Positions 1 to 64,000 of a stretch of 64,000 nucleotides of DNA are shown piece by piece. Origin of the DNA: Aromatoleum aromaticum EbN1 (lineage in GTDB: Bacteria > Pseudomonadota > Gammaproteobacteria > Burkholderiales > Rhodocyclaceae); contig NC_006513.1 in NCBI RefSeq assembly GCF_000025965.1, positions 2,852,001 through 2,916,000 on the forward strand, written 5' to 3'. The number at the start of each line of letters is the position of its first letter. The stretch's first letter is position 1. The position numbers and the translations under genes are program-made. The notes under the pieces are model-generated. The model worked only from the letters and a program-made list of their open reading frames with translations, was not told the DNA's origin and searched no databases.

Positions 1-2201
1 CCACGCCGGCTTCGTTCGAGCCGTCGATCGACTACGTCGTCACGAAAATCCCGCGCTTCGCATTCGAGAAGTTCCCGATGGCCAACGACCGCCTGACCAC
101 CCAGATGAAGTCGGTCGGCGAAGTCATGGCGATGGGCCGCACGTTCCAGGAATCGTTCCAGAAAGCGCTGCGCGGCCTCGAGGTCGGCGCCTACGGTCTC
201 GACGAGGTCGAAGCGGATCGCGAGGACCTCGAGCATGAACTCGCGAACCCGGGCGCGCAGCGCATCTGGTACGTCGGCCAGGCGTTTCGCGAAGGTTACA
301 CGCAGGAGCAGCTGTTCAACCTGACGAAGATCGATCCGTGGTTCCTCGCGCAGATCGAAGACATCGTGCTGACCGAGAAGGCGCTCACGGGCCGCTCGCT
401 GAAGGCGCTCCTGGCTGCCGAGCTGCGCGAGCTGAAGCGCAAGGGTTTTTCCGACCGGCGCCTCGCGAAGCTGCTCGGAGTCGACGAGACCGCGGTGCGC
501 CTGCACCGCCACGCGAACGGCGTGCGGCCGGTGTTCAAGCGCGTCGATACCTGCGCCGCCGAGTTCGCGACCTCGACCGCCTACATGTACTCCTCGTACG
601 AGGACGAGTGCGAGGCACGCCCGACCGACAAGAAGAAGATCATGGTGCTCGGCGGCGGACCGAACCGCATTGGGCAGGGGATCGAGTTCGACTACTGCTG
701 CGTCCATGCCGCACTCGCGCTGCGTGAGGACGGCTATGAGACGATCATGGTCAACTGCAATCCGGAAACAGTGTCGACCGACTACGATACGTCCGATCGC
801 CTGTATTTCGAGCCGATCACGCTCGAAGACATCCTCGAAATCGTGCATGTCGAGAAGCCGGTCGGCGTCATCGTCCAGTTCGGCGGCCAGACGCCACTCA
901 AGAGGGCGCAGGCGCTCGAAGACAACGGCGTGCCGATCATCGGCACCAGCCCGGACATGATCGACGCTGCCGAGGACCGCGAGCGCTTCCAGAAGCTGCT
1001 GAACGATCTCGGCCTCAAGCAGCCGCCCAACCGCACTGCCCGGACGCCGGAAGCCGCGGTGCGGCTCGCGGCGGAGATCGGCTATCCGCTGGTCGTGCGT
1101 CCGAGCTACGTGCTGGGCGGGCGCGCGATGGAGATCGTGCACGAGCAGAAGGATCTCGAGCGATACATGCGCGAGGCGGTGAAAGTCTCGAATGAATCGC
1201 CGGTGCTGCTCGACCGCTTCCTCAACGACGCCACTGAAGTCGATGTCGATGCGCTGTCCGACGGCAGGCAGGTCATCATCGGCGGCATCATGGAGCACAT
1301 CGAGCAGGCCGGCGTCCATTCGGGCGACTCGGCGTGCTCGCTGCCGCCTTACACGCTCTCGGCAAAGCTCCAGGACGAGCTACGTCGCCAGACCGAAGCG
1401 ATGGCGCGGGCGCTGAACGTGTGCGGCCTGATGAACGTGCAGTTCGCGATCCAGGGCGACGGCGACGAGGCGACCGTCTACGTGCTCGAAGTCAATCCGC
1501 GTGCGTCGCGCACGGTGCCGTTCGTGTCGAAGGCGTGCGGCCTGCAACTGGCGAAGATTGCCGCGCGCTGCATGGCCGGACAAAGCCTGGCCAGCCAGGG
1601 CGTGACGACCGAGATCGTGCCGCCTTACTACGCGGTCAAGGAAGCCGTCTTCCCGTTCGTCAAGTTCCCGGGCGTGGATACGATTCTGGGGCCGGAAATG
1701 AAGTCCACCGGCGAAGTGATGGGCGTGGGACGCAGCTTCGCCGAAGCTTTCGTCAAATCGCAGCTCGCTGCCGGCGTACGCCTGCCGCAGTCCGGCACGG
1801 CCTTCATCAGCGTCAAGCCGACCGACCGTGGCGTCGCGGTCGAAGTGGCGCGCGAGCTTCATGAGCTCGGCTTCGGACTGGCCGCCACCCGCGGCACGGG
1901 CTCGGCGATCGAGGCCGCCGGGCTACCCGTCACGCTGGTCAACAAGGTCAACGAAGGCCGTCCGCATATTGTGGACATGATCAAGAACAATGAAATCAGC
2001 CTCGTGATCAACACGGTGGAGGAAAAGCGCCAGGCGATCATCGATTCGCGCTCGATCCGCACCAGCGCTCTCGCGGCGAAACTCACGGTATTCACCACCA
2101 TCGAAGGGGCACGCGCCGCATGCATGGGGATGCGCCATCTCGAGGAGCTGCAGGTGTACGGATTGCAGTCCCTGCATGCCGAACTGACCCAAAAATCATG
2201 A
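1..2201 (+). CDS. carB: Carbamoyl-phosphate synthase large subunit, 5' end missing
   Basis: The large subunit makes carbamoyl phosphate from bicarbonate, ATP and glutamine-derived ammonia for pyrimidine and arginine synthesis. The reading frame is open from base 3, so the gene runs in from outside the window; about 733 codons of a usual ~1070 are present. Visible in order are the end of the first ATP-grasp half ([16 protein letters not shown]), the oligomerisation linker, the second ATP-grasp half starting at [19 protein letters not shown] with [13 protein letters not shown] further on, and the C-terminal MGS-like allosteric domain (last ~140 residues, with [12 protein letters not shown] and VINTVEEKR). 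The ATG at 78 is an internal methionine, not the start. The stop overlaps the greA start (ATGA), so the two are translationally coupled. Identification is secure. Confidence 0.97.
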
Positions 2202-2674
2202 TCAAGACTCCTCTTACCGTCGCGGGTGCGGAAAAACTTCGCAATGAACTGCATCGGCTGAAAACCGTCGAGCGCCCCAGCGTGATCGCCGCGATCGCAG
2301 AAGCGCGTTCCCATGGCGATCTGTCGGAAAACGCCGAGTACGACGCCGCCAAGGAGCGCCAGGGATTCGTCGAGGGCAGGATCAAGGAGATCGAAGGCAA
2401 GATTTCGAGTGCGCAGATCATCGATCCGAAATTGCTCGACGCCGACGGGCGATGCGTGTTCGGCGCTACCGTCGAGCTGGAGGATATGGATACCGGACAG
2501 ACGGTGATGTACCAGATCGTTGGCGATGACGAGGCGGACCTGAAGGAAAACAAGATTTCGATCAGCTCGCCCATCGCGCGTGCCTTGATCGGCAAGTTTG
2601 CAGGGGACATCGCCGAAGTCCACGCCCCGGGCGGGGTGAGGGAGTACGAGATCATCGACGTCCGCTACGTGTGA
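2198..2674 (+). CDS. greA: Transcription elongation factor GreA
   Basis: GreA rescues backtracked RNA polymerase by stimulating cleavage of the nascent RNA 3' end. The 158-residue product has the normal length: an N-terminal coiled coil (about residues 1-75) whose tip carries the acidic [13 protein letters not shown] motif that reaches the active site, then the FKBP-like C-terminal domain ([19 protein letters not shown], ending EIIDVRYV). The start ATG at 2198 overlaps the carB stop as ATGA, which gives the standard N-terminus [14 protein letters not shown]. The frame is open further upstream, but that stretch lies inside carB. A second Gre factor, greB, lies at 39.6 kb. Confidence 0.97.
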
Positions 2675-2729
2675 ACGGAGAGCCCGTTTCGCACCGGGAG
2701 CCTCGTTCGGGCATCAGCCGGGAAACATC

Positions 2730-3194
2730 GTGAGCCGTCTTTCCGAGCATCTGCTGGTCGTGTTGATCACGCTTTGGGCCGGAGCACTGTGGTCGATCGG
2801 GTACATCGTCGCGCCCACCCTGTTCGGCATGCTTTCCGATCGTGCGCTCGCCGGCAACATCGCCGGCCGCCTGTTTGCGCTGGTGGGGTGGATCGGGGTC
2901 GGTTGTGCCGTCTACGTGCTGGGTTTCATGCTCGCACGCTGGCGGTGGCGAGCGTTCCGGAGCGGACTGTTCTGGCTGGTTGTGGCGATGCTGCTGGCGA
3001 CGCTCGCGAGCCGGTTCGGCATCCAGCCGCTGATGGCGCAGATGAAAGCGGATGCCTGGCCGCGCGAGGTGATGGACACCGTGATGCGGGACCGCTTCGC
3101 CACGTGGCATGGCGTTTCGAGCGTGCTCTATCTCATCCAGAGCGTGCTCGCGTTGCCGCTGGTGCTCAGTGTCCGCAAATTGCTCGGCCGCTGA
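2730..3194 (+). CDS. DUF4149-type small membrane protein
   Basis: A 154-residue protein with four hydrophobic segments (about residues 5-30, 43-68, 78-98 and 130-148). Basic WRWRAFRS between the second and third segments suggests a cytoplasmic loop there. The length and topology match the DUF4149 family, often found next to greA or yhbY in betaproteobacteria; its function is unknown. The start is a GTG at 2730 with only a weak Shine-Dalgarno (GGGAAA). The gene follows greA by 55 bases on the same strand, so cotranscription with carB-greA is likely. It converges on yhbY, and a stem-loop overlaps its stop codon. Confidence 0.8.
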   Translation: MSRLSEHLLVVLITLWAGALWSIGYIVAPTLFGMLSDRALAGNIAGRLFALVGWIGVGCAVYVLGFMLARWRWRAFRSGLFWLVVAMLLATLASRFGIQPLMAQMKADAWPREVMDTVMRDRFATWHGVSSVLYLIQSVLALPLVLSVRKLLGR

Positions 3195-3210
3195 CGGGGT
3201 GTCCCGTCAG
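3191..3210. terminator. Stem-loop between convergent DUF4149 gene and yhbY
   Basis: Perfect 8-bp inverted repeat CTGACGGG / CCCGTCAG with a GTGT loop, overlapping the DUF4149 stop codon and lying just past the end of convergent yhbY. The T-run is poor (GGATTATTT follows on the plus strand), so it may be an inefficient intrinsic terminator or a 3'-end stabiliser for both transcripts. Confidence 0.55.
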
Positions 3211-3215
3211 GCGGA

Positions 3216-3686
3216 TTATTTGCGGCCGGCGGACTCGGTTTTGCGCGTATAGGTCCGGCTGCGCTTGGCCGCGAGGCGCTTCTTGTCCGAGGCGGCCTTG
3301 ATCAGCGCGGTGCGACGTGCAGCGGCTGCGAAGGCCCGTGCCGATTTCGCTCTCGCGACGCCCGTGTTCGCGCTGGATATCGCGGTCTTCCCCTGGACGG
3401 ATTTTTCGGCTTCTTCCCGCCGTTCGCGCCAAATGACGAGAATGGTGCCGATGTGCTGGATAGGGGAGGCACCGAGGGCGTCGCAGACCGCTTTCATCAG
3501 TGCGTCGCGTGCAGCGCGTTCGGCGCCGTGGACCTTGATCTTGATAAGCTCGTGCGCCTGCAGGGAACGGTCGATTTCGCCCAGCACGGCTGGCGTCAGG
3601 CCGTTTCCGGCAATGCTGACGACGGGGTTCAGATGGTGGGCGCCGGCACGCAGTTCGCGCCGCCGGGCGGGGGTGAGCTCGCTCAT
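3216..3686 (-). CDS. yhbY: YhbY family ribosome-associated RNA-binding protein with long basic tail
   Basis: YhbY/CRM-domain proteins bind pre-50S ribosomal particles. Residues 1-95 hold the whole domain ([31 protein letters not shown], then [16 protein letters not shown] and [10 protein letters not shown]). The start at 3686 has GAGAAAAG just upstream; the frame is open further upstream but would run into rlmE. The family is usually about 97 residues. Here a further ~60 residues follow, rich in Ala, Lys, Arg and Ser ([19 protein letters not shown]), probably a disordered RNA-binding tail. It is divergent from rlmE with about 40 bases between the starts. Confidence 0.9.
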
Positions 3687-3725
3687 ACTTTTCTCAAATC
3701 TTTCAGGGGCATGGATTCTACTCCG

Positions 3726-4349
3726 ATGAAGCGAACCAAGACCAGCAAGGCGTGGATGCAGGAGCATGTCAACGACCCGTACGTCCAGCGCGCAAAAAGC
3801 GAAGGTTACCGGTCACGGGCAGCATTCAAGCTCATCGAGCTCGATGACCGCGATCGCCTGATGCGAAGCGGAATGGTCGTCGTCGATCTGGGCGCTGCCC
3901 CGGGATCCTGGAGCCAGGTCGCACTGCGGCGAGTGGGGCGCGAGGGGCGGGTCTTCGCACTGGACCTGCTGCCGCTGGACCCGCTAGGGGGCGTCGAGTT
4001 CATCCAGGGCGACTTTCAGGAAGAGCCGGTGCTTGCCGAACTCGAGTCGAGGCTCGGCGGGCTCCCCGTCGACGTCGTGCTGTCGGACATGGCGCCGAAC
4101 ATGTCCGGCATCGATACAACCGACCAGGCCCGCTCGATCTACCTCGGGGAACTGGCGCTTGAGTTCGCGGGGCACCACCTCAAGCCCGGGGGAGGTTTCG
4201 TTGTGAAAGTGTTTCAGGGACAGGGTTTCATGGAGTATCGAAACGAGGCCGCGAAGCATTTCCACGCGCTGCACGTGCGAAAACCGAAGGCATCGCGCGA
4301 CCGCAGTGCGGAAGTGTATCTGGTGGGTGTCGGCTACCGCGGCAGCTAG
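3726..4349 (+). CDS. rlmE: 23S rRNA 2'-O-methyltransferase RlmE (FtsJ)
   Basis: RlmE methylates the 2'-OH of U2552 in the A-loop of 23S rRNA late in 50S assembly. The 207-residue protein is family length (E. coli 209). The SAM site [16 protein letters not shown] is at residues 51-66. The catalytic K-D-K-E tetrad is complete at K35, D121, K161 and E196, all offset by three from E. coli. I chose the ATG at 3726 because [20 protein letters not shown] matches the usual N-terminus; an in-frame ATG at 3711 would add five residues. Placement beside yhbY and ahead of ftsH is the conserved proteobacterial order. Confidence 0.96.
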
Positions 4350-4370
4350 GCTCCTCGTTACAGCGCCAAA

Positions 4371-4388
4371 ACTGTGGAACTCCACAGT
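4371..4388. promoter_or_regulatory. Palindrome ACTGTGGA-AC-TCCACAGT, LexA-box-like
   Basis: A perfect 8-bp inverted repeat with a 2-base centre lies 21 bases after rlmE. It contains CTGT-N8-ACAG, the fixed part of the gammaproteobacterial/betaproteobacterial LexA box, but its centre (GGAACTCC) is not the AT-rich centre of strong SOS boxes. No T-run follows, so it is a poor terminator. It could be an operator or an RNA 3'-end hairpin. It is about 140 bases upstream of the proposed ftsH promoter. Confidence 0.35.
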
Positions 4389-4528
4389 CGGGCACCGAGT
4401 CTTCCATTTATGCTGCCGGACGCGGCAAACCTTTTCACGGTCATATTGCAATTCAGGCCGGCGACCCCATATCGGAATCGTTATGGCGTGCCGATCAGGT
4501 GATTGAAACAGCCCATCGGGCCTATTGG

Positions 4529-4558
4529 TTTACGCCGCGGAACGTTCGCCACTAGAAT
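4529..4558 (+). promoter_or_regulatory. Putative sigma-70 promoter of ftsH
   Basis: TTTACG, an 18-base spacer and TAGAAT end 44 bases before the ftsH start. The same element types (TTTACC-N18-TAGAAT) are seen ahead of tpiA. This is a consensus match only. No sigma-32 type -35/-10 pair with correct spacing was seen here, although ftsH is a heat-shock gene in E. coli. Confidence 0.45.
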
Positions 4559-4602
4559 GAGTCCATCTGTCGCTGCCCCCGTTGGGCTCTCAAGGAAAGA
4601 AG

Positions 4603-6495
4603 TTGAATAATCTCTTCAAGAATCTCGCGATCTGGATGGTTATCGGCGTCGTGCTGATGACGGTATTCAACCAGTTCAATACGCGGCAGGTTTCGGCCAG
4701 TACGATGGAGTACTCCCAGTTTCTGGAGGAAGCCAGGGCCGGGCGCATCGCGAAAGCGACTATCGACGGCCGTCTGGTGCGTGCGACGACGCAGGAAGGC
4801 CGGCAGATCACTGTGTATACGCCTGGTGTGCAGGATATCTGGATGGTGTCGGACCTGATCCGCGCCGGCGTGGCCGTGAACGCGTCGAAGCCCGAAGAAG
4901 AGCAGTCGTTCCTGATGAGCATCTTCGTTTCCTGGTTCCCGATGTTGCTGCTGATCGGCGTCTGGGTGTTCTTCATGCGGCAGATGCAGGGAGGCGGACG
5001 GGGCGGCGCGTTTTCGTTCGGCAAGTCGAAAGCCAGAATGCTCGATGAGAGCGCCAATTCGCTCTCTTTTGCGGATGTCGCAGGCTGCGACGAAGCAAAG
5101 GAGGAAGTGTCCGAACTCGTCGATTTCCTGCGTGACCCGTCCAAGTTCCAGAAACTTGGCGGGCACATTCCGAAAGGCGTGCTGATGGTCGGTTCGCCGG
5201 GTACCGGCAAGACTTTGCTCGCGAAGGCGATTGCCGGCGAGGCGAAAGTGCCGTTCTTCTCGATTTCCGGCTCCGATTTCGTCGAGATGTTCGTCGGTGT
5301 CGGCGCGGCGCGCGTACGTGACATGTTCGAGCAGGCGAAGAAACACGCGCCATGCATCATCTTCATCGACGAGATCGATGCTGTCGGACGTCAGCGTGGC
5401 GCAGGCATGGGGGGCGGCAACGACGAGCGCGAACAGACTCTCAACCAGTTGCTCGTCGAGATGGACGGCTTCGAAGGGCAAACGGGAGTCATCGTGATCG
5501 CCGCGACGAACCGCCCTGACGTGCTCGATCCGGCGCTGCTGCGCCCGGGACGGTTCGACCGGCAGGTTGTCGTCCCGCTGCCCGATATCCGGGGCCGGGA
5601 GCAGATCCTGAAAGTCCATATGCGCAAGGTGCCCATTGCACCGGACGTCGAACCTGTCGTCCTTGCGCGCGGCACGCCCGGATTTTCCGGCGCCGACCTG
5701 GCGAACCTCGTCAACGAAGCGGCATTGTTCGCGGCGCGGGGCGGCAAGCGACTCGTGGATATGGAAGACTTCGAGCGCGCCAAGGACAAGATCATGATGG
5801 GGTCCGAACGTCGTTCGATGGTGATGCCGGAAGAGGAACGCCGTAACACGGCGTACCACGAATCCGGTCATGCGTTGGTCGCGAAGTTGCTCGACAAGAC
5901 CGACCCGGTGCACAAGGTCACGATCATCCCGCGAGGTCGTGCACTGGGGGTGACGATGCAGCTGCCGGAGCAGGATCGTTACAGCCAGGACCGCGAACGG
6001 CTGCTCCAGACGATCGCCGTGCTGTTCGGTGGCCGGATCTGCGAAGAGATCTTCATGGACCAGATGACTACCGGCGCTTCGAACGACTTTCAGCGGGCCA
6101 CTGACCTCGCTCGCCGGATGGTGACGCAGTGGGGCATGTCGGACAATCTCGGGCCGATGGTGTATGGCGAAGAAGAGGGAGAGATCTTTCTCGGCCGGCA
6201 GGTGACGACCCACCGGAACGTGTCCGAAGCCACGATGCAGAAAGTGGATGCCGAGATACGCCGCATCATCGATCAGCAGTACGCACTGGCGCGGCGCCTG
6301 ATCGAAGACAACCGCGACAAGATCGAGGCGATGACGCGTGCGCTGCTCGAATGGGAAACTCTGGATGCGGAACAACTGAACGACATCATGGCGGGACGTG
6401 CTCCGCGGGCACCCAAGCCGATCACTCCGGCGCAGAGTCGCCCGAAGGACGACGCTCCGGGAGCCGAGCCCACGGCGCCGGCCCCGGCAGCGTAA
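4603..6495 (+). CDS. ftsH: ATP-dependent zinc metalloprotease FtsH
   Basis: FtsH is the membrane-anchored AAA+ protease that removes misfolded membrane proteins and, in E. coli, sigma-32 and LpxC. The product has 630 residues: a first membrane helix at about 6-24, a periplasmic domain, a second helix at about 99-121, then the AAA+ module with Walker A GSPGTGKT (197-204), Walker [10 protein letters not shown] and the second region of homology [19 protein letters not shown]. The zinc site HESGH is at 419-423. The start is a TTG at 4603 with AAGGAAAG just upstream, giving the family N-terminus [11 protein letters not shown]; an earlier TTG at 4582 lacks a ribosome site. Pro/Ala-rich C-terminal tail. 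Confidence 0.97.
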
Positions 6496-6525
6496 ATTCT
6501 CGGCCGACAAGAAGTTCGACCTTCC

Positions 6526-6552
6526 CTCGGGCCGGCATTTAGCCGGCCCGAG
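6526..6552 (+). terminator. Intrinsic terminator after ftsH
   Basis: A perfect 11-bp GC-rich stem (CTCGGGCCGGC / GCCGGCCCGAG) with loop ATTTA is followed by TTCATTT. It sits between ftsH and folP and should reduce read-through. Only 17 bases separate it from the folP start, so folP probably depends on leakage through it. Confidence 0.75.
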
Positions 6553-6569
6553 TTCATTTGAGGACTGAT

Positions 6570-7403
6570 ATGCAGGTTTTGAGATGCGGTCGATTCCGCC
6601 TGGAACTCGACCGCCCACACATCATGGCGATCGTCAATGTCACGCCGGACTCGTTTTCTGGCGACGGCCTCGGTCGGGATCTGGACACAGCGACGCGAAG
6701 GGCGCAGGCGGCAGTCGATGCGGGAGCGGATCTGCTCGACATAGGGGGCGAGTCGACGCGCCCCGGGTCGGAGCCTGTCTCCGAGCAGGAGGAACTCGAC
6801 CGCGTCATCCCGCTGGTCGAACGTCTGGCTGATTGGTCCGTGCCGGTTTCGGTCGACACGTTCAAGCCGACCGTGATGCGGGAATCCCTGCGGGCCGGGG
6901 CGAGCCTGATCAACGATATCAACGCGTTCCGGGCGCCGGGTGCGATCGACGCCGTGCGGGACAGCGAAGCGGCACTGTGCGTGATGCACATGCAGGGCGA
7001 GCCCCGCGGCATGCAGTCCGATCCCCGCTACGATGATGTAGTCGCGGAAGTGCTCGAGTTCCTGAACGACTGTGTTCGGGCTCTCGCGGACAAAGGCGTG
7101 GACAGAGACCGGATCCTCCTCGACCCCGGGTTCGGATTCGGCAAGACCCTCGAGCACAACCTCGCGCTGTTCCGCGCCCTCGACCGCTTCGTCGGGCAAG
7201 ACTATCCGGTGCTGGTCGGAGTGTCGCGAAAGTCCATGATCGGGGCGATCACGGGACGAGCGGTCGGCGAGCGAGTGCATGGCAGCGTCGCCGCGGCGCT
7301 GATCGCTGTCGAGCGCGGTGCTCGGATCGTGCGAGTCCATGACGTCGCCGCGACGCGCGATGCATTGAAAGTGTGGCAGGCGGTAACCGGCGTCCCGGCA
7401 TAG
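6570..7403 (+). CDS. folP: Dihydropteroate synthase
   Basis: FolP condenses p-aminobenzoate with dihydropterin pyrophosphate in folate synthesis and is the sulfonamide target. The 277-residue TIM barrel shows the pterin and pABA motifs in order: IMAIVNVTPDSFS, DIGGESTRPGSEPVS, SVDTFKP, LINDINAF, LCVMHMQGEP, LLDPGFGFGKTLEHN, GVSRKSMIG and a final RVHDV. The start ATG at 6570 has GAGG six bases upstream; a TTG at 6558 is in frame but poor. It lies between ftsH and glmM, as in most proteobacteria. Confidence 0.97.
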   Translation: MQVLRCGRFRLELDRPHIMAIVNVTPDSFSGDGLGRDLDTATRRAQAAVDAGADLLDIGGESTRPGSEPVSEQEELDRVIPLVERLADWSVPVSVDTFKPTVMRESLRAGASLINDINAFRAPGAIDAVRDSEAALCVMHMQGEPRGMQSDPRYDDVVAEVLEFLNDCVRALADKGVDRDRILLDPGFGFGKTLEHNLALFRALDRFVGQDYPVLVGVSRKSMIGAITGRAVGERVHGSVAAALIAVERGARIVRVHDVAATRDALKVWQAVTGVPA

Positions 7404-7473
7404 GCAGGAGTGCACGAAGTCTCCCCGTCGTTGATGCGATAATTCGTTTTTCGACGAATGTCGCGGGGGAAAA

Positions 7474-8826
7474 ATGGGGAGAAAGTATTTCGGCACCGAC
7501 GGCGTACGGGGGCGGGTCGGCGATTCGACGATCACGCCCGAATTCGTCATGCGTCTCGGCTATGCAGCCGGGGTGACGCTGGTGGGGCGGGAGCAGTTGC
7601 CTCCCGGAGAGCGGCCCGCGATTCTCATCGGCAAGGACACCCGCATTTCCGGCTACATGCTCGAGGCCGCTCTCGAAGCCGGATTTGCAGCGGCGGGCGT
7701 CGATGTGATGCTTGCCGGTCCGGTGCCGACGCCAGCGGTGGCCTATCTCACCCGTGCGCTCCGTCTCCAGGCCGGAGTCGTCATCTCCGCCTCGCACAAC
7801 CCTTACGACGATAACGGCATCAAGTTCTTTTCGGCGAACGGCACCAAGTTGCCGGATGCGCTCGAGGAAGAAATCGAGTTCCGGGTCGATCAGCCGATGG
7901 TCTGCGCCGAGGCATCGCGCCTGGGCAAGGCGCGACGGATCGTCGATGCGGCGGGACGTTACGTCGAGTTCTGCAAGAGCGCGTTTCCGAACGAGTTCGA
8001 CCTGCGTGGTTACCGGATCGTCCTCGACTGCGCTCACGGCGCGGCCTATCACATCGGACCGAGCGTGTTTCACGAACTGGGCGCGGAAGTGATCCCGCTG
8101 GGAGTCGAACCCAACGGATTGAACATCAACGACCAGGTCGGCGCCACGCATCCGCAGACGCTGCGTTCGGCAGTACTGGCGAACAAGGCGGACTTCGGCA
8201 TCGCCCTCGACGGCGACGGCGATCGCGTCGTCATGGTCGATGGAGACGGCGAGCTTTACGATGGTGACAAGCTGCTGTACGTGATTGCAGCGTCGCGGCA
8301 GGCCGAAGGGCGCCTGGAAGGCGTCGTCGGCACGCTGATGAGCAATCTCGGCCTCGAGCGCGCGATCGGCCGCCTCGGCCTTGCCTTCGCGCGAGCCAAG
8401 GTCGGTGACCGCTACGTGCTGGAAACCATGCATGAACGGGGCTGGAGGCTCGGCGGGGAAAACTCCGGCCATATCATCTGCCTCGATCGTCATACCACGG
8501 GCGACGGCATCGTCTCCGCGCTCCAGGTTATCGCGGCGCTGATCAAGGGCCAGTGCACGCTGGCTACCGCGTGTGCGGACCTCGTCTTCTATCCGCAGAA
8601 ACTCATCAACGTGCCTCTGGCCGCAGGATTCGACTGGCGGTCCGACGAGCGCATCGACCAAGCGCGCAGCGACGCCGAACTGGAACTCGGCGAGCAGGGC
8701 CGGGTGCTGCTGCGCCCTTCAGGAACCGAGCCGTTGCTCCGGGTCATGGTGGAAGGAAAGGACGGTTCCCAAGTCGAGAGACTGGCGCGACATATCGCCG
8801 ACTGCGTTCGGCACGCCAGCGTCTGA
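7474..8826 (+). CDS. glmM: Phosphoglucosamine mutase GlmM
   Basis: GlmM converts glucosamine-6-phosphate to glucosamine-1-phosphate for peptidoglycan and lipopolysaccharide precursors. The 450-residue protein has normal length. The phosphoserine loop [13 protein letters not shown] places the catalytic Ser at residue 107. The Mg2+ loop [13 protein letters not shown], the sugar-binding [10 protein letters not shown] and the C-terminal phosphate loop [14 protein letters not shown] are all present. The start ATG is preceded by GGGGGA. About 70 bases after folP on the same strand. Confidence 0.97.
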
Positions 8827-8929
8827 CGAAGGGCCGCGAGCTTTCGGGCCTTCGGCAACGAGGGCTTCGACCGCCTCGTCGTAGCCAATTCTGCGGTTTC
8901 GGTTGAGGCAGCGCAGCGCCCAGCTTCGC

Positions 8930-8947
8930 CTGTAACACTCCTGAAAT
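8930..8947 (+). promoter_or_regulatory. Degenerate second Pho box candidate
   Basis: CTGTAACACTCCTGAAAT has the 7-4-7 layout of a PhoB site, but both direct repeats deviate from CTGTCAT/CTGACAT. It lies about 120 bases upstream of the strong site. Could be chance. Confidence 0.3.
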
Positions 8948-9048
8948 ATTGCGTCCGTACACTTCGGCCGCCCGAGCAGCATCGAGCCGAATCTTTTTTT
9001 GTGAAGGATATCGGCTTCGCGATCGATGCGGCGGCTCGGTGCTCGCCA

Positions 9049-9066
9049 CTGTCAAATTTCTGACAC
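9049..9066 (+). promoter_or_regulatory. Pho box upstream of pstS
   Basis: CTGTCAAATTTCTGACAC is two direct heptamers (CTGTCAA, CTGACAC) spaced by four AT-rich bases, close to the PhoB consensus. It lies 85 bases before pstS, where it would replace the -35 element of a phosphate-starvation promoter. This implies PhoB control of pstSCAB, although phoB itself is not in the window. Confidence 0.8.
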
Positions 9067-9151
9067 ATTTGGCGAGGATGATTCGAGGCGCCTCAAGCCG
9101 CGGCAACATCGCAGCGGCACCGGGCATCGTTCATTTACCAGGAGATTCCGT

Positions 9152-10144
9152 ATGTCGGGTTTCAAGCAGGTCGCCTTGGCGACCGCTCTCGTCCTGTTCG
9201 GTTCGCACGCTGTGCACGCCCAGTCCATCGTGAAGGTGGATGGCTCCAGCACCGTGTTCCCGATCACGGAGGCCGTAGCCGAAGATATTCAGAAAGCCAG
9301 GAAAGGCTCGGTGAAGGTCACGGTCGGCATCTCGGGCACCGGCGGCGGTTTCAAGAAATTCTGCCGCGGCGAGATCGATGTTTCGGGCGCGTCGCGTCCG
9401 ATCCTGAAAAAGGAGATGGAAGCATGCGCGAGCGCCGGCATCAGGTATTACGAACTGCCGGTTGCCTTCGACGCCTTGACGGTCATCGTCAACCCGAAGA
9501 ACACCTTCGTCAAACAGCTGACCGTCGAGCAACTCAAGAAAATGTGGGAGCCTGACGCACAGGGCAAGGTCACCAGCTGGAAGCAGATCGACTCGTCGTT
9601 CCCGGATGTCCCGCTGAAGCTTTTCGGCGCGGGCTCGGATTCCGGCACTTTCGATTATTTCACCGAAGCGGTCGTGGGCAAGGCGAAAGCTTCGCGCGGT
9701 GATTTCACCGCCTCGGAAGACGACAACGTCCTCGTTCAGGGCGTTTCACGCGACCAGAACGCAATCGGCTACTTCGGTTATGCCTACTACGCGGAAAACC
9801 AGGGCAAGTTGAAGGCCGTGCCGATCGTGAACAAGGAAGGCAAGGCGGTTTCGCCCGGTCCCGACTCGGTGATCAGCGGCGCCTACAATCCGCTGTCGCG
9901 CCCGATCTTCATTTATGTCAGCGAAAAGTCGCTGGAGAAGCCTGAAGTGCGCGATTTCGTGGCTTACTACATGAAGAACGCTTCGGATCTTGCGACCGAA
10001 GTGAAATATGTTCCGCTGCCACCGAAGGCGTATGAAACCGCGATGGAGAATGTGAACAAGAAGAAGGTCGGCACCGTTTTTGGCGGTGAAGCGGAAGTCG
10101 GCGTCACCATCGAGTCGCTTCTGAGCCGCGAAGCAAAGCTCTGA
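9152..10144 (+). CDS. pstS: Phosphate ABC transporter substrate-binding protein PstS
   Basis: Periplasmic phosphate-binding protein that feeds PstCAB. The 330-residue product starts with a signal peptide (residues 1-23, cleavage after HAVHA). The mature start [20 protein letters not shown] carries the family phosphate-binding loop, and [25 protein letters not shown] follows. The start at 9152 has AGGAGA eight bases upstream; the frame is open further upstream but has no reason to be coding. It heads pstSCAB and is followed by a strong stem-loop, the usual way to keep PstS in excess over the membrane subunits. It resembles the PstS type ending in a long C-terminal [10 protein letters not shown] segment. 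Confidence 0.96.
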
Positions 10145-10149
10145 CGTCC

Positions 10150-10176
10150 GGGTGCGCGGGCGGCGCCCGCGCACCC
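10150..10176 (+). terminator. pstS-pstC intercistronic stem-loop
   Basis: Perfect 12-bp stem GGGTGCGCGGGC / GCCCGCGCACCC with a GGC loop and only TTTA after it. It is probably an attenuator or 3'-exonuclease block that raises pstS mRNA over pstCAB, rather than a full terminator. Confidence 0.7.
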
Positions 10177-10199
10177 TTTACCCTGTCAACGGGCCAAGA

Positions 10200-11159
10200 A
10201 TGCAAGACGCAAACAGCATGGAATCGCTCGAAGGCGCATCCTTCGAGCCGCTGAGGGTCAGCGACCGGCTGGCCAGGAAGGCGCTGCGCCACACGAAGGA
10301 ACGCGTCATCGAGGCTCTGCTTTTCGGCGCAGCGGGTGTCTCGGTGCTGACGACGGTGGGCATCGTGTGGGTGCTGGTCAGCGAGTCCTACCACTTCTTC
10401 ACGGTCGTGCCGATCTGGTCCTTCCTGACCGACACGATGTGGACGCCGCTTTTCGCCGACGCGCATTACGGCATCCTGCCGCTGCTTGCCGGCACGCTTA
10501 CGACTTCGCTGGTCGCGCTCGTGGTCGCGATCCCGCTCGGGACGACGATCGCGATCTACCTCTCGGAATTTGCAAGGCCCGCCGTGCGGGAAGCCGTGAA
10601 ACCGTTTCTCGAACTCCTCGGCGGCATCCCGTCGATCGTCTACGGCTACTTCGCGCTGATCGTCGTCATACCGCTGTTGCAGCTGTTGATCCCGGGCTTG
10701 CCCGGGTTCAACATGCTCGGAGCCGGCATCGTAATGGGGATCGCGATCATTCCCTACGTCAGTTCGCTCGCGGAGGACGCCATGCGAGCGGTGCCGATGA
10801 GCATGCGCGAGGGTTCCTACGCGATGGGCGGCACGAAATTCCAGACCGCCGTCCGGGTCGTGATACCTGCGGCGCTTTCGGGCATTTTGTCGGCGTACAT
10901 TCTCGGGATTTCGCGCGCCGTGGGCGAGACGATGATCGTTGCGGTCGCTGCCGGCATGCAGCCGAACTTCACGATGAATCCGATGGAGCCGGCACAAACG
11001 ATTTCGGCATACATCGTGCAGGTCGCGCTCGGCGACCTGCCTCACGGCTCGATCGGTTACCAATCGATTTTCGCCGCAGGACTGAGCCTCATGGTGATGA
11101 CGCTGCTCCTCAATGTCGCCGGTCACTTTGTCCGCCGCCGCTATCGTGAAGCCTATTGA
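10200..11159 (+). CDS. pstC: Phosphate ABC transporter permease PstC
   Basis: Inner-membrane permease of the Pst system. The 319 residues hold six membrane segments and the MetI-like permease core. The EAA-type cytoplasmic loop is visible as LAEDAMRAVPMSMREGSYAMGGTKFQTAVRVVIPAA. The N-terminal ~40 residues are hydrophilic and cytoplasmic. I chose ATG 10200 (MQDANSMESLEG); ATG 10218 is possible and neither has a strong ribosome site. The frame is open upstream through the stem-loop, which is unlikely to be translated. Stop is 10 bases before pstA. Confidence 0.94.
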   Translation: MQDANSMESLEGASFEPLRVSDRLARKALRHTKERVIEALLFGAAGVSVLTTVGIVWVLVSESYHFFTVVPIWSFLTDTMWTPLFADAHYGILPLLAGTLTTSLVALVVAIPLGTTIAIYLSEFARPAVREAVKPFLELLGGIPSIVYGYFALIVVIPLLQLLIPGLPGFNMLGAGIVMGIAIIPYVSSLAEDAMRAVPMSMREGSYAMGGTKFQTAVRVVIPAALSGILSAYILGISRAVGETMIVAVAAGMQPNFTMNPMEPAQTISAYIVQVALGDLPHGSIGYQSIFAAGLSLMVMTLLLNVAGHFVRRRYREAY

Positions 11160-11169
11160 GAGGATGAGC

Positions 11170-12093
11170 ATGATTCCCGCGGATCTCTCCGGTATTCAGC
11201 GCATCATCCGGCGCAACAAGCGACGGGACCTGATTTTTGCGATCTTCGGTTTCGTGGCGTTGCTGATCGGCGTGCTGACCTTTCTCGCATTGTTCCTGCA
11301 GATGGCCTTTGCGGGATGGGAGCGATTGACCCCGGACTTCTTCACCTCTTTCCCGTCACGACGTGCCGGTCAGGCAGGGATCCTCTCCGCCTGGGTGGGC
11401 TCGGTGCTCGTGATGCTGGTGACTGCGGTGTCGGCCGTCCCGCTGGGTGTCGCTGCAGGGGTGTACCTCGAGGAATATGCGACGAGGAGTTTCGTCACCG
11501 ATCTCATAGAAATCAACGTGACCAATCTCGCCGGGGTACCTTCGATCGTCTACGGACTGCTCGCGCTCGGGGTCTTCGTCTACGCCTTCGGCTTCGGCCA
11601 GAGCATCCTGTCGGCGGGCCTGACGCTGGGCCTGCTGATCCTTCCCGTCGTCATCGTTGCCACGCGGGAGGCGATCCGCTCGATTCCGCAGCACATCCGC
11701 GAAGGGGCCTATGCGCTGGGGGCCACGCGTTGGCAGGTCACGCGTGATCATATCGTGCCCTATTCGATGCCTGGCATCCTTACCGGTGTCATCATCGGCA
11801 TGTCGCGGGCGATCGGTGAAACGGCGCCGGTCATCACGATCGGCGCGCTGACCTTCATCGCCTTCCTGCCGGAGTCGCCGATCGGGCCGGAGTTTCCCTG
11901 GGTGAACTTCGAGTGGCTGAAATCGGGGTTCACCGTCATGCCGATCCAGATGTTCAACTGGACTTCCCGTCCGGAGGAGGCTTTCCAGCAGAACGCCGCC
12001 GCCGCCGGTTTCGTGCTGGTTCTCATGACCCTGGCCATGAACGCGATTTCCATCTGGATTCGTTATCATCTGCGCAAGGACATCAAATGGTAG
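11170..12093 (+). CDS. pstA: Phosphate ABC transporter permease PstA
   Basis: Second permease subunit of the Pst transporter, 307 residues with six membrane segments. Typical PstA stretches are [32 protein letters not shown] and the EAA loop [41 protein letters not shown] 11170 is preceded by GAGAGG at a good distance; ATG 11164, two codons earlier, sits too close to it. The 3' end overlaps the pstB start by seven bases. Confidence 0.94.
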
Positions 12094-12974
12094 GCAATAT
12101 CGTAATGCGTTCAATTGATCGACCCGGCGGGCAGGCGGCAAGACCGACCATCGGGAGTGTCGCTGGCGCATCGAACACGCGCACACGCGATGCCCGCTCT
12201 TTGCCCGACACACCGCCACTCAAGGCGGCAGCGGAAAACTTCAGTTTTTATTACGGCCAGTTCCAGGCACTTAAATCCATCACTCTGCCGGTCTACGAGA
12301 AGCACGTTACTGCGCTGATCGGGCCGTCCGGATGTGGCAAGTCCACGCTGCTGCGGGCCTGCAACCGGATGCACGATCTCTCTCCGGGCAACCGGTACGA
12401 GGGCGCGATCCGGTTGCTGCCCGACAACACCAATCTGCTCGACCCCGCCGTCGATCCCATCGAGGTCCGGATGCGAATCGGCATGGTGTTCCAGAAACCA
12501 AACCCGTTCCCGAAATCGATCTACGAGAATGTCGCGTACGGACTGCGTATCCGAGGGGAAAAAAGTCGTTCCGTCCTCGACGATCGCGTCGAGGAGGCCC
12601 TCAAGGGCGCGGCTCTGTGGGCGGAAGTCGCACATCGCCTGAACGAACCTGCGTTTGCCCTGTCCGGCGGGCAGCAACAGCGACTGTGCATCGCGCGTTG
12701 CCTCGCGACAGACCCCGAAGTGCTGCTGTTCGACGAACCGACCTCGGCGCTCGACCCCATCGCCACCGCCAGCATCGAAGAACTTATCGACCAGCTGCGG
12801 CAGAAGGTCACGATTCTGATCGTCACGCACAACATGCAACAGGCGGCGCGGGTGTCGGACTTCACCGCCTACATGTATCTCGGGGAACTGATCGAGTTCG
12901 GCCAGACCCGCCAACTGTTCGTGAATCCTGTTCGACGGGAAACCGAGGACTACATCACAGGACGCTTCGGCTAG
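12087..12974 (+). CDS. pstB: Phosphate ABC transporter ATP-binding protein PstB
   Basis: ATPase that drives PstCA. Walker [10 protein letters not shown] is at about residues 79-87, the Q-loop is [19 protein letters not shown], the signature [16 protein letters not shown], Walker [14 protein letters not shown] and the switch histidine [13 protein letters not shown]. The ATG at 12087 has AAGGA six bases upstream inside the end of pstA. With that start the protein has ~40 extra N-terminal residues compared with the usual PstB, rich in Arg, Pro and Ser; ATG 12105 would trim six of them. phoU, the usual next gene, is absent. Confidence 0.95.
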
Positions 12975-13047
12975 GTATCAGGCCGCACACCAGCTTTTCT
13001 GCGGTCCCCCGCTTGGCCCGGCCGCGCGGGTGGTCGAGGGCATCGCC

Positions 13048-13077
13048 TTTACCCCGTAGGGCCGGGCACGATAGAAT
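13048..13077 (+). promoter_or_regulatory. Putative sigma-70 promoter of tpiA
   Basis: TTTACC-N18-TAGAAT, ending 25 bases before the tpiA start, in the 128-base gap after pstB. Same layout as the candidate upstream of ftsH. Consensus match only. Confidence 0.45.
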
Positions 13078-13102
13078 GGCTCGATTTGACGGATTCGAGT
13101 GC

Positions 13103-13891
13103 ATGGAACGCAAGCTTGTCGTCGGCAACTGGAAGATGAACGGCGATCTGGTAAGCAATCAGGCGCTCTTCGAACAGCTTGTCGACCGTAGTCCCTCCAG
13201 CATCGATACTGCCCTGTGTGTTCCGTTTCCTTATCTGGCGCAGGGTCAGCGAGCGTTGTCGGGGAGTGCGATAATGCTCGGCGCCCAGAATCTGAGTGAA
13301 TTCGATGCCGGAGCGTATACGGGCGAAGTCAGCGGGCGGATGCTTTCGGACTTCGATTGCCGCTTCGTCATCGTCGGCCATTCGGAGCGGCGTACGGTGT
13401 TCCGGGAGGATGACCAGCTGGTTGCGCGAAAGGCACGTGCCGCGCTGGCGGCAGGTCTCGTGCCTATCGTATGCGTCGGCGAGTCGCTTGCCGAGCGGGA
13501 CGCAGGCCAGGCAGAAGACGTCCTGTTGCGCCAGCTCGAAGCATTGGTCCAGCTGCTCGACGGCGCGTCGCTGGCACGGCTTGTGATCGCGTACGAGCCG
13601 GTGTGGGCGATCGGGACCGGACGGGCGGCTTCCCCGGAGCAGGTCCAGGAGATCCTTTCGTTCGTACGACGCTGGTTGTCCGGTCACGTGGGAAATTCTC
13701 GCGCGATCCGGATCCTGTATGGGGGAAGCGTGAAGGCAGACAGTGCCGCTGCATTGTTCAGTCTGCCTGATTCGGACGGCGGGCTGATTGGCGGCGCGTC
13801 GCTTGTTGCCCAGCAATTTCTTGAGATCTGTGAAGCTGCTGCCAAGGCTGCACAGGACGGCAATATGGGTGATTTCAAAGGTTCTCGATGA
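13103..13891 (+). CDS. tpiA: Triose-phosphate isomerase
   Basis: Interconverts dihydroxyacetone phosphate and glyceraldehyde-3-phosphate. The 262-residue barrel has all catalytic parts: the Lys in VVGNWKMNG, the His in IVGHSERR, the Glu in [11 protein letters not shown] and the phosphate loop ILYGGSVK. The ATG at 13103 gives the standard [13 protein letters not shown] start; the open frame upstream covers pstB in another frame and is not coding. The stop overlaps the secG start (ATGA). Confidence 0.97.
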
Positions 13892-14247
13892 GTAATTATA
13901 TTTTTTCAATCGTTCTGACGATTCACGTGCTGGTTGGCCTGTTCATCATCGGACTGGTGTTGATGCAGCACGGCAAGGGGGCGGATGCCGGAGCGGCATT
14001 CGGTGGTGGTGCTTCCGGCAGCGTGTTCGGATCATCCGGTTCGGCGAATTTTCTCAGTCGCACGACAGGCGTCCTTGCCACGGTCTTTTTCATAACCAGT
14101 CTGAGTCTCAGCTACCTGGCGAGCAACAAACCGAGCCAGCCTTCGAGCGTGATGGAGGGCGCTTCGGCCTTGTCCGCGCCCGCGACGGACGCGAGTCCGG
14201 CTGACGGCGGCGCGGAGGATTCGAAGGCGAAGGCGATTCCAAAATAA
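13888..14247 (+). CDS. secG: Preprotein translocase subunit SecG
   Basis: Small SecYEG subunit that assists SecA-driven export. The 119 residues include two membrane helices (about 4-25 and 55-77) separated by the Gly/Ser-rich loop [30 protein letters not shown] characteristic of SecG; a Ser/Ala/Asp-rich tail follows. Translationally coupled to tpiA by an ATGA overlap and followed by a leucine tRNA, the same secG-leuU order as in E. coli. Confidence 0.94.
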
Positions 14248-14260
14248 GTTCATTTTGGGT

Positions 14261-14288
14261 TTGCGCACTGCGGAAAAAGTCGTATAAT
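14261..14288 (+). promoter_or_regulatory. Promoter of tRNA-Leu
   Basis: A perfect -10 TATAAT (14283-14288), with a weak -35 TTGCGC 16 bases upstream. The tRNA 5' end lies 20 bases after the -10, a normal leader length for a tRNA gene. Confidence 0.6.
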
Positions 14289-14308
14289 TTTTTGGCTGTA
14301 ACAACGTG

Positions 14309-14393
14309 GCCGACGTGGTGAAATTGGTAGACACGCCATCTTGAGGGGGTGGTGGCGAAAGCCGTGTGAGTTCGAGTCTCACCGTCGGCACCA
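14309..14393 (+). tRNA. leuU: tRNA-Leu (GAG)
   Basis: An 85-base class II tRNA with encoded CCA. The acceptor stem GCCGACG pairs with CGTCGGC, with discriminator A. The anticodon stem CCATC / GGTGG encloses loop TTGAGGG, giving anticodon GAG (codon CUC, also CUU). A long variable arm GGCGAAAGCC and the T-loop TTCGAGTCT confirm a leucine tRNA. It corresponds to E. coli leuU, which also follows secG. Confidence 0.97.
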
Positions 14394-14405
14394 GGTTTTG
14401 AAGAT

Positions 14406-14427
14406 CGCCCGCTAATGCGGGCGTTTT
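14406..14427 (+). terminator. Intrinsic terminator after tRNA-Leu
   Basis: CGCCCGC-TAAT-GCGGGCG followed by TTTT. It closes the tRNA unit 56 bases before nuoA. A TAATAT at 14460-14465 could be a -10 for nuo, but no clear -35 accompanies it. Confidence 0.75.
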
Positions 14428-14483
14428 CATGCCGTGCAACAGTGAAGTCAGCGCAAATCTAATATCCAAAACGGGGTGTTTCG

Positions 14484-14858
14484 ATGCTGGAAAACTACTT
14501 TCCTGTCCTGATGTTCATCCTCGTTGGTCTGGGATTCGGTCTGGTTCCCGTGATTCTCGGGCGTGTTCTCGCTCCCTATCGGCCGGACGGCGAGAAGCTG
14601 TCGCCTTATGAGTGCGGCTTCGAGGCGTTCGAAGATGCGCGCATGAAATTCGATGTGCGCTATTACCTCATCGCCATTCTTTTCATTCTCTTCGATCTCG
14701 AAATCGCCTTTTTGTTTCCCTGGGCGACTGTATTTCAGGAATTCATTGCAGCCGGCGAAATTGCCTGGTTTGTATTCGGTTCGGTAATGGTTTTTCTTGC
14801 CGTGCTGGTTATCGGCTATGTCGTCGAGTGGAAGAACGGTGCACTCGACTGGGAGTGA
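14484..14858 (+). CDS. nuoA: NADH-quinone oxidoreductase subunit A
   Basis: Membrane subunit of complex I at the junction with the peripheral arm. 124 residues with three membrane helices and the conserved loop [38 protein letters not shown], whose Cys and acidic residues lie near the quinone cavity. First gene of a complete nuoA-N operon on the plus strand; three bases separate it from nuoB. Confidence 0.97.
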
Positions 14859-14861
14859 TGC

Positions 14862-15338
14862 ATGAGCATTGAGGGCGTTTTTCGCGAGGGATTTGTTACC
14901 ACCTCGCTCGATGCGGTGATCAATTGGACGCGCACCGGTTCTCTGTGGCCAATGACCTTCGGCCTGGCCTGCTGTGCCGTCGAAATGATCCACGCAGGCT
15001 GCGCACGATACGATCTCGACCGCTTCGGCGTGGTGTTTCGTCCCAGTCCCCGGCAGTCGGATCTCATGATCGTGGCCGGTACGCTTTGCAACAAGATGGC
15101 GCCGGCATTGCGCAAGGTTTATGACCAGATGGCCGAGCCTCGTTGGGTGATCTCGATGGGCTCGTGTGCCAATGGCGGCGGCTATTATCACTACTCGTAT
15201 TCGGTCGTGAGAGGGTGTGATCGCATCGTGCCGGTCGATGTCTACGTGCCCGGTTGCCCCCCGACTGCAGAAGCGTTGCTGTACGGCATCATTCAGTTGC
15301 AGAACAAGATCAAGCGCACTAACACCATTGCGCGGTGA
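14862..15338 (+). CDS. nuoB: NADH-quinone oxidoreductase subunit B
   Basis: Carries iron-sulfur cluster N2, the last electron carrier before quinone. The 158-residue protein has all four ligands: the tandem Cys pair in [15 protein letters not shown], the Cys in [10 protein letters not shown] and the Cys in [16 protein letters not shown]. Directly after nuoA; nuoC starts 14 bases after its end. Confidence 0.97.
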
Positions 15339-15352
15339 CAGGTGGCCCATTT

Positions 15353-15958
15353 ATGAGTTCGAAGCTGGAACGTCTGAGCAGTTCGCTGCAAAACATCCTG
15401 GGTGCGAAGGTGCGGTCGGTGGTCGTCGATCGCGGGGAGGTCACGCTCGAAGTCGCAGCGGCCGATTACCTCGCCGCGGCACAAATGCTGCGGGACCATC
15501 GTGATCTGCGATTCGAGGAACTGATCGACCTCACCGGTCTGGATTATTCGGCTTACGGGAACGGAGCCTGGACGGGTAAGCGGTTCGCCGTCGCCGTGCA
15601 TCTGCTTTCTCTCACGCACAACTGGCGCATTCGTTTGCGTGCCTTCGCCGATGACGATGCCTTTCCGATGTTCGAGTCACTGGTTGGAGTATGGCCAGGT
15701 GTCAATTGGTACGAGCGCGAGGCCTTCGATCTCTACGGCCTCATGTTTGCCGGCCATCCGGATCTGCGCCGAATCCTGACGGATTACGGCTTCGTGGGCC
15801 ATCCGTTCCGCAAGGACTTTCCTGTTTCCGGCTACGTCGAGATGCGTTACGACCCCGAGCAGGGAAGGGTGGTGTATCAGCCCGTGACCATCGAGCCGCG
15901 TGAGAACACGCCGCGCATCGTGCGCGAAGAGAACTACGGGGATGTTGGCAATGGCTGA
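15353..15958 (+). CDS. nuoC: NADH-quinone oxidoreductase subunit C
   Basis: Peripheral-arm subunit of complex I, 201 residues. The family signature [39 protein letters not shown] is complete. ATG 15353 has AGGTGG seven bases upstream; a GTG at 15335 inside nuoB is in frame but less likely. nuoC and nuoD are separate here, unlike the fused nuoCD of enterobacteria. Its stop overlaps the nuoD start. Confidence 0.96.
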
Positions 15959-17204
15959 GATTCGCAATTACACAATCAACTTCGGCCCGCAGCATCCTTC
16001 GGCCCACGGCGTGCTTCGTCTGGTGCTTGAGCTCGACGGCGAAGTCGTCGTGCGTGCCGACCCGCATATCGGCCTGCTCCATCGCGGAACGGAGAAGCTC
16101 GCGGAAACACGTACCTGGGTGCAATCGGTCCCTTATATGGACCGGCTCGACTATGTGTCGATGATGTGCAACGAGCACGCCTACTGCCTGGCGATCGAGC
16201 GTCTGCTGGGGCTCGAAGTGCCGATTCGCGCCCAGTACATCCGGGTCATGTTCGATGAGATCACCCGGATTCTGAATCATCTTCTCGGCATCGGCACGCA
16301 CGCGCTCGATATCGGCGCGATGACGATGGTGCTGTATACGTTCCGCGAACGTGAAGATTTGATGGATGCCTACGAGGCGGTTTCAGGTGCGCGGATGCAT
16401 GCCGCGTATTACCGTCCCGGCGGCGTCTATCGCGACCTGCCGGACCGCATGCCGCAATATGTTGTCAATAAGTTCAAGAACGCGAATACCGTCCGCGAGC
16501 TGAACGAGAACCGCCAGGGTTCGTTGCTCGATTTCCTGGAGGATTTCACTGAACGGTTCAACGGCTACTGTGACGACTACGAAACGCTCCTCACCGACAA
16601 CCGGATCTGGAAACAGCGCACGGTGGGTATCGGTGTGGTCACGCCCGAGCAGGCCAAGGCCTGGGGATTCACCGGGCCGATGCTGCGGGGTTCCGGCGTC
16701 GCGTGGGACTTGCGCAAAAAGCAGCCTTACGAAGTGTACGACCGCATGGACTTCGACATTCCGGTCGGGAAGAACGGCGATTGTTACGACCGTTACTTAT
16801 GCCGCATGGAAGAGATGCGCCAGTCGAACCGCATCGTCAAGCAGTGTATCGACTGGTTGCGCAAGAATCCGGGGCCGGTCATCGCGGACAATTACAAGGT
16901 TGCGCCGCCGCCGCGCGAGAGGATGAAGGGCAACATGGAGGAGCTGATCCACCATTTCAAGCTCTTCACCGAAGGCATGCATGTCCCGAGCGGAGAAGTG
17001 TACGCGGCAATTGAACACCCGAAGGGCGAGTTCGGCGTCTATGCCGTCTCGGACGGCGCGAACAAACCTTACCGTCTGAAGCTCAGGGCGCCGGGGTTCG
17101 CGCATCTCGCGGCGATGGACGAGATCGCCCGCGGCCACATGATCGCCGACGTGGTCGCGATCATCGGCACGATGGATGTGGTGTTCGGCGAAATCGACCG
17201 CTGA
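15951..17204 (+). CDS. nuoD: NADH-quinone oxidoreductase subunit D
   Basis: The 49-kDa-type subunit that forms the quinone site with NuoB. 417 residues with the hydrogenase-like motifs [21 protein letters not shown] and [14 protein letters not shown] near the start and the C-terminal [21 protein letters not shown] 15951 ([16 protein letters not shown]) has GGGGA upstream at good spacing; ATG 15942 directly abuts that site and is less likely. Confidence 0.97.
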
Positions 17205-17255
17205 ACGAACTGGCATGACAAACGTCGGCAGGCAATCCGGGAAGACGAACACGAA

Positions 17256-17735
17256 ATGCTGAGTCAGAAATCGCTACAACAGATCGATCGCGAGATCGCG
17301 AAATATCCGCCAGATCAGAAACAGTCGGCGGTAATGTCGGCGTTGCGCATCGCCCAGATTGAAATGGGCTGGCTGGCGAAAGAGACGATCGAATTTGTCG
17401 CCGGCTATCTCGACATGCCGGCAATCGCCGCTTACGAGGTGGCGAGCTTCTACAACATGTACGATCTTCAGCCGGTGGGACGCCACAAGATCACGGTGTG
17501 CACCAACCTCCCGTGCGCCCTGTCGGGGGGCGTGCATGCAGCCGATTATGTGAAGCAGAAGCTGGGGATCGATTTCAACGAGACCACGCCGGACGGCAAG
17601 TTCACCCTCAAGGAGGGTGAATGCATGGGAGCCTGTGGCGACGCTCCAGTGCTGCTGGTGAATAATCACCACATGTGCAGCTGGATGACGACGGAAAAGA
17701 TCGATCAACTGCTGGCCGATCTGGAAAACAAATGA
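17256..17735 (+). CDS. nuoE: NADH-quinone oxidoreductase subunit E
   Basis: 24-kDa-type subunit with [2Fe-2S] cluster N1a. The 159 residues contain the ligands C82, C87, C123 and C127 (CTNLPC and CMGAC). The helical N-terminus and thioredoxin-like C-terminal domain are of normal size. Its stop overlaps the nuoF start as ATGA. Confidence 0.97.
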
Positions 17736-19045
17736 GCGCACGCGGACTTATTCTCGCCGGCGTCGACGGCGACCGCACCTGGCGGTTACAGGACTATATC
17801 GGGCGCGGCGGTTATTCCGCTCTGAAAAAAATCATTGCGGAAAAGATTCCGGCCGAAACGGTTATCGCCGAATTGAAGGCTTCTTCGCTGCGCGGACGCG
17901 GCGGTGCGGGTTTCCCCACCGGGCTCAAATGGAGCTTCATGCCGCGTTCATTCCCGGGAGCGAAATATCTCGCCTGCAATTCCGACGAGGGCGAGCCGGG
18001 TACTTTCAAGGACCGCGACATTCTCCGCTACAACCCGCACAGCGTCATCGAGGGCATGACGATCGCGGCGTATGCGATGGGATGCGAGCGGGGCTACAAC
18101 TACATCCACGGCGAGATTTTCGAGATCTACGAGCGCTTCGAGGAGGCGCTGGCCGAAGCGCGTGAAGCGGGCCTGCTCGGGCAGAAAATCCTGGGTTCGG
18201 ATTTTTCGTTCGAGTTGTTCGCACACCACGGCTACGGTGCCTACATCTGTGGTGAAGAGACCGCGTTGCTCGAGTCGATCGAAGGCAAGAAAGGGCAGCC
18301 GCGCTTCAAGCCGCCGTTTCCGGCAAGCTATGGCCTTTACGGCAAGCCCACGACGATCAACAACACTGAAACTTTCGCCTCGGTGCCGTTCATCATCAAT
18401 ATGGGCGGCGAGAGTTTTCTCAACCTCGGGAAGCCGAACAACGGCGGCACGAAGTTGTTCTCGATTTCGGGACACGTCAATCGTCCGGGGAATTACGAGA
18501 TCGGAATGGGCACTCCCTTCGCGGAGTTGCTCGAAATGGCTGGCGGAATGCGCGGCGGGGGCAAGCTCAAAGCCGTCATTCCCGGCGGCTCGTCATCGCC
18601 CGTGTTGCCGGCAGCCGTGATGATGGACTGCACGATGGACTACGACTCCATCGCCAAGGCAGGGTCGATGCTCGGTTCAGGCGCGGTGATCGTCATGGAT
18701 GAGACCACGTGCATGGTGAAGGCGCTCGAACGCCTGTCGTATTTCTACTTCGAGGAGTCCTGCGGGCAGTGCACGCCGTGCCGTGAGGGAACCGGTTGGC
18801 TTTATCGGGTGGTTCATCGGATCGAGAACGGGTTGGGACGTCGCGACGATCTCGATCTGCTCAACTCGGTGACCGGCAATATCATGGGACGCACCATTTG
18901 CGCCCTCGGTGATGCCGCGTCGATGCCGGTGCAGAGTTTCATCAAGCACTTCGGCTCGGAGTTCGAGTACCACATCGAAAACAAGAAATGTCTAGTGCCG
19001 CCCGAGGTTCAGTACCAGGGCAGCCAAATCTACGTGAGTCCGTGA
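17732..19045 (+). CDS. nuoF: NADH-quinone oxidoreductase subunit F
   Basis: NADH- and FMN-binding subunit (51-kDa type) with cluster N3; 437 residues. The nucleotide-binding glycine loop [14 protein letters not shown], the NADH site region [17 protein letters not shown] and the [4Fe-4S] ligands [13 protein letters not shown] plus a later TICALGDAA are present. ATG 17732 is set by the ATGA overlap with nuoE. It ends in a TGATG overlap with nuoG. Confidence 0.97.
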
Positions 19046-21384
19046 TGCTAGAGATCGAAATCGACGGCAAGCAGGTATCGGTCGAGGATGGCAGCACCGT
19101 GATGGATGCCGCGACCAAGATCGGTGCATACATTCCGCACTTCTGTTATCACAAGAAACTATCCATCGCGGCAAATTGCCGCATGTGTCTCGTTCAAGTC
19201 GAAAAGGCGCCGAAGCCGCTGCCCGCATGCGCGACTCCGGTCACCAACGGCATGAAAGTGTGGACGCGGTCGGACCAGGCGATCAAGGCGCAAAAGGGGG
19301 TGATGGAGTTTTTGCTCATCAACCACCCGCTCGATTGCCCGATCTGCGATCAGGGCGGCGAGTGCCAGTTGCAGGATCTCGCAGTCGGTTACGGCGCGAG
19401 CCAGTCCCGCTACGAGGAAGAAAAGCGCGTCGTGTTCAACAAGAACCTCGGCCCGCTCGTGGCGACCGACATGACGCGTTGCATCAACTGCACACGCTGC
19501 GTGCGCTTCACGACCGAAATTGCAGGCATGATGGAACTCGGCCAGGCATTTCGCGGCGAGCATGCCGAAATCATGCCGTTCATCGAAAAGACGCTGGACT
19601 CCGAGCTGTCGGGCAACATCATCGACCTTTGCCCTGTCGGTGCGCTGACGTCGAAGCCCTTCCGTTTCGCTGCGCGGACGTGGGAGCTTTCCCGGCGCAA
19701 ATCGATCAGCCCGCACGATTCGCTCGGCTCTAACCTTGTCGTTCAGGTCAAACACGACATCGTCAAGCGTGTGCTGCCGCTCGAGAACGAGGCAATCAAC
19801 GAGTGCTGGCTGTCCGACAAGGACCGTTTTTCGTACGAAGGCCTGAACAGCGAGGATCGGCTGACGGTCCCGATGATCAAGCAGGATGGTGAGTGGAAAG
19901 AAGTCGACTGGCAGGCAGCGCTCGAATTCGTCGCGAACGGTCTGCTCGCGACGGCGAAGGAGAATGGGCCTGCGACAATCGGCGCCCTGGCATCGCCTCA
20001 TTCGACTCTCGAAGAATTGCACCTGTTGCAGAAACTCGCGCGCACGCTCGGTACCGACAACATCGACTTCCGGCTGCGCCAGTGGGATTTCCGCGCGGAC
20101 GGTCACCGGAGCGGCGCTCCGTGGCTCGGGATGGCGATCTCCGAGGTCGCGGAGCTGAATCGGCTGCTGATCATCGGCAGCTCCTTCCGCAAGGAGGCAC
20201 CGCTGCTGGCGCAGCGCGTGCGACAGGCGGCCAAGCGCGGGCTGCAGGTGAATGCGATTCATGCCGCAAGCGACGACTGGTTGTTGCCGGTCAGGAACCG
20301 GGCGCTGGTCGCTCCGTCGGCAATGGTCGGCATGCTGCTGCAGGTCGCGGGAGCTCTGGCGGCCGAAAAAGGTCTGTCGGTTGCAGACGAAATTGCTCCC
20401 CGCGTGCCTGCCGAGATCTCGGATGAAGCGCGTGCGATCGCGCAGAGTCTCTCCTCGGGCGCTCGCGTTGCCGTGTGGCTGGGCAATTTTGCGGAACAGT
20501 CCGAATTCGCCGCTGACCTGCAGGTCGTCGCACAGGAGATCGCCCGCTTGAGCGATGGATCCCTGGGCTTCATCGGCGAAGCGGCAAACAGCGTCGGCGG
20601 GTATCTCGCGAAGGCGGCACCCATCGTCGGCGGGTTCAACGCCCGGCAGATGGTCGAGCAGCCGCTGAAATCCTATCTGCTGCTCAATGCCGAGCCGGAT
20701 CTCGATTTTGCGCATCCCGTCGCAACGATGGCGGCACTGCGCGGCGCGCGGCTGGTCGTAGCGCTGTCCGCATTTACGTCGCCAGCGCTGCGCTCCTGTG
20801 CAACCGTGCTGCTGCCGATTGCTCCCTTTACCGAAACGTCCGGCACGTTCGTCAATTGTGAAGGCAGGGCGCAGAACTTCAACGCCGTCGCGCGTCCGCG
20901 CGGCGAGGCTCGACCCGGCTGGAAAGTGCTTCGCGTTCTCGGCAACCTGCTCGAACTGGAAGGGTTCGACCAGAACGATTCCGAGGCGGTCGCCGCGGAA
21001 GTGCTGTCTACCGACGTCGCCGAGCGCCTCGGGAACGGCGTGTCGGGCATCGAGCTTTCGGCGCGTCCTGCTGTTGCAGGCGGGCTGGAGCGCGTAAGCG
21101 ACGTGCCGATCTATTTCGCCGATCCGCTGGTGCGCCGGTCGCCTCCGCTGCAGAAGACGCGGGATGCCGCCGCACCGTCCGTTCGGGCGAGCTCGGCAAC
21201 CTTGGCGCGCCTGGGATTCGAAGCAGGAGCACGGGTTCGGGTAAGGCAGGGCGGGGCCGCCGTTGAACTCGCTGTCGTCGTCGATGAAAACGTCGCCGAC
21301 AAGTGCGTTCGCATTGCTGCCGCTCATCCTGTGACCGCAGCCCTCAGCCCGATGTGCGGCGAAATCAGCCTGGAGCGTGTTTGA
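19045..21384 (+). CDS. nuoG: NADH-quinone oxidoreductase subunit G
   Basis: 75-kDa-type subunit, 779 residues, with most peripheral-arm clusters. The N-terminal ferredoxin-like region has [21 protein letters not shown] and PACATPV for N1b, then [18 protein letters not shown] for N5, and [11 protein letters not shown] with CPVGAL for N4. The rest is a molybdopterin-oxidoreductase fold without cofactor. The start is fixed by overlap with the nuoF stop; the stop shares one base with the nuoH start. Confidence 0.97.
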
Positions 21385-22433
21385 TGGAAGCTTTGCTCGA
21401 ACCCGTGGTGCAGTTGTTCGGGCCTGCGTGGCCCGCCGTGTGGACCCTCACGAAGATCGTTGCGATCATCGCGCCGTTGATGCTTTGTGTAGCGTATCTG
21501 ACCCTGGCGGAGCGCAAGGTCATCGGCTACATGCAGGTGCGGATCGGGCCGAACCGGGTCGGTCCGAAGGGACTGCTGCAGCCGATTGCCGACGGGATGA
21601 AGCTCCTTTTCAAGGAAATCATCGTCCCGACCGGCGCCAGCAAGGGGCTGTTCATCCTCGGCCCGATCCTGGCGATCGCGCCCTCGCTGGCAGCCTGGGC
21701 AGTGGTGCCGTTCGGCGAGGGAATGGTGCTTGCCGATGTCAACGCGGGGCTGCTGTTCCTGCTGGCAATCACGTCGGTCGAAGTGTATGGCGTCATCATC
21801 GCGGGTTGGGCGTCGAACTCGAAATACCCGTTTCTCGGTTCCATGCGGGCTGCAGCACAGATGGTGTCGTACGAAGTCGCGATGGGTTTCGCACTGATTT
21901 GTGTGCTGCTCATATCGGCGAGCCTCAATCTCACCGACATCGTTCGTTCGCAGGGACAGGGTCAATTCCACGAAATGGGTTTGTCGTTCCTGTCGTGGAA
22001 CTGGATCCCGCTGTTTCCGATGTTCATCGTGTTCCTGATTTCGGGCATTGCGGAAACCAACCGCGCGCCGTTCGACGTCGTCGAAGGGGAGTCCGAAGTC
22101 GTGGCCGGCCACATGGTCGAGTATTCGGGGATGGCGTTCGCGCTGTTCTTCCTTGCCGAATACGCGAACATGATCCTGGTCTCGATCCTGACGTCGGTGC
22201 TGTTTGTCGGTGGCTGGCTGTCCCCGGTCAGTTTCCTGCCTGACGGGTTCTTCTGGCTGGCGTTGAAAACGGCATTTTTCCTGTTCGTGTTCCTGTGGGC
22301 GCGAGCAACGTTCCCGCGCTTTCGCTACGACCACATCATGCGGCTGGGCTGGAAGGTATTCATTCCCATCACCCTGGTGTGGGTGATCGTGGTGGCAGTG
22401 TGGATGATGTCTCCGCTGTCGATCTGGAAATGA
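21384..22433 (+). CDS. nuoH: NADH-quinone oxidoreductase subunit H
   Basis: Membrane subunit that forms part of the quinone chamber; 349 residues with eight or more helices. Diagnostic stretches are [35 protein letters not shown], and [32 protein letters not shown] with the acidic residues of the E-channel. The start ATG overlaps the nuoG stop by one base. Confidence 0.97.
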
Positions 22434-22443
22434 GAGGCTGAAG

Positions 22444-22929
22444 ATGGGTGCGAAGGATTACATCGGTAGCCTGTTCCTCACGGAACTGATCAAGGGCCTG
22501 GCGCTGACCGGGCGCCACCTGTTTGCGCGCAAGATCACTGTGCAGTTCCCGGAGGAGAAGACGCCGGCGAGCCCGCGGTTTCGTGGACTGCATGCGCTGC
22601 GCCGCTATCCGAACGGAGAGGAGCGGTGCATTGCATGCAAGCTTTGTGAAGCGGTCTGCCCGGCGCTGGCGATCACGATCGAATCCGAGCAGCGGGACGA
22701 TGGGTCGCGGCGCACCAAGCGCTATGACATAGACCTTACCAAGTGCATTTTTTGCGGTTTCTGCGAGGAAGCATGTCCGGTCGACGCGGTGGTTGAAACC
22801 CGAGTGATGGAATATCACGGTGAGAAACGCGGCGATCTCTACTACACGAAGCAGATGCTGCTTGCGGTGGGTGATCGTTATGAAGCACAGATTGCTGCCG
22901 ATCGCGAAGCCGACGCCAAGTATCGCTAA
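22444..22929 (+). CDS. nuoI: NADH-quinone oxidoreductase subunit I
   Basis: TYKY-type 8Fe ferredoxin subunit carrying clusters N6a and N6b. The 161 residues contain two full [4Fe-4S] motifs, [12 protein letters not shown] and [12 protein letters not shown], after an amphipathic N-terminal helix that lies on the membrane. Ten bases after nuoH. Confidence 0.97.
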
Positions 22930-22961
22930 GGGAGGGCGCTGACGGGCGCCACGAAAAGAAA

Positions 22962-23564
22962 ATGGATTTCAAGACTTTCGTCTTTTACGTTCTTGCCGTG
23001 ATCATGGTTTTCGCCGGGTTGAGAGTCATTACGGCTCGAAACCCGGTACACGCGGCCTTGTTCCTGGTGCTGTCGTTCTTCTCGGCAGGCGGGATCTGGC
23101 TGTTGCTGGCGGCGGAGTTTCTCGCGGTTGTCCTCGTGATGGTGTATGTGGGCGCAGTCATGGTGCTGTTCCTGTTCGTCGTCATGATGCTGGACATCAA
23201 CCTCGATCGGCTGCGACAGGGATTCTGGAGCTATCTCCCGGTGGGCGCGCTGATCGGCGTGCTGCTGGTGGTCGAGATGGCGCTGGTGCTCGGTGGGCGG
23301 TACTTCGGACTGGAAGCAATGCCCGAGCCGCCGGCGGCTCAGGCGGGGTACAGCAACACGCGTGAGTTGGGGCGGCTGCTCTATACCGATTACGTGTATC
23401 CGTTCGAGCTCGCTTCGCTGTTGCTGCTCGTGGCGATGATCGTCGCGGTGACCCTGACGCTGCGCAAGCGCAAGGGCGTGCGTTATCTCAATCCGTCCGA
23501 ACAGATTTCGATCAAGCGTGGCGATCGCGTCGAACTGATTTCGATGCCCGCCGAGAAAGAATAA
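22962..23564 (+). CDS. nuoJ: NADH-quinone oxidoreductase subunit J
   Basis: Membrane-arm subunit, 200 residues with five predicted helices. VMVYVGAVMVLFLFVVMMLDIN is the conserved third-helix region involved in coupling. A hydrophilic basic C-terminus follows. Between nuoI and nuoK on the same strand. Confidence 0.95.
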   Translation: MDFKTFVFYVLAVIMVFAGLRVITARNPVHAALFLVLSFFSAGGIWLLLAAEFLAVVLVMVYVGAVMVLFLFVVMMLDINLDRLRQGFWSYLPVGALIGVLLVVEMALVLGGRYFGLEAMPEPPAAQAGYSNTRELGRLLYTDYVYPFELASLLLLVAMIVAVTLTLRKRKGVRYLNPSEQISIKRGDRVELISMPAEKE

Positions 23565-23607
23565 GAACCGCTGCCGCTGTTAGGCCGATGCAATCAGGGA
23601 GTCATTG

Positions 23608-23913
23608 ATGCTTTCGCTTTCCCACTATCTCGTTCTGGGCGCGATCCTGTTCGCGATCAGCGTGGTCGGGATTTTCCTCAACCGGAAGAACCTGATCGTC
23701 CTGCTGATGGCTATCGAGTTGATGTTGCTCGCGGTCAATCTGAACTTCATTGCCTTTTCGCATTATCTCGGCGATCTGGCAGGGCAGATCTTTGTTTTCT
23801 TCATTCTCACCGTGGCAGCAGCGGAATCGGCAATCGGTCTTGCGATTCTGGTGGTGTTGTTCCGCAATCTGCGGACGATCCATGTGGATGATCTCGACAG
23901 CCTCAAGGGTTAA
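23608..23913 (+). CDS. nuoK: NADH-quinone oxidoreductase subunit K
   Basis: MrpC-like membrane subunit, 101 residues with three helices, exactly the family length. Conserved Glu residues lie in [16 protein letters not shown] and [18 protein letters not shown] 23608 has AGGGAG six bases upstream; an in-frame TTG at 23605 is not needed. Confidence 0.96.
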
Positions 23914-23925
23914 GGAAGCGGCTCG

Positions 23926-25947
<2,022 letters not shown>

Positions 25948-26013
25948 ACGGGCAGGAACAGTGAATAACGATAAACGCGCGTCGGTCGTCGACGCACTTG
26001 ACGGAAAGTAACG

Positions 26014-27495
26014 ATGACGGGTTTGCCATTCCTGAGCCTTGCGATCTGGGTACCGATCCTGGGGGGGTTGCTCGTGCTAGCGACCGGGTCGGATCGTAAT
26101 GCGCCGCTGGCGCGATTCCTGGCCATGCTGGTCGCCATTGCCGGTTTCCTCGTGACGCTGCCGCTGTACTCGCAGTTCGACGCGAGTACCAGCGCGATGC
26201 AGTTCGTCGAGATCCTGCCGTGGATTCCGCGATTCAACATCAATTACCACCTCGGGGTCGACGGGATTTCGGTCCTGTTCATCCTGTTGAATGCGTTCAT
26301 CACCATCGTGGTAGTTATTGCGGGATGGCAGGTGATCCGGGAGAAGGTGGCGCAGTACATGGCTGCGTTCCTGATCATGTCGGGCCTGATGAACGGCATC
26401 TTCTCGGCACTCGATGCCATACTGTTCTACACGTTCTTCGAGGCTTCGCTGATCCCGTTGTATCTGGTCATCGGCATCTGGGGCGGCACGAACCGGGTAT
26501 ACGCCGCAATCAAGTTCTTCCTCTATACGCTGCTCGGCTCGCTGTTGATGCTGGTTGCGTTGCTGTATCTGTTCATGGAAGCGGGTGGCAGTTTCAACAT
26601 CCTCGACTGGCACCAGCTGCCGCTCGGGATGGGCCCGCAGACGCTGATTTTCTGGGCCTTCCTCATCGCGTTCGCGGTGAAGGTGCCGATGTGGCCTGTT
26701 CATACGTGGTTGCCCGATGCGCACGTCGAGGCGCCGACCGGAGGGTCGGTGGTGCTGGCGGCGATTGCCCTGAAGCTTGGCGCCTACGGTTTCCTGCGTT
26801 TCTCGCTGCCGATCGTCCCGGACGCGGCCCAGGCGATGGCGCCAATGATGATCGCGCTGTCACTGATTGCGGTGATCTATATCGGGTTCGTCGCCATCGT
26901 GCAGACAGACATGAAGAAGCTCGTCGCGTACTCGTCGATCGCACACATGGGTTTCGTCACGCTCGGGTTCTTCATGTTCAACACCCTCGGCCTCGAGGGG
27001 GCGCTCGTGCAGATGGTTTCGCACGGCTTCGTCTCGGGCGCGATGTTCCTTTGCATCGGCGTGCTTTACGACCGCATGCATACGCGCAACATCGCGGACT
27101 ACGGCGGCGTGGTGAAGGTGATGCCCAAGTTCGCGGCATTTTTCATGCTGTTCTCGATGGCCAATGCCGGATTGCCGGGAACCAGCGGCTTCGTCGGCGA
27201 GTTCATGGTGGTTCTCGGCGCAGTCCAGTTCAATTTCTGGGTTGCGTTCGGGGCAGCGATCACGCTGATTCTCGGCGCCGCATACACCCTCTGGATGTAC
27301 AAGCGCGTGATGTTCGGCGTGGTCGGCAACAGCCATGTGGCACAGCTGAATGACATCAACGGACGAGAGTTCGCGTTCCTCGGGGTTCTGGCCCTCTGCG
27401 TGCTGGCAATGGGCTTGTATCCGTACCCCTTCACCGAAGTCATGCACGCTTCGGTCAATGAACTCCTGCGGCACGTTGCCGTAAGCAAGCTCTAA
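26014..27495 (+). CDS. nuoM: NADH-quinone oxidoreductase subunit M
   Basis: Antiporter-like proton-pumping subunit, 493 residues and about 14 helices. Core motifs are FYTFFEASLIPLYLVIGIWGG with the pumping Glu, AFAVKVPMWPVHTWLPDAHVEAPTGGSVVLAAI and DMKKLVAYSSIAHMGF. It lies 66 bases after nuoL. Confidence 0.97.
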   Translation: MTGLPFLSLAIWVPILGGLLVLATGSDRNAPLARFLAMLVAIAGFLVTLPLYSQFDASTSAMQFVEILPWIPRFNINYHLGVDGISVLFILLNAFITIVVVIAGWQVIREKVAQYMAAFLIMSGLMNGIFSALDAILFYTFFEASLIPLYLVIGIWGGTNRVYAAIKFFLYTLLGSLLMLVALLYLFMEAGGSFNILDWHQLPLGMGPQTLIFWAFLIAFAVKVPMWPVHTWLPDAHVEAPTGGSVVLAAIALKLGAYGFLRFSLPIVPDAAQAMAPMMIALSLIAVIYIGFVAIVQTDMKKLVAYSSIAHMGFVTLGFFMFNTLGLEGALVQMVSHGFVSGAMFLCIGVLYDRMHTRNIADYGGVVKVMPKFAAFFMLFSMANAGLPGTSGFVGEFMVVLGAVQFNFWVAFGAAITLILGAAYTLWMYKRVMFGVVGNSHVAQLNDINGREFAFLGVLALCVLAMGLYPYPFTEVMHASVNELLRHVAVSKL

Positions 27496-27531
27496 TCGAG
27501 CGGGCGAGACTTTTTTCGGACTGGTCAGAAG

Positions 27532-29001
27532 ATGAATTTCGTTATTCCCGACTTCTACCCCGCGGCGGCCGAGATTTTTGTTGCCGTGATGGCGCTCATC
27601 ATCATGATGGCGACGACTTTTGCGCGGCGGATTGCACGCGGTCTGGCCTACTATCTGACCCAGACAACTCTGGTCGTCGCCGCGTTGATCACGATTGGGA
27701 CAATGGACGGTCAGGTCACGTTGACTTTCAGCAACATGTTCATTTCGGACCTGATGGGGGATTTCCTCAAGGTCATGATCTACTTCACCGTCGCGATCGC
27801 CCTGCTGTACGGGCGAGGCTACCTTGCAGACCGCAACATCGACCGCCCCGAATACTATCTGCTCACGCTGCTGATGACGCTCGGCATGATGGTGATGGTC
27901 ACGTCGAACCACATGTTGTCGCTGTACATCGGACTGGAGATGATGTCGCTGTCGCTTTACGGGATGGTGGCATTCGACCGCGAGTCGGCTCGTTCGACCG
28001 AAGCGGCGATGAAGTATTTCGTGCTCGGCGCGCTCGCGTCCGGCCTGCTGCTGTATGGCATGTCGATGGTTTATGGCGCAACCGGCAGCCTCGAGTTCTC
28101 GGGGATCGCGCAGTCGATCTATCACCAGGCTGCGAACAAGACCGTGCTGCTGTTCGGCGTGGTGTTCCTGGTCGCGGGAATCGCGTTCAAACTGGGAGTG
28201 GTGCCTTTCCACATGTGGGTGCCCGACGTCTATCAAGGCGCTCCGACCGCCGTGACGCTGATGATCTCGTCGGCACCAAAGCTTGCCGCGTTTGCCATGG
28301 CGATGCGGCTACTGGTGTATGGCCTGTTCGAACTGGCGGAACAGTGGCAATCGATGCTGATGTTCCTCGCCGTGCTGTCGATCATTCTGGGCAACTTCGC
28401 GGCGATCGCCCAGTCGAGCCTCAAGCGGATGCTGGCGTATTCTGGCATTTCGCACATGGGTTTCGTACTGCTGGGGCTGCTTTCCGGCGTGGTCGAGGGC
28501 GACCGTCATTTCGCGCTCAACGCCTACAGTTCGGCCATGTTTTACGCCGTGTCGTACGTGATCATGAGCCTTGCCTCGTTCGGAATGGTGATCCTGCTGT
28601 CGCGGGCGGGGTTCGAAGCCGAGAATATCGACGACTTCAAGGGCCTGAACAAACGTAGTTCCTGGTTCGCTGCAATGATGATGGTCGTCATGTTCTCGAT
28701 GGCGGGCATCCCGTTCTTCATCGGATTCTTCGCGAAACTGGCCGTGCTTCAGGCAGTCGTCGCAGCGGGCTATGTGTGGCTCGCCGTGCTGGCCGTGATG
28801 ATGTCAGTGATCGGCGCGTATTACTACCTGCGCGTCGTGAAGGTCATGTATTTCGATGAACCTGTCGATTCCGCGCCGATCCGAGCTCCGGCGGAAGTAC
28901 GAGTGATGCTTTCGGCCAACGGTCTGGCGATCGCGGTACTCGGCCTGCTGCCCCAGGGACTGATGTCGGTCTGCGCCTATGCCTTGCTCGCCTCCCTCTG
29001 A
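27532..29001 (+). CDS. nuoN: NADH-quinone oxidoreductase subunit N
   Basis: Third antiporter-like subunit, 489 residues and about 14 helices. Typical motifs are [60 protein letters not shown] and [16 protein letters not shown]. It ends the complex I operon; the downstream Nudix gene starts inside its last codons. Confidence 0.97.
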
Positions 29002-29566
29002 GCGGGATCCCCTCGAAGAACTCGAACTCGACTCCGAGCGGGTTTTCGACGGGGCGTTGCTGGAGGTCAGCCGCGATCGCGTCAGGCTCCCCGACGGCGC
29101 GGAATCGATGCGCGAATATGTGCGACATCCCGGCGCGGTGGTGGTGCTTGCGGTGCTTCCCGACGACAGGCTGCTGTTCGAGCGCCAGTATCGCTACCCC
29201 CTTCGGCGTGCCTTTATCGAGCTGCCGGCTGGAAAGATCGATGCCGGCGAAGACCTGCTGAGTTGTGCTCGGCGGGAGCTGCGGGAAGAGACCGGCTACG
29301 AGGCCGACGAATGGCAGTATCTGGGTGTGATGCACCCGTGCATCGGCTATTCGAACGAACGCATCGAGATTTTTCTCGCACGTGGCCTCACGCATGTCGG
29401 TAATGCCCTCGACGACGGTGAGTTTCTCGAGGTCCTGACCCTTTCCGTCGAGGAGGCGCTGGAAGCTGCGCAGGACGGACGCATCACGGACGGCAAGAGC
29501 ATCGTTGCGCTGTTCCGTGGCTTCCGTGCGCTGGGCTTGGCGGTGGGGCCGGCTGGCGGCGGCTGA
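28979..29566 (+). CDS. Nudix hydrolase, ADP-ribose pyrophosphatase type
   Basis: A 195-residue Nudix protein. The Nudix box is exact: G, five residues, E, seven residues, REL, REE, TGY ([23 protein letters not shown], about residues 82-104). The flanking [36 protein letters not shown] is typical of ADP-sugar pyrophosphatases (NudF-like), which hydrolyse ADP-ribose to AMP and ribose-5-phosphate. The start overlaps the end of nuoN by 23 bases, so it is read as the last gene of the nuo transcript. A strong terminator follows. Substrate is inferred from family resemblance. Confidence 0.88.
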
Positions 29567-29620
29567 AGAGTCTCGAGGCAGCCCTGCCTCGCTGGGCCGC
29601 CTGTTTCTTTCCGATGCGCG

Positions 29621-29651
29621 AAAGCCCGCGATTTTCCGATCGCGGGCTTTT
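29621..29651. terminator. Bidirectional terminator between Nudix gene and nrdJ
   Basis: Arms AAAGCCCGCGAT / ATCGCGGGCTTT around a 6-base loop, with a further T on the plus side and A-rich bases on the other, so it can serve both the nuo operon and the convergent nrdJ. Confidence 0.85.
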
Positions 29652-29661
29652 GTCTGGTTCC

Positions 29662-32553
29662 TCAGCCGCAGGTCCCGACGGCCCCGCAGGCGGTGCAGAA
29701 ATCGCAGCCGTCCTTGCGGATCACCGAATAATTCCCGCATTCGGCGCATAGCGTGCCCTGCATGACTTTCGGGTCGCTGTTCTCGCGCGGCGCCTCGAGA
29801 ATACCCATCTCGCGGAGTGGATAACCTTTTTCATCGAGGACGCCGAGCATCGCGTAGCGGTGGATGATCAACTGCGCCATGTACGCGACGGTGCTGGGGT
29901 AGTTCTGCTGCCGCTTCGTCCCGGGCACGAACGCCATGAAGTCACCGAGGGGTTCCGGGTAGTTCAACAGCTTGCGCAGCTTCATGCCGATCCATGCCGG
30001 GTCCATGACGCGCATGTCGAGCGACAGGATACGGGTCAGCCCGTCGAGCGCTCGAGGGTAATTGCCCGAGAGCCACAATGAGTACGGTCGGGTGACGCCC
30101 ACCGAGAAGTCGTCCTGGGCCGGTAGCGTGATCTCCTTCATCCCCAGCACGAAGTCTTCTCCGGTAGCAGGGTTCTGGATGTCCACAGTCCAGGACAGCG
30201 TACCGTCGGTGCCGGTCTTCGGCTCCTGCAGGCTGAACAGCGTGTCGAGAACCGGGGTCGGGCCTTCGACGGCGAGTGCGCCGAGCCGTTCGCAGCGGTA
30301 GCGCACGACCTGTGCGAAGGCGGAGACGGCACCCGGAAAGAGTTTTTTCTCTCCGTGGGGCGGGAACGGCATCTCGAAGGATTTTTCGCCGATCGTCATG
30401 GCCAGCGTCTCGAGCTTCAGCTTGAGCCAGCCGTGGTCGTTCGCGCGCATGTCCATCGAGAGCGTCTTGGCGACCGCGCCGAGCCCGCGCGGCTGGTCGG
30501 CGCCGTTGACCCAGACTTCGAACGGGAAGCCGCCGGCACCCTGGGTTTCGGTTTCGATGTGGCCGACGAACAGCGCGAATTCACCTTGCGGCGTGCCGAG
30601 CATGTAGGTCCACGCGAGGTTGCCGTCGGGCAGTTCCGGGCGGCCAGGCCAGCGCAGGCTCGACAGCACCGGCGCAGGGAGGCTCTTGATCGCCAAGCGC
30701 TTGTTGGGCCCGGAAAATTCGATGTCCTGCGGCTGCTTCGGTGCGGCGGATGGCGTCACCGACAGCACCGAACCGAGCACCGAGTTCGGACGATAGGTCG
30801 CAAGACCCTTGAGACCGGCTTTCCACGCGGAAAGGTATAGATCCTCGAATTCGGCATATGGATAGTCTTCCGGTACGTTCACGGTTTTCGAGATCGACGT
30901 GTCGACGTACGGGGCGACCGCTGCGACCATGTCCTTGTGGGCTTGGGCGGAAATTTCGAGAGCGGTGACGAAATAGGGCGGAAGCTCGTCGACATTGCCG
31001 CCCAGGTGCTTGAATAGCCGCCACGCGTAATCCTCGACCGGGTATTCCTTGTAGGTCCCGTCGGCCATGCGCTTGCGGCGCGTGTAAGTGTAGGAGAACG
31101 GTGGCTCGATCCCGTTCGACGCGTTGTCGGCAAAAGCGAGCGAGATCGTGCCGGTGGGGGCGATCGAGAGAAGGTGGGAATTGCGCAGCCCGTGCTTGCG
31201 GATCTTGTCCTTGAGGTCGGCGGGCAGGCGCGATGCGAAGTTGCCGCCCGACAGGTACAGGTCGGCGTTGAACAGCGGGAAAGCCCCGCGCTCTTTCGCG
31301 AGCTCGACCGAAGCGAGGTAGGCGCGGTCTCGCATGTACTCCGAGATCTTCGTCGCCACCGCGCGCGCGTCGGGCGAATCGTAGCGCTTGCACAGCATGA
31401 TCAGCGCGTCGCCAAGTCCGGTGAAGCCGAGGCCGACGCGCCGTTTCGACTGTGCTTCGTTCTCCTGTTGCGGCAACGGCCAGTGCGTGACGTCGAGCAC
31501 GTTGTCGAGCATGCGGATCGCGACGTCGACGACCTTGCCGAACGCCGGGTAATCGAATTCCGCCTTGTCCGTGAAAGGGTGCTTGATGAACGGCGTGAGG
31601 TTGATCGAACCAAGGTCGCAGCAGCCGTATGGCGGCAGCGGTTGCTCGGCGCAGGGGTTGGTCGCTTCGATCGTTTCGCAGTAGTGAAGGTTGTTGTCCT
31701 GGTTCATCCGGTCGAGGAACAGGATTCCCGGCTCGGCGTGGTCGTACGTGGAACGCATGATCTGGTCCCACAGCTCGCGCGCGGGGAGCTTGCGGTAGAC
31801 CCACAGGCCGTCGTCACGCTGGTAGGCGCCGGCCGCCTTCAGCTCTTCGATCGGTTCGGCCTTGTGCGCGAGTTCGACGTCGGCATCGGTGTCGACAGCC
31901 TTCATGAACGCGTCGGACACGCCCACCGAGATGTTGAAATTGGTCAGGTCGCCATGATCCTTGGCGTGGATGAATTCCTCGACGTCTGGATGGTCGCAGC
32001 GCAGCACGCCCATCTGGGCACCACGACGAGCACCTGCCGATTCGACGGTTTCGCAGGAACGGTCGAATACGCGCATGTAGGACACCGGACCGGAAGCATT
32101 CGAAAGCGTGCCCCGGACCAGCGCGCCCTTTGGCCGGATGCTGGAAAAGTCGTAGCCGACGCCACCGCCGCGGCGCATCGTTTCTGCTGCCTGGGCGAGG
32201 GCGGTGTAGATGCCGGGGCGTCCATCGACCGCTTCGGTGACTGAATCCCCGACCGGCTGGACGAAGCAGTTGATCAGTGTCGCCTGAAGATTCGTTCCGG
32301 CAGCGCTGTTGATGCGGCCGGCGGGAACAAAGCCTTTTTCCTGGGCTTCGAGGAATTTCGCTTCCCAGTGTGCACGCTTGTCTTCAGCTTCGACAATCGC
32401 CAGCGCACGCGCCACCCGGGCGCGCACTTCACCCACGCTCCGTTCGTCACCCTTGGCGTATTTTTCGACCAGAACTTCGCCGGAAATCTCCTGCGGCGCC
32501 AGCGTGGATGCGTCGGTCTTGCCCTTGGCCTGATGATGGATAGCGATGCTCAT
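29662..32553 (-). CDS. nrdJ: Adenosylcobalamin-dependent (class II) ribonucleotide reductase, single chain
   Basis: Reduces ribonucleotides to deoxyribonucleotides with adenosylcobalamin as radical source, so it works with or without oxygen. The 963-residue product has the redox Cys in [11 protein letters not shown], the glycyl-rich [14 protein letters not shown] region, the radical/catalytic [21 protein letters not shown] motif and [14 protein letters not shown]. After the core come two similar ~120-residue segments (about 641-761 and 782-904) and a C-terminal zinc-ribbon CAECG...CDFCTACG. In Pseudomonas the equivalent C-terminal part is a separate gene, nrdJb. The start ATG has a poor ribosome site. 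No cobalamin riboswitch was recognised upstream. Confidence 0.95.
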
Positions 32554-32639
32554 GGTCTTTTTTGGAGTTGTCTGAAGGTGACCGAAGAATAGCGCGTAAA
32601 GGTCGATAAGGCAAAAAAATAAATTGTATTTTAAACAAC

Positions 32640-32666
32640 ATCTTATCGTTTATTTCAGTATGTCAA
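32640..32666 (-). promoter_or_regulatory. Putative nrdJ promoter
   Basis: On the minus strand a perfect -35 TTGACA (32666-32661) is followed after 15 bases by TAAGAT (32645-32640). The spacing is two short of ideal, so the -10 assignment is uncertain. It lies about 90 bases upstream of the nrdJ start, in AT-rich DNA. Confidence 0.45.
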
Positions 32667-32677
32667 CAGCTCGACCG

Positions 32678-32693
32678 GTACTATATGTAGTAG
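32678..32693. promoter_or_regulatory. NrdR-box-like palindrome upstream of nrdJ
   Basis: The minus-strand 16-mer CTACTACATATAGTAC agrees with the NrdR box consensus (acaCwAtATaTwGtgt) at about 12 positions and has ACTA...TAGT arms. It sits 11 bases upstream of the putative -35. NrdR represses ribonucleotide reductase genes when (d)ATP is plentiful. Usually NrdR sites come in pairs; a second one was not found. Confidence 0.5.
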
Positions 32694-32953
32694 GTCGGAT
32701 GTGGGCGCTTTTCGCCCGATTCCGCGCCCCGCAAGGGTCTTGGGGTGGTTCGTCCGGAAGTGGTGACGGAGACGCGATGAAAAGAATTCCTGTCGCCTCG
32801 GCGTCCGGCCGAAAGCGAAAAAGCGGCTGCCGTCTTGCCGACAGGGGAGGACCGGGATGGTCCAGTTTGCAACGTGATTCGGGCAGCTGTCCCGTCCGGC
32901 GGGTTGTTGGGAGAGGTCGTTCCCCCGCCGGGCGAATCACGTCTTCCTCTTGC

Positions 32954-33916
32954 TCAGAGCGGTCCGGAAGGAGTATCCGCTGCCGATTTCGGCCCGGGAT
33001 GGCGCGACGAAAATGTGACGACACGGCCCGGCAAGGGTTCAGGCTGGAGCGTTGCATGGTCGATGCCGAACTGCTCGGCGAGGAGCCGTTGCAGCGCCAC
33101 GAGGGTTGTCGGCCACGCTTGCGATGAGTGCAGGACGACATGCGCCGAAAGTGCGACATGGTTCGAGTCGAGGCTCCACACATGCAGGTCGTGAATCGAA
33201 TGCACTCCTTCGACTTCCGCCATCGCGTGGCCGATCGCCGCCAGCGAGAGATTGTCCGGCACGCCTTCGAGCAGCGTGTGGGTCGCCACGCGAAGCAGTT
33301 TCAGTGTCGAGGCGAGGATCAGTCCGCAGATCAGCATCGACAGCAGGGGGTCGGCGGGGTACCAGCCGGTGTAAAGGATTACGATCCCGGACGCGAGTGC
33401 GGCGACAGAACCGAGCAGATCTCCGAACACGTGAAGCAGCGCGGCACGCGTGTTCAGATCGCCTTCGCCGTGCGACAGCATCCACGCGACGATCACGTTG
33501 ATCGCCAGCCCCAGCGCGGCGACGCCGATCACGGTGCCGGCCTGCACCGGTTGCGGCGTGATCAGGCGCTCGATCGCGTGCCACGCGATCAGCGCCACGA
33601 CGAACAGCATGAACAGTCCGTTGAGCATCCCCGCGAGCGTCTCGACGCGGCGCAGCCCGTACGTATGGCGGGCGCTGGAGGGACGGCGCGCCAATATGCT
33701 CGCCGCGGTCGCCAGTGCCAGGGCGAGGCTGTCGGTGAGCATGTGTCCGGCATCGCCGAGCAGCGCCAGCGAACCTGACCACCAGCCTGCCATGGCCTCG
33801 ACTGCCGCGAAGCCCAGAGTCATCGCGAGCGCCCACGGCAAGGCGTGGTTGGAGCGCCCGTCGGTATGGACGGGTTTGCCGTGCCCGTGATGCGCGTGAT
33901 CGTGGATCGCCGTCAT
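32954..33916 (-). CDS. Cation diffusion facilitator, zinc/cadmium exporter type
   Basis: A 320-residue CDF antiporter (CzcD/ZitB-like). A His-rich N-terminus (HDHAHHGHGKPVHTD) precedes six membrane helices. The metal site is seen as SLALLGDAGHMLTDSLAL in helix 2 (D and H) and LLHVFGDLLGSVAAL in helix 5 (H and D), the HD-HD pattern of zinc-type exporters. A cytoplasmic domain with HSIHDLHVWSLDSNHVALSAHVV follows. ATG 33916 with CAGG adjacent gives MTAIHDHAHHGHG; the open frame upstream has no domain. Probably transcribed alone. Metal specificity is inferred. Confidence 0.9.
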   Translation of the reverse strand: MTAIHDHAHHGHGKPVHTDGRSNHALPWALAMTLGFAAVEAMAGWWSGSLALLGDAGHMLTDSLALALATAASILARRPSSARHTYGLRRVETLAGMLNGLFMLFVVALIAWHAIERLITPQPVQAGTVIGVAALGLAINVIVAWMLSHGEGDLNTRAALLHVFGDLLGSVAALASGIVILYTGWYPADPLLSMLICGLILASTLKLLRVATHTLLEGVPDNLSLAAIGHAMAEVEGVHSIHDLHVWSLDSNHVALSAHVVLHSSQAWPTTLVALQRLLAEQFGIDHATLQPEPLPGRVVTFSSRHPGPKSAADTPSGPL

Positions 33917-34070
33917 CCTGTTCGTGGTTGTCGGAAGGTGCCCCCGCATTCCCCTGCAGGGATGCCTAGAATGACTATGTTTCGGGCCCGATTCCCGCCA
34001 TGGCGACGGGGGGCAGGCGCACATGATCGTCCGGACGCGAGCGTTCGGGCGGCTCAACCGGAGTCGAAGT

Positions 34071-34925
34071 ATGCGCATTGTTTCGTGGAACATTCAATGG
34101 GGCCGCGGCGCGGACGGGCGCGTCGACCTGGAACGGACTGTTGCGGCGATCCATGACATCGGCGATGCGGAAGTGATCTGCCTGCAGGAAGTGGCGCAGA
34201 ATTTCCCCGGCCTCGAAGGCGGTGACTGCGAAGACGAAGTCGCGATCCTGGCTGCGGCCTTTCCCGGCCATGAAGCGATGTATGGGGCCGGTATCGATGT
34301 GCCCGACGGTGCCGGCGGGCGGGCGCGTTTCGGCAACCTGATGCTGTCGCGCCTGGAGGTCGGCCCGGTATTCCGGCATCTGCTTCCGTGTCCCGCCGAC
34401 CCGGGACAGGCCGCGATGCAGCGCTGCTGCGTCGAGGCCGTACTGCAGGCGCCATGGGGGCCGGTCCGCGTTCTGACGACGCATCTCGAATACTATTCCG
34501 CGCGACAGCGCGCAGCGCAGGTGGCGATGTTGCGGGCGCTGCAGAAGGAGGTTGCCGGACAGGTCGCCGCCGGCCCTGCCGGGCGGGAAGCCAGCCCGGC
34601 CTTTGCGGCAGGGCGCCGACCGGTGACCGCAGTCGCCTGCGGGGACTTCAATTGTGAGCCGGGATCGGGCGCCTATACGCTGATGTCGGCGGATATCGCG
34701 TTACACGTGCCGCCGTGGCGGGACGCCTGGCGCGTCAAGCATCGCAGCCGCGCACATGACCCGACGGTCGGCCTTCACGGTGCCGAGTGGCCCGGGCGGA
34801 CCTATTGTTGCGATTACGCGTGGGTTTCGGACGATCTCGCCGCCCGTGTCGCGCAAGTCGAAGTGTACGCCGCGACTCCGGCGTCCGACCATCAGCCGCT
34901 GGTGCTCGAGTTGAACGATGGATGA
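34071..34925 (+). CDS. Endonuclease/exonuclease/phosphatase family protein
   Basis: A 284-residue protein of the EEP superfamily. Motifs run in the standard order: MRIVSWNIQWG, EVICLQEVAQNFP (Mg-binding Glu), VRVLTTHLEYYSARQRAAQ (catalytic His), ACGDFNCEP (Asp/Asn) and a final ASDHQPLVLEL. No signal peptide is visible, so it is probably cytoplasmic. The substrate (nucleic acid or phosphoester) cannot be told. ATG 34071 has GGAG seven bases upstream. It is divergent from the CDF gene and convergent with the DUF2189 gene. Confidence 0.85.
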   Translation: MRIVSWNIQWGRGADGRVDLERTVAAIHDIGDAEVICLQEVAQNFPGLEGGDCEDEVAILAAAFPGHEAMYGAGIDVPDGAGGRARFGNLMLSRLEVGPVFRHLLPCPADPGQAAMQRCCVEAVLQAPWGPVRVLTTHLEYYSARQRAAQVAMLRALQKEVAGQVAAGPAGREASPAFAAGRRPVTAVACGDFNCEPGSGAYTLMSADIALHVPPWRDAWRVKHRSRAHDPTVGLHGAEWPGRTYCCDYAWVSDDLAARVAQVEVYAATPASDHQPLVLELNDG

Positions 34926-34931
34926 CGTTCT

Positions 34932-35729
34932 TCAGCCTGCCGGCGCGGCCGGCAGGACAACGAGGTCGCGATACGCGTGCCAGCTCGCGTGGCCGACGAT
35001 CGGCATCAGCACCACCAGTCCGAGATGGAAAGTCATGAATCCGATCACCGTGAGGCCGGCGATCATGAAAGCCCATACGATCATCGCGCCCGGGTTGCGC
35101 ATCAACGCCCCGACGCTCGTCAACATCGACGAAATCGCGTCCTGGTTGCGGTCGAGCATCAACGGCACGGAAATCACGCTGACGGCGAACACGATCGTCG
35201 CAAAGATCAGGCCGACGCCGAAATACACGAGCAGGAACTCGAGGTTGTCGAGGGCCAGCAACTGCGCCAGAAAGCCTGTCAGGTTCGGCATCTCGTTGGT
35301 GTAGAACAGCGCGAACACGACCATTGATGCGCGGGCCCAGACGAGGAACACGATGCCCAGCACGACGGCGAAAATGCCGATGTTGCCGGCGTTGCGCTTC
35401 CACACCGTCAGAGTCGGAAGGAGGGCGCAGGTCGCGCCTTGCTCGCGCCGCCGGCTGATCTCGTAGAGGCCCATCGCGAGAAACGGCCCGAGCAGGAGAA
35501 AGCCCGACGTGAGCGCGACCGTGTAGGCGTAAGCGTGCTCGAAAACCATCGTGACGAGCAATCCCATCGCGGCAAAGCAGAATCCGTAAAACAGGCTCGG
35601 TATCGGGCAGGCACGGAAATCCGCCCAGCCGCTCCTGATCCAGTGCAGCGGCGCACCCGCCCCGACGTCCCGGACAACGGGAAACACCCACTCCTCGGTT
35701 CCCAGCTTGACATCCTCCGGCTGCGACAT
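34932..35729 (-). CDS. DUF2189 integral membrane protein
   Basis: A 265-residue membrane protein with six or seven hydrophobic helices after a ~35-residue hydrophilic N-terminus (VFPVVRDVGAGAPLHWIRSGWADF). The pattern GPFLAMGLYEISRRREQG and the C-terminal LVVLMPIVGHASWHAYRDLV are typical of DUF2189, a family of unknown function in proteobacteria. The start has AGGAG eight bases upstream. It is the last gene of a minus-strand run behind the hydrolase. Confidence 0.85.
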   Translation of the reverse strand: MSQPEDVKLGTEEWVFPVVRDVGAGAPLHWIRSGWADFRACPIPSLFYGFCFAAMGLLVTMVFEHAYAYTVALTSGFLLLGPFLAMGLYEISRRREQGATCALLPTLTVWKRNAGNIGIFAVVLGIVFLVWARASMVVFALFYTNEMPNLTGFLAQLLALDNLEFLLVYFGVGLIFATIVFAVSVISVPLMLDRNQDAISSMLTSVGALMRNPGAMIVWAFMIAGLTVIGFMTFHLGLVVLMPIVGHASWHAYRDLVVLPAAPAG

Positions 35730-35792
35730 CTCTCTCTCCTGTTGTGGACTTTGTTGTCGATGCAGCGCACGGATTGCCTCTTTGTCTTGTTG

Positions 35793-36635
35793 TCAGCGGC
35801 GGGTGAGGAAGCTCCGTATGGCATTGCCCACTGCATCGGGGGCCTCCGCCAGCATTGCGTGCCCGGCACGAGGAATGGATATCATACGTGCGCCGTCCGC
35901 TACCCCGGCAAGCGCTTCATGCAGGGGTTTGACTGCGCGCCTCGGAGTCATCTGGTCGCGATCGGCGCAGAGCAGCAGCGTCGGGCAGCGGACCGCCGCC
36001 GCAGCTGCGAGACCGTTTTCGTAGGCGTTGCAGGCGCCGAGGTCGATGGCCAGCACGCTGTCGCCCTGTCGTTCCATGAGGCGGCGATTCAGCCCCATGA
36101 GCGAGATTCCCGGCACGGCGCTCGCCCCGAGCTGCGACGCGAAAGTGTAGGACCACTGGTTGATCATCGCATGGGCCACGGCCCGGTCATCGTGCGCCGC
36201 GGACAGCAGCGGTGCGGCCACCGGCATCGGCGCGACGCTTCCGAGCAGAATCAGCTGCGTGATGCGGTCGGGGAACTGTGCCGCCGCCTGCAGCGCGACG
36301 AGCGATCCCATGCTGTGACCGGCGATGGCGGCACGCCGGACGCCGGCCGCATCGAGCAGCGTCGCGAGCCAGTCTGCGAGCGCTTCGATCGACGCGAGCG
36401 GGGCGCCGCCCGAGCGGCCATGTCCGGGAAGATCCGGGGCGAGCACCGAAAAGCCGTGGCGCGCGAGGTGGCGCGCCTGGAAGTTCCACACGCTGTGATC
36501 GTGAGCGGCGCCATGCAGCAGCACGACGACCGGCTGCGCGGGCGCGAAACTCTGCCCGCCGGTGTAGATGAAGACCGGGAGCCCGGATACCGTCAGCTGC
36601 ACCGCGCTACCCTCACGCCAGTCGGCCGGCGGCAT
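35793..36635 (-). CDS. Alpha/beta-fold hydrolase
   Basis: A 280-residue alpha/beta hydrolase. The oxyanion region VVLLHGAAHDHSVWNFQARHLA, the nucleophile elbow AGHSMGS (Ser near residue 108), an acid in CADRDQMTP and the catalytic His in PRAGHAMLAEAPD form a complete triad. There is no signal peptide. Its start overlaps the end of the preceding PLP-family gene by 23 bases, so the two are translationally linked. Substrate unknown; acyl-ester or thioester hydrolysis is possible. Confidence 0.85.
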   Translation of the reverse strand: MPPADWREGSAVQLTVSGLPVFIYTGGQSFAPAQPVVVLLHGAAHDHSVWNFQARHLARHGFSVLAPDLPGHGRSGGAPLASIEALADWLATLLDAAGVRRAAIAGHSMGSLVALQAAAQFPDRITQLILLGSVAPMPVAAPLLSAAHDDRAVAHAMINQWSYTFASQLGASAVPGISLMGLNRRLMERQGDSVLAIDLGACNAYENGLAAAAAVRCPTLLLCADRDQMTPRRAVKPLHEALAGVADGARMISIPRAGHAMLAEAPDAVGNAIRSFLTRR

Positions 36636-37911
36636 ACAGTCCGCGGTCCAGGTCTTCGATCAGGTTGTCGACGTGCTCGAGCCCCACCGACAGTCGCAGC
36701 GTGCCTTCGCCGATCCCGGCGGCAGCGAGTCCGCAGGCGGACAGGCGGGAATGGGTCGTGCTCGCCGGGTGGCTGACGAGCGACTTCGCCTCGCCGATGT
36801 TCGCCAGGTGCGAGAACACTTTCAGGCTCTCGATGAAGGCGCGCGCGGCTTCTCGCCCGCCGGTCAGTTCGAAGGACAGGATCGCTCCCGCGCCATCCGG
36901 CAGCAGGCGGCTCGCCAGTTCGTGATCGGGATGGGTCGCGAGCCCGGGATACGCGACGCGTGCGACGAGCGCTTGACGGGCAAGGTGGGCGGCCACGGCA
37001 CGCGTGTTCGCGACGTGCGCCCGCATCCGCAGCGGCAGCGTTTCGATGCCTTGGAGGATCTGGAATGCGTTCATCGGCGAGAGACAGGCGCCGAAGTCCG
37101 GCAGCGCTTCGCACCGCGCGCGCAGCAGGAAAGCCGCGACTGGAGACTCCTCGCCGAAATCCATGCCGAGAAAGCCGTCGTACGGCTCGGTCAGCGTCGG
37201 GAAGAGGCCCGACTGCTCCCAGTCGAACTGCCCGCCATCGACCAGCAGGCCGCCGACGGCGACGCCGTGGCCGCCGAGAAACTCGGTGGCCGAATGCAGG
37301 ACCAGGTCTGCGCCGAGCGACAACGGGCGCTGCAGGCAGGGTGTGGCCAGGGTCGCATCGACGAGCAGCGGGACGTGCCGGGCATGGGCGATTGTGGCGA
37401 CGGCGGGAATGTCGAGCACCTCGAGCCCGGGATTGCCGAGCGCCTCGCCGAACAGCAGACGGGTTTCGGGCCTGATCGCGTCGCGCCATTCGTCCGGACG
37501 GCGCGGATCGACGAAAGTCGTCCGGATACCGAAGCGCGGCAGCGTGTGGGCCAGCAGATTGCGCGCTGCACCGCCTAGCGCACGCGACGCGACGATATGA
37601 TGGCCGGCGCCCATCAGTGTCGCGATCGCGACATGCAGCGCAGCCTGGCCGCTCGCCAGCGCAATCGCCCCGATTCCCCCTTCCAGCGCCGAGACGCGCT
37701 CCTCGAGGACTGCGTTGGTCGGGTTCGAGACGCGCGTATCGACGTGTCCCGGGCGTTCATGGTTGAACAGCGCCGCAGCGTGCTCGGCATCCGGAAAGAC
37801 GTAGCCGGCGGTGAAATAGATCGGTGTCGCCCGGGCGCCGAAGGCCGGATCAGGGGACTGCCCTGCATGCAGGGCGAGCGTCTCGGGAGCAGGAGGTCCG
37901 TACTGGGTCAT
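36613..37911 (-). CDS. Cys/Met-metabolism PLP-family protein lacking the PLP lysine
   Basis: The 432-residue sequence matches O-acetylhomoserine sulfhydrylase-like enzymes over its whole length: TLALHAGQSPDPAFGARATPIYFTAGYVF, SNPTNAVLEERVSALEGG, ALASGQAAL, HPASTTHSRLS and LRLSVGLEHVDNLIEDLD. The Schiff-base Lys, expected in HSATKF, is Glu210 here (HSATEFLGGHG; codon GAG at 37282-37284). The Tyr of YxR is Asp58 (DTR), and the ring-stacking Tyr of LYGG is Leu112 (ALGG); Asp185 and the C-terminal Arg are kept. The frame is open and codon use looks ordinary, so it is not an obvious pseudogene. A non-catalytic or repurposed paralogue is the simplest reading. Overlaps the hydrolase gene. Confidence 0.85.
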   Translation of the reverse strand: MTQYGPPAPETLALHAGQSPDPAFGARATPIYFTAGYVFPDAEHAAALFNHERPGHVDTRVSNPTNAVLEERVSALEGGIGAIALASGQAALHVAIATLMGAGHHIVASRALGGAARNLLAHTLPRFGIRTTFVDPRRPDEWRDAIRPETRLLFGEALGNPGLEVLDIPAVATIAHARHVPLLVDATLATPCLQRPLSLGADLVLHSATEFLGGHGVAVGGLLVDGGQFDWEQSGLFPTLTEPYDGFLGMDFGEESPVAAFLLRARCEALPDFGACLSPMNAFQILQGIETLPLRMRAHVANTRAVAAHLARQALVARVAYPGLATHPDHELASRLLPDGAGAILSFELTGGREAARAFIESLKVFSHLANIGEAKSLVSHPASTTHSRLSACGLAAAGIGEGTLRLSVGLEHVDNLIEDLDRGLYAAGRLA

Positions 37912-37939
37912 TGGCGGCCGGAATCCCCGTCATCCGGCT

Positions 37940-38155
37940 TCAGGCCCGCTCGTCGGGTTCGAGCATGCGTTCGACGACGGCGATCCTGTCTTTCAGTGCG
38001 AGCTTGCGCTTCTTGAGGCGGCGCAACAGTAATTCGTCTTCCTGTGGCGAAGCATCGAGGTGGCTGATCGCCTCGTCGAGGTCACGATGCTCGGCCCTGA
38101 GTTCGGCCAGCCTCACCTGCAGGCTGGTAACGTCGTCGAATGCTTCCTCGCTCAT
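37940..38155 (-). CDS. YdcH-like (DUF465) small coiled-coil protein
   Basis: A 71-residue charged protein, almost wholly helical: SLQVRLAELRAEHRDLDEAI, then RRLKKRKLALKDRIAVVERML. This LK-K-K-LALKD pattern is typical of DUF465/YdcH (SlyX-like) proteins of unknown role. ATG 38155 has CAGG at good spacing. It sits 28 bases upstream of the PLP-family gene and may lead that operon. About 243 bases separate it from divergent mltB; nothing else was recognised in that gap. Confidence 0.85.
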   Translation of the reverse strand: MSEEAFDDVTSLQVRLAELRAEHRDLDEAISHLDASPQEDELLLRRLKKRKLALKDRIAVVERMLEPDERA

Positions 38156-38398
38156 CGTATACCTGTTCAATTTAGTGGGATTGCATGCCGTCCGTAGGGC
38201 GGGGCCGGTAACGCTGGATGGTATGCCGCAGAACGGGCAATGACAACTCCGGCCGGGCTTTTTGAAGCGGGCTACTGCACGGGCGGCAAGGGATGCGGGA
38301 TCGGTCGGTTGCCTCGTTCCGCCATTCGTGTCAGGCTCCGCGTCCGAACTGCGTCCGCCCCGTTCGCCGCTCTCCGCCACTGCCCGAGCCGTTCCAGA

Positions 38399-39604
38399 AT
38401 GATCTCCCGACGCTTCCCCGCCTGGTCCCTGCTGTGCGCCGCGCTGCTTCCGTTTCACGCCGACGCGCAGGAGTCCTTTGCCCGTTGCCTCGAAGAGTTG
38501 CGCGGCATGGCTGCCACGCACGACATCGCACCGCCAACTTTCGAGCAACATGTGGCCAGGCTCGAACCGGACATGGCGGTGATCGGCTTGCTCGATTACC
38601 AGCCCGAATTCCGTACGCCGATCTGGGACTATCTGGCCGGGCTGGTGGACGACGAACGCGTCGCCGACGGCCGCGCGATGGCCGTCCAATGGGCCGGGAC
38701 GCTGCAGGACATCGAGGCGCGATATGGTGTCGATCCGGCTACCGTGGTTGCAGTGTGGGGCGTCGAGAGCAACTTCGGACGCAATTTCGGCAAACGCCCG
38801 CTGCTCGTTTCGCTCGCGACCCTGTCCTGCTTCGGCCGGCGCCAGGACTACTTTCGCGGTGAATTTTTCACTGCGCTGAAAATCATCGAAGATGGCGACA
38901 TCGCTGCGCAGCACCTCGCCGGCTCGTGGGCCGGGGCGTTCGGCCACACGCAGTTCATGCCTTCGACTTTCCGGCGCGTCGCGGTCGATTTCGACGGCGA
39001 CGGCCGGCGCGACCTGATCGACAGCATTCCCGACGCGCTTGCCTCGACGGCGAACTTTCTGCGCAAGGCAGGCTGGCAGACAGGCCGGCCATGGGGTTTC
39101 GAAGTCGCTCTGCCGCCCGACTTCGATGCTGGACTTGCCGGGCGCCGCAACAAGCGGCCGCTGTCTGAATGGGTCGCACTGGGTGTGCGTCGTGCGGACG
39201 GAAGCGCGATCGAGCCGGGCGCCGAAGCCGCCGGCCTGCTGCTCCCCGCCGGCGAGCGGGGCCCGGCATTCCTCGTCCTGCGCAATTTCGATGCGCTGTA
39301 CTCCTATAACGCGGCCGAAAGCTACGCACTCGCGATCGCGCATTTGTCCGATCGCCTGCGCGGCGGAGAGCCGTTCCGTGCGTCGTGGCCGACCGACGAC
39401 CCGGGCCTGTCCCGCGTCGAGCGGCGCGAAGTGCAGACATTGTTGTCGCAGCTCGGCTACGACGCAGGAGAGGCCGACGGCGCGCTCGGTGCCCGTTCGC
39501 GCGCAGCGGTGCAGCAGTTCCAGCGCGGGCAGGGGCTCGAGCCCGACGGCCGCGCCGGTCGGCAGGTGCTCGAACTGCTGAGAAAGGCGTACGCTGAACG
39601 CTGA
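38399..39604 (+). CDS. mltB: Lytic murein transglycosylase, MltB family
   Basis: Cleaves the glycan strands of peptidoglycan with formation of anhydromuramic acid. The 401 residues start with a signal peptide (cleavage near HADA-QES); there is no lipobox, so the enzyme is probably soluble in the periplasm. The catalytic Glu is E123 in VWGVESNFGRNFG, followed by GSWAGAFGHTQFMPSTF. A C-terminal peptidoglycan-binding domain (about 335-398: RREVQTLLSQLGYDAGEADGALGARSRAAVQQFQ) is present. ATG 38399 was chosen because the signal peptide starts there. Confidence 0.93.
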   Translation: MISRRFPAWSLLCAALLPFHADAQESFARCLEELRGMAATHDIAPPTFEQHVARLEPDMAVIGLLDYQPEFRTPIWDYLAGLVDDERVADGRAMAVQWAGTLQDIEARYGVDPATVVAVWGVESNFGRNFGKRPLLVSLATLSCFGRRQDYFRGEFFTALKIIEDGDIAAQHLAGSWAGAFGHTQFMPSTFRRVAVDFDGDGRRDLIDSIPDALASTANFLRKAGWQTGRPWGFEVALPPDFDAGLAGRRNKRPLSEWVALGVRRADGSAIEPGAEAAGLLLPAGERGPAFLVLRNFDALYSYNAAESYALAIAHLSDRLRGGEPFRASWPTDDPGLSRVERREVQTLLSQLGYDAGEADGALGARSRAAVQQFQRGQGLEPDGRAGRQVLELLRKAYAER

Positions 39605-39647
39605 CGACCGGCTATCGCATTCCTGCGAGCCTTTGCCGAAGAACTGG

Positions 39648-40217
39648 ATGCCCCTCGTGAACAAAGCCTTTGTCACAGAAAACGACGGCGCCGACGATGA
39701 CGACGAAGTACCCGTCGCGGTGCGCCTGCCGGCCGGCGCGAAAAACTACATGACGCGCCGTGGCTACGAGAGCCTGCGCCGCGAACTCGATCACCTCGTC
39801 CGCATCGAGCGGCCGAAGATGGTCGAAACCGTCGCCTGGGCGGCCTCGAACGGCGACCGCTCCGAGAATGGCGATTACATCTACGGCAAGAAGCGGCTGC
39901 GCGAGATCGACCGGCGCATCCGTTTCCTGATCAAGCGCATCGAAAGTGCCGAAGTCGTCGATCCCGCCGACCAGCGGGAAATCGACCAGGTGTTTTTCGG
40001 CGCCACCGTCAGCATCGTCGACGTCGACAGTGACGACGACAGCGAGCAGATCTGGCAGATCGTCGGCGTCGACGAGGCCGATGCCGGCGCTGGCCGGATC
40101 AGCTGGATCTCGCCGCTGGCACGGGCACTGCTCAAGGCGCGCGAAGGCGACGTCGTGCGTTTCATGAGTCCGGCCGGGCCGCGCGAAATCGAAGTGGTCG
40201 AGATCCGCTACGTCTGA
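39648..40217 (+). CDS. greB: Transcription elongation factor GreB
   Basis: Cleavage factor for longer backtracked RNA, paralogous to greA at 2.2 kb. The C-terminal ~158 residues show the Gre coiled-coil tip (ASNGDRSENGDYIYGKKRL, the GreB variant) and FKBP-like domain (SPLARALLKAREGDVV). The start is uncertain: ATG 39648 gives MPLVNKAFVTEND, while GTG 39657 would give NKAFVTEND, closer to the usual GreB N-terminus. Neither has a strong ribosome site. Linker rich in Asp (GADDDDEVP). htpG follows 75 bases downstream. Confidence 0.94.
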   Translation: MPLVNKAFVTENDGADDDDEVPVAVRLPAGAKNYMTRRGYESLRRELDHLVRIERPKMVETVAWAASNGDRSENGDYIYGKKRLREIDRRIRFLIKRIESAEVVDPADQREIDQVFFGATVSIVDVDSDDDSEQIWQIVGVDEADAGAGRISWISPLARALLKAREGDVVRFMSPAGPREIEVVEIRYV

Positions 40218-40230
40218 TCTCGCGCGGGGG

Positions 40231-40259
40231 CTTGAAATCCGGGGTCTCCGCTCCCATCT
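40231..40259 (+). promoter_or_regulatory. Heat-shock (sigma-32 type) promoter of htpG
   Basis: CTTGAA, a 15-base spacer and TCCCATCT match the sigma-32 consensus (CTTGAA / CCCCATNT) at all but one position; E. coli spacers are mostly 13-14. Expected transcription start is near 40266, giving a leader of about 27 bases before the htpG ATG. Confidence 0.75.
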
Positions 40260-40284
40260 GCTGCGCGTTAATCAGCAGATGGAG
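40251..40284 (+). promoter_or_regulatory. Inverted repeat covering the htpG ribosome binding site
   Basis: CCATCTGCTG (40254-40263) pairs perfectly with CAGCAGATGG (40273-40282) over a 9-base loop; CT/AG can extend it past one bulge. The right arm holds the GGAG ribosome site. The left arm overlaps the sigma-32 -10 element, so it is present only in RNA that reads through from greB. Confidence 0.55.
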
Positions 40285-40292
40285 TCCACGCA

Positions 40293-42239
40293 ATGACCAC
40301 CGAGCACGCCGCAGGCGCTCAGACCCTCAATTTCCAGGCCGAGGTGAAGCAGCTGCTTCACCTGATGATCCACTCGCTGTATTCGAATCGCGAGATATTC
40401 CTGCGCGAACTGGTTTCCAACGCGTCGGATGCATGCGACAAGCTGCGTTTCGAAGCGCTCGACAAGCCGGAGCTGTTCGAAGGCGATAGCGAGCTGGCGA
40501 TCCGCGTCGGCTTCGACAGCGAGGCGAAGACCGTCACCGTCTCGGACAACGGCATCGGCATGAGCCGCGATGAAGTGATCACCCACCTCGGCACGATCGC
40601 CAAGTCCGGGACCAAGGAATTCTTCTCGCAGCTCACCGGCGACCAGAAGAAGGACGCGCACCTGATCGGCCAGTTCGGTGTCGGCTTCTACTCCGCGTTC
40701 ATCGTCGCCGACAAAGTGACCGTCGTCACTCGTCGCGCCGGCCTGGCTGCAGCCGAAGGCGTGAAGTGGGAGTGCGCGATGACCGGCGACGCGGCGGGGG
40801 AATACACCGTCGAGGCGATCGAGAAAGCAGCTCGGGGCACCGAGATCACGCTGCACCTGCGCGAAGGCCAGGAAGACCTGCTGTCGGGATGGAAGCTGCG
40901 CGGCCTGATCCGCAAGTATTCCGACCACATCGTCCAGCCGATCCTGATGAAGAAGGAGGAGTGGGACAAGGACAAGAACGAGCAGGTCACGACCGACGAA
41001 GACGAAACGGTCAACCAGGCGAACGCGCTGTGGACCCGTTCGCGGAACGACATCACTGAAGAGGAGTACAAGGGTTTCTACAAGCACGTCGGGCACGACT
41101 TCGACGAGCCGCTGGCGTGGACGCACGCGCGCGTCGAAGGCCGCCACGAATACACGCAGCTACTCTACATCCCGTCGCACGCGCCGTTCGACATGTGGGA
41201 CCGCAACGCGCGCCACGGCATCAAGCTCTACGTGAAGCGCGTGTTCATCATGGATGACGCCGAGAAGCTGATGCCCGCCTACCTGCGCTTCGTGCGCGGC
41301 GTCGTCGATTCGAGCGATCTGCCGCTCAACGTGTCGCGCGAAATCCTGCAGGAAAGCAAGGACATCGACACCATCCGCTCGGGCTGCACGAAGAAAGTGC
41401 TGGGCCTGCTCGAGAGCCTCGCCACGAGCGACGAGGCCGCCGACAGGGAGAAGTACGCGACTTTCTGGAAGGAATTCGGCCCTGTGCTGAAGGAAGGTGT
41501 CGGCGAGGATTTCGCGAACAAGGACAAGATCGCCGGCCTGCTGCGCTTCGCCTCGACCCACGCCGACACGCCGGATGAAGTCGTGTCGCTCGCCGATTAC
41601 CTCGCCCGCATGAAGGAAGGCCAGGACAAGATCTATTACGTCACCGCCGAATCGTTCAACGCGGCGAAGAACAGCCCGCATCTCGAAATTTTCCGCAAGA
41701 AGGGCATCGAGGTGCTGCTCCTGACCGACCGGGTCGACGAGTGGGTCATCGGCAATCTGCCGGAATTCGACGGCAAGGCGCTGGTGTCCGTCGCGAAAGG
41801 CGGCCTCGACCTCGGCAAGCTCGAAGACGAGGCGGAGAAGAAGGAAACCGAGAAGGCGGCCGATGAGTACAAGGAGCTGCTCGAGAAGATGAAGGCGAGC
41901 CTTGGCGAACGCGTCAAGGAAGTCCGCGTCACCCACCGCCTGACCGATTCGCCGGCCTGCCTCGTCGCCGACGAGCATGATGTCGGAATGAACCTCGCGC
42001 GGATACTGAAAGCCGCGGGCCAGCAGGCACCGGCGTCGAAACCGATCCTCGAGATCAACCCGCAGCACCCGGCCGTGATGCGTCTGAAATACGAGGAACG
42101 CCAGTTCGACGACTGGGCGGCGGTGCTGTTCGACCAGGCATTGCTTGCCGAAGGCGGCACGCTCGACGACCCGGCGACGTTCGTGAAACGGATCAACCAG
42201 TTGATGATGGCGATGGGCGGTTCAGCCGGCACCGACTGA
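40293..42239 (+). CDS. htpG: Molecular chaperone HtpG (Hsp90)
   Basis: Bacterial Hsp90, an ATP-dependent cytoplasmic chaperone acting with DnaK. 648 residues. The GHKL ATPase domain has [28 protein letters not shown] and [17 protein letters not shown]. The middle domain carries the catalytic Arg region [13 protein letters not shown], and the C-terminal dimerisation domain is complete. The start ATG 40293 has GGAG nine bases upstream, inside a hairpin. It is preceded by a sigma-32 type promoter and ends at a strong terminator, so it can be its own transcription unit. Confidence 0.97.
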
Positions 42240-42276
42240 GCGCTGCAGCGGGCGGCCTGCCCGCACGATGCGACAA

Positions 42277-42310
42277 CGCCACGTACCGATGCGGTATGTG
42301 GCGTTTTTTT
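42277..42310 (+). terminator. Intrinsic terminator after htpG
   Basis: A 12-bp stem CGCCACGTACCG / CGGTATGTGGCG (one G-T pair) with an ATG loop, directly followed by seven T. Ends htpG just before convergent clcA. Confidence 0.9.
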
Positions 42311-42313
42311 ATT

Positions 42314-43720
42314 TCACGGAGCTCTGCGACTGCCGGCGGACAGCCTTGCGCTTTCGCTCTGCGCCTGGGCGGTGGCTTGCCGCAGCGCCGGATACGAGAG
42401 CGCGTGGTAGAGCGGGATCGGTGCGACCGACTTCGAAAAGGCGTGAGCCACGACTGCCGTCGCCATCAGCGGCAGCAGCATCTCGTGGTTCGCGGTCATC
42501 TCCATGACGATGACGAACGACGTGATCGGCGTCTGCGTCATGCCGGCGAGGAACGCGACCATGCCGAGAACCAGGATCACCGCGCTGTGCTCCTCGGGCA
42601 AGAGGATCGAGAGATCGGCACCCAGGCCGGCGCCGACGGCGAGCGCCGGAGCGAAGATGCCGGCCGGAATGCGGCTGAGGAACGCGAGCCAGATCGCAGC
42701 CATTTTCGCGATCAGGAAGTAGAAGGGCAGCGTGGCGGAGCCTTCGAGGGCGGCCTTCGATTCCGCATAGCCGGTGCCATACGTAAGACCTCCGCTCATC
42801 AGTCCGATGATCGCGGTGCCCAGCCCGCAGACAGCGGCGAAGGCGATCGGCCGCCTGCGCGAGAACTCCCCGATCGTGCCGGGCAGCCCGCGCGAGGACG
42901 CGATCAGCAGGCGGCCGAAGAGTCCGCCCAGCACGCCGCCGACTGCGCCGCACATCAACACCGGCCAGATCCCGGCGGGCCACGTCAGGGCGGCGGGCGT
43001 GCGACCGAAGTAGGTGTAGTTGCCGAGCACGCCGAGCGACATCAGCCCGGCGAAGATCACGGCGATGAGCGTCGTGCTGTTCGCGCGAAAGGGCCGGTGG
43101 CGGCACATTTCCTCGATCGCGAACATGATGCCGCCGAGCGGGGTGTTGAATGCCGCGGCGATGCCGGCGCCGCTGCCGGCAACGATCAGGTCGCGGCTTG
43201 ACGCGATGCGCGCCTTCTTGCGTCCGGCGAGCAGGTGCATGATCGAAGCGCCGATCTGCACGGAAGGCCCTTCCCGGCCGATCGAACCCCCTGACAGGAG
43301 TCCGCCCAGCGTCAGCACGACTTTCGCTATCGCAATCCGGAACGACAGCAGTTTGTGGCGAATGCGTCGGTCGTCGGTCATCGACGCGGCGATCGCCTGC
43401 GGGATCCCGCTTCCCTGCGTGCCGGGGAAAAATCGCCGCGCGATCCAGGCTATTGCCGCGAAGCCTCCGGGTGCGATCAGCAGCGACAGCCACGGCGACA
43501 CGTTCATGACGTATTGATGGGCGCCGATGGCGAGATCCGCGCCGATCGCGAAGAGGATCGCGATGAGGCCGGCCAGCAGCGCTGTGCCGACGAGCAGGAT
43601 GCGCTTGCCCCAACGGCCGACCGACAGCCATGGCAGCGCATAGCGTCGGCTGCCCCGGGCGAACTGCCGCAGGGCGCGGCCGGAAGCGGTTCGGTTATCG
43701 CCTGGCGGATCGAAGGACAC
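42314..43720 (-). CDS. clcA: ClC-family H+/Cl- exchange transporter
   Basis: A 468-residue ClC protein with the chloride filter motifs GSGIP (103-107), GREGPSVQIGA (gating Glu at 150) and GIFAPALAVGAGLGA, and the pore Tyr in IPLYHALSYP. FNTPLGGIMFAIEEM (Glu203/204) supplies the inner proton-path Glu found in exchangers, so this is an antiporter rather than a channel. No CBS domains. In E. coli such antiporters aid extreme acid resistance. It is divergent from a MarR regulator 263 bases away. Confidence 0.92.
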   Translation of the reverse strand: MSFDPPGDNRTASGRALRQFARGSRRYALPWLSVGRWGKRILLVGTALLAGLIAILFAIGADLAIGAHQYVMNVSPWLSLLIAPGGFAAIAWIARRFFPGTQGSGIPQAIAASMTDDRRIRHKLLSFRIAIAKVVLTLGGLLSGGSIGREGPSVQIGASIMHLLAGRKKARIASSRDLIVAGSGAGIAAAFNTPLGGIMFAIEEMCRHRPFRANSTTLIAVIFAGLMSLGVLGNYTYFGRTPAALTWPAGIWPVLMCGAVGGVLGGLFGRLLIASSRGLPGTIGEFSRRRPIAFAAVCGLGTAIIGLMSGGLTYGTGYAESKAALEGSATLPFYFLIAKMAAIWLAFLSRIPAGIFAPALAVGAGLGADLSILLPEEHSAVILVLGMVAFLAGMTQTPITSFVIVMEMTANHEMLLPLMATAVVAHAFSKSVAPIPLYHALSYPALRQATAQAQSESARLSAGSRRAP

Positions 43721-43940
43721 GATGAGAGGAGTCAGTCAGTGTGCTGGACAGTCGCCCACCGGCGTGGCGGCGGGCGACGAGAGTGAAAACGTGCTCTGCA
43801 CGGGGAAAGTGGTTGTTTAAGTTCCTGCTTACCATGTTCTCGCGCAAGTCGGGAAAAGTGTCGTCTTTTACCCAAAACAGGGTACGGCGGGAATCCCCTT
43901 TCCGCTACGATACCCGCGGCGCGTGCAGCTGTTAAATGTT

Positions 43941-43969
43941 TTGACAAATATTTCCCGAATAAATATAGT
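43941..43969 (+). promoter_or_regulatory. Sigma-70 promoter of the marR-type gene with embedded palindrome
   Basis: Perfect TTGACA (43941-43946), 17-base spacer, TATAGT (43964-43969). An inverted repeat ATATTT-N7-AAATAT (43948-43966) fills the spacer and the first half of the -10, where a bound dimer would block RNA polymerase. The predicted start point lies only about 8 bases before the ATG. Confidence 0.7.
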
Positions 43970-43983
43970 TGGAGCCTTGATTC

Positions 43984-44499
43984 ATGTCGCAAGAGCAGTC
44001 TTCGGCCTTGACAAAATCCCCGGAACGCAAGTCATCGGTTTCGCCCTTGTCGGTTTTGCAGCGTTTTCGCGTACTCATCCGCACGGCGCAGCGTCATTCA
44101 CAATGGATCGAGCGCAAAAGCGGTGTCACCGGCGCGCAGTTGTGGGCGTTGCAGGAACTCAATGAAGCGGAGGGGCTGCGAGTCGGGGAACTGGCGGGGA
44201 GAATGGCGCTACACCAGTCGACCGCGTCGAACATGGTGGACAAGCTCGAGTCGGCAAAGCTGATCCGGAAGGAACGCACGAGCGTCGATCAGCGCGTCGT
44301 CCGCCTGTACCTGACCGATGCAGGGCGCGATCTGCTCAAGCGTTCTCCGTCGCCCGCCCGAGGGGTGGTGCCCGAAGCGCTGCGCCTGCTCGACGAAGAT
44401 GCGCTGATGCGCCTGCAACGTGAACTCGACAGTCTGCTGCGGCAGATCAAGGATCTGGACGAAGGCTTCGGTATGCAGCCCTTGCCCTTTACCGAGTAA
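43984..44499 (+). CDS. MarR-family transcriptional regulator
   Basis: A 171-residue winged-helix regulator. A ~25-residue Ser/Lys-rich N-terminus precedes the MarR fold: SGVTGAQLWALQELNEAEGLRVGELAGRMALHQSTASNMVDKLESAKLIRKERTSVDQRVVRLYLTDAGRDLL, with recognition helix QSTASNMVDKLE and the beta-wing DQRVV. The C-terminal helices form the dimer interface. Ligand unknown. A palindrome in its own promoter suggests autorepression; divergent clcA is a possible second target. GGAG at 43971-43974 would lie upstream of the predicted transcript start. Confidence 0.9.
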   Translation: MSQEQSSALTKSPERKSSVSPLSVLQRFRVLIRTAQRHSQWIERKSGVTGAQLWALQELNEAEGLRVGELAGRMALHQSTASNMVDKLESAKLIRKERTSVDQRVVRLYLTDAGRDLLKRSPSPARGVVPEALRLLDEDALMRLQRELDSLLRQIKDLDEGFGMQPLPFTE

Positions 44500-44558
44500 G
44501 AAACCGCGCCGGCGGTCCATCCGGCGATCGTCTCGCGAAAGTGCGGACAGCAGTTTGA

Positions 44559-44585
44559 AAGCGGCCTTCGGGCCGCTTCTTTTTT
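44559..44585. terminator. Intrinsic terminator after the marR-type gene
   Basis: AAGCGGCC-TTCG-GGCCGCTT, an 8-bp stem with a stable TTCG tetraloop, then CTTTTTT. It lies between convergent genes, with a weaker T-run on the minus strand. Confidence 0.9.
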
Positions 44586-44589
44586 GCTA

Positions 44590-45768
44590 TTACTGCTTCT
44601 TCGACAACTGCTGCATTGCCCGCTCGAGTCCGCCGAGCGTCATCGGAAACATCCTTCCGCCCATGACCTGGTCGACGATTTCGATCGACTTGCGGTACGG
44701 CCACAGGTGTTCCGGTTCGGGATTGAGCCACGCCGCCGCCGGCCATGCGTCGAGCAGGCGGCGCAGCCATGCCGCGCCCGGCTCGCTGTTCATGTGTTCG
44801 ATCGAACCGTGCGGGTGCAGGAGTTCGTACGGGCTCATCGTCGCGTCGCCAACGAAGATCAGCTTGTAGTCGGGGCCGTAGCGGTGGAGCAGATCGGAAA
44901 CTGCGATGTTCTCCGTGTGGCGCCGCAAGCTGTCGCGCCAGACCTTTTCGTAGACGCAGTTGTGGAAATAGAAATACTCGAGGTGCTTGAATTCGCTGCG
45001 ACACGCCGAGAACATCTCCTCGCAGACCTTGATATGGTCGTCCATCGAGCCGCCGACGTCGAGAAACAGCAGCACTTTCACCGCATTGTGCCGTTCCGGG
45101 CGCATCATCAGATCGAGCCAGCCGGCGTTTCGCGCGGTCGCGGCGATGGTTCCATCCAGGTCGAGTTCGTCGGCCGCGCCTTGCCGCGCAAACCGCCGCA
45201 GTCGCCGCAACGCGACCTTGATGTTGCGGGTGCCGAGCTCGACCGAATCGTCGAGGTTGCGGTATTCGCGCTTCTCCCAGACCTTGATCGCCGTCCGGTT
45301 GCCGGCCGATTCGCCGCCTACGCGGATGCCTTCCGGATGGTAGCCGTTGTTGCCGAACGGCGAGCTGCCACCGGTACCGATCCATTTCGAGCCGCCCTGA
45401 TGGCGCTCCTTCTGCTCGCCGAGCCGCTTGCGGAACTCTTCCATCAGCTTGTCCCAGCCAAGCTTTTCGAGCTTCGCCTTGTCTTCGGGCGAAAGATGCT
45501 TCTTCATCATCGCCTGCAGCCATTCCTGCGGCAGCTCGGCTTCGAGCCCGGGAATCTCGGTGACTCCCTTGAAGTAGCTCCCGAACGCCGCATCGAAACG
45601 GTCGTAATGGGATTCGTCCTTGACGAGGCAGGTGCGGGCGTAGAAATAGAATTCGTCGATGCTGTGGCTGCAGGCGCCGTCACGCAGTCCTTCGAGCAGC
45701 GTCAGGAACTCGCGAGTGGACACCTTGAGCTGGCCCGCTTTCAAGTGCAGGAAAAAGTCGATAAGCAT
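44590..45768 (-). CDS. von Willebrand factor A (CoxE-like) domain protein
   Basis: 392 residues. The N-terminal ~200 residues (LIDFFLHLKAGQLKVSTREFLTLLEGL, then a charged linker) precede a vWA domain whose MIDAS-type motif LLFLDVGGSMDDHI is near residue 235; the first Asp and last Ser are kept but the middle Ser is Gly, usual in this family. It is the partner of the MoxR ATPase gene 123 bases upstream on the same strand. Such AAA+/vWA pairs act as chaperones that insert metals or remodel enzyme complexes; the target here is unknown. ATG 45768 has CGGAG seven bases upstream. Confidence 0.85.
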   Translation of the reverse strand: MLIDFFLHLKAGQLKVSTREFLTLLEGLRDGACSHSIDEFYFYARTCLVKDESHYDRFDAAFGSYFKGVTEIPGLEAELPQEWLQAMMKKHLSPEDKAKLEKLGWDKLMEEFRKRLGEQKERHQGGSKWIGTGGSSPFGNNGYHPEGIRVGGESAGNRTAIKVWEKREYRNLDDSVELGTRNIKVALRRLRRFARQGAADELDLDGTIAATARNAGWLDLMMRPERHNAVKVLLFLDVGGSMDDHIKVCEEMFSACRSEFKHLEYFYFHNCVYEKVWRDSLRRHTENIAVSDLLHRYGPDYKLIFVGDATMSPYELLHPHGSIEHMNSEPGAAWLRRLLDAWPAAAWLNPEPEHLWPYRKSIEIVDQVMGGRMFPMTLGGLERAMQQLSKKQ

Positions 45769-45891
45769 GATCCGCTCCGTTCCCGAACCCGCCCGGGCCC
45801 CGACTTCGGGCACCGGGAGAAGACTTCGAGATGATTTCTTGTGGCGAGCGCAGTGGCGCTGCCGGAAAAACAGTGGGCAAACGCCCTGACG

Positions 45892-46734
45892 TCAGCGGTT
45901 GTTGCGCGCCATGAACACCAGCCGTTCGAACAGATGAAGGTCCTGCTCGTTTTTCAGCAGTGCGCCGGCAAGCGGCGGGACCGCGGCGTGCTGGTCCTTT
46001 GCCCGCAGTGCTTCGGGCGGAATGTCCTCGGCGACGAGGAGTTTGAGCCAGTCGATCAGTTCCGATGTCGACGGCTTCTTCTTCAGCCCCGGGACGTCGC
46101 GCAGGCCGAAGAATACTTCCATGGCCTCGCGCAGCAGGTCGCGCTTGAGTCCCGGGAAATGGACGTCGACGATGCGCTGCATCGTGTCGCGATCGGGGAA
46201 GCGGATGTAATGGAAAAAGCAGCGGCGCAGGAACGCGTCCGGCAGCTCTTTTTCGTTGTTCGACGTGATGAACACGATCGGGCGATGGCGTGCGCGAACC
46301 GTCTGGCGGGTCTCGTAGACGTGGAACTCCATGCGGTCGAGTTCGCGCAGCAGGTCGTTGGGGAATTCGATGTCCGCCTTGTCGATTTCGTCGATCAGGA
46401 CGACCGTCGGCGTTTCGGCGTCGAACGCCTGCCACAGCACGCCCTTGAGAATATAGTTGGCGATGTCCCTGACGCGGTCTTCGCCGAGTTGCGAGTCGCG
46501 CAGGCGGGATACCGCATCGTATTCGTACAGCCCCTGCTGGGCCTTGGTCGTCGACTTGATGTGCCACTGCAGCAGCGGAACCCCCAATGCGTCGGCGACC
46601 TGCTCGGCCAGCATGGTCTTGCCGGTGCCCGGTTCGCCCTTGATCAGCAGTGGGCGCTGCAGTTTGATCGCGGCATTGACTGCCAGCATCAGGTCGGGAG
46701 TGGTGACGTAGTCTTGTGAACCTTCGAAGCGCAT
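45892..46734 (-). CDS. MoxR-family AAA+ ATPase
   Basis: 280 residues: Walker A KGEPGTGKTMLAEQVA (about 32-47), Walker B TVVLIDEIDKADIEFPNDLL, sensor 1 VFITSNNEKELPDAF and the arginine finger LRRCFFHYIRFPD. A C-terminal helical lid follows. It forms a chaperone pair with the downstream vWA protein. ATG 46734 has GAGGA at good spacing; upstream codons in the same frame are unlikely to be used. Divergent from the cytochrome pair. Confidence 0.9.
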   Translation of the reverse strand: MRFEGSQDYVTTPDLMLAVNAAIKLQRPLLIKGEPGTGKTMLAEQVADALGVPLLQWHIKSTTKAQQGLYEYDAVSRLRDSQLGEDRVRDIANYILKGVLWQAFDAETPTVVLIDEIDKADIEFPNDLLRELDRMEFHVYETRQTVRARHRPIVFITSNNEKELPDAFLRRCFFHYIRFPDRDTMQRIVDVHFPGLKRDLLREAMEVFFGLRDVPGLKKKPSTSELIDWLKLLVAEDIPPEALRAKDQHAAVPPLAGALLKNEQDLHLFERLVFMARNNR

Positions 46735-46914
46735 CGGGGAATCCTCTGATTGAACCGGACCGATTATAGGGCCAGCCTGCGCGGGCAAGGGCCTGCCGGA
46801 TTGACGGAGTCACGGAGTTTTTCGAAGAATGACAGGTATTTGCATTCCGCTTTAGGCGACGTAGAATTTTTTGCGGCCGCTTCAGCCATACTTAAAACAA
46901 ACCGAGGAGACGCC

Positions 46915-47247
46915 ATGCACGGACGACATTTGCTCATCGCCGCCTGTCTTGCCTTGGGTGGACCCGCCGCCTCGGCGCTGGAAGGCGACGCAGAAGCTGC
47001 CCAGGCCAAGACTTCGATGTGCATGGGGTGTCACGGCATTCCGGGCTATCGCACCGCGTTCCCGGATGTCTACCCGGTGCCGAAGCTCGGCGGACAGCAT
47101 GCGGCATACCTCGTGCGCGCGCTGCAGGCGTATCGCGACGGCGAACGCAGCCATCCGACGATGCGCGCGATTGCCGCAAGCCTGTCAGAGCAGGACATGG
47201 CGGACCTTGCGGCCTACTACAGCGTCGCGGGAGGAGAGGCGCAATGA
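46915..47247 (+). CDS. Monohaem class I cytochrome c (first of a pair)
   Basis: A 110-residue periplasmic cytochrome c. A signal peptide (LLIAACLALGGPAASA) is followed by the haem motif CMGCH and PVPKLGGQHAAYLVRALQAYRDGERSHPTM, whose Met is the likely sixth ligand. Resembles one half of dihaem cytochrome c4 or a c553. ATG 46915 has GAGGAG at good spacing. Its stop overlaps the start of the second cytochrome gene. Confidence 0.9.
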   Translation: MHGRHLLIAACLALGGPAASALEGDAEAAQAKTSMCMGCHGIPGYRTAFPDVYPVPKLGGQHAAYLVRALQAYRDGERSHPTMRAIAASLSEQDMADLAAYYSVAGGEAQ

Positions 47248-47570
47248 TGACACGAAATATCACCCTCCCGGCGCTGGCGGCTCTTGCGTTGGCGGGTTCC
47301 CCTGCGCACGCGGGCGATCCCGCCGCAGGCAAGGAAAAATCGATGGTCTGCGCAGCGTGTCACGGCCCGGACGGCAACAGTCCCTCGCCGGAATTTCCTC
47401 GCCTGGGCGGGCAATACGAAGATTATCTCTACCAGGCGCTGCTCGACTACAAGACGGGCAGGCGGAAGAATCCGATCATGGCTGCCCAGGTCGAGAACCT
47501 GTCGCCCGCGGATTTGGGCGACCTTGCTGCATACTTCGCCGCCCAGACCGGCCTGTACCAGAAACGCTGA
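47244..47570 (+). CDS. Monohaem class I cytochrome c (second of a pair)
   Basis: A 108-residue cytochrome c with signal peptide (LPALAALALAGSPAHA), haem motif CAACHG and FPRLGGQYEDYLYQALLDYKTGRRKNPIM with the likely Met ligand. It overlaps the first cytochrome gene by ATGA, with GGAGGAG upstream. Together they look like a cytochrome c4 divided into two exported proteins. Probable soluble carriers to a terminal oxidase or reductase; the partner is not in the window. Confidence 0.9.
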   Translation: MMTRNITLPALAALALAGSPAHAGDPAAGKEKSMVCAACHGPDGNSPSPEFPRLGGQYEDYLYQALLDYKTGRRKNPIMAAQVENLSPADLGDLAAYFAAQTGLYQKR

Positions 47571-47582
47571 GCGCGAAGGTCA

Positions 47583-47610
47583 GGGCACGCCGGCTAGTTC
47601 GAGCGTGCCC
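47583..47610. terminator. Stem-loop between convergent cytochrome and DUF1841 genes
   Basis: GGGCACGC / GCGTGCCC with a 12-base loop, overlapping the DUF1841 stop. No T-run, so probably a weak terminator or mRNA end structure. Confidence 0.4.
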
Positions 47611-48025
47611 GGCGCAAGACACACGAGACGTAAGCCGGACCGTCCGGTTGCGTGTTGTTGCGCTGTGCGTCGAAAAGCGTTTCGCCGAGGCATTCGAGCA
47701 CGTCGTGGAGCGCATCGTGACGGTTGCCGCGCCGGCGCTGGCAGGCTTCGAACGCGGCGCGCAGGCCCGACGGCTGGTCGATCGACAGTTGCTCCTCGAT
47801 CGCGAGGTGGAACGACAGGTGCAGGAACGGGTTGATCTGTCCGTCCTCCGGCAGGAAGTCGCGCGACAGCGAATCGGGGTCTTCGAGTAGCGCCTGATAT
47901 TCGGGATGCAGGAGCACGAGGTCGGAAGCGATATGTTCGAGCGGTGTCAGTACTTCCTTCGCCTGATATTTCCGCCAGCTTTCGATGAAGAAGTTGCGTA
48001 CCTGGTCACGTGAGGGATTGAACAT
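47594..48025 (-). CDS. DUF1841 family protein
   Basis: A 143-residue soluble protein beginning MFNPSRDQVRNFFIESWRKYQ and containing LTPLEHIASDLVLLHPEYQALL and NPFLHLSFHLAIEEQLSIDQP, the His-rich core of DUF1841, a betaproteobacterial family of unknown function. Several conserved His and Glu residues could bind a metal. It follows nth on the same strand by 23 bases, so it is probably the last gene of the rnf-nth operon. Confidence 0.88.
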   Translation of the reverse strand: MFNPSRDQVRNFFIESWRKYQAKEVLTPLEHIASDLVLLHPEYQALLEDPDSLSRDFLPEDGQINPFLHLSFHLAIEEQLSIDQPSGLRAAFEACQRRRGNRHDALHDVLECLGETLFDAQRNNTQPDGPAYVSCVLRRARSN

Positions 48026-48048
48026 CTTTTGGACTCGGTTGCTCTGGG

Positions 48049-48681
48049 TTAAACGGTCTTGTCGCGGAACTCGCACAGGTCGCGCACGAGGCAATCTTTG
48101 CAGCGCGGCTTGCGCGCCGTGCAGACGTAGCGGCCGTGCAGGATCAGCCAGTGATGGGCATTGTGCAGGTATTCCTTCGGCACGCGACGCATCAAGGCCT
48201 GCTCGACGGCGAGAACATCCTTGCCAGGAGCCAGGCCGGTGCGGTTGGCGACGCGAAAAATATGCGTGTCGACTGCCATCACCGCTTCGCCGAACACGAT
48301 ATTCAACACGACGCTGGCGGTCTTGCGGCCGACGCCGGGCAGCGCTTCGAGGGCCTCGCGGCTGCGAGGCACGTCGCCGCCGTGGCGCTCGAGCAGTAGC
48401 CGCGACAGCGCGACGACGTTTTTCGCCTTGTTGCGGTAAAGGCCGATCGACCTGAGGCGTTCGGTAACGTTTTCCTCCCCGAGGCTCAGCATGGCTTCGG
48501 GGGTCGGGGCGACGGCGAACAACTCGCGGGTCGCCAGGTTCACGCTCTTGTCGGTGGCCTGCGCGGAAAGCACCACGGCAACGAGCAGCTGGAATGGCGA
48601 CCCGTACTCGAGCTCGGTCGTCGGGCTCGGATTCGCCTCCGCCAGGCGGCGGAAAAATTCACGAATCGCGTCGCGTTTCAT
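48049..48681 (-). CDS. nth: Endonuclease III
   Basis: Bifunctional DNA glycosylase/AP lyase that removes oxidised pyrimidines. The 210 residues contain the helix-hairpin-helix LEALPGVGRKTASVVLN with the catalytic Lys, the catalytic Asp in AVDTHIFRVANR, and four [4Fe-4S] ligands C187, C194, C197 and C203, the same numbering as E. coli. The rnfABCDGE-nth order is the one found in E. coli (rsx-nth). Confidence 0.97.
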   Translation of the reverse strand: MKRDAIREFFRRLAEANPSPTTELEYGSPFQLLVAVVLSAQATDKSVNLATRELFAVAPTPEAMLSLGEENVTERLRSIGLYRNKAKNVVALSRLLLERHGGDVPRSREALEALPGVGRKTASVVLNIVFGEAVMAVDTHIFRVANRTGLAPGKDVLAVEQALMRRVPKEYLHNAHHWLILHGRYVCTARKPRCKDCLVRDLCEFRDKTV

Positions 48682-48690
48682 CCGGCCGGT

Positions 48691-49389
48691 TCAGGGCGCC
48701 GCCGAAGCCGGGGCAGGCCCTTCGCTGTCGCTCGCCGGGCGCGCTGGCTTGCCGGCTGCCGCACGCATGCGGATCCGGTTCGACAGCGCGATCAGGCAGC
48801 CGAGCGCGAAGAATGCGCCAGGAGGCAGCACGCCGATCAGGAAGCCGGGGTAATCGTCACCGAACACCGACAGCGGAGACAGGCCCGGGATGACCATCTC
48901 GATCCCCGAAAACAGCGTGCCGCTGCCGACCAGTTCGCGAATGCCGCCGAGCACGCCGAGTAGCCACACCAGCCCGAGGCCCATCATGATTCCGTCGACG
49001 GTGGACGCCACCGGGTCGTTCTTTGCCGCGTAGGCCTCGACCCGTGCGAGGACGATGCAGTTCGTGACGATCAGCGGAATGAAGATGCCCAGCACCAGAT
49101 AGAGATCGTGCAGGTAGGCGTTGAACGCGAGGTCGACCACCGTCGTCAGCGCGGCGATGATCAGGATGAACACCGGAATCCGGATCTCGTACGGGATGAA
49201 GTTGCGCAGCGACGCGACGGCGAAGTTCGATACCGCCATCACCACCACCGTCGCGAGCCCGAGACTCACCGCATTGACGACGCTCGTGCTGACGGCGAGG
49301 ATCGGACACAGGCCGAGCAGCTGCACGAGGCCGGTGTTCTGCTTCCACAGGCCATTCCAGGCGTTTTCACGAAAAGTCTGGAGATTCAT
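48691..49389 (-). CDS. rnfE: Electron transport complex subunit RnfE
   Basis: Membrane subunit of the Rnf/Rsx complex, 232 residues with six helices, paralogous to RnfA. WKQNTGLVQLLGLCPILAVSTSVVNAVSLGLAT and IFIPLIVTNCIVLARVEAYA carry the conserved Cys residues thought to bind a membrane iron-sulfur centre. ATG 49389 gives the usual start; a Pro/Ala/Ser-rich tail follows the last helix. Last rnf gene before nth. Confidence 0.95.
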   Translation of the reverse strand: MNLQTFRENAWNGLWKQNTGLVQLLGLCPILAVSTSVVNAVSLGLATVVVMAVSNFAVASLRNFIPYEIRIPVFILIIAALTTVVDLAFNAYLHDLYLVLGIFIPLIVTNCIVLARVEAYAAKNDPVASTVDGIMMGLGLVWLLGVLGGIRELVGSGTLFSGIEMVIPGLSPLSVFGDDYPGFLIGVLPPGAFFALGCLIALSNRIRMRAAAGKPARPASDSEGPAPASAAP

Positions 49390-49402
49390 TGCTGTGTTTC
49401 CA

Positions 49403-50065
49403 TCAGAGCGCGCTGCCGGTCGACGCCGCAAACAGCGCATCGCGGTGCTCGGCCGCATATTCGAGGACTCGTCCTGTCGCGTTCGTCACGGCGCGTGCAC
49501 TGATCGTCGCACCGATGCGATACGCGAAGACGCCGCCGTCGCGCTTGACTTTCCACTGCGCGGGCGCAACGTCCGCGAGCGACATCCCGGCGAATTGACC
49601 GATCCACGGCTGAGTCTTGTTGCGATCCTTTCTGGGGTCGATGTAGTCGCCGAGCCCCGGCGTTTCCTTGTGCGCAGTCACGCGAACACCGCCCAGGCGG
49701 CCGTCCGCGCCAACCGCAACGACGAGCTGGATCCTGCCCCCGTAGCCGTCGGGTGCGCCCGCTTCGAACACCAGGGCCGCGGGAACGCCGGCGCGACGCG
49801 CACGATAGATGCGCCCGCCCCGGTCGAGGCCGAGCTCGGGCGTCCGTCCGACGGCGACGAAGTCCTCGAGGAGCGCGTTGTCGTAGCTGTCCGGCGGGAG
49901 CACGTCGTTGATCAGGCGCATCTTCTGCTCCTGCTCGGAGGCTTCGATCGACGGGCGGGTCACGCGGTACGTCTGCGACATCATTGCGGTGAAGGCGAGC
50001 GTGAACACGATCATGATGCCGGCAGTGCGCAGCGAAGTACGGGTGGCTGTATAGCGGTCGCTCAT
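49403..50065 (-). CDS. rnfG: Electron transport complex subunit RnfG
   Basis: Periplasm-facing flavoprotein of Rnf, 220 residues. One N-terminal membrane helix (about 12-32) precedes the FMN-binding domain; the FMN is expected to be covalently attached to T187 in RIGATISARAV. ETPGLGDYIDPRKDRN is also typical. ATG 50065 overlaps the end of rnfD by four bases. Confidence 0.95.
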   Translation of the reverse strand: MSDRYTATRTSLRTAGIMIVFTLAFTAMMSQTYRVTRPSIEASEQEQKMRLINDVLPPDSYDNALLEDFVAVGRTPELGLDRGGRIYRARRAGVPAALVFEAGAPDGYGGRIQLVVAVGADGRLGGVRVTAHKETPGLGDYIDPRKDRNKTQPWIGQFAGMSLADVAPAQWKVKRDGGVFAYRIGATISARAVTNATGRVLEYAAEHRDALFAASTGSAL

Positions 50066-51069
50066 GGGCGGCTCCCGCGGTGACCGAACACCACCGGTTG
50101 CGTCTTCATGTCGATCAGCGGCACGCAGAGGTTCATCAGCAGCACGGCAAACGCGATGCCTTCGGGGAAGGCGCCGAATACCCGGATCAGGTAGGCAATG
50201 ACGGCGATGCCGGCGGCGAAGAGCAGCTTGCCGCGCGGCGTCGTCGCACCGGAAACGGGGTCGGTGACGATGAAGAACGCAGCAAGCATGGCGCCGCCGC
50301 TGGCGAGGTGGAACAGCGGCGGCGCGAAGCGCGCGGGTTCCGCGAGCCAGAAGATGCCCGACACGACGGCGAGCGTCGCGATGAACGCGACCGGCATGTG
50401 CCAGGTGATGACGCGGCGCGCGAGCAAAAACAGGCCTCCGGCGAAGTAGCCGAGTGCCAGCCATTCCCAGCCGCGGCCGCCGACGGCGCCGAAAGCGCCG
50501 CTTTGCTGCAGCACGCTCTCGACGCTCGCGCCGCTTGTCCGCAGCCCGGTGCGCATCGCGTCGAGCGCCGTCGCGCCGGTGATCGCGTCGAGCTGGCGGG
50601 CGCCGCCGAGCACGAGGTCGAGCTGTGTCTGGAAGTCGATCTGTCCGGCTGGCGGCCACTGCGACATCAGCGACGGGAACGCGACGATCATTGCGCAGTA
50701 CGCGACCATCGCAGGGTTGAACGGATTCTGGCCGAGCCCGCCATAGAGATGCTTGACCGCGACGATCGCGATCAGCACGCCGAGCACCGTGACCCACCAC
50801 GGCAGGATCGGCGGAAAGCACAGGACGACGAGCCACGCGGTGACGACGGCCGACAGGTCAGACAGCGCCGGGGCGATCGGCCGCTTGCGCAGCGTGAGGA
50901 TCAGCGCTTCGGCGGCGAGCGCGGTCACGGTCGCGATCAGCAGGTTGACGACGACGACCGAGGCGACCTGCATGACGTAGGCGGTGACGCCGGGAAGGAG
51001 CGCGAGCAGCACCGCGAGCATCACGCTCTGGACGCTCGCCGGCTTGCGGATGTAGGGAGAATGGATCAT
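50062..51069 (-). CDS. rnfD: Electron transport complex subunit RnfD
   Basis: Membrane flavoprotein of Rnf, 335 residues with about nine helices. The covalent FMN site is T167 in DAITGATALD. GGLGQNPFNPAMVAYCAM and FFIVTDPVSGATTPRGKLLFA are family signatures. One base separates it from rnfC and it overlaps rnfG. Confidence 0.96.
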   Translation of the reverse strand: MIHSPYIRKPASVQSVMLAVLLALLPGVTAYVMQVASVVVVNLLIATVTALAAEALILTLRKRPIAPALSDLSAVVTAWLVVLCFPPILPWWVTVLGVLIAIVAVKHLYGGLGQNPFNPAMVAYCAMIVAFPSLMSQWPPAGQIDFQTQLDLVLGGARQLDAITGATALDAMRTGLRTSGASVESVLQQSGAFGAVGGRGWEWLALGYFAGGLFLLARRVITWHMPVAFIATLAVVSGIFWLAEPARFAPPLFHLASGGAMLAAFFIVTDPVSGATTPRGKLLFAAGIAVIAYLIRVFGAFPEGIAFAVLLMNLCVPLIDMKTQPVVFGHRGSRP

Positions 51070-51070
51070 G

Positions 51071-52714
51071 TCAGGAGGTTGCGTCGCTGTCGTGCAGGTG
51101 CGGCTGCTCGCGCCGGCTGGCGATGGCCGGGCTTGTGCCCGGCACGCCCGCGTGGGCGTTGTCGATAGGCCTGGATTCGACCGCCGCCTGCTGCTTGGCG
51201 CGGGCGAGCGCTGCCGCGATGAGCGCTTTTTTCGGGTCGTCTCCAGCTGTGGCGTCGGTCGCAGCGCCCGGCCCGTTCAGCTTCGCCCGCGTTTCGGCGG
51301 CTTTCGCCGCGAGCTTGGCAGCTTTTTCTTCCTTTTCCCGTTCCTGCCGGTAGTTGCGGAACTCGAAGCGCTCGCGCGCCTGATCGGACGCCTTGAGCTC
51401 GCGCTCGCGCGCCCAGATCTCGCTCTTCGAGAAGCGGAAATAATCGACGAGCGGAATGTGCGAAGGGCAAACGAAGGCGCAGGAACCGCATTCGATGCAG
51501 TCGAAGAGGTGATATTCCTGTGCTTTACCGACGTTCTTCGCGCGCGAGAACCAGTACAGTTCGAAAGGCTGCAGGTCGGCGGGGCACGCGCGCGCGCAGG
51601 CGCCGCAGCGGATGCACGGCAACTCGGGCGGTGGGAGCGGGAACAGCGCCGGCGAGGCGGCAATGATGCAGTTGCTCGTCTTGCCGATCGGCACCGACAG
51701 GTCGGCAATGGTAATGCCCATCATCGGGCCGCCCATCAGATAGCGGTCGGTGTCCGGTTTCGGCGTCGCGAGCGCGAGCAGCGTCTCGACGGGGGTGCCG
51801 ACGAGTACTTCATAGTTGCCCGGATGGCTGACGTTGCCGGTCAGCGTCACGACGCGCGACACCAGTGGTTCGCCGTGGTGGATCGCGCGGTGGACGGCAT
51901 GCGCCGTGCCGACGTTGAAGCACTGCACGCCGAACTCCGTGCCGAGCTTGCCATGGGCGATTTCGATGCCGGTCAGCACGCGGATCAGCTGCTTTTCGCC
52001 GCCTGCGGGGTACCGAGTCGGAATCGCGACGATCTCGACGGGTCCGGGGAAGTCCGCTGCGGCTTGGCGCATCGCACGGATCGCTTCGGGCTTGTTGTCC
52101 TCGATGCCGACGAGCGTGCGGCGTGCGCCGATCAGTTCGTGCAGGATCGCCGCCCCGGAAAGGATTTCGGCGGCGCGCTCGCGCATCAGCCGGTCATCGC
52201 AGGTGATCCACGGCTCGCATTCGGCGCCGTTGATGATCAGGGTTTCGATGCCGCGGCCGTTACCGAGCTTGATGTGGGTCGGAAAACCGGCGCCGCCCAT
52301 GCCGACGATGCCGCACGTGCTAAGGTACCGGAGCGCAGCTTCGCGCGGGACGGCACGGTAGTCGAATGCGCGGCGCTCGATCCATTCGTCCTTGCCGTCG
52401 GGCTCGATAACGACCGCGAGCGTGTCGAGGCCCGACGCGTGGGCCATCGCGCACGGGGCGATCCCGACGACCGTCCCCGACGTCGAGGCGTGGACGTCGG
52501 TGCCGAGCGGACCTTCGCCGGCGCCGATGCGTTCGCCCTTCCGCACGCGCTGACCCGACGCGACGAGGCAGCGGGCGGCTGAGCGCACGCTCTGGCGCAG
52601 CGGAATCGTGAGGCGCGGCGGCAGCGGTGCGGCAGCGATCGGCAGCGATGAGGACTCGTTCTTGTGGGAACCCGGCTTGACGCCGCCGTGAAAGTTGAAC
52701 AGACGGGCGATCAT
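51071..52714 (-). CDS. rnfC: Electron transport complex subunit RnfC
   Basis: NADH-interacting subunit of Rnf, 547 residues. It has a NuoF-like core with [19 protein letters not shown] and [15 protein letters not shown], then two [4Fe-4S] motifs [12 protein letters not shown] and [18 protein letters not shown] ~120-residue charged, Ala/Lys/Glu-rich C-terminal extension follows, as in many proteobacterial RnfC proteins. Overlaps rnfB by four bases. Confidence 0.96.
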
Positions 52715-53262
52715 GCCGCGGACCTCAGATCAAACACCGGGTATTTCCATTTCCAGGTCTCCAGCGTTTCCGGGAGAGGCGTCATCGCGATGCAATCGAC
52801 GGGGCAGGGCGCGACGCACAGTTCGCAGCCGGTGCATAGCGCAGGGACGACCGTATGCATGTGCTTCGCGGCGCCGACGATGGCATCGACGGGGCAGGCC
52901 TGGATGCACAGCGTGCAGCCGATGCACAGTTGCTCGTCGATCCGCGCGACCGATTTGGGTTTTTCCTCGCCATGCTCTTCGGACAGCGGCTTGAATTCGC
53001 GCCCGAGGAGGTCCGCGAGCTTGCGTATCCCTTCCTCGCCCCCAGGCGGGCACTGGTTGATGTCGGCTTCGCCGTTCGAAATCGCTTCCGCATACGGCTT
53101 GCAGCCCGGGTAGCCGCACTGGCCGCACTGGGTCTGTGGAAGGATCGCGTCGATCTTTTCGACCAGCGGATTGCCTTCGACCTTGAAGCGGATCGACGCG
53201 TAGCCCAGGGCTGCGCCGAGCACGATGGCAATCCCGGTCATGACGAGGAGGGCGGTCAGCAT
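52711..53262 (-). CDS. rnfB: Electron transport complex subunit RnfB
   Basis: Iron-sulfur subunit of Rnf, 183 residues. An N-terminal membrane anchor is followed by the Fe-S domain [17 protein letters not shown]...NQCPPGG and two ferredoxin motifs [12 protein letters not shown] and [12 protein letters not shown]. It passes electrons to ferredoxin, or in the Rsx role keeps SoxR reduced. Second gene of rnfABCDGE. Confidence 0.96.
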
Positions 53263-53366
53263 GATGAATATCGATCAGTGAGGTCGGTCAGTGAGGCACC
53301 GCAGCGTAAACGTTCGCGCCCGCCCACGTGTTGCGTCTTGTCAGGAAGGGGTAAGTTGATTTTCAA

Positions 53367-53951
53367 TTACTGGAACCGGTCCAGGCCCGCGAAACCCATG
53401 AACGCGAGACTCATGAATCCCGCGGTGATCATCGCGATCGCGGTTCCCTTGAAGGGCGCGGGGACGTCGGCGCCGTCCAGGCGCTCGCGGATGCCGGCGA
53501 ACAGGATCAGCGCGAGCGTGAATCCGATCGACGAGCCGAAGCCGAACAGCAGCGACTCGAGCAGGTTGTAGTCGAGCGCGACGCTCAGCAGCGGGACGCC
53601 GAGCACTGCGCAGTTCGTCGTGATCAACGGCAGGTAGATTCCCAGCACCTGGTGCAGCAGCGGGCTCGTCTTCTGGATCACCAGCTCGGTGAGCTGCACG
53701 ATCGCCGCGATCACGACGATGAACGACAGCGTGCGCAGGTAGGCGAGGTCGTACGGCTGCAGCAGGTAGTGGTCGATCAGGTAGCTCGTGCCCGAGCCCA
53801 GGGTCAGCACGAACGTCGTCGCCGCACCCATGCCGATCGCCGTCTCGAGTTTTTTCGACACCCCCATGAACGGACACAGCCCGAGGATGCGGACAAAAAC
53901 GACGTTATTGACCAGGACCGCGCCGATGACGACAAAGATGTAACTACTCAT
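53367..53951 (-). CDS. rnfA: Electron transport complex subunit RnfA
   Basis: Membrane subunit of Rnf, 194 residues with six helices, paralogous to Rnf[29 protein letters not shown] and [17 protein letters not shown] carry the two conserved Cys-containing motifs. First gene of the cluster, with about 105 bases to pyrD upstream and an equal gap to rnfB. Confidence 0.96.
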
Positions 53952-54055
53952 GATCCAGTACCGGGTGTAATCGCGGAATTATCACCGCCATCAGTCCGCT
54001 GCTCAAGCCCGGTCGGGTTATAGGCTTATGCCCATTCGTGCCGCTTGGCGGCCGG

Positions 54056-55108
54056 TCAGGCGCCGAAGGAAGCGGATGTGGCGGCGTGGCCGGAGTCGGC
54101 GAAGTCCGTCGTGGCCCGTACGCATTCCGCGATGAGGGATGGACCACGGTAAATGAGGCCGCTGTACACCTGCACGAGCGATGCTCCGGCGGCGAGCTTC
54201 GCGCGGGCGCCGCGTCCGTCGAGGATGCCGCCCGCCGCGATGATCGGCAGTTCGCCGGCGAGCGCCCGGGAGAGCTGCGCGACGACCGCGGTGGAGGCTT
54301 CGAAGACCGGCGCCCCCGACAGCCCGCCCTGCTGTTCGGCGTAGCGCACGCCCTGGACCTTGTCGCGCGCGATCGTGGTGTTCGTCGCGATCACGCCGTC
54401 GATACGGTGGCGGCGCAGCGCATCGGCGATGTTGGTGACCTGCGCCGGCTCGAGATCGGGAGCGATTTTTAGCGTCAGCGGCACGTAACGCCCATGCCTG
54501 TCCGCCAGCTGCTGCTGGCGTGCCTTGAGCCGCCCGAGGAGGTCGTCGAGCTCGGACTCGCCCTGCAGTTGCCGCAGGTTCTTTGTGTTCGGCGACGAGA
54601 TATTGACCGTGACGTAGCTTGCCAGCGCGTAGACCTTGTCGAGGCAGGCAAGGTAATCGTCGGCTGCGCGGTCGATCGGCGTGTCGAAGTTCTTGCCGAT
54701 GTTGATGCCGAGGATGCCCCGGTATTTTGCCGCCCTGACGTTCGCGACCAGCGCATCGACGCCGTGATTGTTGAAACCCATGCGGTTGATGATCGCGCGC
54801 ACTTCAGGCAGGCGGAACATTCGCGGGCGAGGGTTGCCGGGCTGGGGGCGCGGCGTGATCGTGCCGATCTCGAGGAAACCGAAGCCGAGGCGCGCGAGGC
54901 CGTCGATCGCCTCGCCGTTCTTGTCGAGTCCGGCGGCCAGGCCGATGCGGTTCGGAAAGTGCAGCCCCATGACGTCGACCGGGTCGGATTCAGTCGGGGT
55001 TGCGGCGGGCAGGACGCGTCCGAAGAAATGGAGCGCGGCGAGGGAGAGTTCGTGGGCGGTTTCCGGGTCGAGCGAAAACAGCAGCGGGCGGGCGATGTTG
55101 TAGAGCAT
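54056..55108 (-). CDS. pyrD: Dihydroorotate dehydrogenase (quinone)
   Basis: Class 2 membrane-associated enzyme oxidising dihydroorotate to orotate with quinone as acceptor. The 350 residues include the N-terminal quinone-site helices ([24 protein letters not shown]), FMN-site motifs [41 protein letters not shown], the catalytic Ser region [15 protein letters not shown], and [32 protein letters not shown]. Probably last gene of the fbpC-aat-bpt-pyrD run. Confidence 0.97.
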
Positions 55109-55179
55109 CGCGGGATTTTACCGGTTTGGAGGTCGCCTCGCTCCAGGGTTTTTGCTCGCCGCGCCGCGGTCCCGTCTCC

Positions 55180-55920
55180 TTACTCGGAGGCGCGATCGCG
55201 CAGCGGATCGATGTCGCGCCACTCTCCGCGCAGCCGGCCCTCGAGCGGATGGAAACGGACTTTGTAAGTCATCTTGCGGCTTTCCTTGATCCAGTAGCCG
55301 AGATACAGGTACGGCAGCTTGAGGCGGCGGCACACTTCGATCTGCCACAGGATGCCGTAGGTGCCGTAGCTCGCGTGCGTCTGGTCCGGATCGTAGAACG
55401 TATACACGCTCGACAGGCCGTCGCTGAGCCGATCGATGACGCTCACCATGCGCAGCACATCGCCTTCACGGAATTCGACGAGGCGGGTGTCCACATGACT
55501 TTGCAGCAGAAAATGTGCGTACTGCTCGCGGTTGTCCTGGTCCATTCCGCCACCGGCGTGGCGCGAGCCCTGGTAGCGCTGGTAGAGTGCGTAATGCTCC
55601 TCGGAATACGCGAGCGGCTGTTCGTTGGCACGCAGCTCGTGGTGCATTTTCCAGGCACGACGCTGGCTGCGGTCGGGTTCGAAGCGCTTGACCGGGATCC
55701 GGACCGGCACGCAGGCCCGGCAGTGGTCGCAGTACGGGCGGTAGGTGAACATGCCGCTGCGGCGAAAGCCGTTGCGTACCAGCTCGCTGTAGACAGGCGT
55801 ATCGATCAGATGGCCGGGGGTCGCGACCTGCGAGCGCGCGACGCGATCCGACAGATAGGAACAGGTGTAGGGCGCCGTGGCGTAAAACTGGATCAGCGCG
55901 TAGGGATAGTCCTTTTGCAT
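55180..55920 (-). CDS. bpt: Aspartate/glutamate leucyltransferase (Bpt/Ate)
   Basis: Transfers Leu from Leu-tRNA to proteins with N-terminal Asp or Glu, tagging them for ClpS/ClpAP. 246 residues with the ATE-family signature [16 protein letters not shown], the Cys cluster [17 protein letters not shown], and YFYDPDQ-type C-terminal core ([38 protein letters not shown]). ATG 55920 gives the usual MQKDYP start; a longer open frame upstream overlaps aat. It follows aat by ten bases. Confidence 0.94.
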
Positions 55921-55930
55921 GTTCGATCCG

Positions 55931-56644
55931 TCATGAGAAATTTCGGGAAATCTCCGCCGCTTTCTCGCAGCTCCAGCGTCCAGGCCCGGGGCCTTCGTTC
56001 GTCCAGTTTGCAAGGCCGGCGCAGAATCTGGCGCGCGGCATCTCTTCGGCGCCGAGTGACAGCAGGTGGGCTGTCGTCATCTGGCAGTCGATCGCGGCGA
56101 AGCCGAGCCGTTGCAGATGCGCGGCGAGATGGACGAGCGCCACTTTCGATGCGTCGCTTCGGCGACTGAACATCGATTCGCCGAAAAACGCCCTTCCCAA
56201 CGCGATACCGTACAACCCGCCGACGAGAGTCCCATCGACCCACGATTCGACACTGTGCGCATATCCGAGTTCGTGCAGGCGCAGGTAGGCTTGCCGGATT
56301 TCAGGGCTGATCCATGTTCCGCCGCCCGGCTCGCGGGGTTCGGCGCATGCGGCAATGACGTCGGCGAAGGCGGTGTCGAAGCGGACTTCGAAGCGTTGCT
56401 GCCGGAGCGTGCGGCGCAGCGAGCGGCTGATTCTGAGATGTGCGGGGATCAGCACCAGTCGCGGGTCGGGGCTCCACCACAGGATGGGCTGGTCTTCGGT
56501 GTACCACGGGAAGATTCCCCGGCGGTATGCAGCCAGCAGCCACGCCGGCGAAAGCTCGCCTCCCGCGGCGAGCAGGCCATCCGGATCCTCGAGCGCCTGC
56601 TCGACAGGCGGAAAATCCGGTCGTCCCGCGAGCCAGGGAATCAT
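55931..56644 (-). CDS. aat: Leucyl/phenylalanyl-tRNA-protein transferase
   Basis: Adds Leu or Phe to N-terminal Lys or Arg in the bacterial N-end rule. The 237 residues show [80 protein letters not shown] and the C-terminal [26 protein letters not shown]. Start ATG overlaps the fbpC stop as ATGA. Downstream comes bpt, so both N-end rule transferases are cotranscribed. Confidence 0.96.
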
Positions 56645-57759
56645 GCCGGGACGTGGACGAGCCGGTGCTCCTGGCGAGTGTGCACCGCGTCTTGCGAGTC
56701 TTTCTGGAACGTGACGACGTGATCGACATCGAGGCGGATGCCGATTTTTTCGCCGATCGCGTGATTGTGATGGCTCGGCACCAGCGACAACACCCGCGCG
56801 CCGCTCGACAGCCGCAAGGTATACAGGATGTCTGCCCCGCGGAACGCCTTGTGCATGACTTCGGCCTTCATCGCGCTGGCGTCGTCATGGACGATGTCGT
56901 CGGGGCGCAGCAGCACTTCCACCGTGCAGTCGCGGTCGCAGTTCGCGCAGCCGATTCCGCACTCGACGGGAATCGCGCTGTTCAGGACGCCGAGTTCGAC
57001 TTTCACCTGGTGATCGTTCAACACCAGGCCGGGCAGGAACACGCCCTGACCGATGAAGTCCGCGACGAAACGGTTCGCGGGCCGATGGTACAGGTTGTAC
57101 GGGGTATCCCATTGCTGGATGCGCCCCTCGTTCATGATGCCGATTTCGTCGGCGACCGCGAAAGCTTCGTTCTGGTCGTGCGTCACGAGGATGGCGGTGG
57201 TGCGGGTCGCCTTGATGATGTCGCGCACTTCGTGCGACAGGCGCTCGCGCAATTCCACGTCGAGATTCGAGAACGGTTCGTCGAGCAGCAACAGGCTCGG
57301 GCGCGGAGCCAGTGCGCGCGCCAGGGCCACGCGCTGCTGCTGGCCGCCGGACATTTCATGCGGGTACTTGTGTCCCTGGCGGTCGAGGCCGACGATGCGC
57401 AGCAGTTCGTCGACGCGCTCGCGCCGCTGCGTCTTGTCCATGTCGCGCAGGCCGAACGCGATGTTTTCCGCGACCGAGAGGTGGGGGAACAACGCATAGT
57501 CCTGGAACACCATGCCGATCCGGCGACGCTCGGGAGCCAGGTGATGACCACTGCCGCTGACGACCACGCCATCGAGCCGGATTTCGCCCGCCGCCACCGG
57601 TTCGAAGCCGGCGATGCACCGCAGCACTGTCGTCTTGCCGCAGCCGGACGGCCCCAGCAGACATCCGATGCTGCCTTTTTCGAGTCGCAAGGAGAGCTTG
57701 CGGACGACGCGCTGAGCGCCGTAGGCGAGGTCGATATCGGCGAGTTCAAGGTGAGACAT
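56641..57759 (-). CDS. fbpC: Ferric-iron type ABC transporter ATPase with Cys cluster
   Basis: ATPase of an FbpABC-type iron(III) uptake system, 372 residues. Walker A GPSGCGKT (36-43), signature MSGGQQQRVALARAL (136-150), Walker B LLLLDEPFSNLD and switch VTHDQNEAF are complete. The C-terminal regulatory domain (from ~240) contains C267, C271, C274 and C278 (C-x3-C-x2-C-x3-C), which could bind metal. ATG 57759 is chosen from the usual MSHLELADI start; its ribosome site is weak. It is divergent from the permease fbpB and coupled by ATGA to aat. Substrate assignment rests on family resemblance. Confidence 0.85.
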   Translation of the reverse strand: MSHLELADIDLAYGAQRVVRKLSLRLEKGSIGCLLGPSGCGKTTVLRCIAGFEPVAAGEIRLDGVVVSGSGHHLAPERRRIGMVFQDYALFPHLSVAENIAFGLRDMDKTQRRERVDELLRIVGLDRQGHKYPHEMSGGQQQRVALARALAPRPSLLLLDEPFSNLDVELRERLSHEVRDIIKATRTTAILVTHDQNEAFAVADEIGIMNEGRIQQWDTPYNLYHRPANRFVADFIGQGVFLPGLVLNDHQVKVELGVLNSAIPVECGIGCANCDRDCTVEVLLRPDDIVHDDASAMKAEVMHKAFRGADILYTLRLSSGARVLSLVPSHHNHAIGEKIGIRLDVDHVVTFQKDSQDAVHTRQEHRLVHVPA

Positions 57760-57888
57760 GACGGATTCGATACAGTAGAGGATTTCGCACGGATCATTAT
57801 TGCATCGCGGCAATCCAAATGCGATCAATTATAATTCGTCACAGTTTGCTGCGCGGAAGGGTCCGCCGCACCGTTCCCCGGGAGTGCA
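57760..57888. promoter_or_regulatory. Divergent control region fbpC / fbpB
   Basis: A 129-base gap with an AT-rich core at 57796-57838 that includes TATAAT at 57830-57835 for the plus strand. The -35 is not clear. Iron regulation would be expected, but no good Fur box was recognised. Confidence 0.45.
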
Positions 57889-59571
57889 ATGAAATTGGTA
57901 GGAGGGCTGGAGAGGTGGATACGGAATGCATCGTGGCTGACGCTCGGTGCGCTCCTCATCGCCGTGCTGATCGCAACGCCGGTGATATCGGTATTCTCGA
58001 ACGTCTTCACCGGAGGCACTTCCGCGACGTGGTCGCACCTCGCAAGCACGGTGTTGCCCGAGTTCATTCGCAATACGGTAATCCTGTGCGTCGGCGTTGG
58101 GCTGGGTGTGTCGAGCATCGGCATCACGACGGCCTGGCTGACGACCATGCTCGATTTCCCGGGGCGGCGTTTTTTCCAGTGGGCGCTGGTTTTGCCGCTT
58201 GCGGTTCCAGCTTATGTCATGGCCTATGTCTATACCGATTTCCTGCAGTTCGTCGGGCCGGTGCAAAGCTGGCTGCGCGAAACGTTCGGCTGGCGCGCCG
58301 GACAATACTGGTTTCCCGACGTGCGCACACCGGGCGGCGCGGTCGCGATGTTCATGTTCGTGCTCTATCCGTACGTCTATCTGCTCGCCCGCACCGCGTT
58401 CCTCGAGCGGGCTTCGGGCATGCTCGAAGCTGGACGTTCGCTCGGCCTCGGACCGTGGGGCTGCTTCTTCCGCGTGTCGCTGCCCCTGGCGCGCCCCGCG
58501 GTCATTGCCGGGACGGCGCTGGCCCTGATGGAGACGCTGGCCGACTTCGGCACGGTTGCCTATTTCGGCGTGCAGACCTTTACGACGGGCATCTACCAGG
58601 CGTGGTTTTCGCTCGGTGACCGCATCGCCGCGGCGCAGTTGTCGGCGGCGTTGCTGGCGTTTGTCGTGCTGGTCCTCGTGCTCGAACACGCCAGCCGAGG
58701 CCGCGCGCGCTTCAACAACACGTCGCGCCAGCAGACGACGCCGGTGCCCATCCGCCTGTCGCCGCTCGTCGGGGTGATGGCGGCGCTGGCCTGCTTCATG
58801 CCGTTGCTGCTGGGTTTTCTGCTGCCTGCCGGGCTGTTGCTCGACATGGCGTTCTCGGAAGGGGATGTCCAGTTCGGGCCGCGCTTTCTCCACCTCGCGC
58901 GCAACAGCTTTGTCCTCGCATCGGTGACGTCGGTGCTGGCAGTGGTGCTGGCGGTGGTGCTCGCCTACGCGGCCCGGCTCGCCCGTTCGCGACTGCCGCA
59001 GATGTTCAACCGGGTCGTCGGCCTGGGTTATGCAGTGCCAGGTTCGGTGATCGCGGTCGGCGTGCTGATCCCGGTGACGCGGCTCGACAACCAGCTTGCG
59101 GCCTGGTGGCAGGACGTGTTCGGCGTCAACCCCGGGCTGTTGCTGACCGGCGGCATCGCCGCCCTCGTGTATGCTTATCTGACGCGCTTCCTTGCGGTAG
59201 CCTTGCACACGGTGGATTCGAGCCTCGGCAAGATCACCTCCAGCATGGACGACGCATCGCGTTGCCTGGGGCTGGGACGGTTCGGAACCCTGCGTCGGGT
59301 CCATGTGCCGATCCTGCGCGGCAGTCTCCTGACTGCGGGCCTGCTGGTTTTCGTCGATGTGATGAAGGAACTTCCCGCCACGCTGGTGATGAGGCCGTTC
59401 AATTTCGACACACTGGCGACGCAGGCGCACACGCTCGCAGCGGACGAACGCCTGACCGAAGCCTCGACGGCGGCCCTGACGATCGTTGCCGTCGGGCTGT
59501 TGCCGATGTTCCTGATTTCGCGCCAGATCGTCAGCGGGCGACGACGCACCCTGGAGGAAGCGGAAGTCTAG
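57889..59571 (+). CDS. fbpB: Ferric-iron type ABC transporter permease (fused double permease)
   Basis: 560 residues with about 12 helices, made of two MetI-like permease domains in tandem as in FbpB/SfuB. The two EAA loops are FLERASGMLEAGRSLGLGPWGCFFRVSLPLARPAVIAG and SSLGKITSSMDDASRCLGLGRFGTLRRVHVPILRGSLL. It lies divergent from its ATPase fbpC. The periplasmic binding protein (fbpA) is not in the window. The start ATG has GGGAG (57881-57885) a few bases upstream. Confidence 0.85.
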   Translation: MKLVGGLERWIRNASWLTLGALLIAVLIATPVISVFSNVFTGGTSATWSHLASTVLPEFIRNTVILCVGVGLGVSSIGITTAWLTTMLDFPGRRFFQWALVLPLAVPAYVMAYVYTDFLQFVGPVQSWLRETFGWRAGQYWFPDVRTPGGAVAMFMFVLYPYVYLLARTAFLERASGMLEAGRSLGLGPWGCFFRVSLPLARPAVIAGTALALMETLADFGTVAYFGVQTFTTGIYQAWFSLGDRIAAAQLSAALLAFVVLVLVLEHASRGRARFNNTSRQQTTPVPIRLSPLVGVMAALACFMPLLLGFLLPAGLLLDMAFSEGDVQFGPRFLHLARNSFVLASVTSVLAVVLAVVLAYAARLARSRLPQMFNRVVGLGYAVPGSVIAVGVLIPVTRLDNQLAAWWQDVFGVNPGLLLTGGIAALVYAYLTRFLAVALHTVDSSLGKITSSMDDASRCLGLGRFGTLRRVHVPILRGSLLTAGLLVFVDVMKELPATLVMRPFNFDTLATQAHTLAADERLTEASTAALTIVAVGLLPMFLISRQIVSGRRRTLEEAEV

Positions 59572-59613
59572 CCGCCGCGGTGAGACCGCACTCTTAACGA
59601 TGTGGAGTAGGAC

Positions 59614-59925
59614 ATGAAAGTACTGATGTGGTGTGACAACCTGGCGACCCGCAGGGACCTCGAATCGGCATGGGGGACAGTCGGATTGACGGTGCTGAAG
59701 AAGAACACGGTCGAGGTGCCGGACTGTATCGTCGTCGACATGGCGGTGCGCAACCCGTGCGTGCGCATCGCCGAGCTTCGGGCGGCGCATCCGCAAGTCG
59801 ACATCATCGCGTTCGCGTCCAAGTTCGACGCCGAGGCGTTTGCGGCGGCGAAGGAGGCTGGCGCCACCGAGATGGCCGCGCAAAACTCGATCGTGGAGCG
59901 CATCACGCGGCGCGCGCCCAAGTGA
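59614..59925 (+). CDS. Small protein resembling a degenerate receiver domain
   Basis: 103 residues. The layout suggests a response-regulator receiver fold: KVLMWCDNLATRRDLESAW, then PDCIVVDM with Asp42 at the phospho-acceptor position, IAELRAAHPQVDIIAFASKFDAEAFAAAKEAGATEMAAQNSIVERI. The usual acidic pair near the N-terminus and the Lys-Pro near the end are not conserved (AAQNS instead), so it may not be phosphorylated. No output domain. About 43 bases after fbpB on the same strand. Function not recognised. Confidence 0.6.
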   Translation: MKVLMWCDNLATRRDLESAWGTVGLTVLKKNTVEVPDCIVVDMAVRNPCVRIAELRAAHPQVDIIAFASKFDAEAFAAAKEAGATEMAAQNSIVERITRRAPK

Positions 59926-60028
59926 ACAGACGGCGCCGACTGCTGTCCTGTCACCGGTTTGTGGCCGATTTGGCCAAACCGGCTGACTTTCAAAGCATGA
60001 ATTCAGCGAACGATGAGATAATGCCGCG

Positions 60029-60394
60029 ATGAACGCACCACAACCGACTTCCCCTCGCCGCCGCATGCAGGAACTCCTGGAGATTCCTGATAGCCAGCGC
60101 ACCGAGGCCGAGTGGGACGAACTCATCGAACTCGAAATTTCAATGGCTCCGGGCAACCGTGAAGGTGCTCCGCAGCCGGGCGCCCGGCGCATGGATTCGG
60201 GAACGGGAGGGCCCCGCAAGCCGGGGCGGCACGCGAAACCGGGCGGCGGCCAGCAGCGCTCCGGGCCCCAGGGCGCGAGACCTCCGGCCCAGCCGAAACC
60301 GCAGGGCCAGGCGAAACCGCCTGAAGACGGACAACCCAGAAAACCGGCAAGAAAGTTCCGCAAGCGGCCGCCGAAGGAAATGCCGCCGCAATAA
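60029..60394 (+). CDS. Hypothetical Pro/Arg/Gly-rich small protein
   Basis: 121 residues. The first ~45 form a predicted helical segment (RRRMQELLEIPDSQRTEAEWDELIELEISMAPG). The rest is low-complexity, rich in Pro, Gly, Lys, Arg and Gln (RPPAQPKPQGQAKPP, RKFRKRPPK) and probably disordered and RNA- or protein-binding. No known domain was recognised. Convergent with gspN. Confidence 0.6.
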   Translation: MNAPQPTSPRRRMQELLEIPDSQRTEAEWDELIELEISMAPGNREGAPQPGARRMDSGTGGPRKPGRHAKPGGGQQRSGPQGARPPAQPKPQGQAKPPEDGQPRKPARKFRKRPPKEMPPQ

Positions 60395-60415
60395 GGGGAT
60401 CGCCGGTGGCCCCGT

Positions 60416-61147
60416 TCAGGGGAACATGATCCTGATCATCCCCGGTTTGTCACCGCGGACCGCGTTGCGGTCCATGATGTTCGGGATCCGGTCGACGATT
60501 TCGGGATCTCCCTCGACCGTGCCCGCGAACGAGCCCATGCCGTTCCGGTCCAGCTCGCCGCGGCCGGCAACGCGAACGCTCCCTGTCACCGTGTCGATTT
60601 CGAGCGCCGTTCGGTTGCCGACGAGCCGCAGCGTGAGCAGATAGTCGCCGAAACGTTGGTCCGGCACGATATCGACGCCGGCCTCCCGCCATGTGATTTG
60701 CAGTTCCCCGTTGCACCGGCTTTGCCAGTCGCATGCGATCGCCGGTGCCGAGAATCGGGCATTGCCGCGCCACCCGGCTCGTGCCGCAGGGTGCGGGATC
60801 GCGTCGGCGATAAGCGCTGCGGGCAGCTCGAGATCGAGTCCGGACAGATCGGCGCCCCCCACGGAGATCAGCAGTTGCGCCGGCGCACTGCCTTGCTCTC
60901 CGAACTGCACCGACAGCGCGCTTCCTGCGGTGCCCAGGTGCCAGCTGACCGGGCGCATCGCGCGAAGTCGGCGTCGCCCGTCGGACGTGGCAAGTGTCCC
61001 GCTGCCGCGCCAGAAGCTGCCTTCGGCGGCGGCAATCCGGAGGCGGCCGTCGCTGGCGGATGCGACGACAAGGTCCATCAGGCTCGCGGGCAGGCGGAGC
61101 AGCGCCAGCGCAAGACCCAGCAGCAGAAAGAGCGCGAGCTTCTTCAT
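60416..61147 (-). CDS. gspN: Type II secretion system protein N
   Basis: GspN-like inner-membrane/periplasmic protein, 243 residues. One N-terminal helix is followed by a beta-rich periplasmic domain with GSFWRGSGTL, RPVSWHL and a C-terminal GSFAGTVEGDPEIVDRIPNIMD, the GspN pattern. Last gene of the gsp operon; its start overlaps the gspM stop. Confidence 0.85.
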   Translation of the reverse strand: MKKLALFLLLGLALALLRLPASLMDLVVASASDGRLRIAAAEGSFWRGSGTLATSDGRRRLRAMRPVSWHLGTAGSALSVQFGEQGSAPAQLLISVGGADLSGLDLELPAALIADAIPHPAARAGWRGNARFSAPAIACDWQSRCNGELQITWREAGVDIVPDQRFGDYLLTLRLVGNRTALEIDTVTGSVRVAGRGELDRNGMGSFAGTVEGDPEIVDRIPNIMDRNAVRGDKPGMIRIMFP

Positions 61148-61632
61148 CGGTCAGGGTGCGCGGCCCGTGCCAGGTCGATGTCGACGCTGACCGTGTCGCG
61201 CTGGGCGGTGACGACGGCGCGCTGCGGCCGCAAACCCAGTTCCCGGTGCAGGTCCGCGAGCCATTCGATCAGCCCGTCGAAGTCGGCGACTCCCCGCACC
61301 TGCAGGGTTTCCCCGGACAGGGCGATCGACAGCGGCAGTGTACGCGATGCGGCAGCGGCTCGCGCAGCTTCGATCACTGTCGGCATCGCCGCGGCGGCCG
61401 GGAGTGGCGTCCGGCGTAGTCGCTGCAGATCGGCCGCGTCTTCCTGCATGCGGGCGAGCTGGCTGCGCGCTTCGGGCAGGCGCCGGGTAAGCTCTGCGCG
61501 TGCATCCCAAACCTGGTCCGCGACGTGGAAAAGCGCGCTTGCACTGACGACGATTGCGGCGACCGCGAGCAGCTGCCGTTCGCGCGGTGGGCGCGTCGCG
61601 ACTACGCCTGCGATGCGGGTCAGCGGGTTCAT
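61144..61632 (-). CDS. gspM: Type II secretion system protein M
   Basis: GspM-like bitopic protein, 162 residues: short cytoplasmic N-terminus, a membrane helix (about 20-38), a coiled-coil stretch (ARAELTRRLPEARSQLARMQEDAADLQRL) and a small ferredoxin-like domain. It pairs with GspL in the inner-membrane platform. ATG 61632 overlaps the gspL stop (ATGA). Confidence 0.85.
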   Translation of the reverse strand: MNPLTRIAGVVATRPPRERQLLAVAAIVVSASALFHVADQVWDARAELTRRLPEARSQLARMQEDAADLQRLRRTPLPAAAAMPTVIEAARAAAASRTLPLSIALSGETLQVRGVADFDGLIEWLADLHRELGLRPQRAVVTAQRDTVSVDIDLARAAHPDR

Positions 61633-62846
61633 GGCTGGTTCTTCCTCGAAAGCGTCAGGCTCGGCGCCGCGCCGCCGGTGCTTCGAACAACGTAGCCCAG
61701 CGACGCGAAACGCTTTTCCAGCACCCCGATCCCGCTTGCCGAGGCTGCATCGAGCGTGAGTTTCAGCTGCCCTGCTTCGTAGTCGAGGGTGCGGACCGAC
61801 GCGGGAGCCGCGCTGCCGCCAATCTCGGTGTACGCGGACAATAGCGCGAGCAGGTCGTCTTCGCGAAGTTCGCCGCGCAGGCTGCGGGCTTCGTCCAGAT
61901 GGCGGCGCAACTGCAGTGCGGGGGCGATCGCCGGCGTGTCGGGGACCGCGGTGACGAAGAGCCGGCGCATGCGCTCTTCGATGCCGTCGAGCTCGTGGCG
62001 CTGCCACAGTACCGAGGCAAGGTTCACCGCGGCGAACACCCCGACCGCGACGGCGGCGAGAATCAGCGGCCGGCGCAATGCCTGGCGCCCGGCCGAGCCT
62101 CGATGCGAGGGGGCGAACTCGCCGTGCAGCAGATCGGCACTCGCAGCCGGAGTTTCCCACCATCGATACGCCGCCCCGGCCTCGACTCTCAATCCGGGCA
62201 CCGTCCCGGCAAGGGTTGCCGGTTCGATGCTTCCCGGCGCCGTGGGCGCGCGCCGGACTTCCAGGGCCTCCGGTCCGGCGCCGCTCGCGCAGGCCTGCAG
62301 GAGCGCATGCGCGAGGATATCGGCGAGCGCACCGGCATCGGCGACGAACGCGTGCGTCGCGTCGAGGCGCAGGATGCATCCCCCAGTCGGGCCGAGCGCC
62401 AGCGTCCAGCGCGATCCGGCATCGGGGACCGCCTGCAGTTCGGCGACTGCGCGCAGCGGCGGGCAGCCGACTTCGGCGAGTCCGGCGAGCACGGTGCGAA
62501 GCCGCGCGCGGCTGATCACCAGCACTCCTGCCTCGAGCATTGCGCCATCAGCGTGCCGATGCGTCACCGCGAGGTGCTGTGCATCGACGTCCTTCAGCAG
62601 CTGGGTTTCGAGCGCGTAGCGCAGCAGCCGCTCCTGTTCCCGCCGCGCGGCTTTCGGAATACGGGTCTCGAACATACTGCATTGGGGGCCGCCCAGTACG
62701 AGTTCGCAGTGTGGCACGACCGGCCAGTGCGCAGGTTCCGACTGACCTTCCTGCACGATCCGATTGCGCTCGTCGAGCAGCATCCACGGCGCTGACGGGA
62801 TGGCAGGCCAGGTTTCGTCGATATAGATGATGAGTCGTCGGGTCAT
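61629..62846 (-). CDS. gspL: Type II secretion system protein L
   Basis: GspL-like protein, 405 residues. The cytoplasmic actin-like domain (about 1-260), with ALETQLLKDVDAQHLAV, binds the GspE ATPase. A membrane helix (RPLILAAVAVGVFAAVNLASVLW, about 263-285) and a periplasmic domain follow. Start ATG 62846 overlaps the gspK stop by ATGA. Confidence 0.85.
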   Translation of the reverse strand: MTRRLIIYIDETWPAIPSAPWMLLDERNRIVQEGQSEPAHWPVVPHCELVLGGPQCSMFETRIPKAARREQERLLRYALETQLLKDVDAQHLAVTHRHADGAMLEAGVLVISRARLRTVLAGLAEVGCPPLRAVAELQAVPDAGSRWTLALGPTGGCILRLDATHAFVADAGALADILAHALLQACASGAGPEALEVRRAPTAPGSIEPATLAGTVPGLRVEAGAAYRWWETPAASADLLHGEFAPSHRGSAGRQALRRPLILAAVAVGVFAAVNLASVLWQRHELDGIEERMRRLFVTAVPDTPAIAPALQLRRHLDEARSLRGELREDDLLALLSAYTEIGGSAAPASVRTLDYEAGQLKLTLDAASASGIGVLEKRFASLGYVVRSTGGAAPSLTLSRKNQP

Positions 62847-63766
62847 AGAATGCGTTGCCACAGGATGGTGGGCCAGGTTTCGCGGCGATCCAGCAATACT
62901 TCCAGGCGGACCACGGCGCTGCCGAAACCGGATCGCCCGATGACGGCGAAGTAGCGGCTCCTGACGTCGAGCCCCGTCCCGGGGGGCTGCGCGCCGGCCG
63001 GCAGACGGGCCGAAAAACCGGCCAGATCGCGGAACCACGCGCGCTCGCGCCCGGCGACAAGGATGCGCGCGTTGCCGAGTTCGAGATCGGCGACGATCGC
63101 GGCCAGCACTTCGGCCGGCGCGGTGTTGACGTTGATCCGGCTCGGCGCCGGCAGCGCGCTGACGAAAGGGGCGAGCCGCTGGACGAGCGCTTCGTCGAAA
63201 CCGGCGACGAGGCGCAGCTCGGCTGCATCGAGCAGTGATCCGTTCGCGCCCGACGCCTCGCGCAGCCCGGATGACACGATTCCGTTTTTTTCCTGACCGG
63301 TCGTGCTGCCGCCGATCCAGTCGACAAGGGCGTGCGCGAGCCGGCCGGCATCTGCCGGCGCGACGCCGAGCGTTGCCAGCAGACGCCCGAACTGCGCCAG
63401 CGCGGCCGGGTCGGGCTTGCCGTCCGGCACCAGATTGTTCAGGTTGAAAAGCCCCGATCGGTCGCGGATCTCGCCGCCGACTTCGCCTTCGCCGACCGGT
63501 GTCGGCGGTACGCGCACCGCCCATATTTCCTGCGTGTGATCGACGTTCGTGCGCTTGAAGTCGTCGGCCAGCACGTTGCGCGCCCAGTCCACCGCCCCGC
63601 GAGCGAGCAGCCGCGCCTGAGCCTGGTCCTGGCGGCCGGCGACGCTGTCGAGCGAGCGGCCGAAATCGCCGAGTACCGCAGCCGCCAGTCCGGCGGCGAG
63701 CGCGACGCTGAGCAGCGCAAGGATCACGGCCGCGCCGCACTGGGAATCGGCGTTAGCGCAGCGCAT
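62843..63766 (-). CDS. gspK: Type II secretion system minor pseudopilin K
   Basis: Minor pseudopilin at the pseudopilus tip, 307 residues. A prepilin-type N-terminus QCG-AAVILALLSVALAAGLAAAV lacks Glu at +5, as is usual for GspK. The alpha domain has DRSGLFNLNNLV, INVNTAPAEVLAAI and HALVDWIGG. ATG 63766 overlaps the gspJ end by 14 bases. Confidence 0.9.
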   Translation of the reverse strand: MRCANADSQCGAAVILALLSVALAAGLAAAVLGDFGRSLDSVAGRQDQAQARLLARGAVDWARNVLADDFKRTNVDHTQEIWAVRVPPTPVGEGEVGGEIRDRSGLFNLNNLVPDGKPDPAALAQFGRLLATLGVAPADAGRLAHALVDWIGGSTTGQEKNGIVSSGLREASGANGSLLDAAELRLVAGFDEALVQRLAPFVSALPAPSRINVNTAPAEVLAAIVADLELGNARILVAGRERAWFRDLAGFSARLPAGAQPPGTGLDVRSRYFAVIGRSGFGSAVVRLEVLLDRRETWPTILWQRIL

Positions 63767-64000
63767 ACAGGCGGGTCAGGGTGCCGGCCCCGGGCAGGTC
63801 GAGCTGCAGTTCGACGCCAGCAGGAATACTGTCGAGGCTGGAGCCGGGCGGCCAGTGGTCGAGCCACCCGGCGCTGCCGAGAAAGCGCCAGCGCACCGCG
63901 CCGACCGTATCGAGGAGGGTATCAATCTGCGGCGCTTCGTGCGCATCGCGTCCGGGCCAGCGCAGCCATTCGAGGCGTGCCCCGACATGGCGGAACGCGA
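63753..64000 (-). CDS. gspJ: Type II secretion system minor pseudopilin J, C-terminal part
   Basis: The minus-strand frame enters at the window edge and ends with TAA at 63755-63753, about 81 codons. RHVGARLEWLRWPG, VRWRFLGSAGWLDHWPP and VELQLDLPGAGTLTRLYAL match the C-terminal part of GspJ, and gspK follows directly. The N-terminus with the pilin signal lies outside. Confidence 0.8.
   Translation of the reverse strand, partial: AFRHVGARLEWLRWPGRDAHEAPQIDTLLDTVGAVRWRFLGSAGWLDHWPPGSSLDSIPAGVELQLDLPGAGTLTRLYALR

Follow-up and report, generated by a model that had tools for sequence, protein, structure and literature searches.

The window analysed here, which is the whole stretch of 64,000 nucleotides from Aromatoleum aromaticum EbN1 (C1:2852001-2916000), holds an intact open reading frame of 432 amino acids whose product looks like an O-acetylhomoserine sulfhydrylase, a pyridoxal phosphate (PLP) dependent enzyme, and has no catalytic Lys. 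The question raised by this locus is whether such a gene is an artefact, a copy in slow decay or a protein which is kept for something other than the chemistry of its family. On the sequence comparisons given below the last answer is favoured: the product is probably a PLP pseudoenzyme confined to one clade, which no longer carries out sulfhydrylase chemistry and is maintained by selection, most likely in the role of a non-catalytic partner or regulator, and a probability of about 0.62 is given to this reading. The positions of the gene, of its altered codons and of its neighbours are collected in Table 1.

Table 1. Features of the locus, with positions counted from the first letter of the window.
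Feature	Position	Strand	Basis
Probable PLP pseudoenzyme of 432 aa from the O-acetylhomoserine sulfhydrylase family (NF006004/PRK08134), catalytic Lys absent	36613-37911	minus	Open frame, profile matches and alignment
Codon 58, GAT, Asp replacing the Tyr of YxR (neighbouring-subunit contact to PLP phosphate/ring)	37738-37740	minus	Alignment; role from the available parts of PMC10160035 and PMC7483736
Codon 113, GGC, Gly replacing the ring-stacking Tyr	37573-37575	minus	Alignment
Codon 210, GAG, Glu replacing the Schiff-base Lys (HSATK to HSATE)	37282-37284	minus	Lys in 137/137 others, Glu in 5/5 clade genomes
Codon 271, CCG, Pro where all 137 other sequences have Arg	37099-37101	minus	Alignment; coordinates computed from the frame
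Small charged 71-aa gene directly upstream	37940-38155	minus	In 18/20 fetched regions of relatives
Alpha/beta hydrolase, probably starting at a GTG (36602)	35793-36602	minus	Directly downstream in 21/21 genomes looked at
Integral membrane protein, probably DUF2189, encoded next after the hydrolase	34932-35729	minus	In 18/20 fetched regions; G012 orthologue matches PF09955

The affiliation of the protein is clear from the profiles. NF006004 (PRK08134, O-acetylhomoserine aminocarboxypropyltransferase) is matched over residues 1-430 with 760 bits, above its cut-off of 636, and Pfam PF01053 with 388.8, above its cut-off of 27, so the full-length homology to sulfhydrylases claimed in the preliminary description is borne out. 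An automatic annotation based on NF006004 would call the protein a homocysteine synthase because it passes the curated cut-off, and this name is very probably wrong. The AlphaFold2 model, built with 24 sequences, has a mean pLDDT of 80.9, with values below 50 in residues 1-21 and 24-61, and its top Foldseek matches in the PDB are O-acetylhomoserine sulfhydrylases and gamma-synthases (TM 0.86). The fold of the pseudoenzyme is predicted to be kept, while the state of the Asp58 arm, which lies within the low-confidence residues, is not readable from the model.

The residues were compared in an alignment of 143 sequences, in which six rows stand for five Aromatoleum genomes that form the clade described below (one genome was entered twice) and 137 rows for other sequences. 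The latter comprise 12 sequences from Aromatoleum, four from other genera (G017, G022, G024 and G040), 28 from a further contig collection and 93 from a family-level search, and some genomes come in through two collections. The family-level search covered 395 genomes and gave a match in 136, and the sequences of 113 of these were read, the remaining 23 not being fetched. The other sequences all have Lys210, Tyr58, Tyr113 and Arg271 (137/137), and these residues occur in 0/5 clade genomes; among the 77 positions which are invariant in those 137 sequences, exactly these four are altered in all five. The Schiff-base Lys of the HS(A/L)TK motif is Glu210 and the Tyr of YxR is Asp58 in every clade genome, and residue 113 is Cys in G011 and Gly in the other members. 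The preliminary description had read the codons of Glu210 and Asp58 correctly; it had taken Leu112 for the ring-stacking Tyr, but the Tyr aligns with Gly113, one residue later.

The meaning of these positions can be taken from related enzymes. In the human enzyme cystathionine gamma-lyase the residue that forms the aldimine is Lys212, Tyr114 is stacked against the ring, and the phosphate is reached by Tyr60 and Arg62 of the adjacent subunit, according to the available part of PMC10160035; in the L. plantarum enzyme Y97 and Y43, contributed by two neighbouring subunits, sandwich the PLP ring, according to the portion available of PMC7483736. By motif matching, K210, Y113 and Y58 correspond to that Lys and those sandwich Tyr residues, and both the Lys and the contacts on the two faces of the ring are gone. 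Judged by family chemistry, a protein without them should form no internal aldimine and carry out no gamma-replacement, and PLP would be bound poorly if at all. A loss of PLP chemistry in the pseudoenzyme is therefore strongly implied by its residues. The equivalent of Arg271 presumably takes part in the Cys116-Lys240-Asp241 network of methionine gamma-lyase.

Other parts of the site are retained. The phosphate cup and the Asp at the pyridine nitrogen (Gly88, Ser207, Thr209 and Asp185) are found in 5/5 clade genomes together with Q89, N160 and T187, and R60 in 4/5. Inside the clade H381 has become Asp in G007, H387 has become Leu in G008 and R60 has become Ser in G008; the 137 other sequences all have R60, and for H381 and H387 the only exception among them is one gap each. 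The earlier statement that substrate-side residues are kept thus stands for the protein of the window and fails for the clade, and no newly conserved pocket is visible, since R60, H381 and H387 are each lost in single species. In total 137 positions are conserved in the family, and 19 of them are altered in at least one clade member. Thirteen of the 137 vary within the clade against none in five Lys-bearing species, which are mostly less diverged from each other; conserved positions still vary less inside the clade than the rest (13/137 against 52/284, p 0.021). The enrichment of fixed changes in the active site is modest, with 3 of 12 contacts named in the available part of PMC10160035 and matched by motif, compared with 5 among the 125 conserved positions outside this set (p 0.023). 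With a longer list of contacts the figures are 4/15 against 4/122 (p 0.005).

The gene was found in 17/17 Aromatoleum genomes examined, and the form with Glu210, Asp58 and Gly or Cys113 occurs in five of them, namely G000 (the source genome), G006, G007, G008 and G011. Trees of four gene sets, which overlap, all separate these five from the 12 others with an ultrafast bootstrap of 100, and the hydrolase is adjacent throughout the five, so the conserved clade beside the same hydrolase that the preliminary description proposed to look for does exist. Because all other sequences examined carry Lys, the loss is derived and most simply a single event. A Lys in sister species had been named in advance as the mark of an error or a recent mutation; it is indeed present in the 12 other genomes, but it indicates a derived loss and not an error. 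A second NF006004-like group was seen just below the cut-off (579-622 bits) at G010:C96:19383-20648 and also in G020, G026, G034, G040, G017 and G030; this group, which occurs in several genomes of the order, is possibly a sister subfamily.

Canonical homologues exist in the same genomes. A second O-acetylhomoserine sulfhydrylase, here called OAHS2 (G000:C1:3735598-3736857), is 47% identical to the pseudoenzyme of its own genome and is present in 17/17 Aromatoleum genomes, with Lys and both Tyr residues in 17/17; a second, canonical metY or metZ, which the preliminary description proposed to look for, is thus present. MetZ has SATK in 15/15 genomes from which it was extracted, all five clade genomes included (G012 and G014 were not extracted), and a fourth homologue of the source genome lies at C1:2714859-2715998. 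With other homologues in the same cell, the sulfhydrylase activity of this gene could be spared.

Selection on the gene was analysed by a purpose-written branch codon model (GY-type, F3x4) with separate omegas for the crown of the clade, its stem and the rest of the tree. The estimates are 0.108 for the crown, 0.147 for the stem and 0.028 elsewhere. Equality of crown and rest is rejected with a 2dlnL of 41.7 (20.9 lnL units; the free fit and the crown = rest fit were repeated from new starts), neutrality of the crown with 147.8 (73.9 lnL units) and neutrality of the stem with 80.8 (40.4 lnL units). The crown omega stays within 0.101-0.121 on two other trees and on leaving out each clade member in turn, and in 20/20 data sets simulated under neutrality of the crown the estimate fell within 0.70-1.76. 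Pairwise dN/dS values are 0.154-0.205 inside the clade against a median of 0.062 among Lys-bearing Aromatoleum (G010 left out). At positions below 97% family conservation the crown omega is 0.147, and crown = 1 is again rejected (2dlnL 74.5). Control genes of the same genomes have no rise in the crown: the values are 0.013 against 0.022 elsewhere for OAHS2, 0.024 against 0.029 for metZ and 0.045 against 0.052 for the DUF2189 gene. Their stem values are weakly raised for metZ (0.063 against 0.029, 2dlnL 4.0) and OAHS2 (0.047 against 0.022, 2dlnL 3.5), which is at most a hint of co-evolution. The pseudoenzyme has been under selection since the loss, though less tightly; selection is about four-fold relaxed and not absent. 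The conserved catalytic residues of the family are missing and the gene is far from neutral, which are two of the marks of a pseudoenzyme.

The gene stands on one strand in the order 71-aa gene, pseudoenzyme, alpha/beta hydrolase and DUF2189 gene. The preliminary description regarded the hydrolase as translationally coupled to the pseudoenzyme, and coupling by overlap is not supported: the probable hydrolase start in the window is the GTG at 36600-36602, 10 nt after the TGA of the pseudoenzyme, the ATG at 36635 which overlaps this stop is not conserved, and in 10/17 Aromatoleum genomes, clade member G011 included, the overlapping frame is blocked by a stop that lies in frame shortly ahead of the shared start. 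A GGAGG precedes the shared start in G006, G007 and G008. The Ser, Asp and His motifs of the hydrolase are kept in 4/5 clade genomes. In G007 (G007:C4:1003042-1003853) the hydrolase is frameshifted near codon 244 and its His motif is lost, which is either a real loss or an assembly error. Codon fits of the hydrolase, for which the leading columns (stops before the true start) were dropped and the frameshifted tail of G007 was gapped, gave a slightly raised crown omega (0.139 against 0.078, 2dlnL 4.7) and a stem omega of 0.387, for which a value of 1 is weakly rejected (2dlnL 4.2).

The product of the small upstream gene looks like DUF465/YdcH. Regarding the two of the 20 fetched regions in which it was not seen, the contig of G003 ends close by and none was found in G040; the DUF2189 gene was not found in G022 and G040 among the same 20 regions. 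Genes for a greB-like protein and htpG adjoin the operon in the clade of the window and in the outgroups G010 and G022, and the regions fetched for the 11 remaining Lys-bearing Aromatoleum genomes did not show them. The flanks in G012 carry chemotaxis and NiFe-hydrogenase genes, and the neighbourhood there seems rearranged.

Several other explanations of the locus have to be weighed against these data. That the altered codons reflect a sequencing error or the mutation of one strain has a negligible probability and was rejected: Glu210, Asp58 and the loss of Tyr113 are common to five separate genomes and absent from 137/137 others, and therefore both origins are excluded. In addition, a 300-fold resequencing of EbN1 gave only five chromosomal variants in the available part of PMC9765128, none of them near C1:2889282-2889284 or within C1:2888613-2889911 if the coordinates match; a word search of the main text of that paper found no mention of homoserine, MetY or MetZ. 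It is also highly improbable that the frame is kept merely since its translation feeds the downstream hydrolase. The hydrolase start only 10 nt past the stop and the adjacency of the two genes in 21/21 genomes would suit such an arrangement, but it would hold the frame open and not the amino acids, which are constrained according to the omega values, and the gene overlap is not conserved; coupling alone was rejected on account of the constraint on the amino acids. Slow decay is a more serious candidate and still an unlikely one. A redundant enzyme may have lost its active site, with residual selection that merely avoids misfolding or is itself being lost, and several observations agree with this: omega in the clade is four-fold up, family-invariant residues are still changing in single species, the adjacent hydrolase has evolved faster on the stem as well and is frameshifted in G007, and the other homologues may make the gene dispensable. 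Decay of the pseudoenzyme gene is held unlikely because the dN/dS of the clade, although four times that of the Lys-bearing relatives, is far below 1; moreover no stop or frameshift occurs in the gene in any of the five clade genomes, and even the less conserved positions remain constrained, with neutrality of the crown rejected for them. The view of the preliminary description, that the pattern fits a pseudoenzyme or a repurposed enzyme and not decay, is upheld by the single clade of five genomes and by the rejection of neutrality in the codon models.

The pocket may instead have been repurposed as a ligand site, which would bind a PLP-amino acid aldimine, a free B6 vitamer or a cation (through the carboxylates of Asp58 and Glu210) and serve a sensor or a Lys-independent enzyme. 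The seven contacts to the PLP phosphate and pyridine nitrogen that are kept in all five genomes, with R60 in four, are in favour of this, as are the identity of Asp58 and Glu210 across the clade and the Lys-to-Ala variant of a related cystathionine gamma-lyase, which holds PLP as an external aldimine in crystals according to the available portion of PMC7483736. Against it, both Tyr residues that sandwich the ring are gone, single species have lost R60, H381 or H387, and the seven kept contacts are unremarkable when 19 of 137 conserved positions are altered in at least one clade member. A ligand site is rather unlikely, and a non-catalytic partner or regulator is preferred.

On the preferred reading, the ancestor of the five Aromatoleum genomes would have had a working PLP-dependent O-acetylhomoserine sulfhydrylase, which lost its Schiff-base Lys (now Glu210), both Tyr residues that sandwich the ring, of which the one contributed by the adjacent subunit is now Asp58 and the other Gly or Cys113, as well as the invariant Arg (now Pro271). 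The folded protein would have been kept for a non-catalytic role, and homocysteine synthesis would have been left to the other homologues. Most likely it would serve in assembly or regulation, as a subunit that joins either a Lys-bearing homologue or the alpha/beta hydrolase encoded beside it. That selection has retained the predicted fold suggests a role in contacts, and a partnership with a Lys-bearing homologue is plausible because subunits in this family contribute residues to the active sites of their neighbours; the hydrolase frameshift before the His in G007 weakens the role of hydrolase partner there. The complete proposal, in which a pseudo-sulfhydrylase arose in one genus as a regulatory or assembly subunit of a Lys-bearing homologue or of the hydrolase, with a PLP pocket that is now acidic (Asp58, Asp185 and Glu210), is tentative and open to considerable doubt.

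If the subunit reading is true, the locus represents a recent conversion of an enzyme into a pseudoenzyme that can be assigned to one branch, and the organism is open to genetics; an unmarked in-frame deletion is reported for EbN1 in PMC10715001. Nature has set up a clean experiment here, in which sister species carry, beside the same neighbours, versions of one enzyme about 80% identical, some active-looking and others dead. The loss falls on one branch only, and selection still acts on the dead version. The pair lets one ask what a PLP-fold protein does after its chemistry goes and how the residues are lost. Among the literature matches listed, as far as titles and the starts of abstracts go and with subscription papers outside the scope, there was no report of a Lys-less pseudoenzyme of the Cys/Met family or of this gene.

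The closest known systems are the enzymes of its own family. The NF006004 enzymes of the 12 other Aromatoleum genomes are 78-82% identical to the pseudoenzyme and have the same gene order with the hydrolase. The protein matches NF006004, within the wider TIGR01326 and PF01053, over its full length, but it is without the Lys, the two Tyr residues that sandwich PLP and the Arg271 of all 137 other sequences. The solved O-acetylhomoserine sulfhydrylases 4kam (Mycobacterium marinum MetC), 7kb0 (Thermotoga MetY) and 8wko (L. plantarum) have the fold that is predicted for the pseudoenzyme, with 44-47% identity in structural alignments and full-length sequence matches; their alignments show SATK, YTR and LYGG, and the pseudoenzyme differs at these places. 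The likeness to the deoxyhypusine synthase of trypanosomatids, where a dead paralogue activates the enzyme according to the available part of PMC3663545, is that an active homologue is accompanied by a family member which has been retained despite the loss of its catalytic residues. That system is eukaryotic and not a PLP enzyme. Another dead paralogue that activates an enzyme is LCB1 of serine palmitoyltransferase, which is also eukaryotic. The ColD-type PLP sugar dehydratases are likewise of fold type I and without the catalytic Lys; in them a His acts instead and the binding of PLP/PMP is kept, whereas here Glu replaces the Lys and both Tyr residues that hold the ring are gone.
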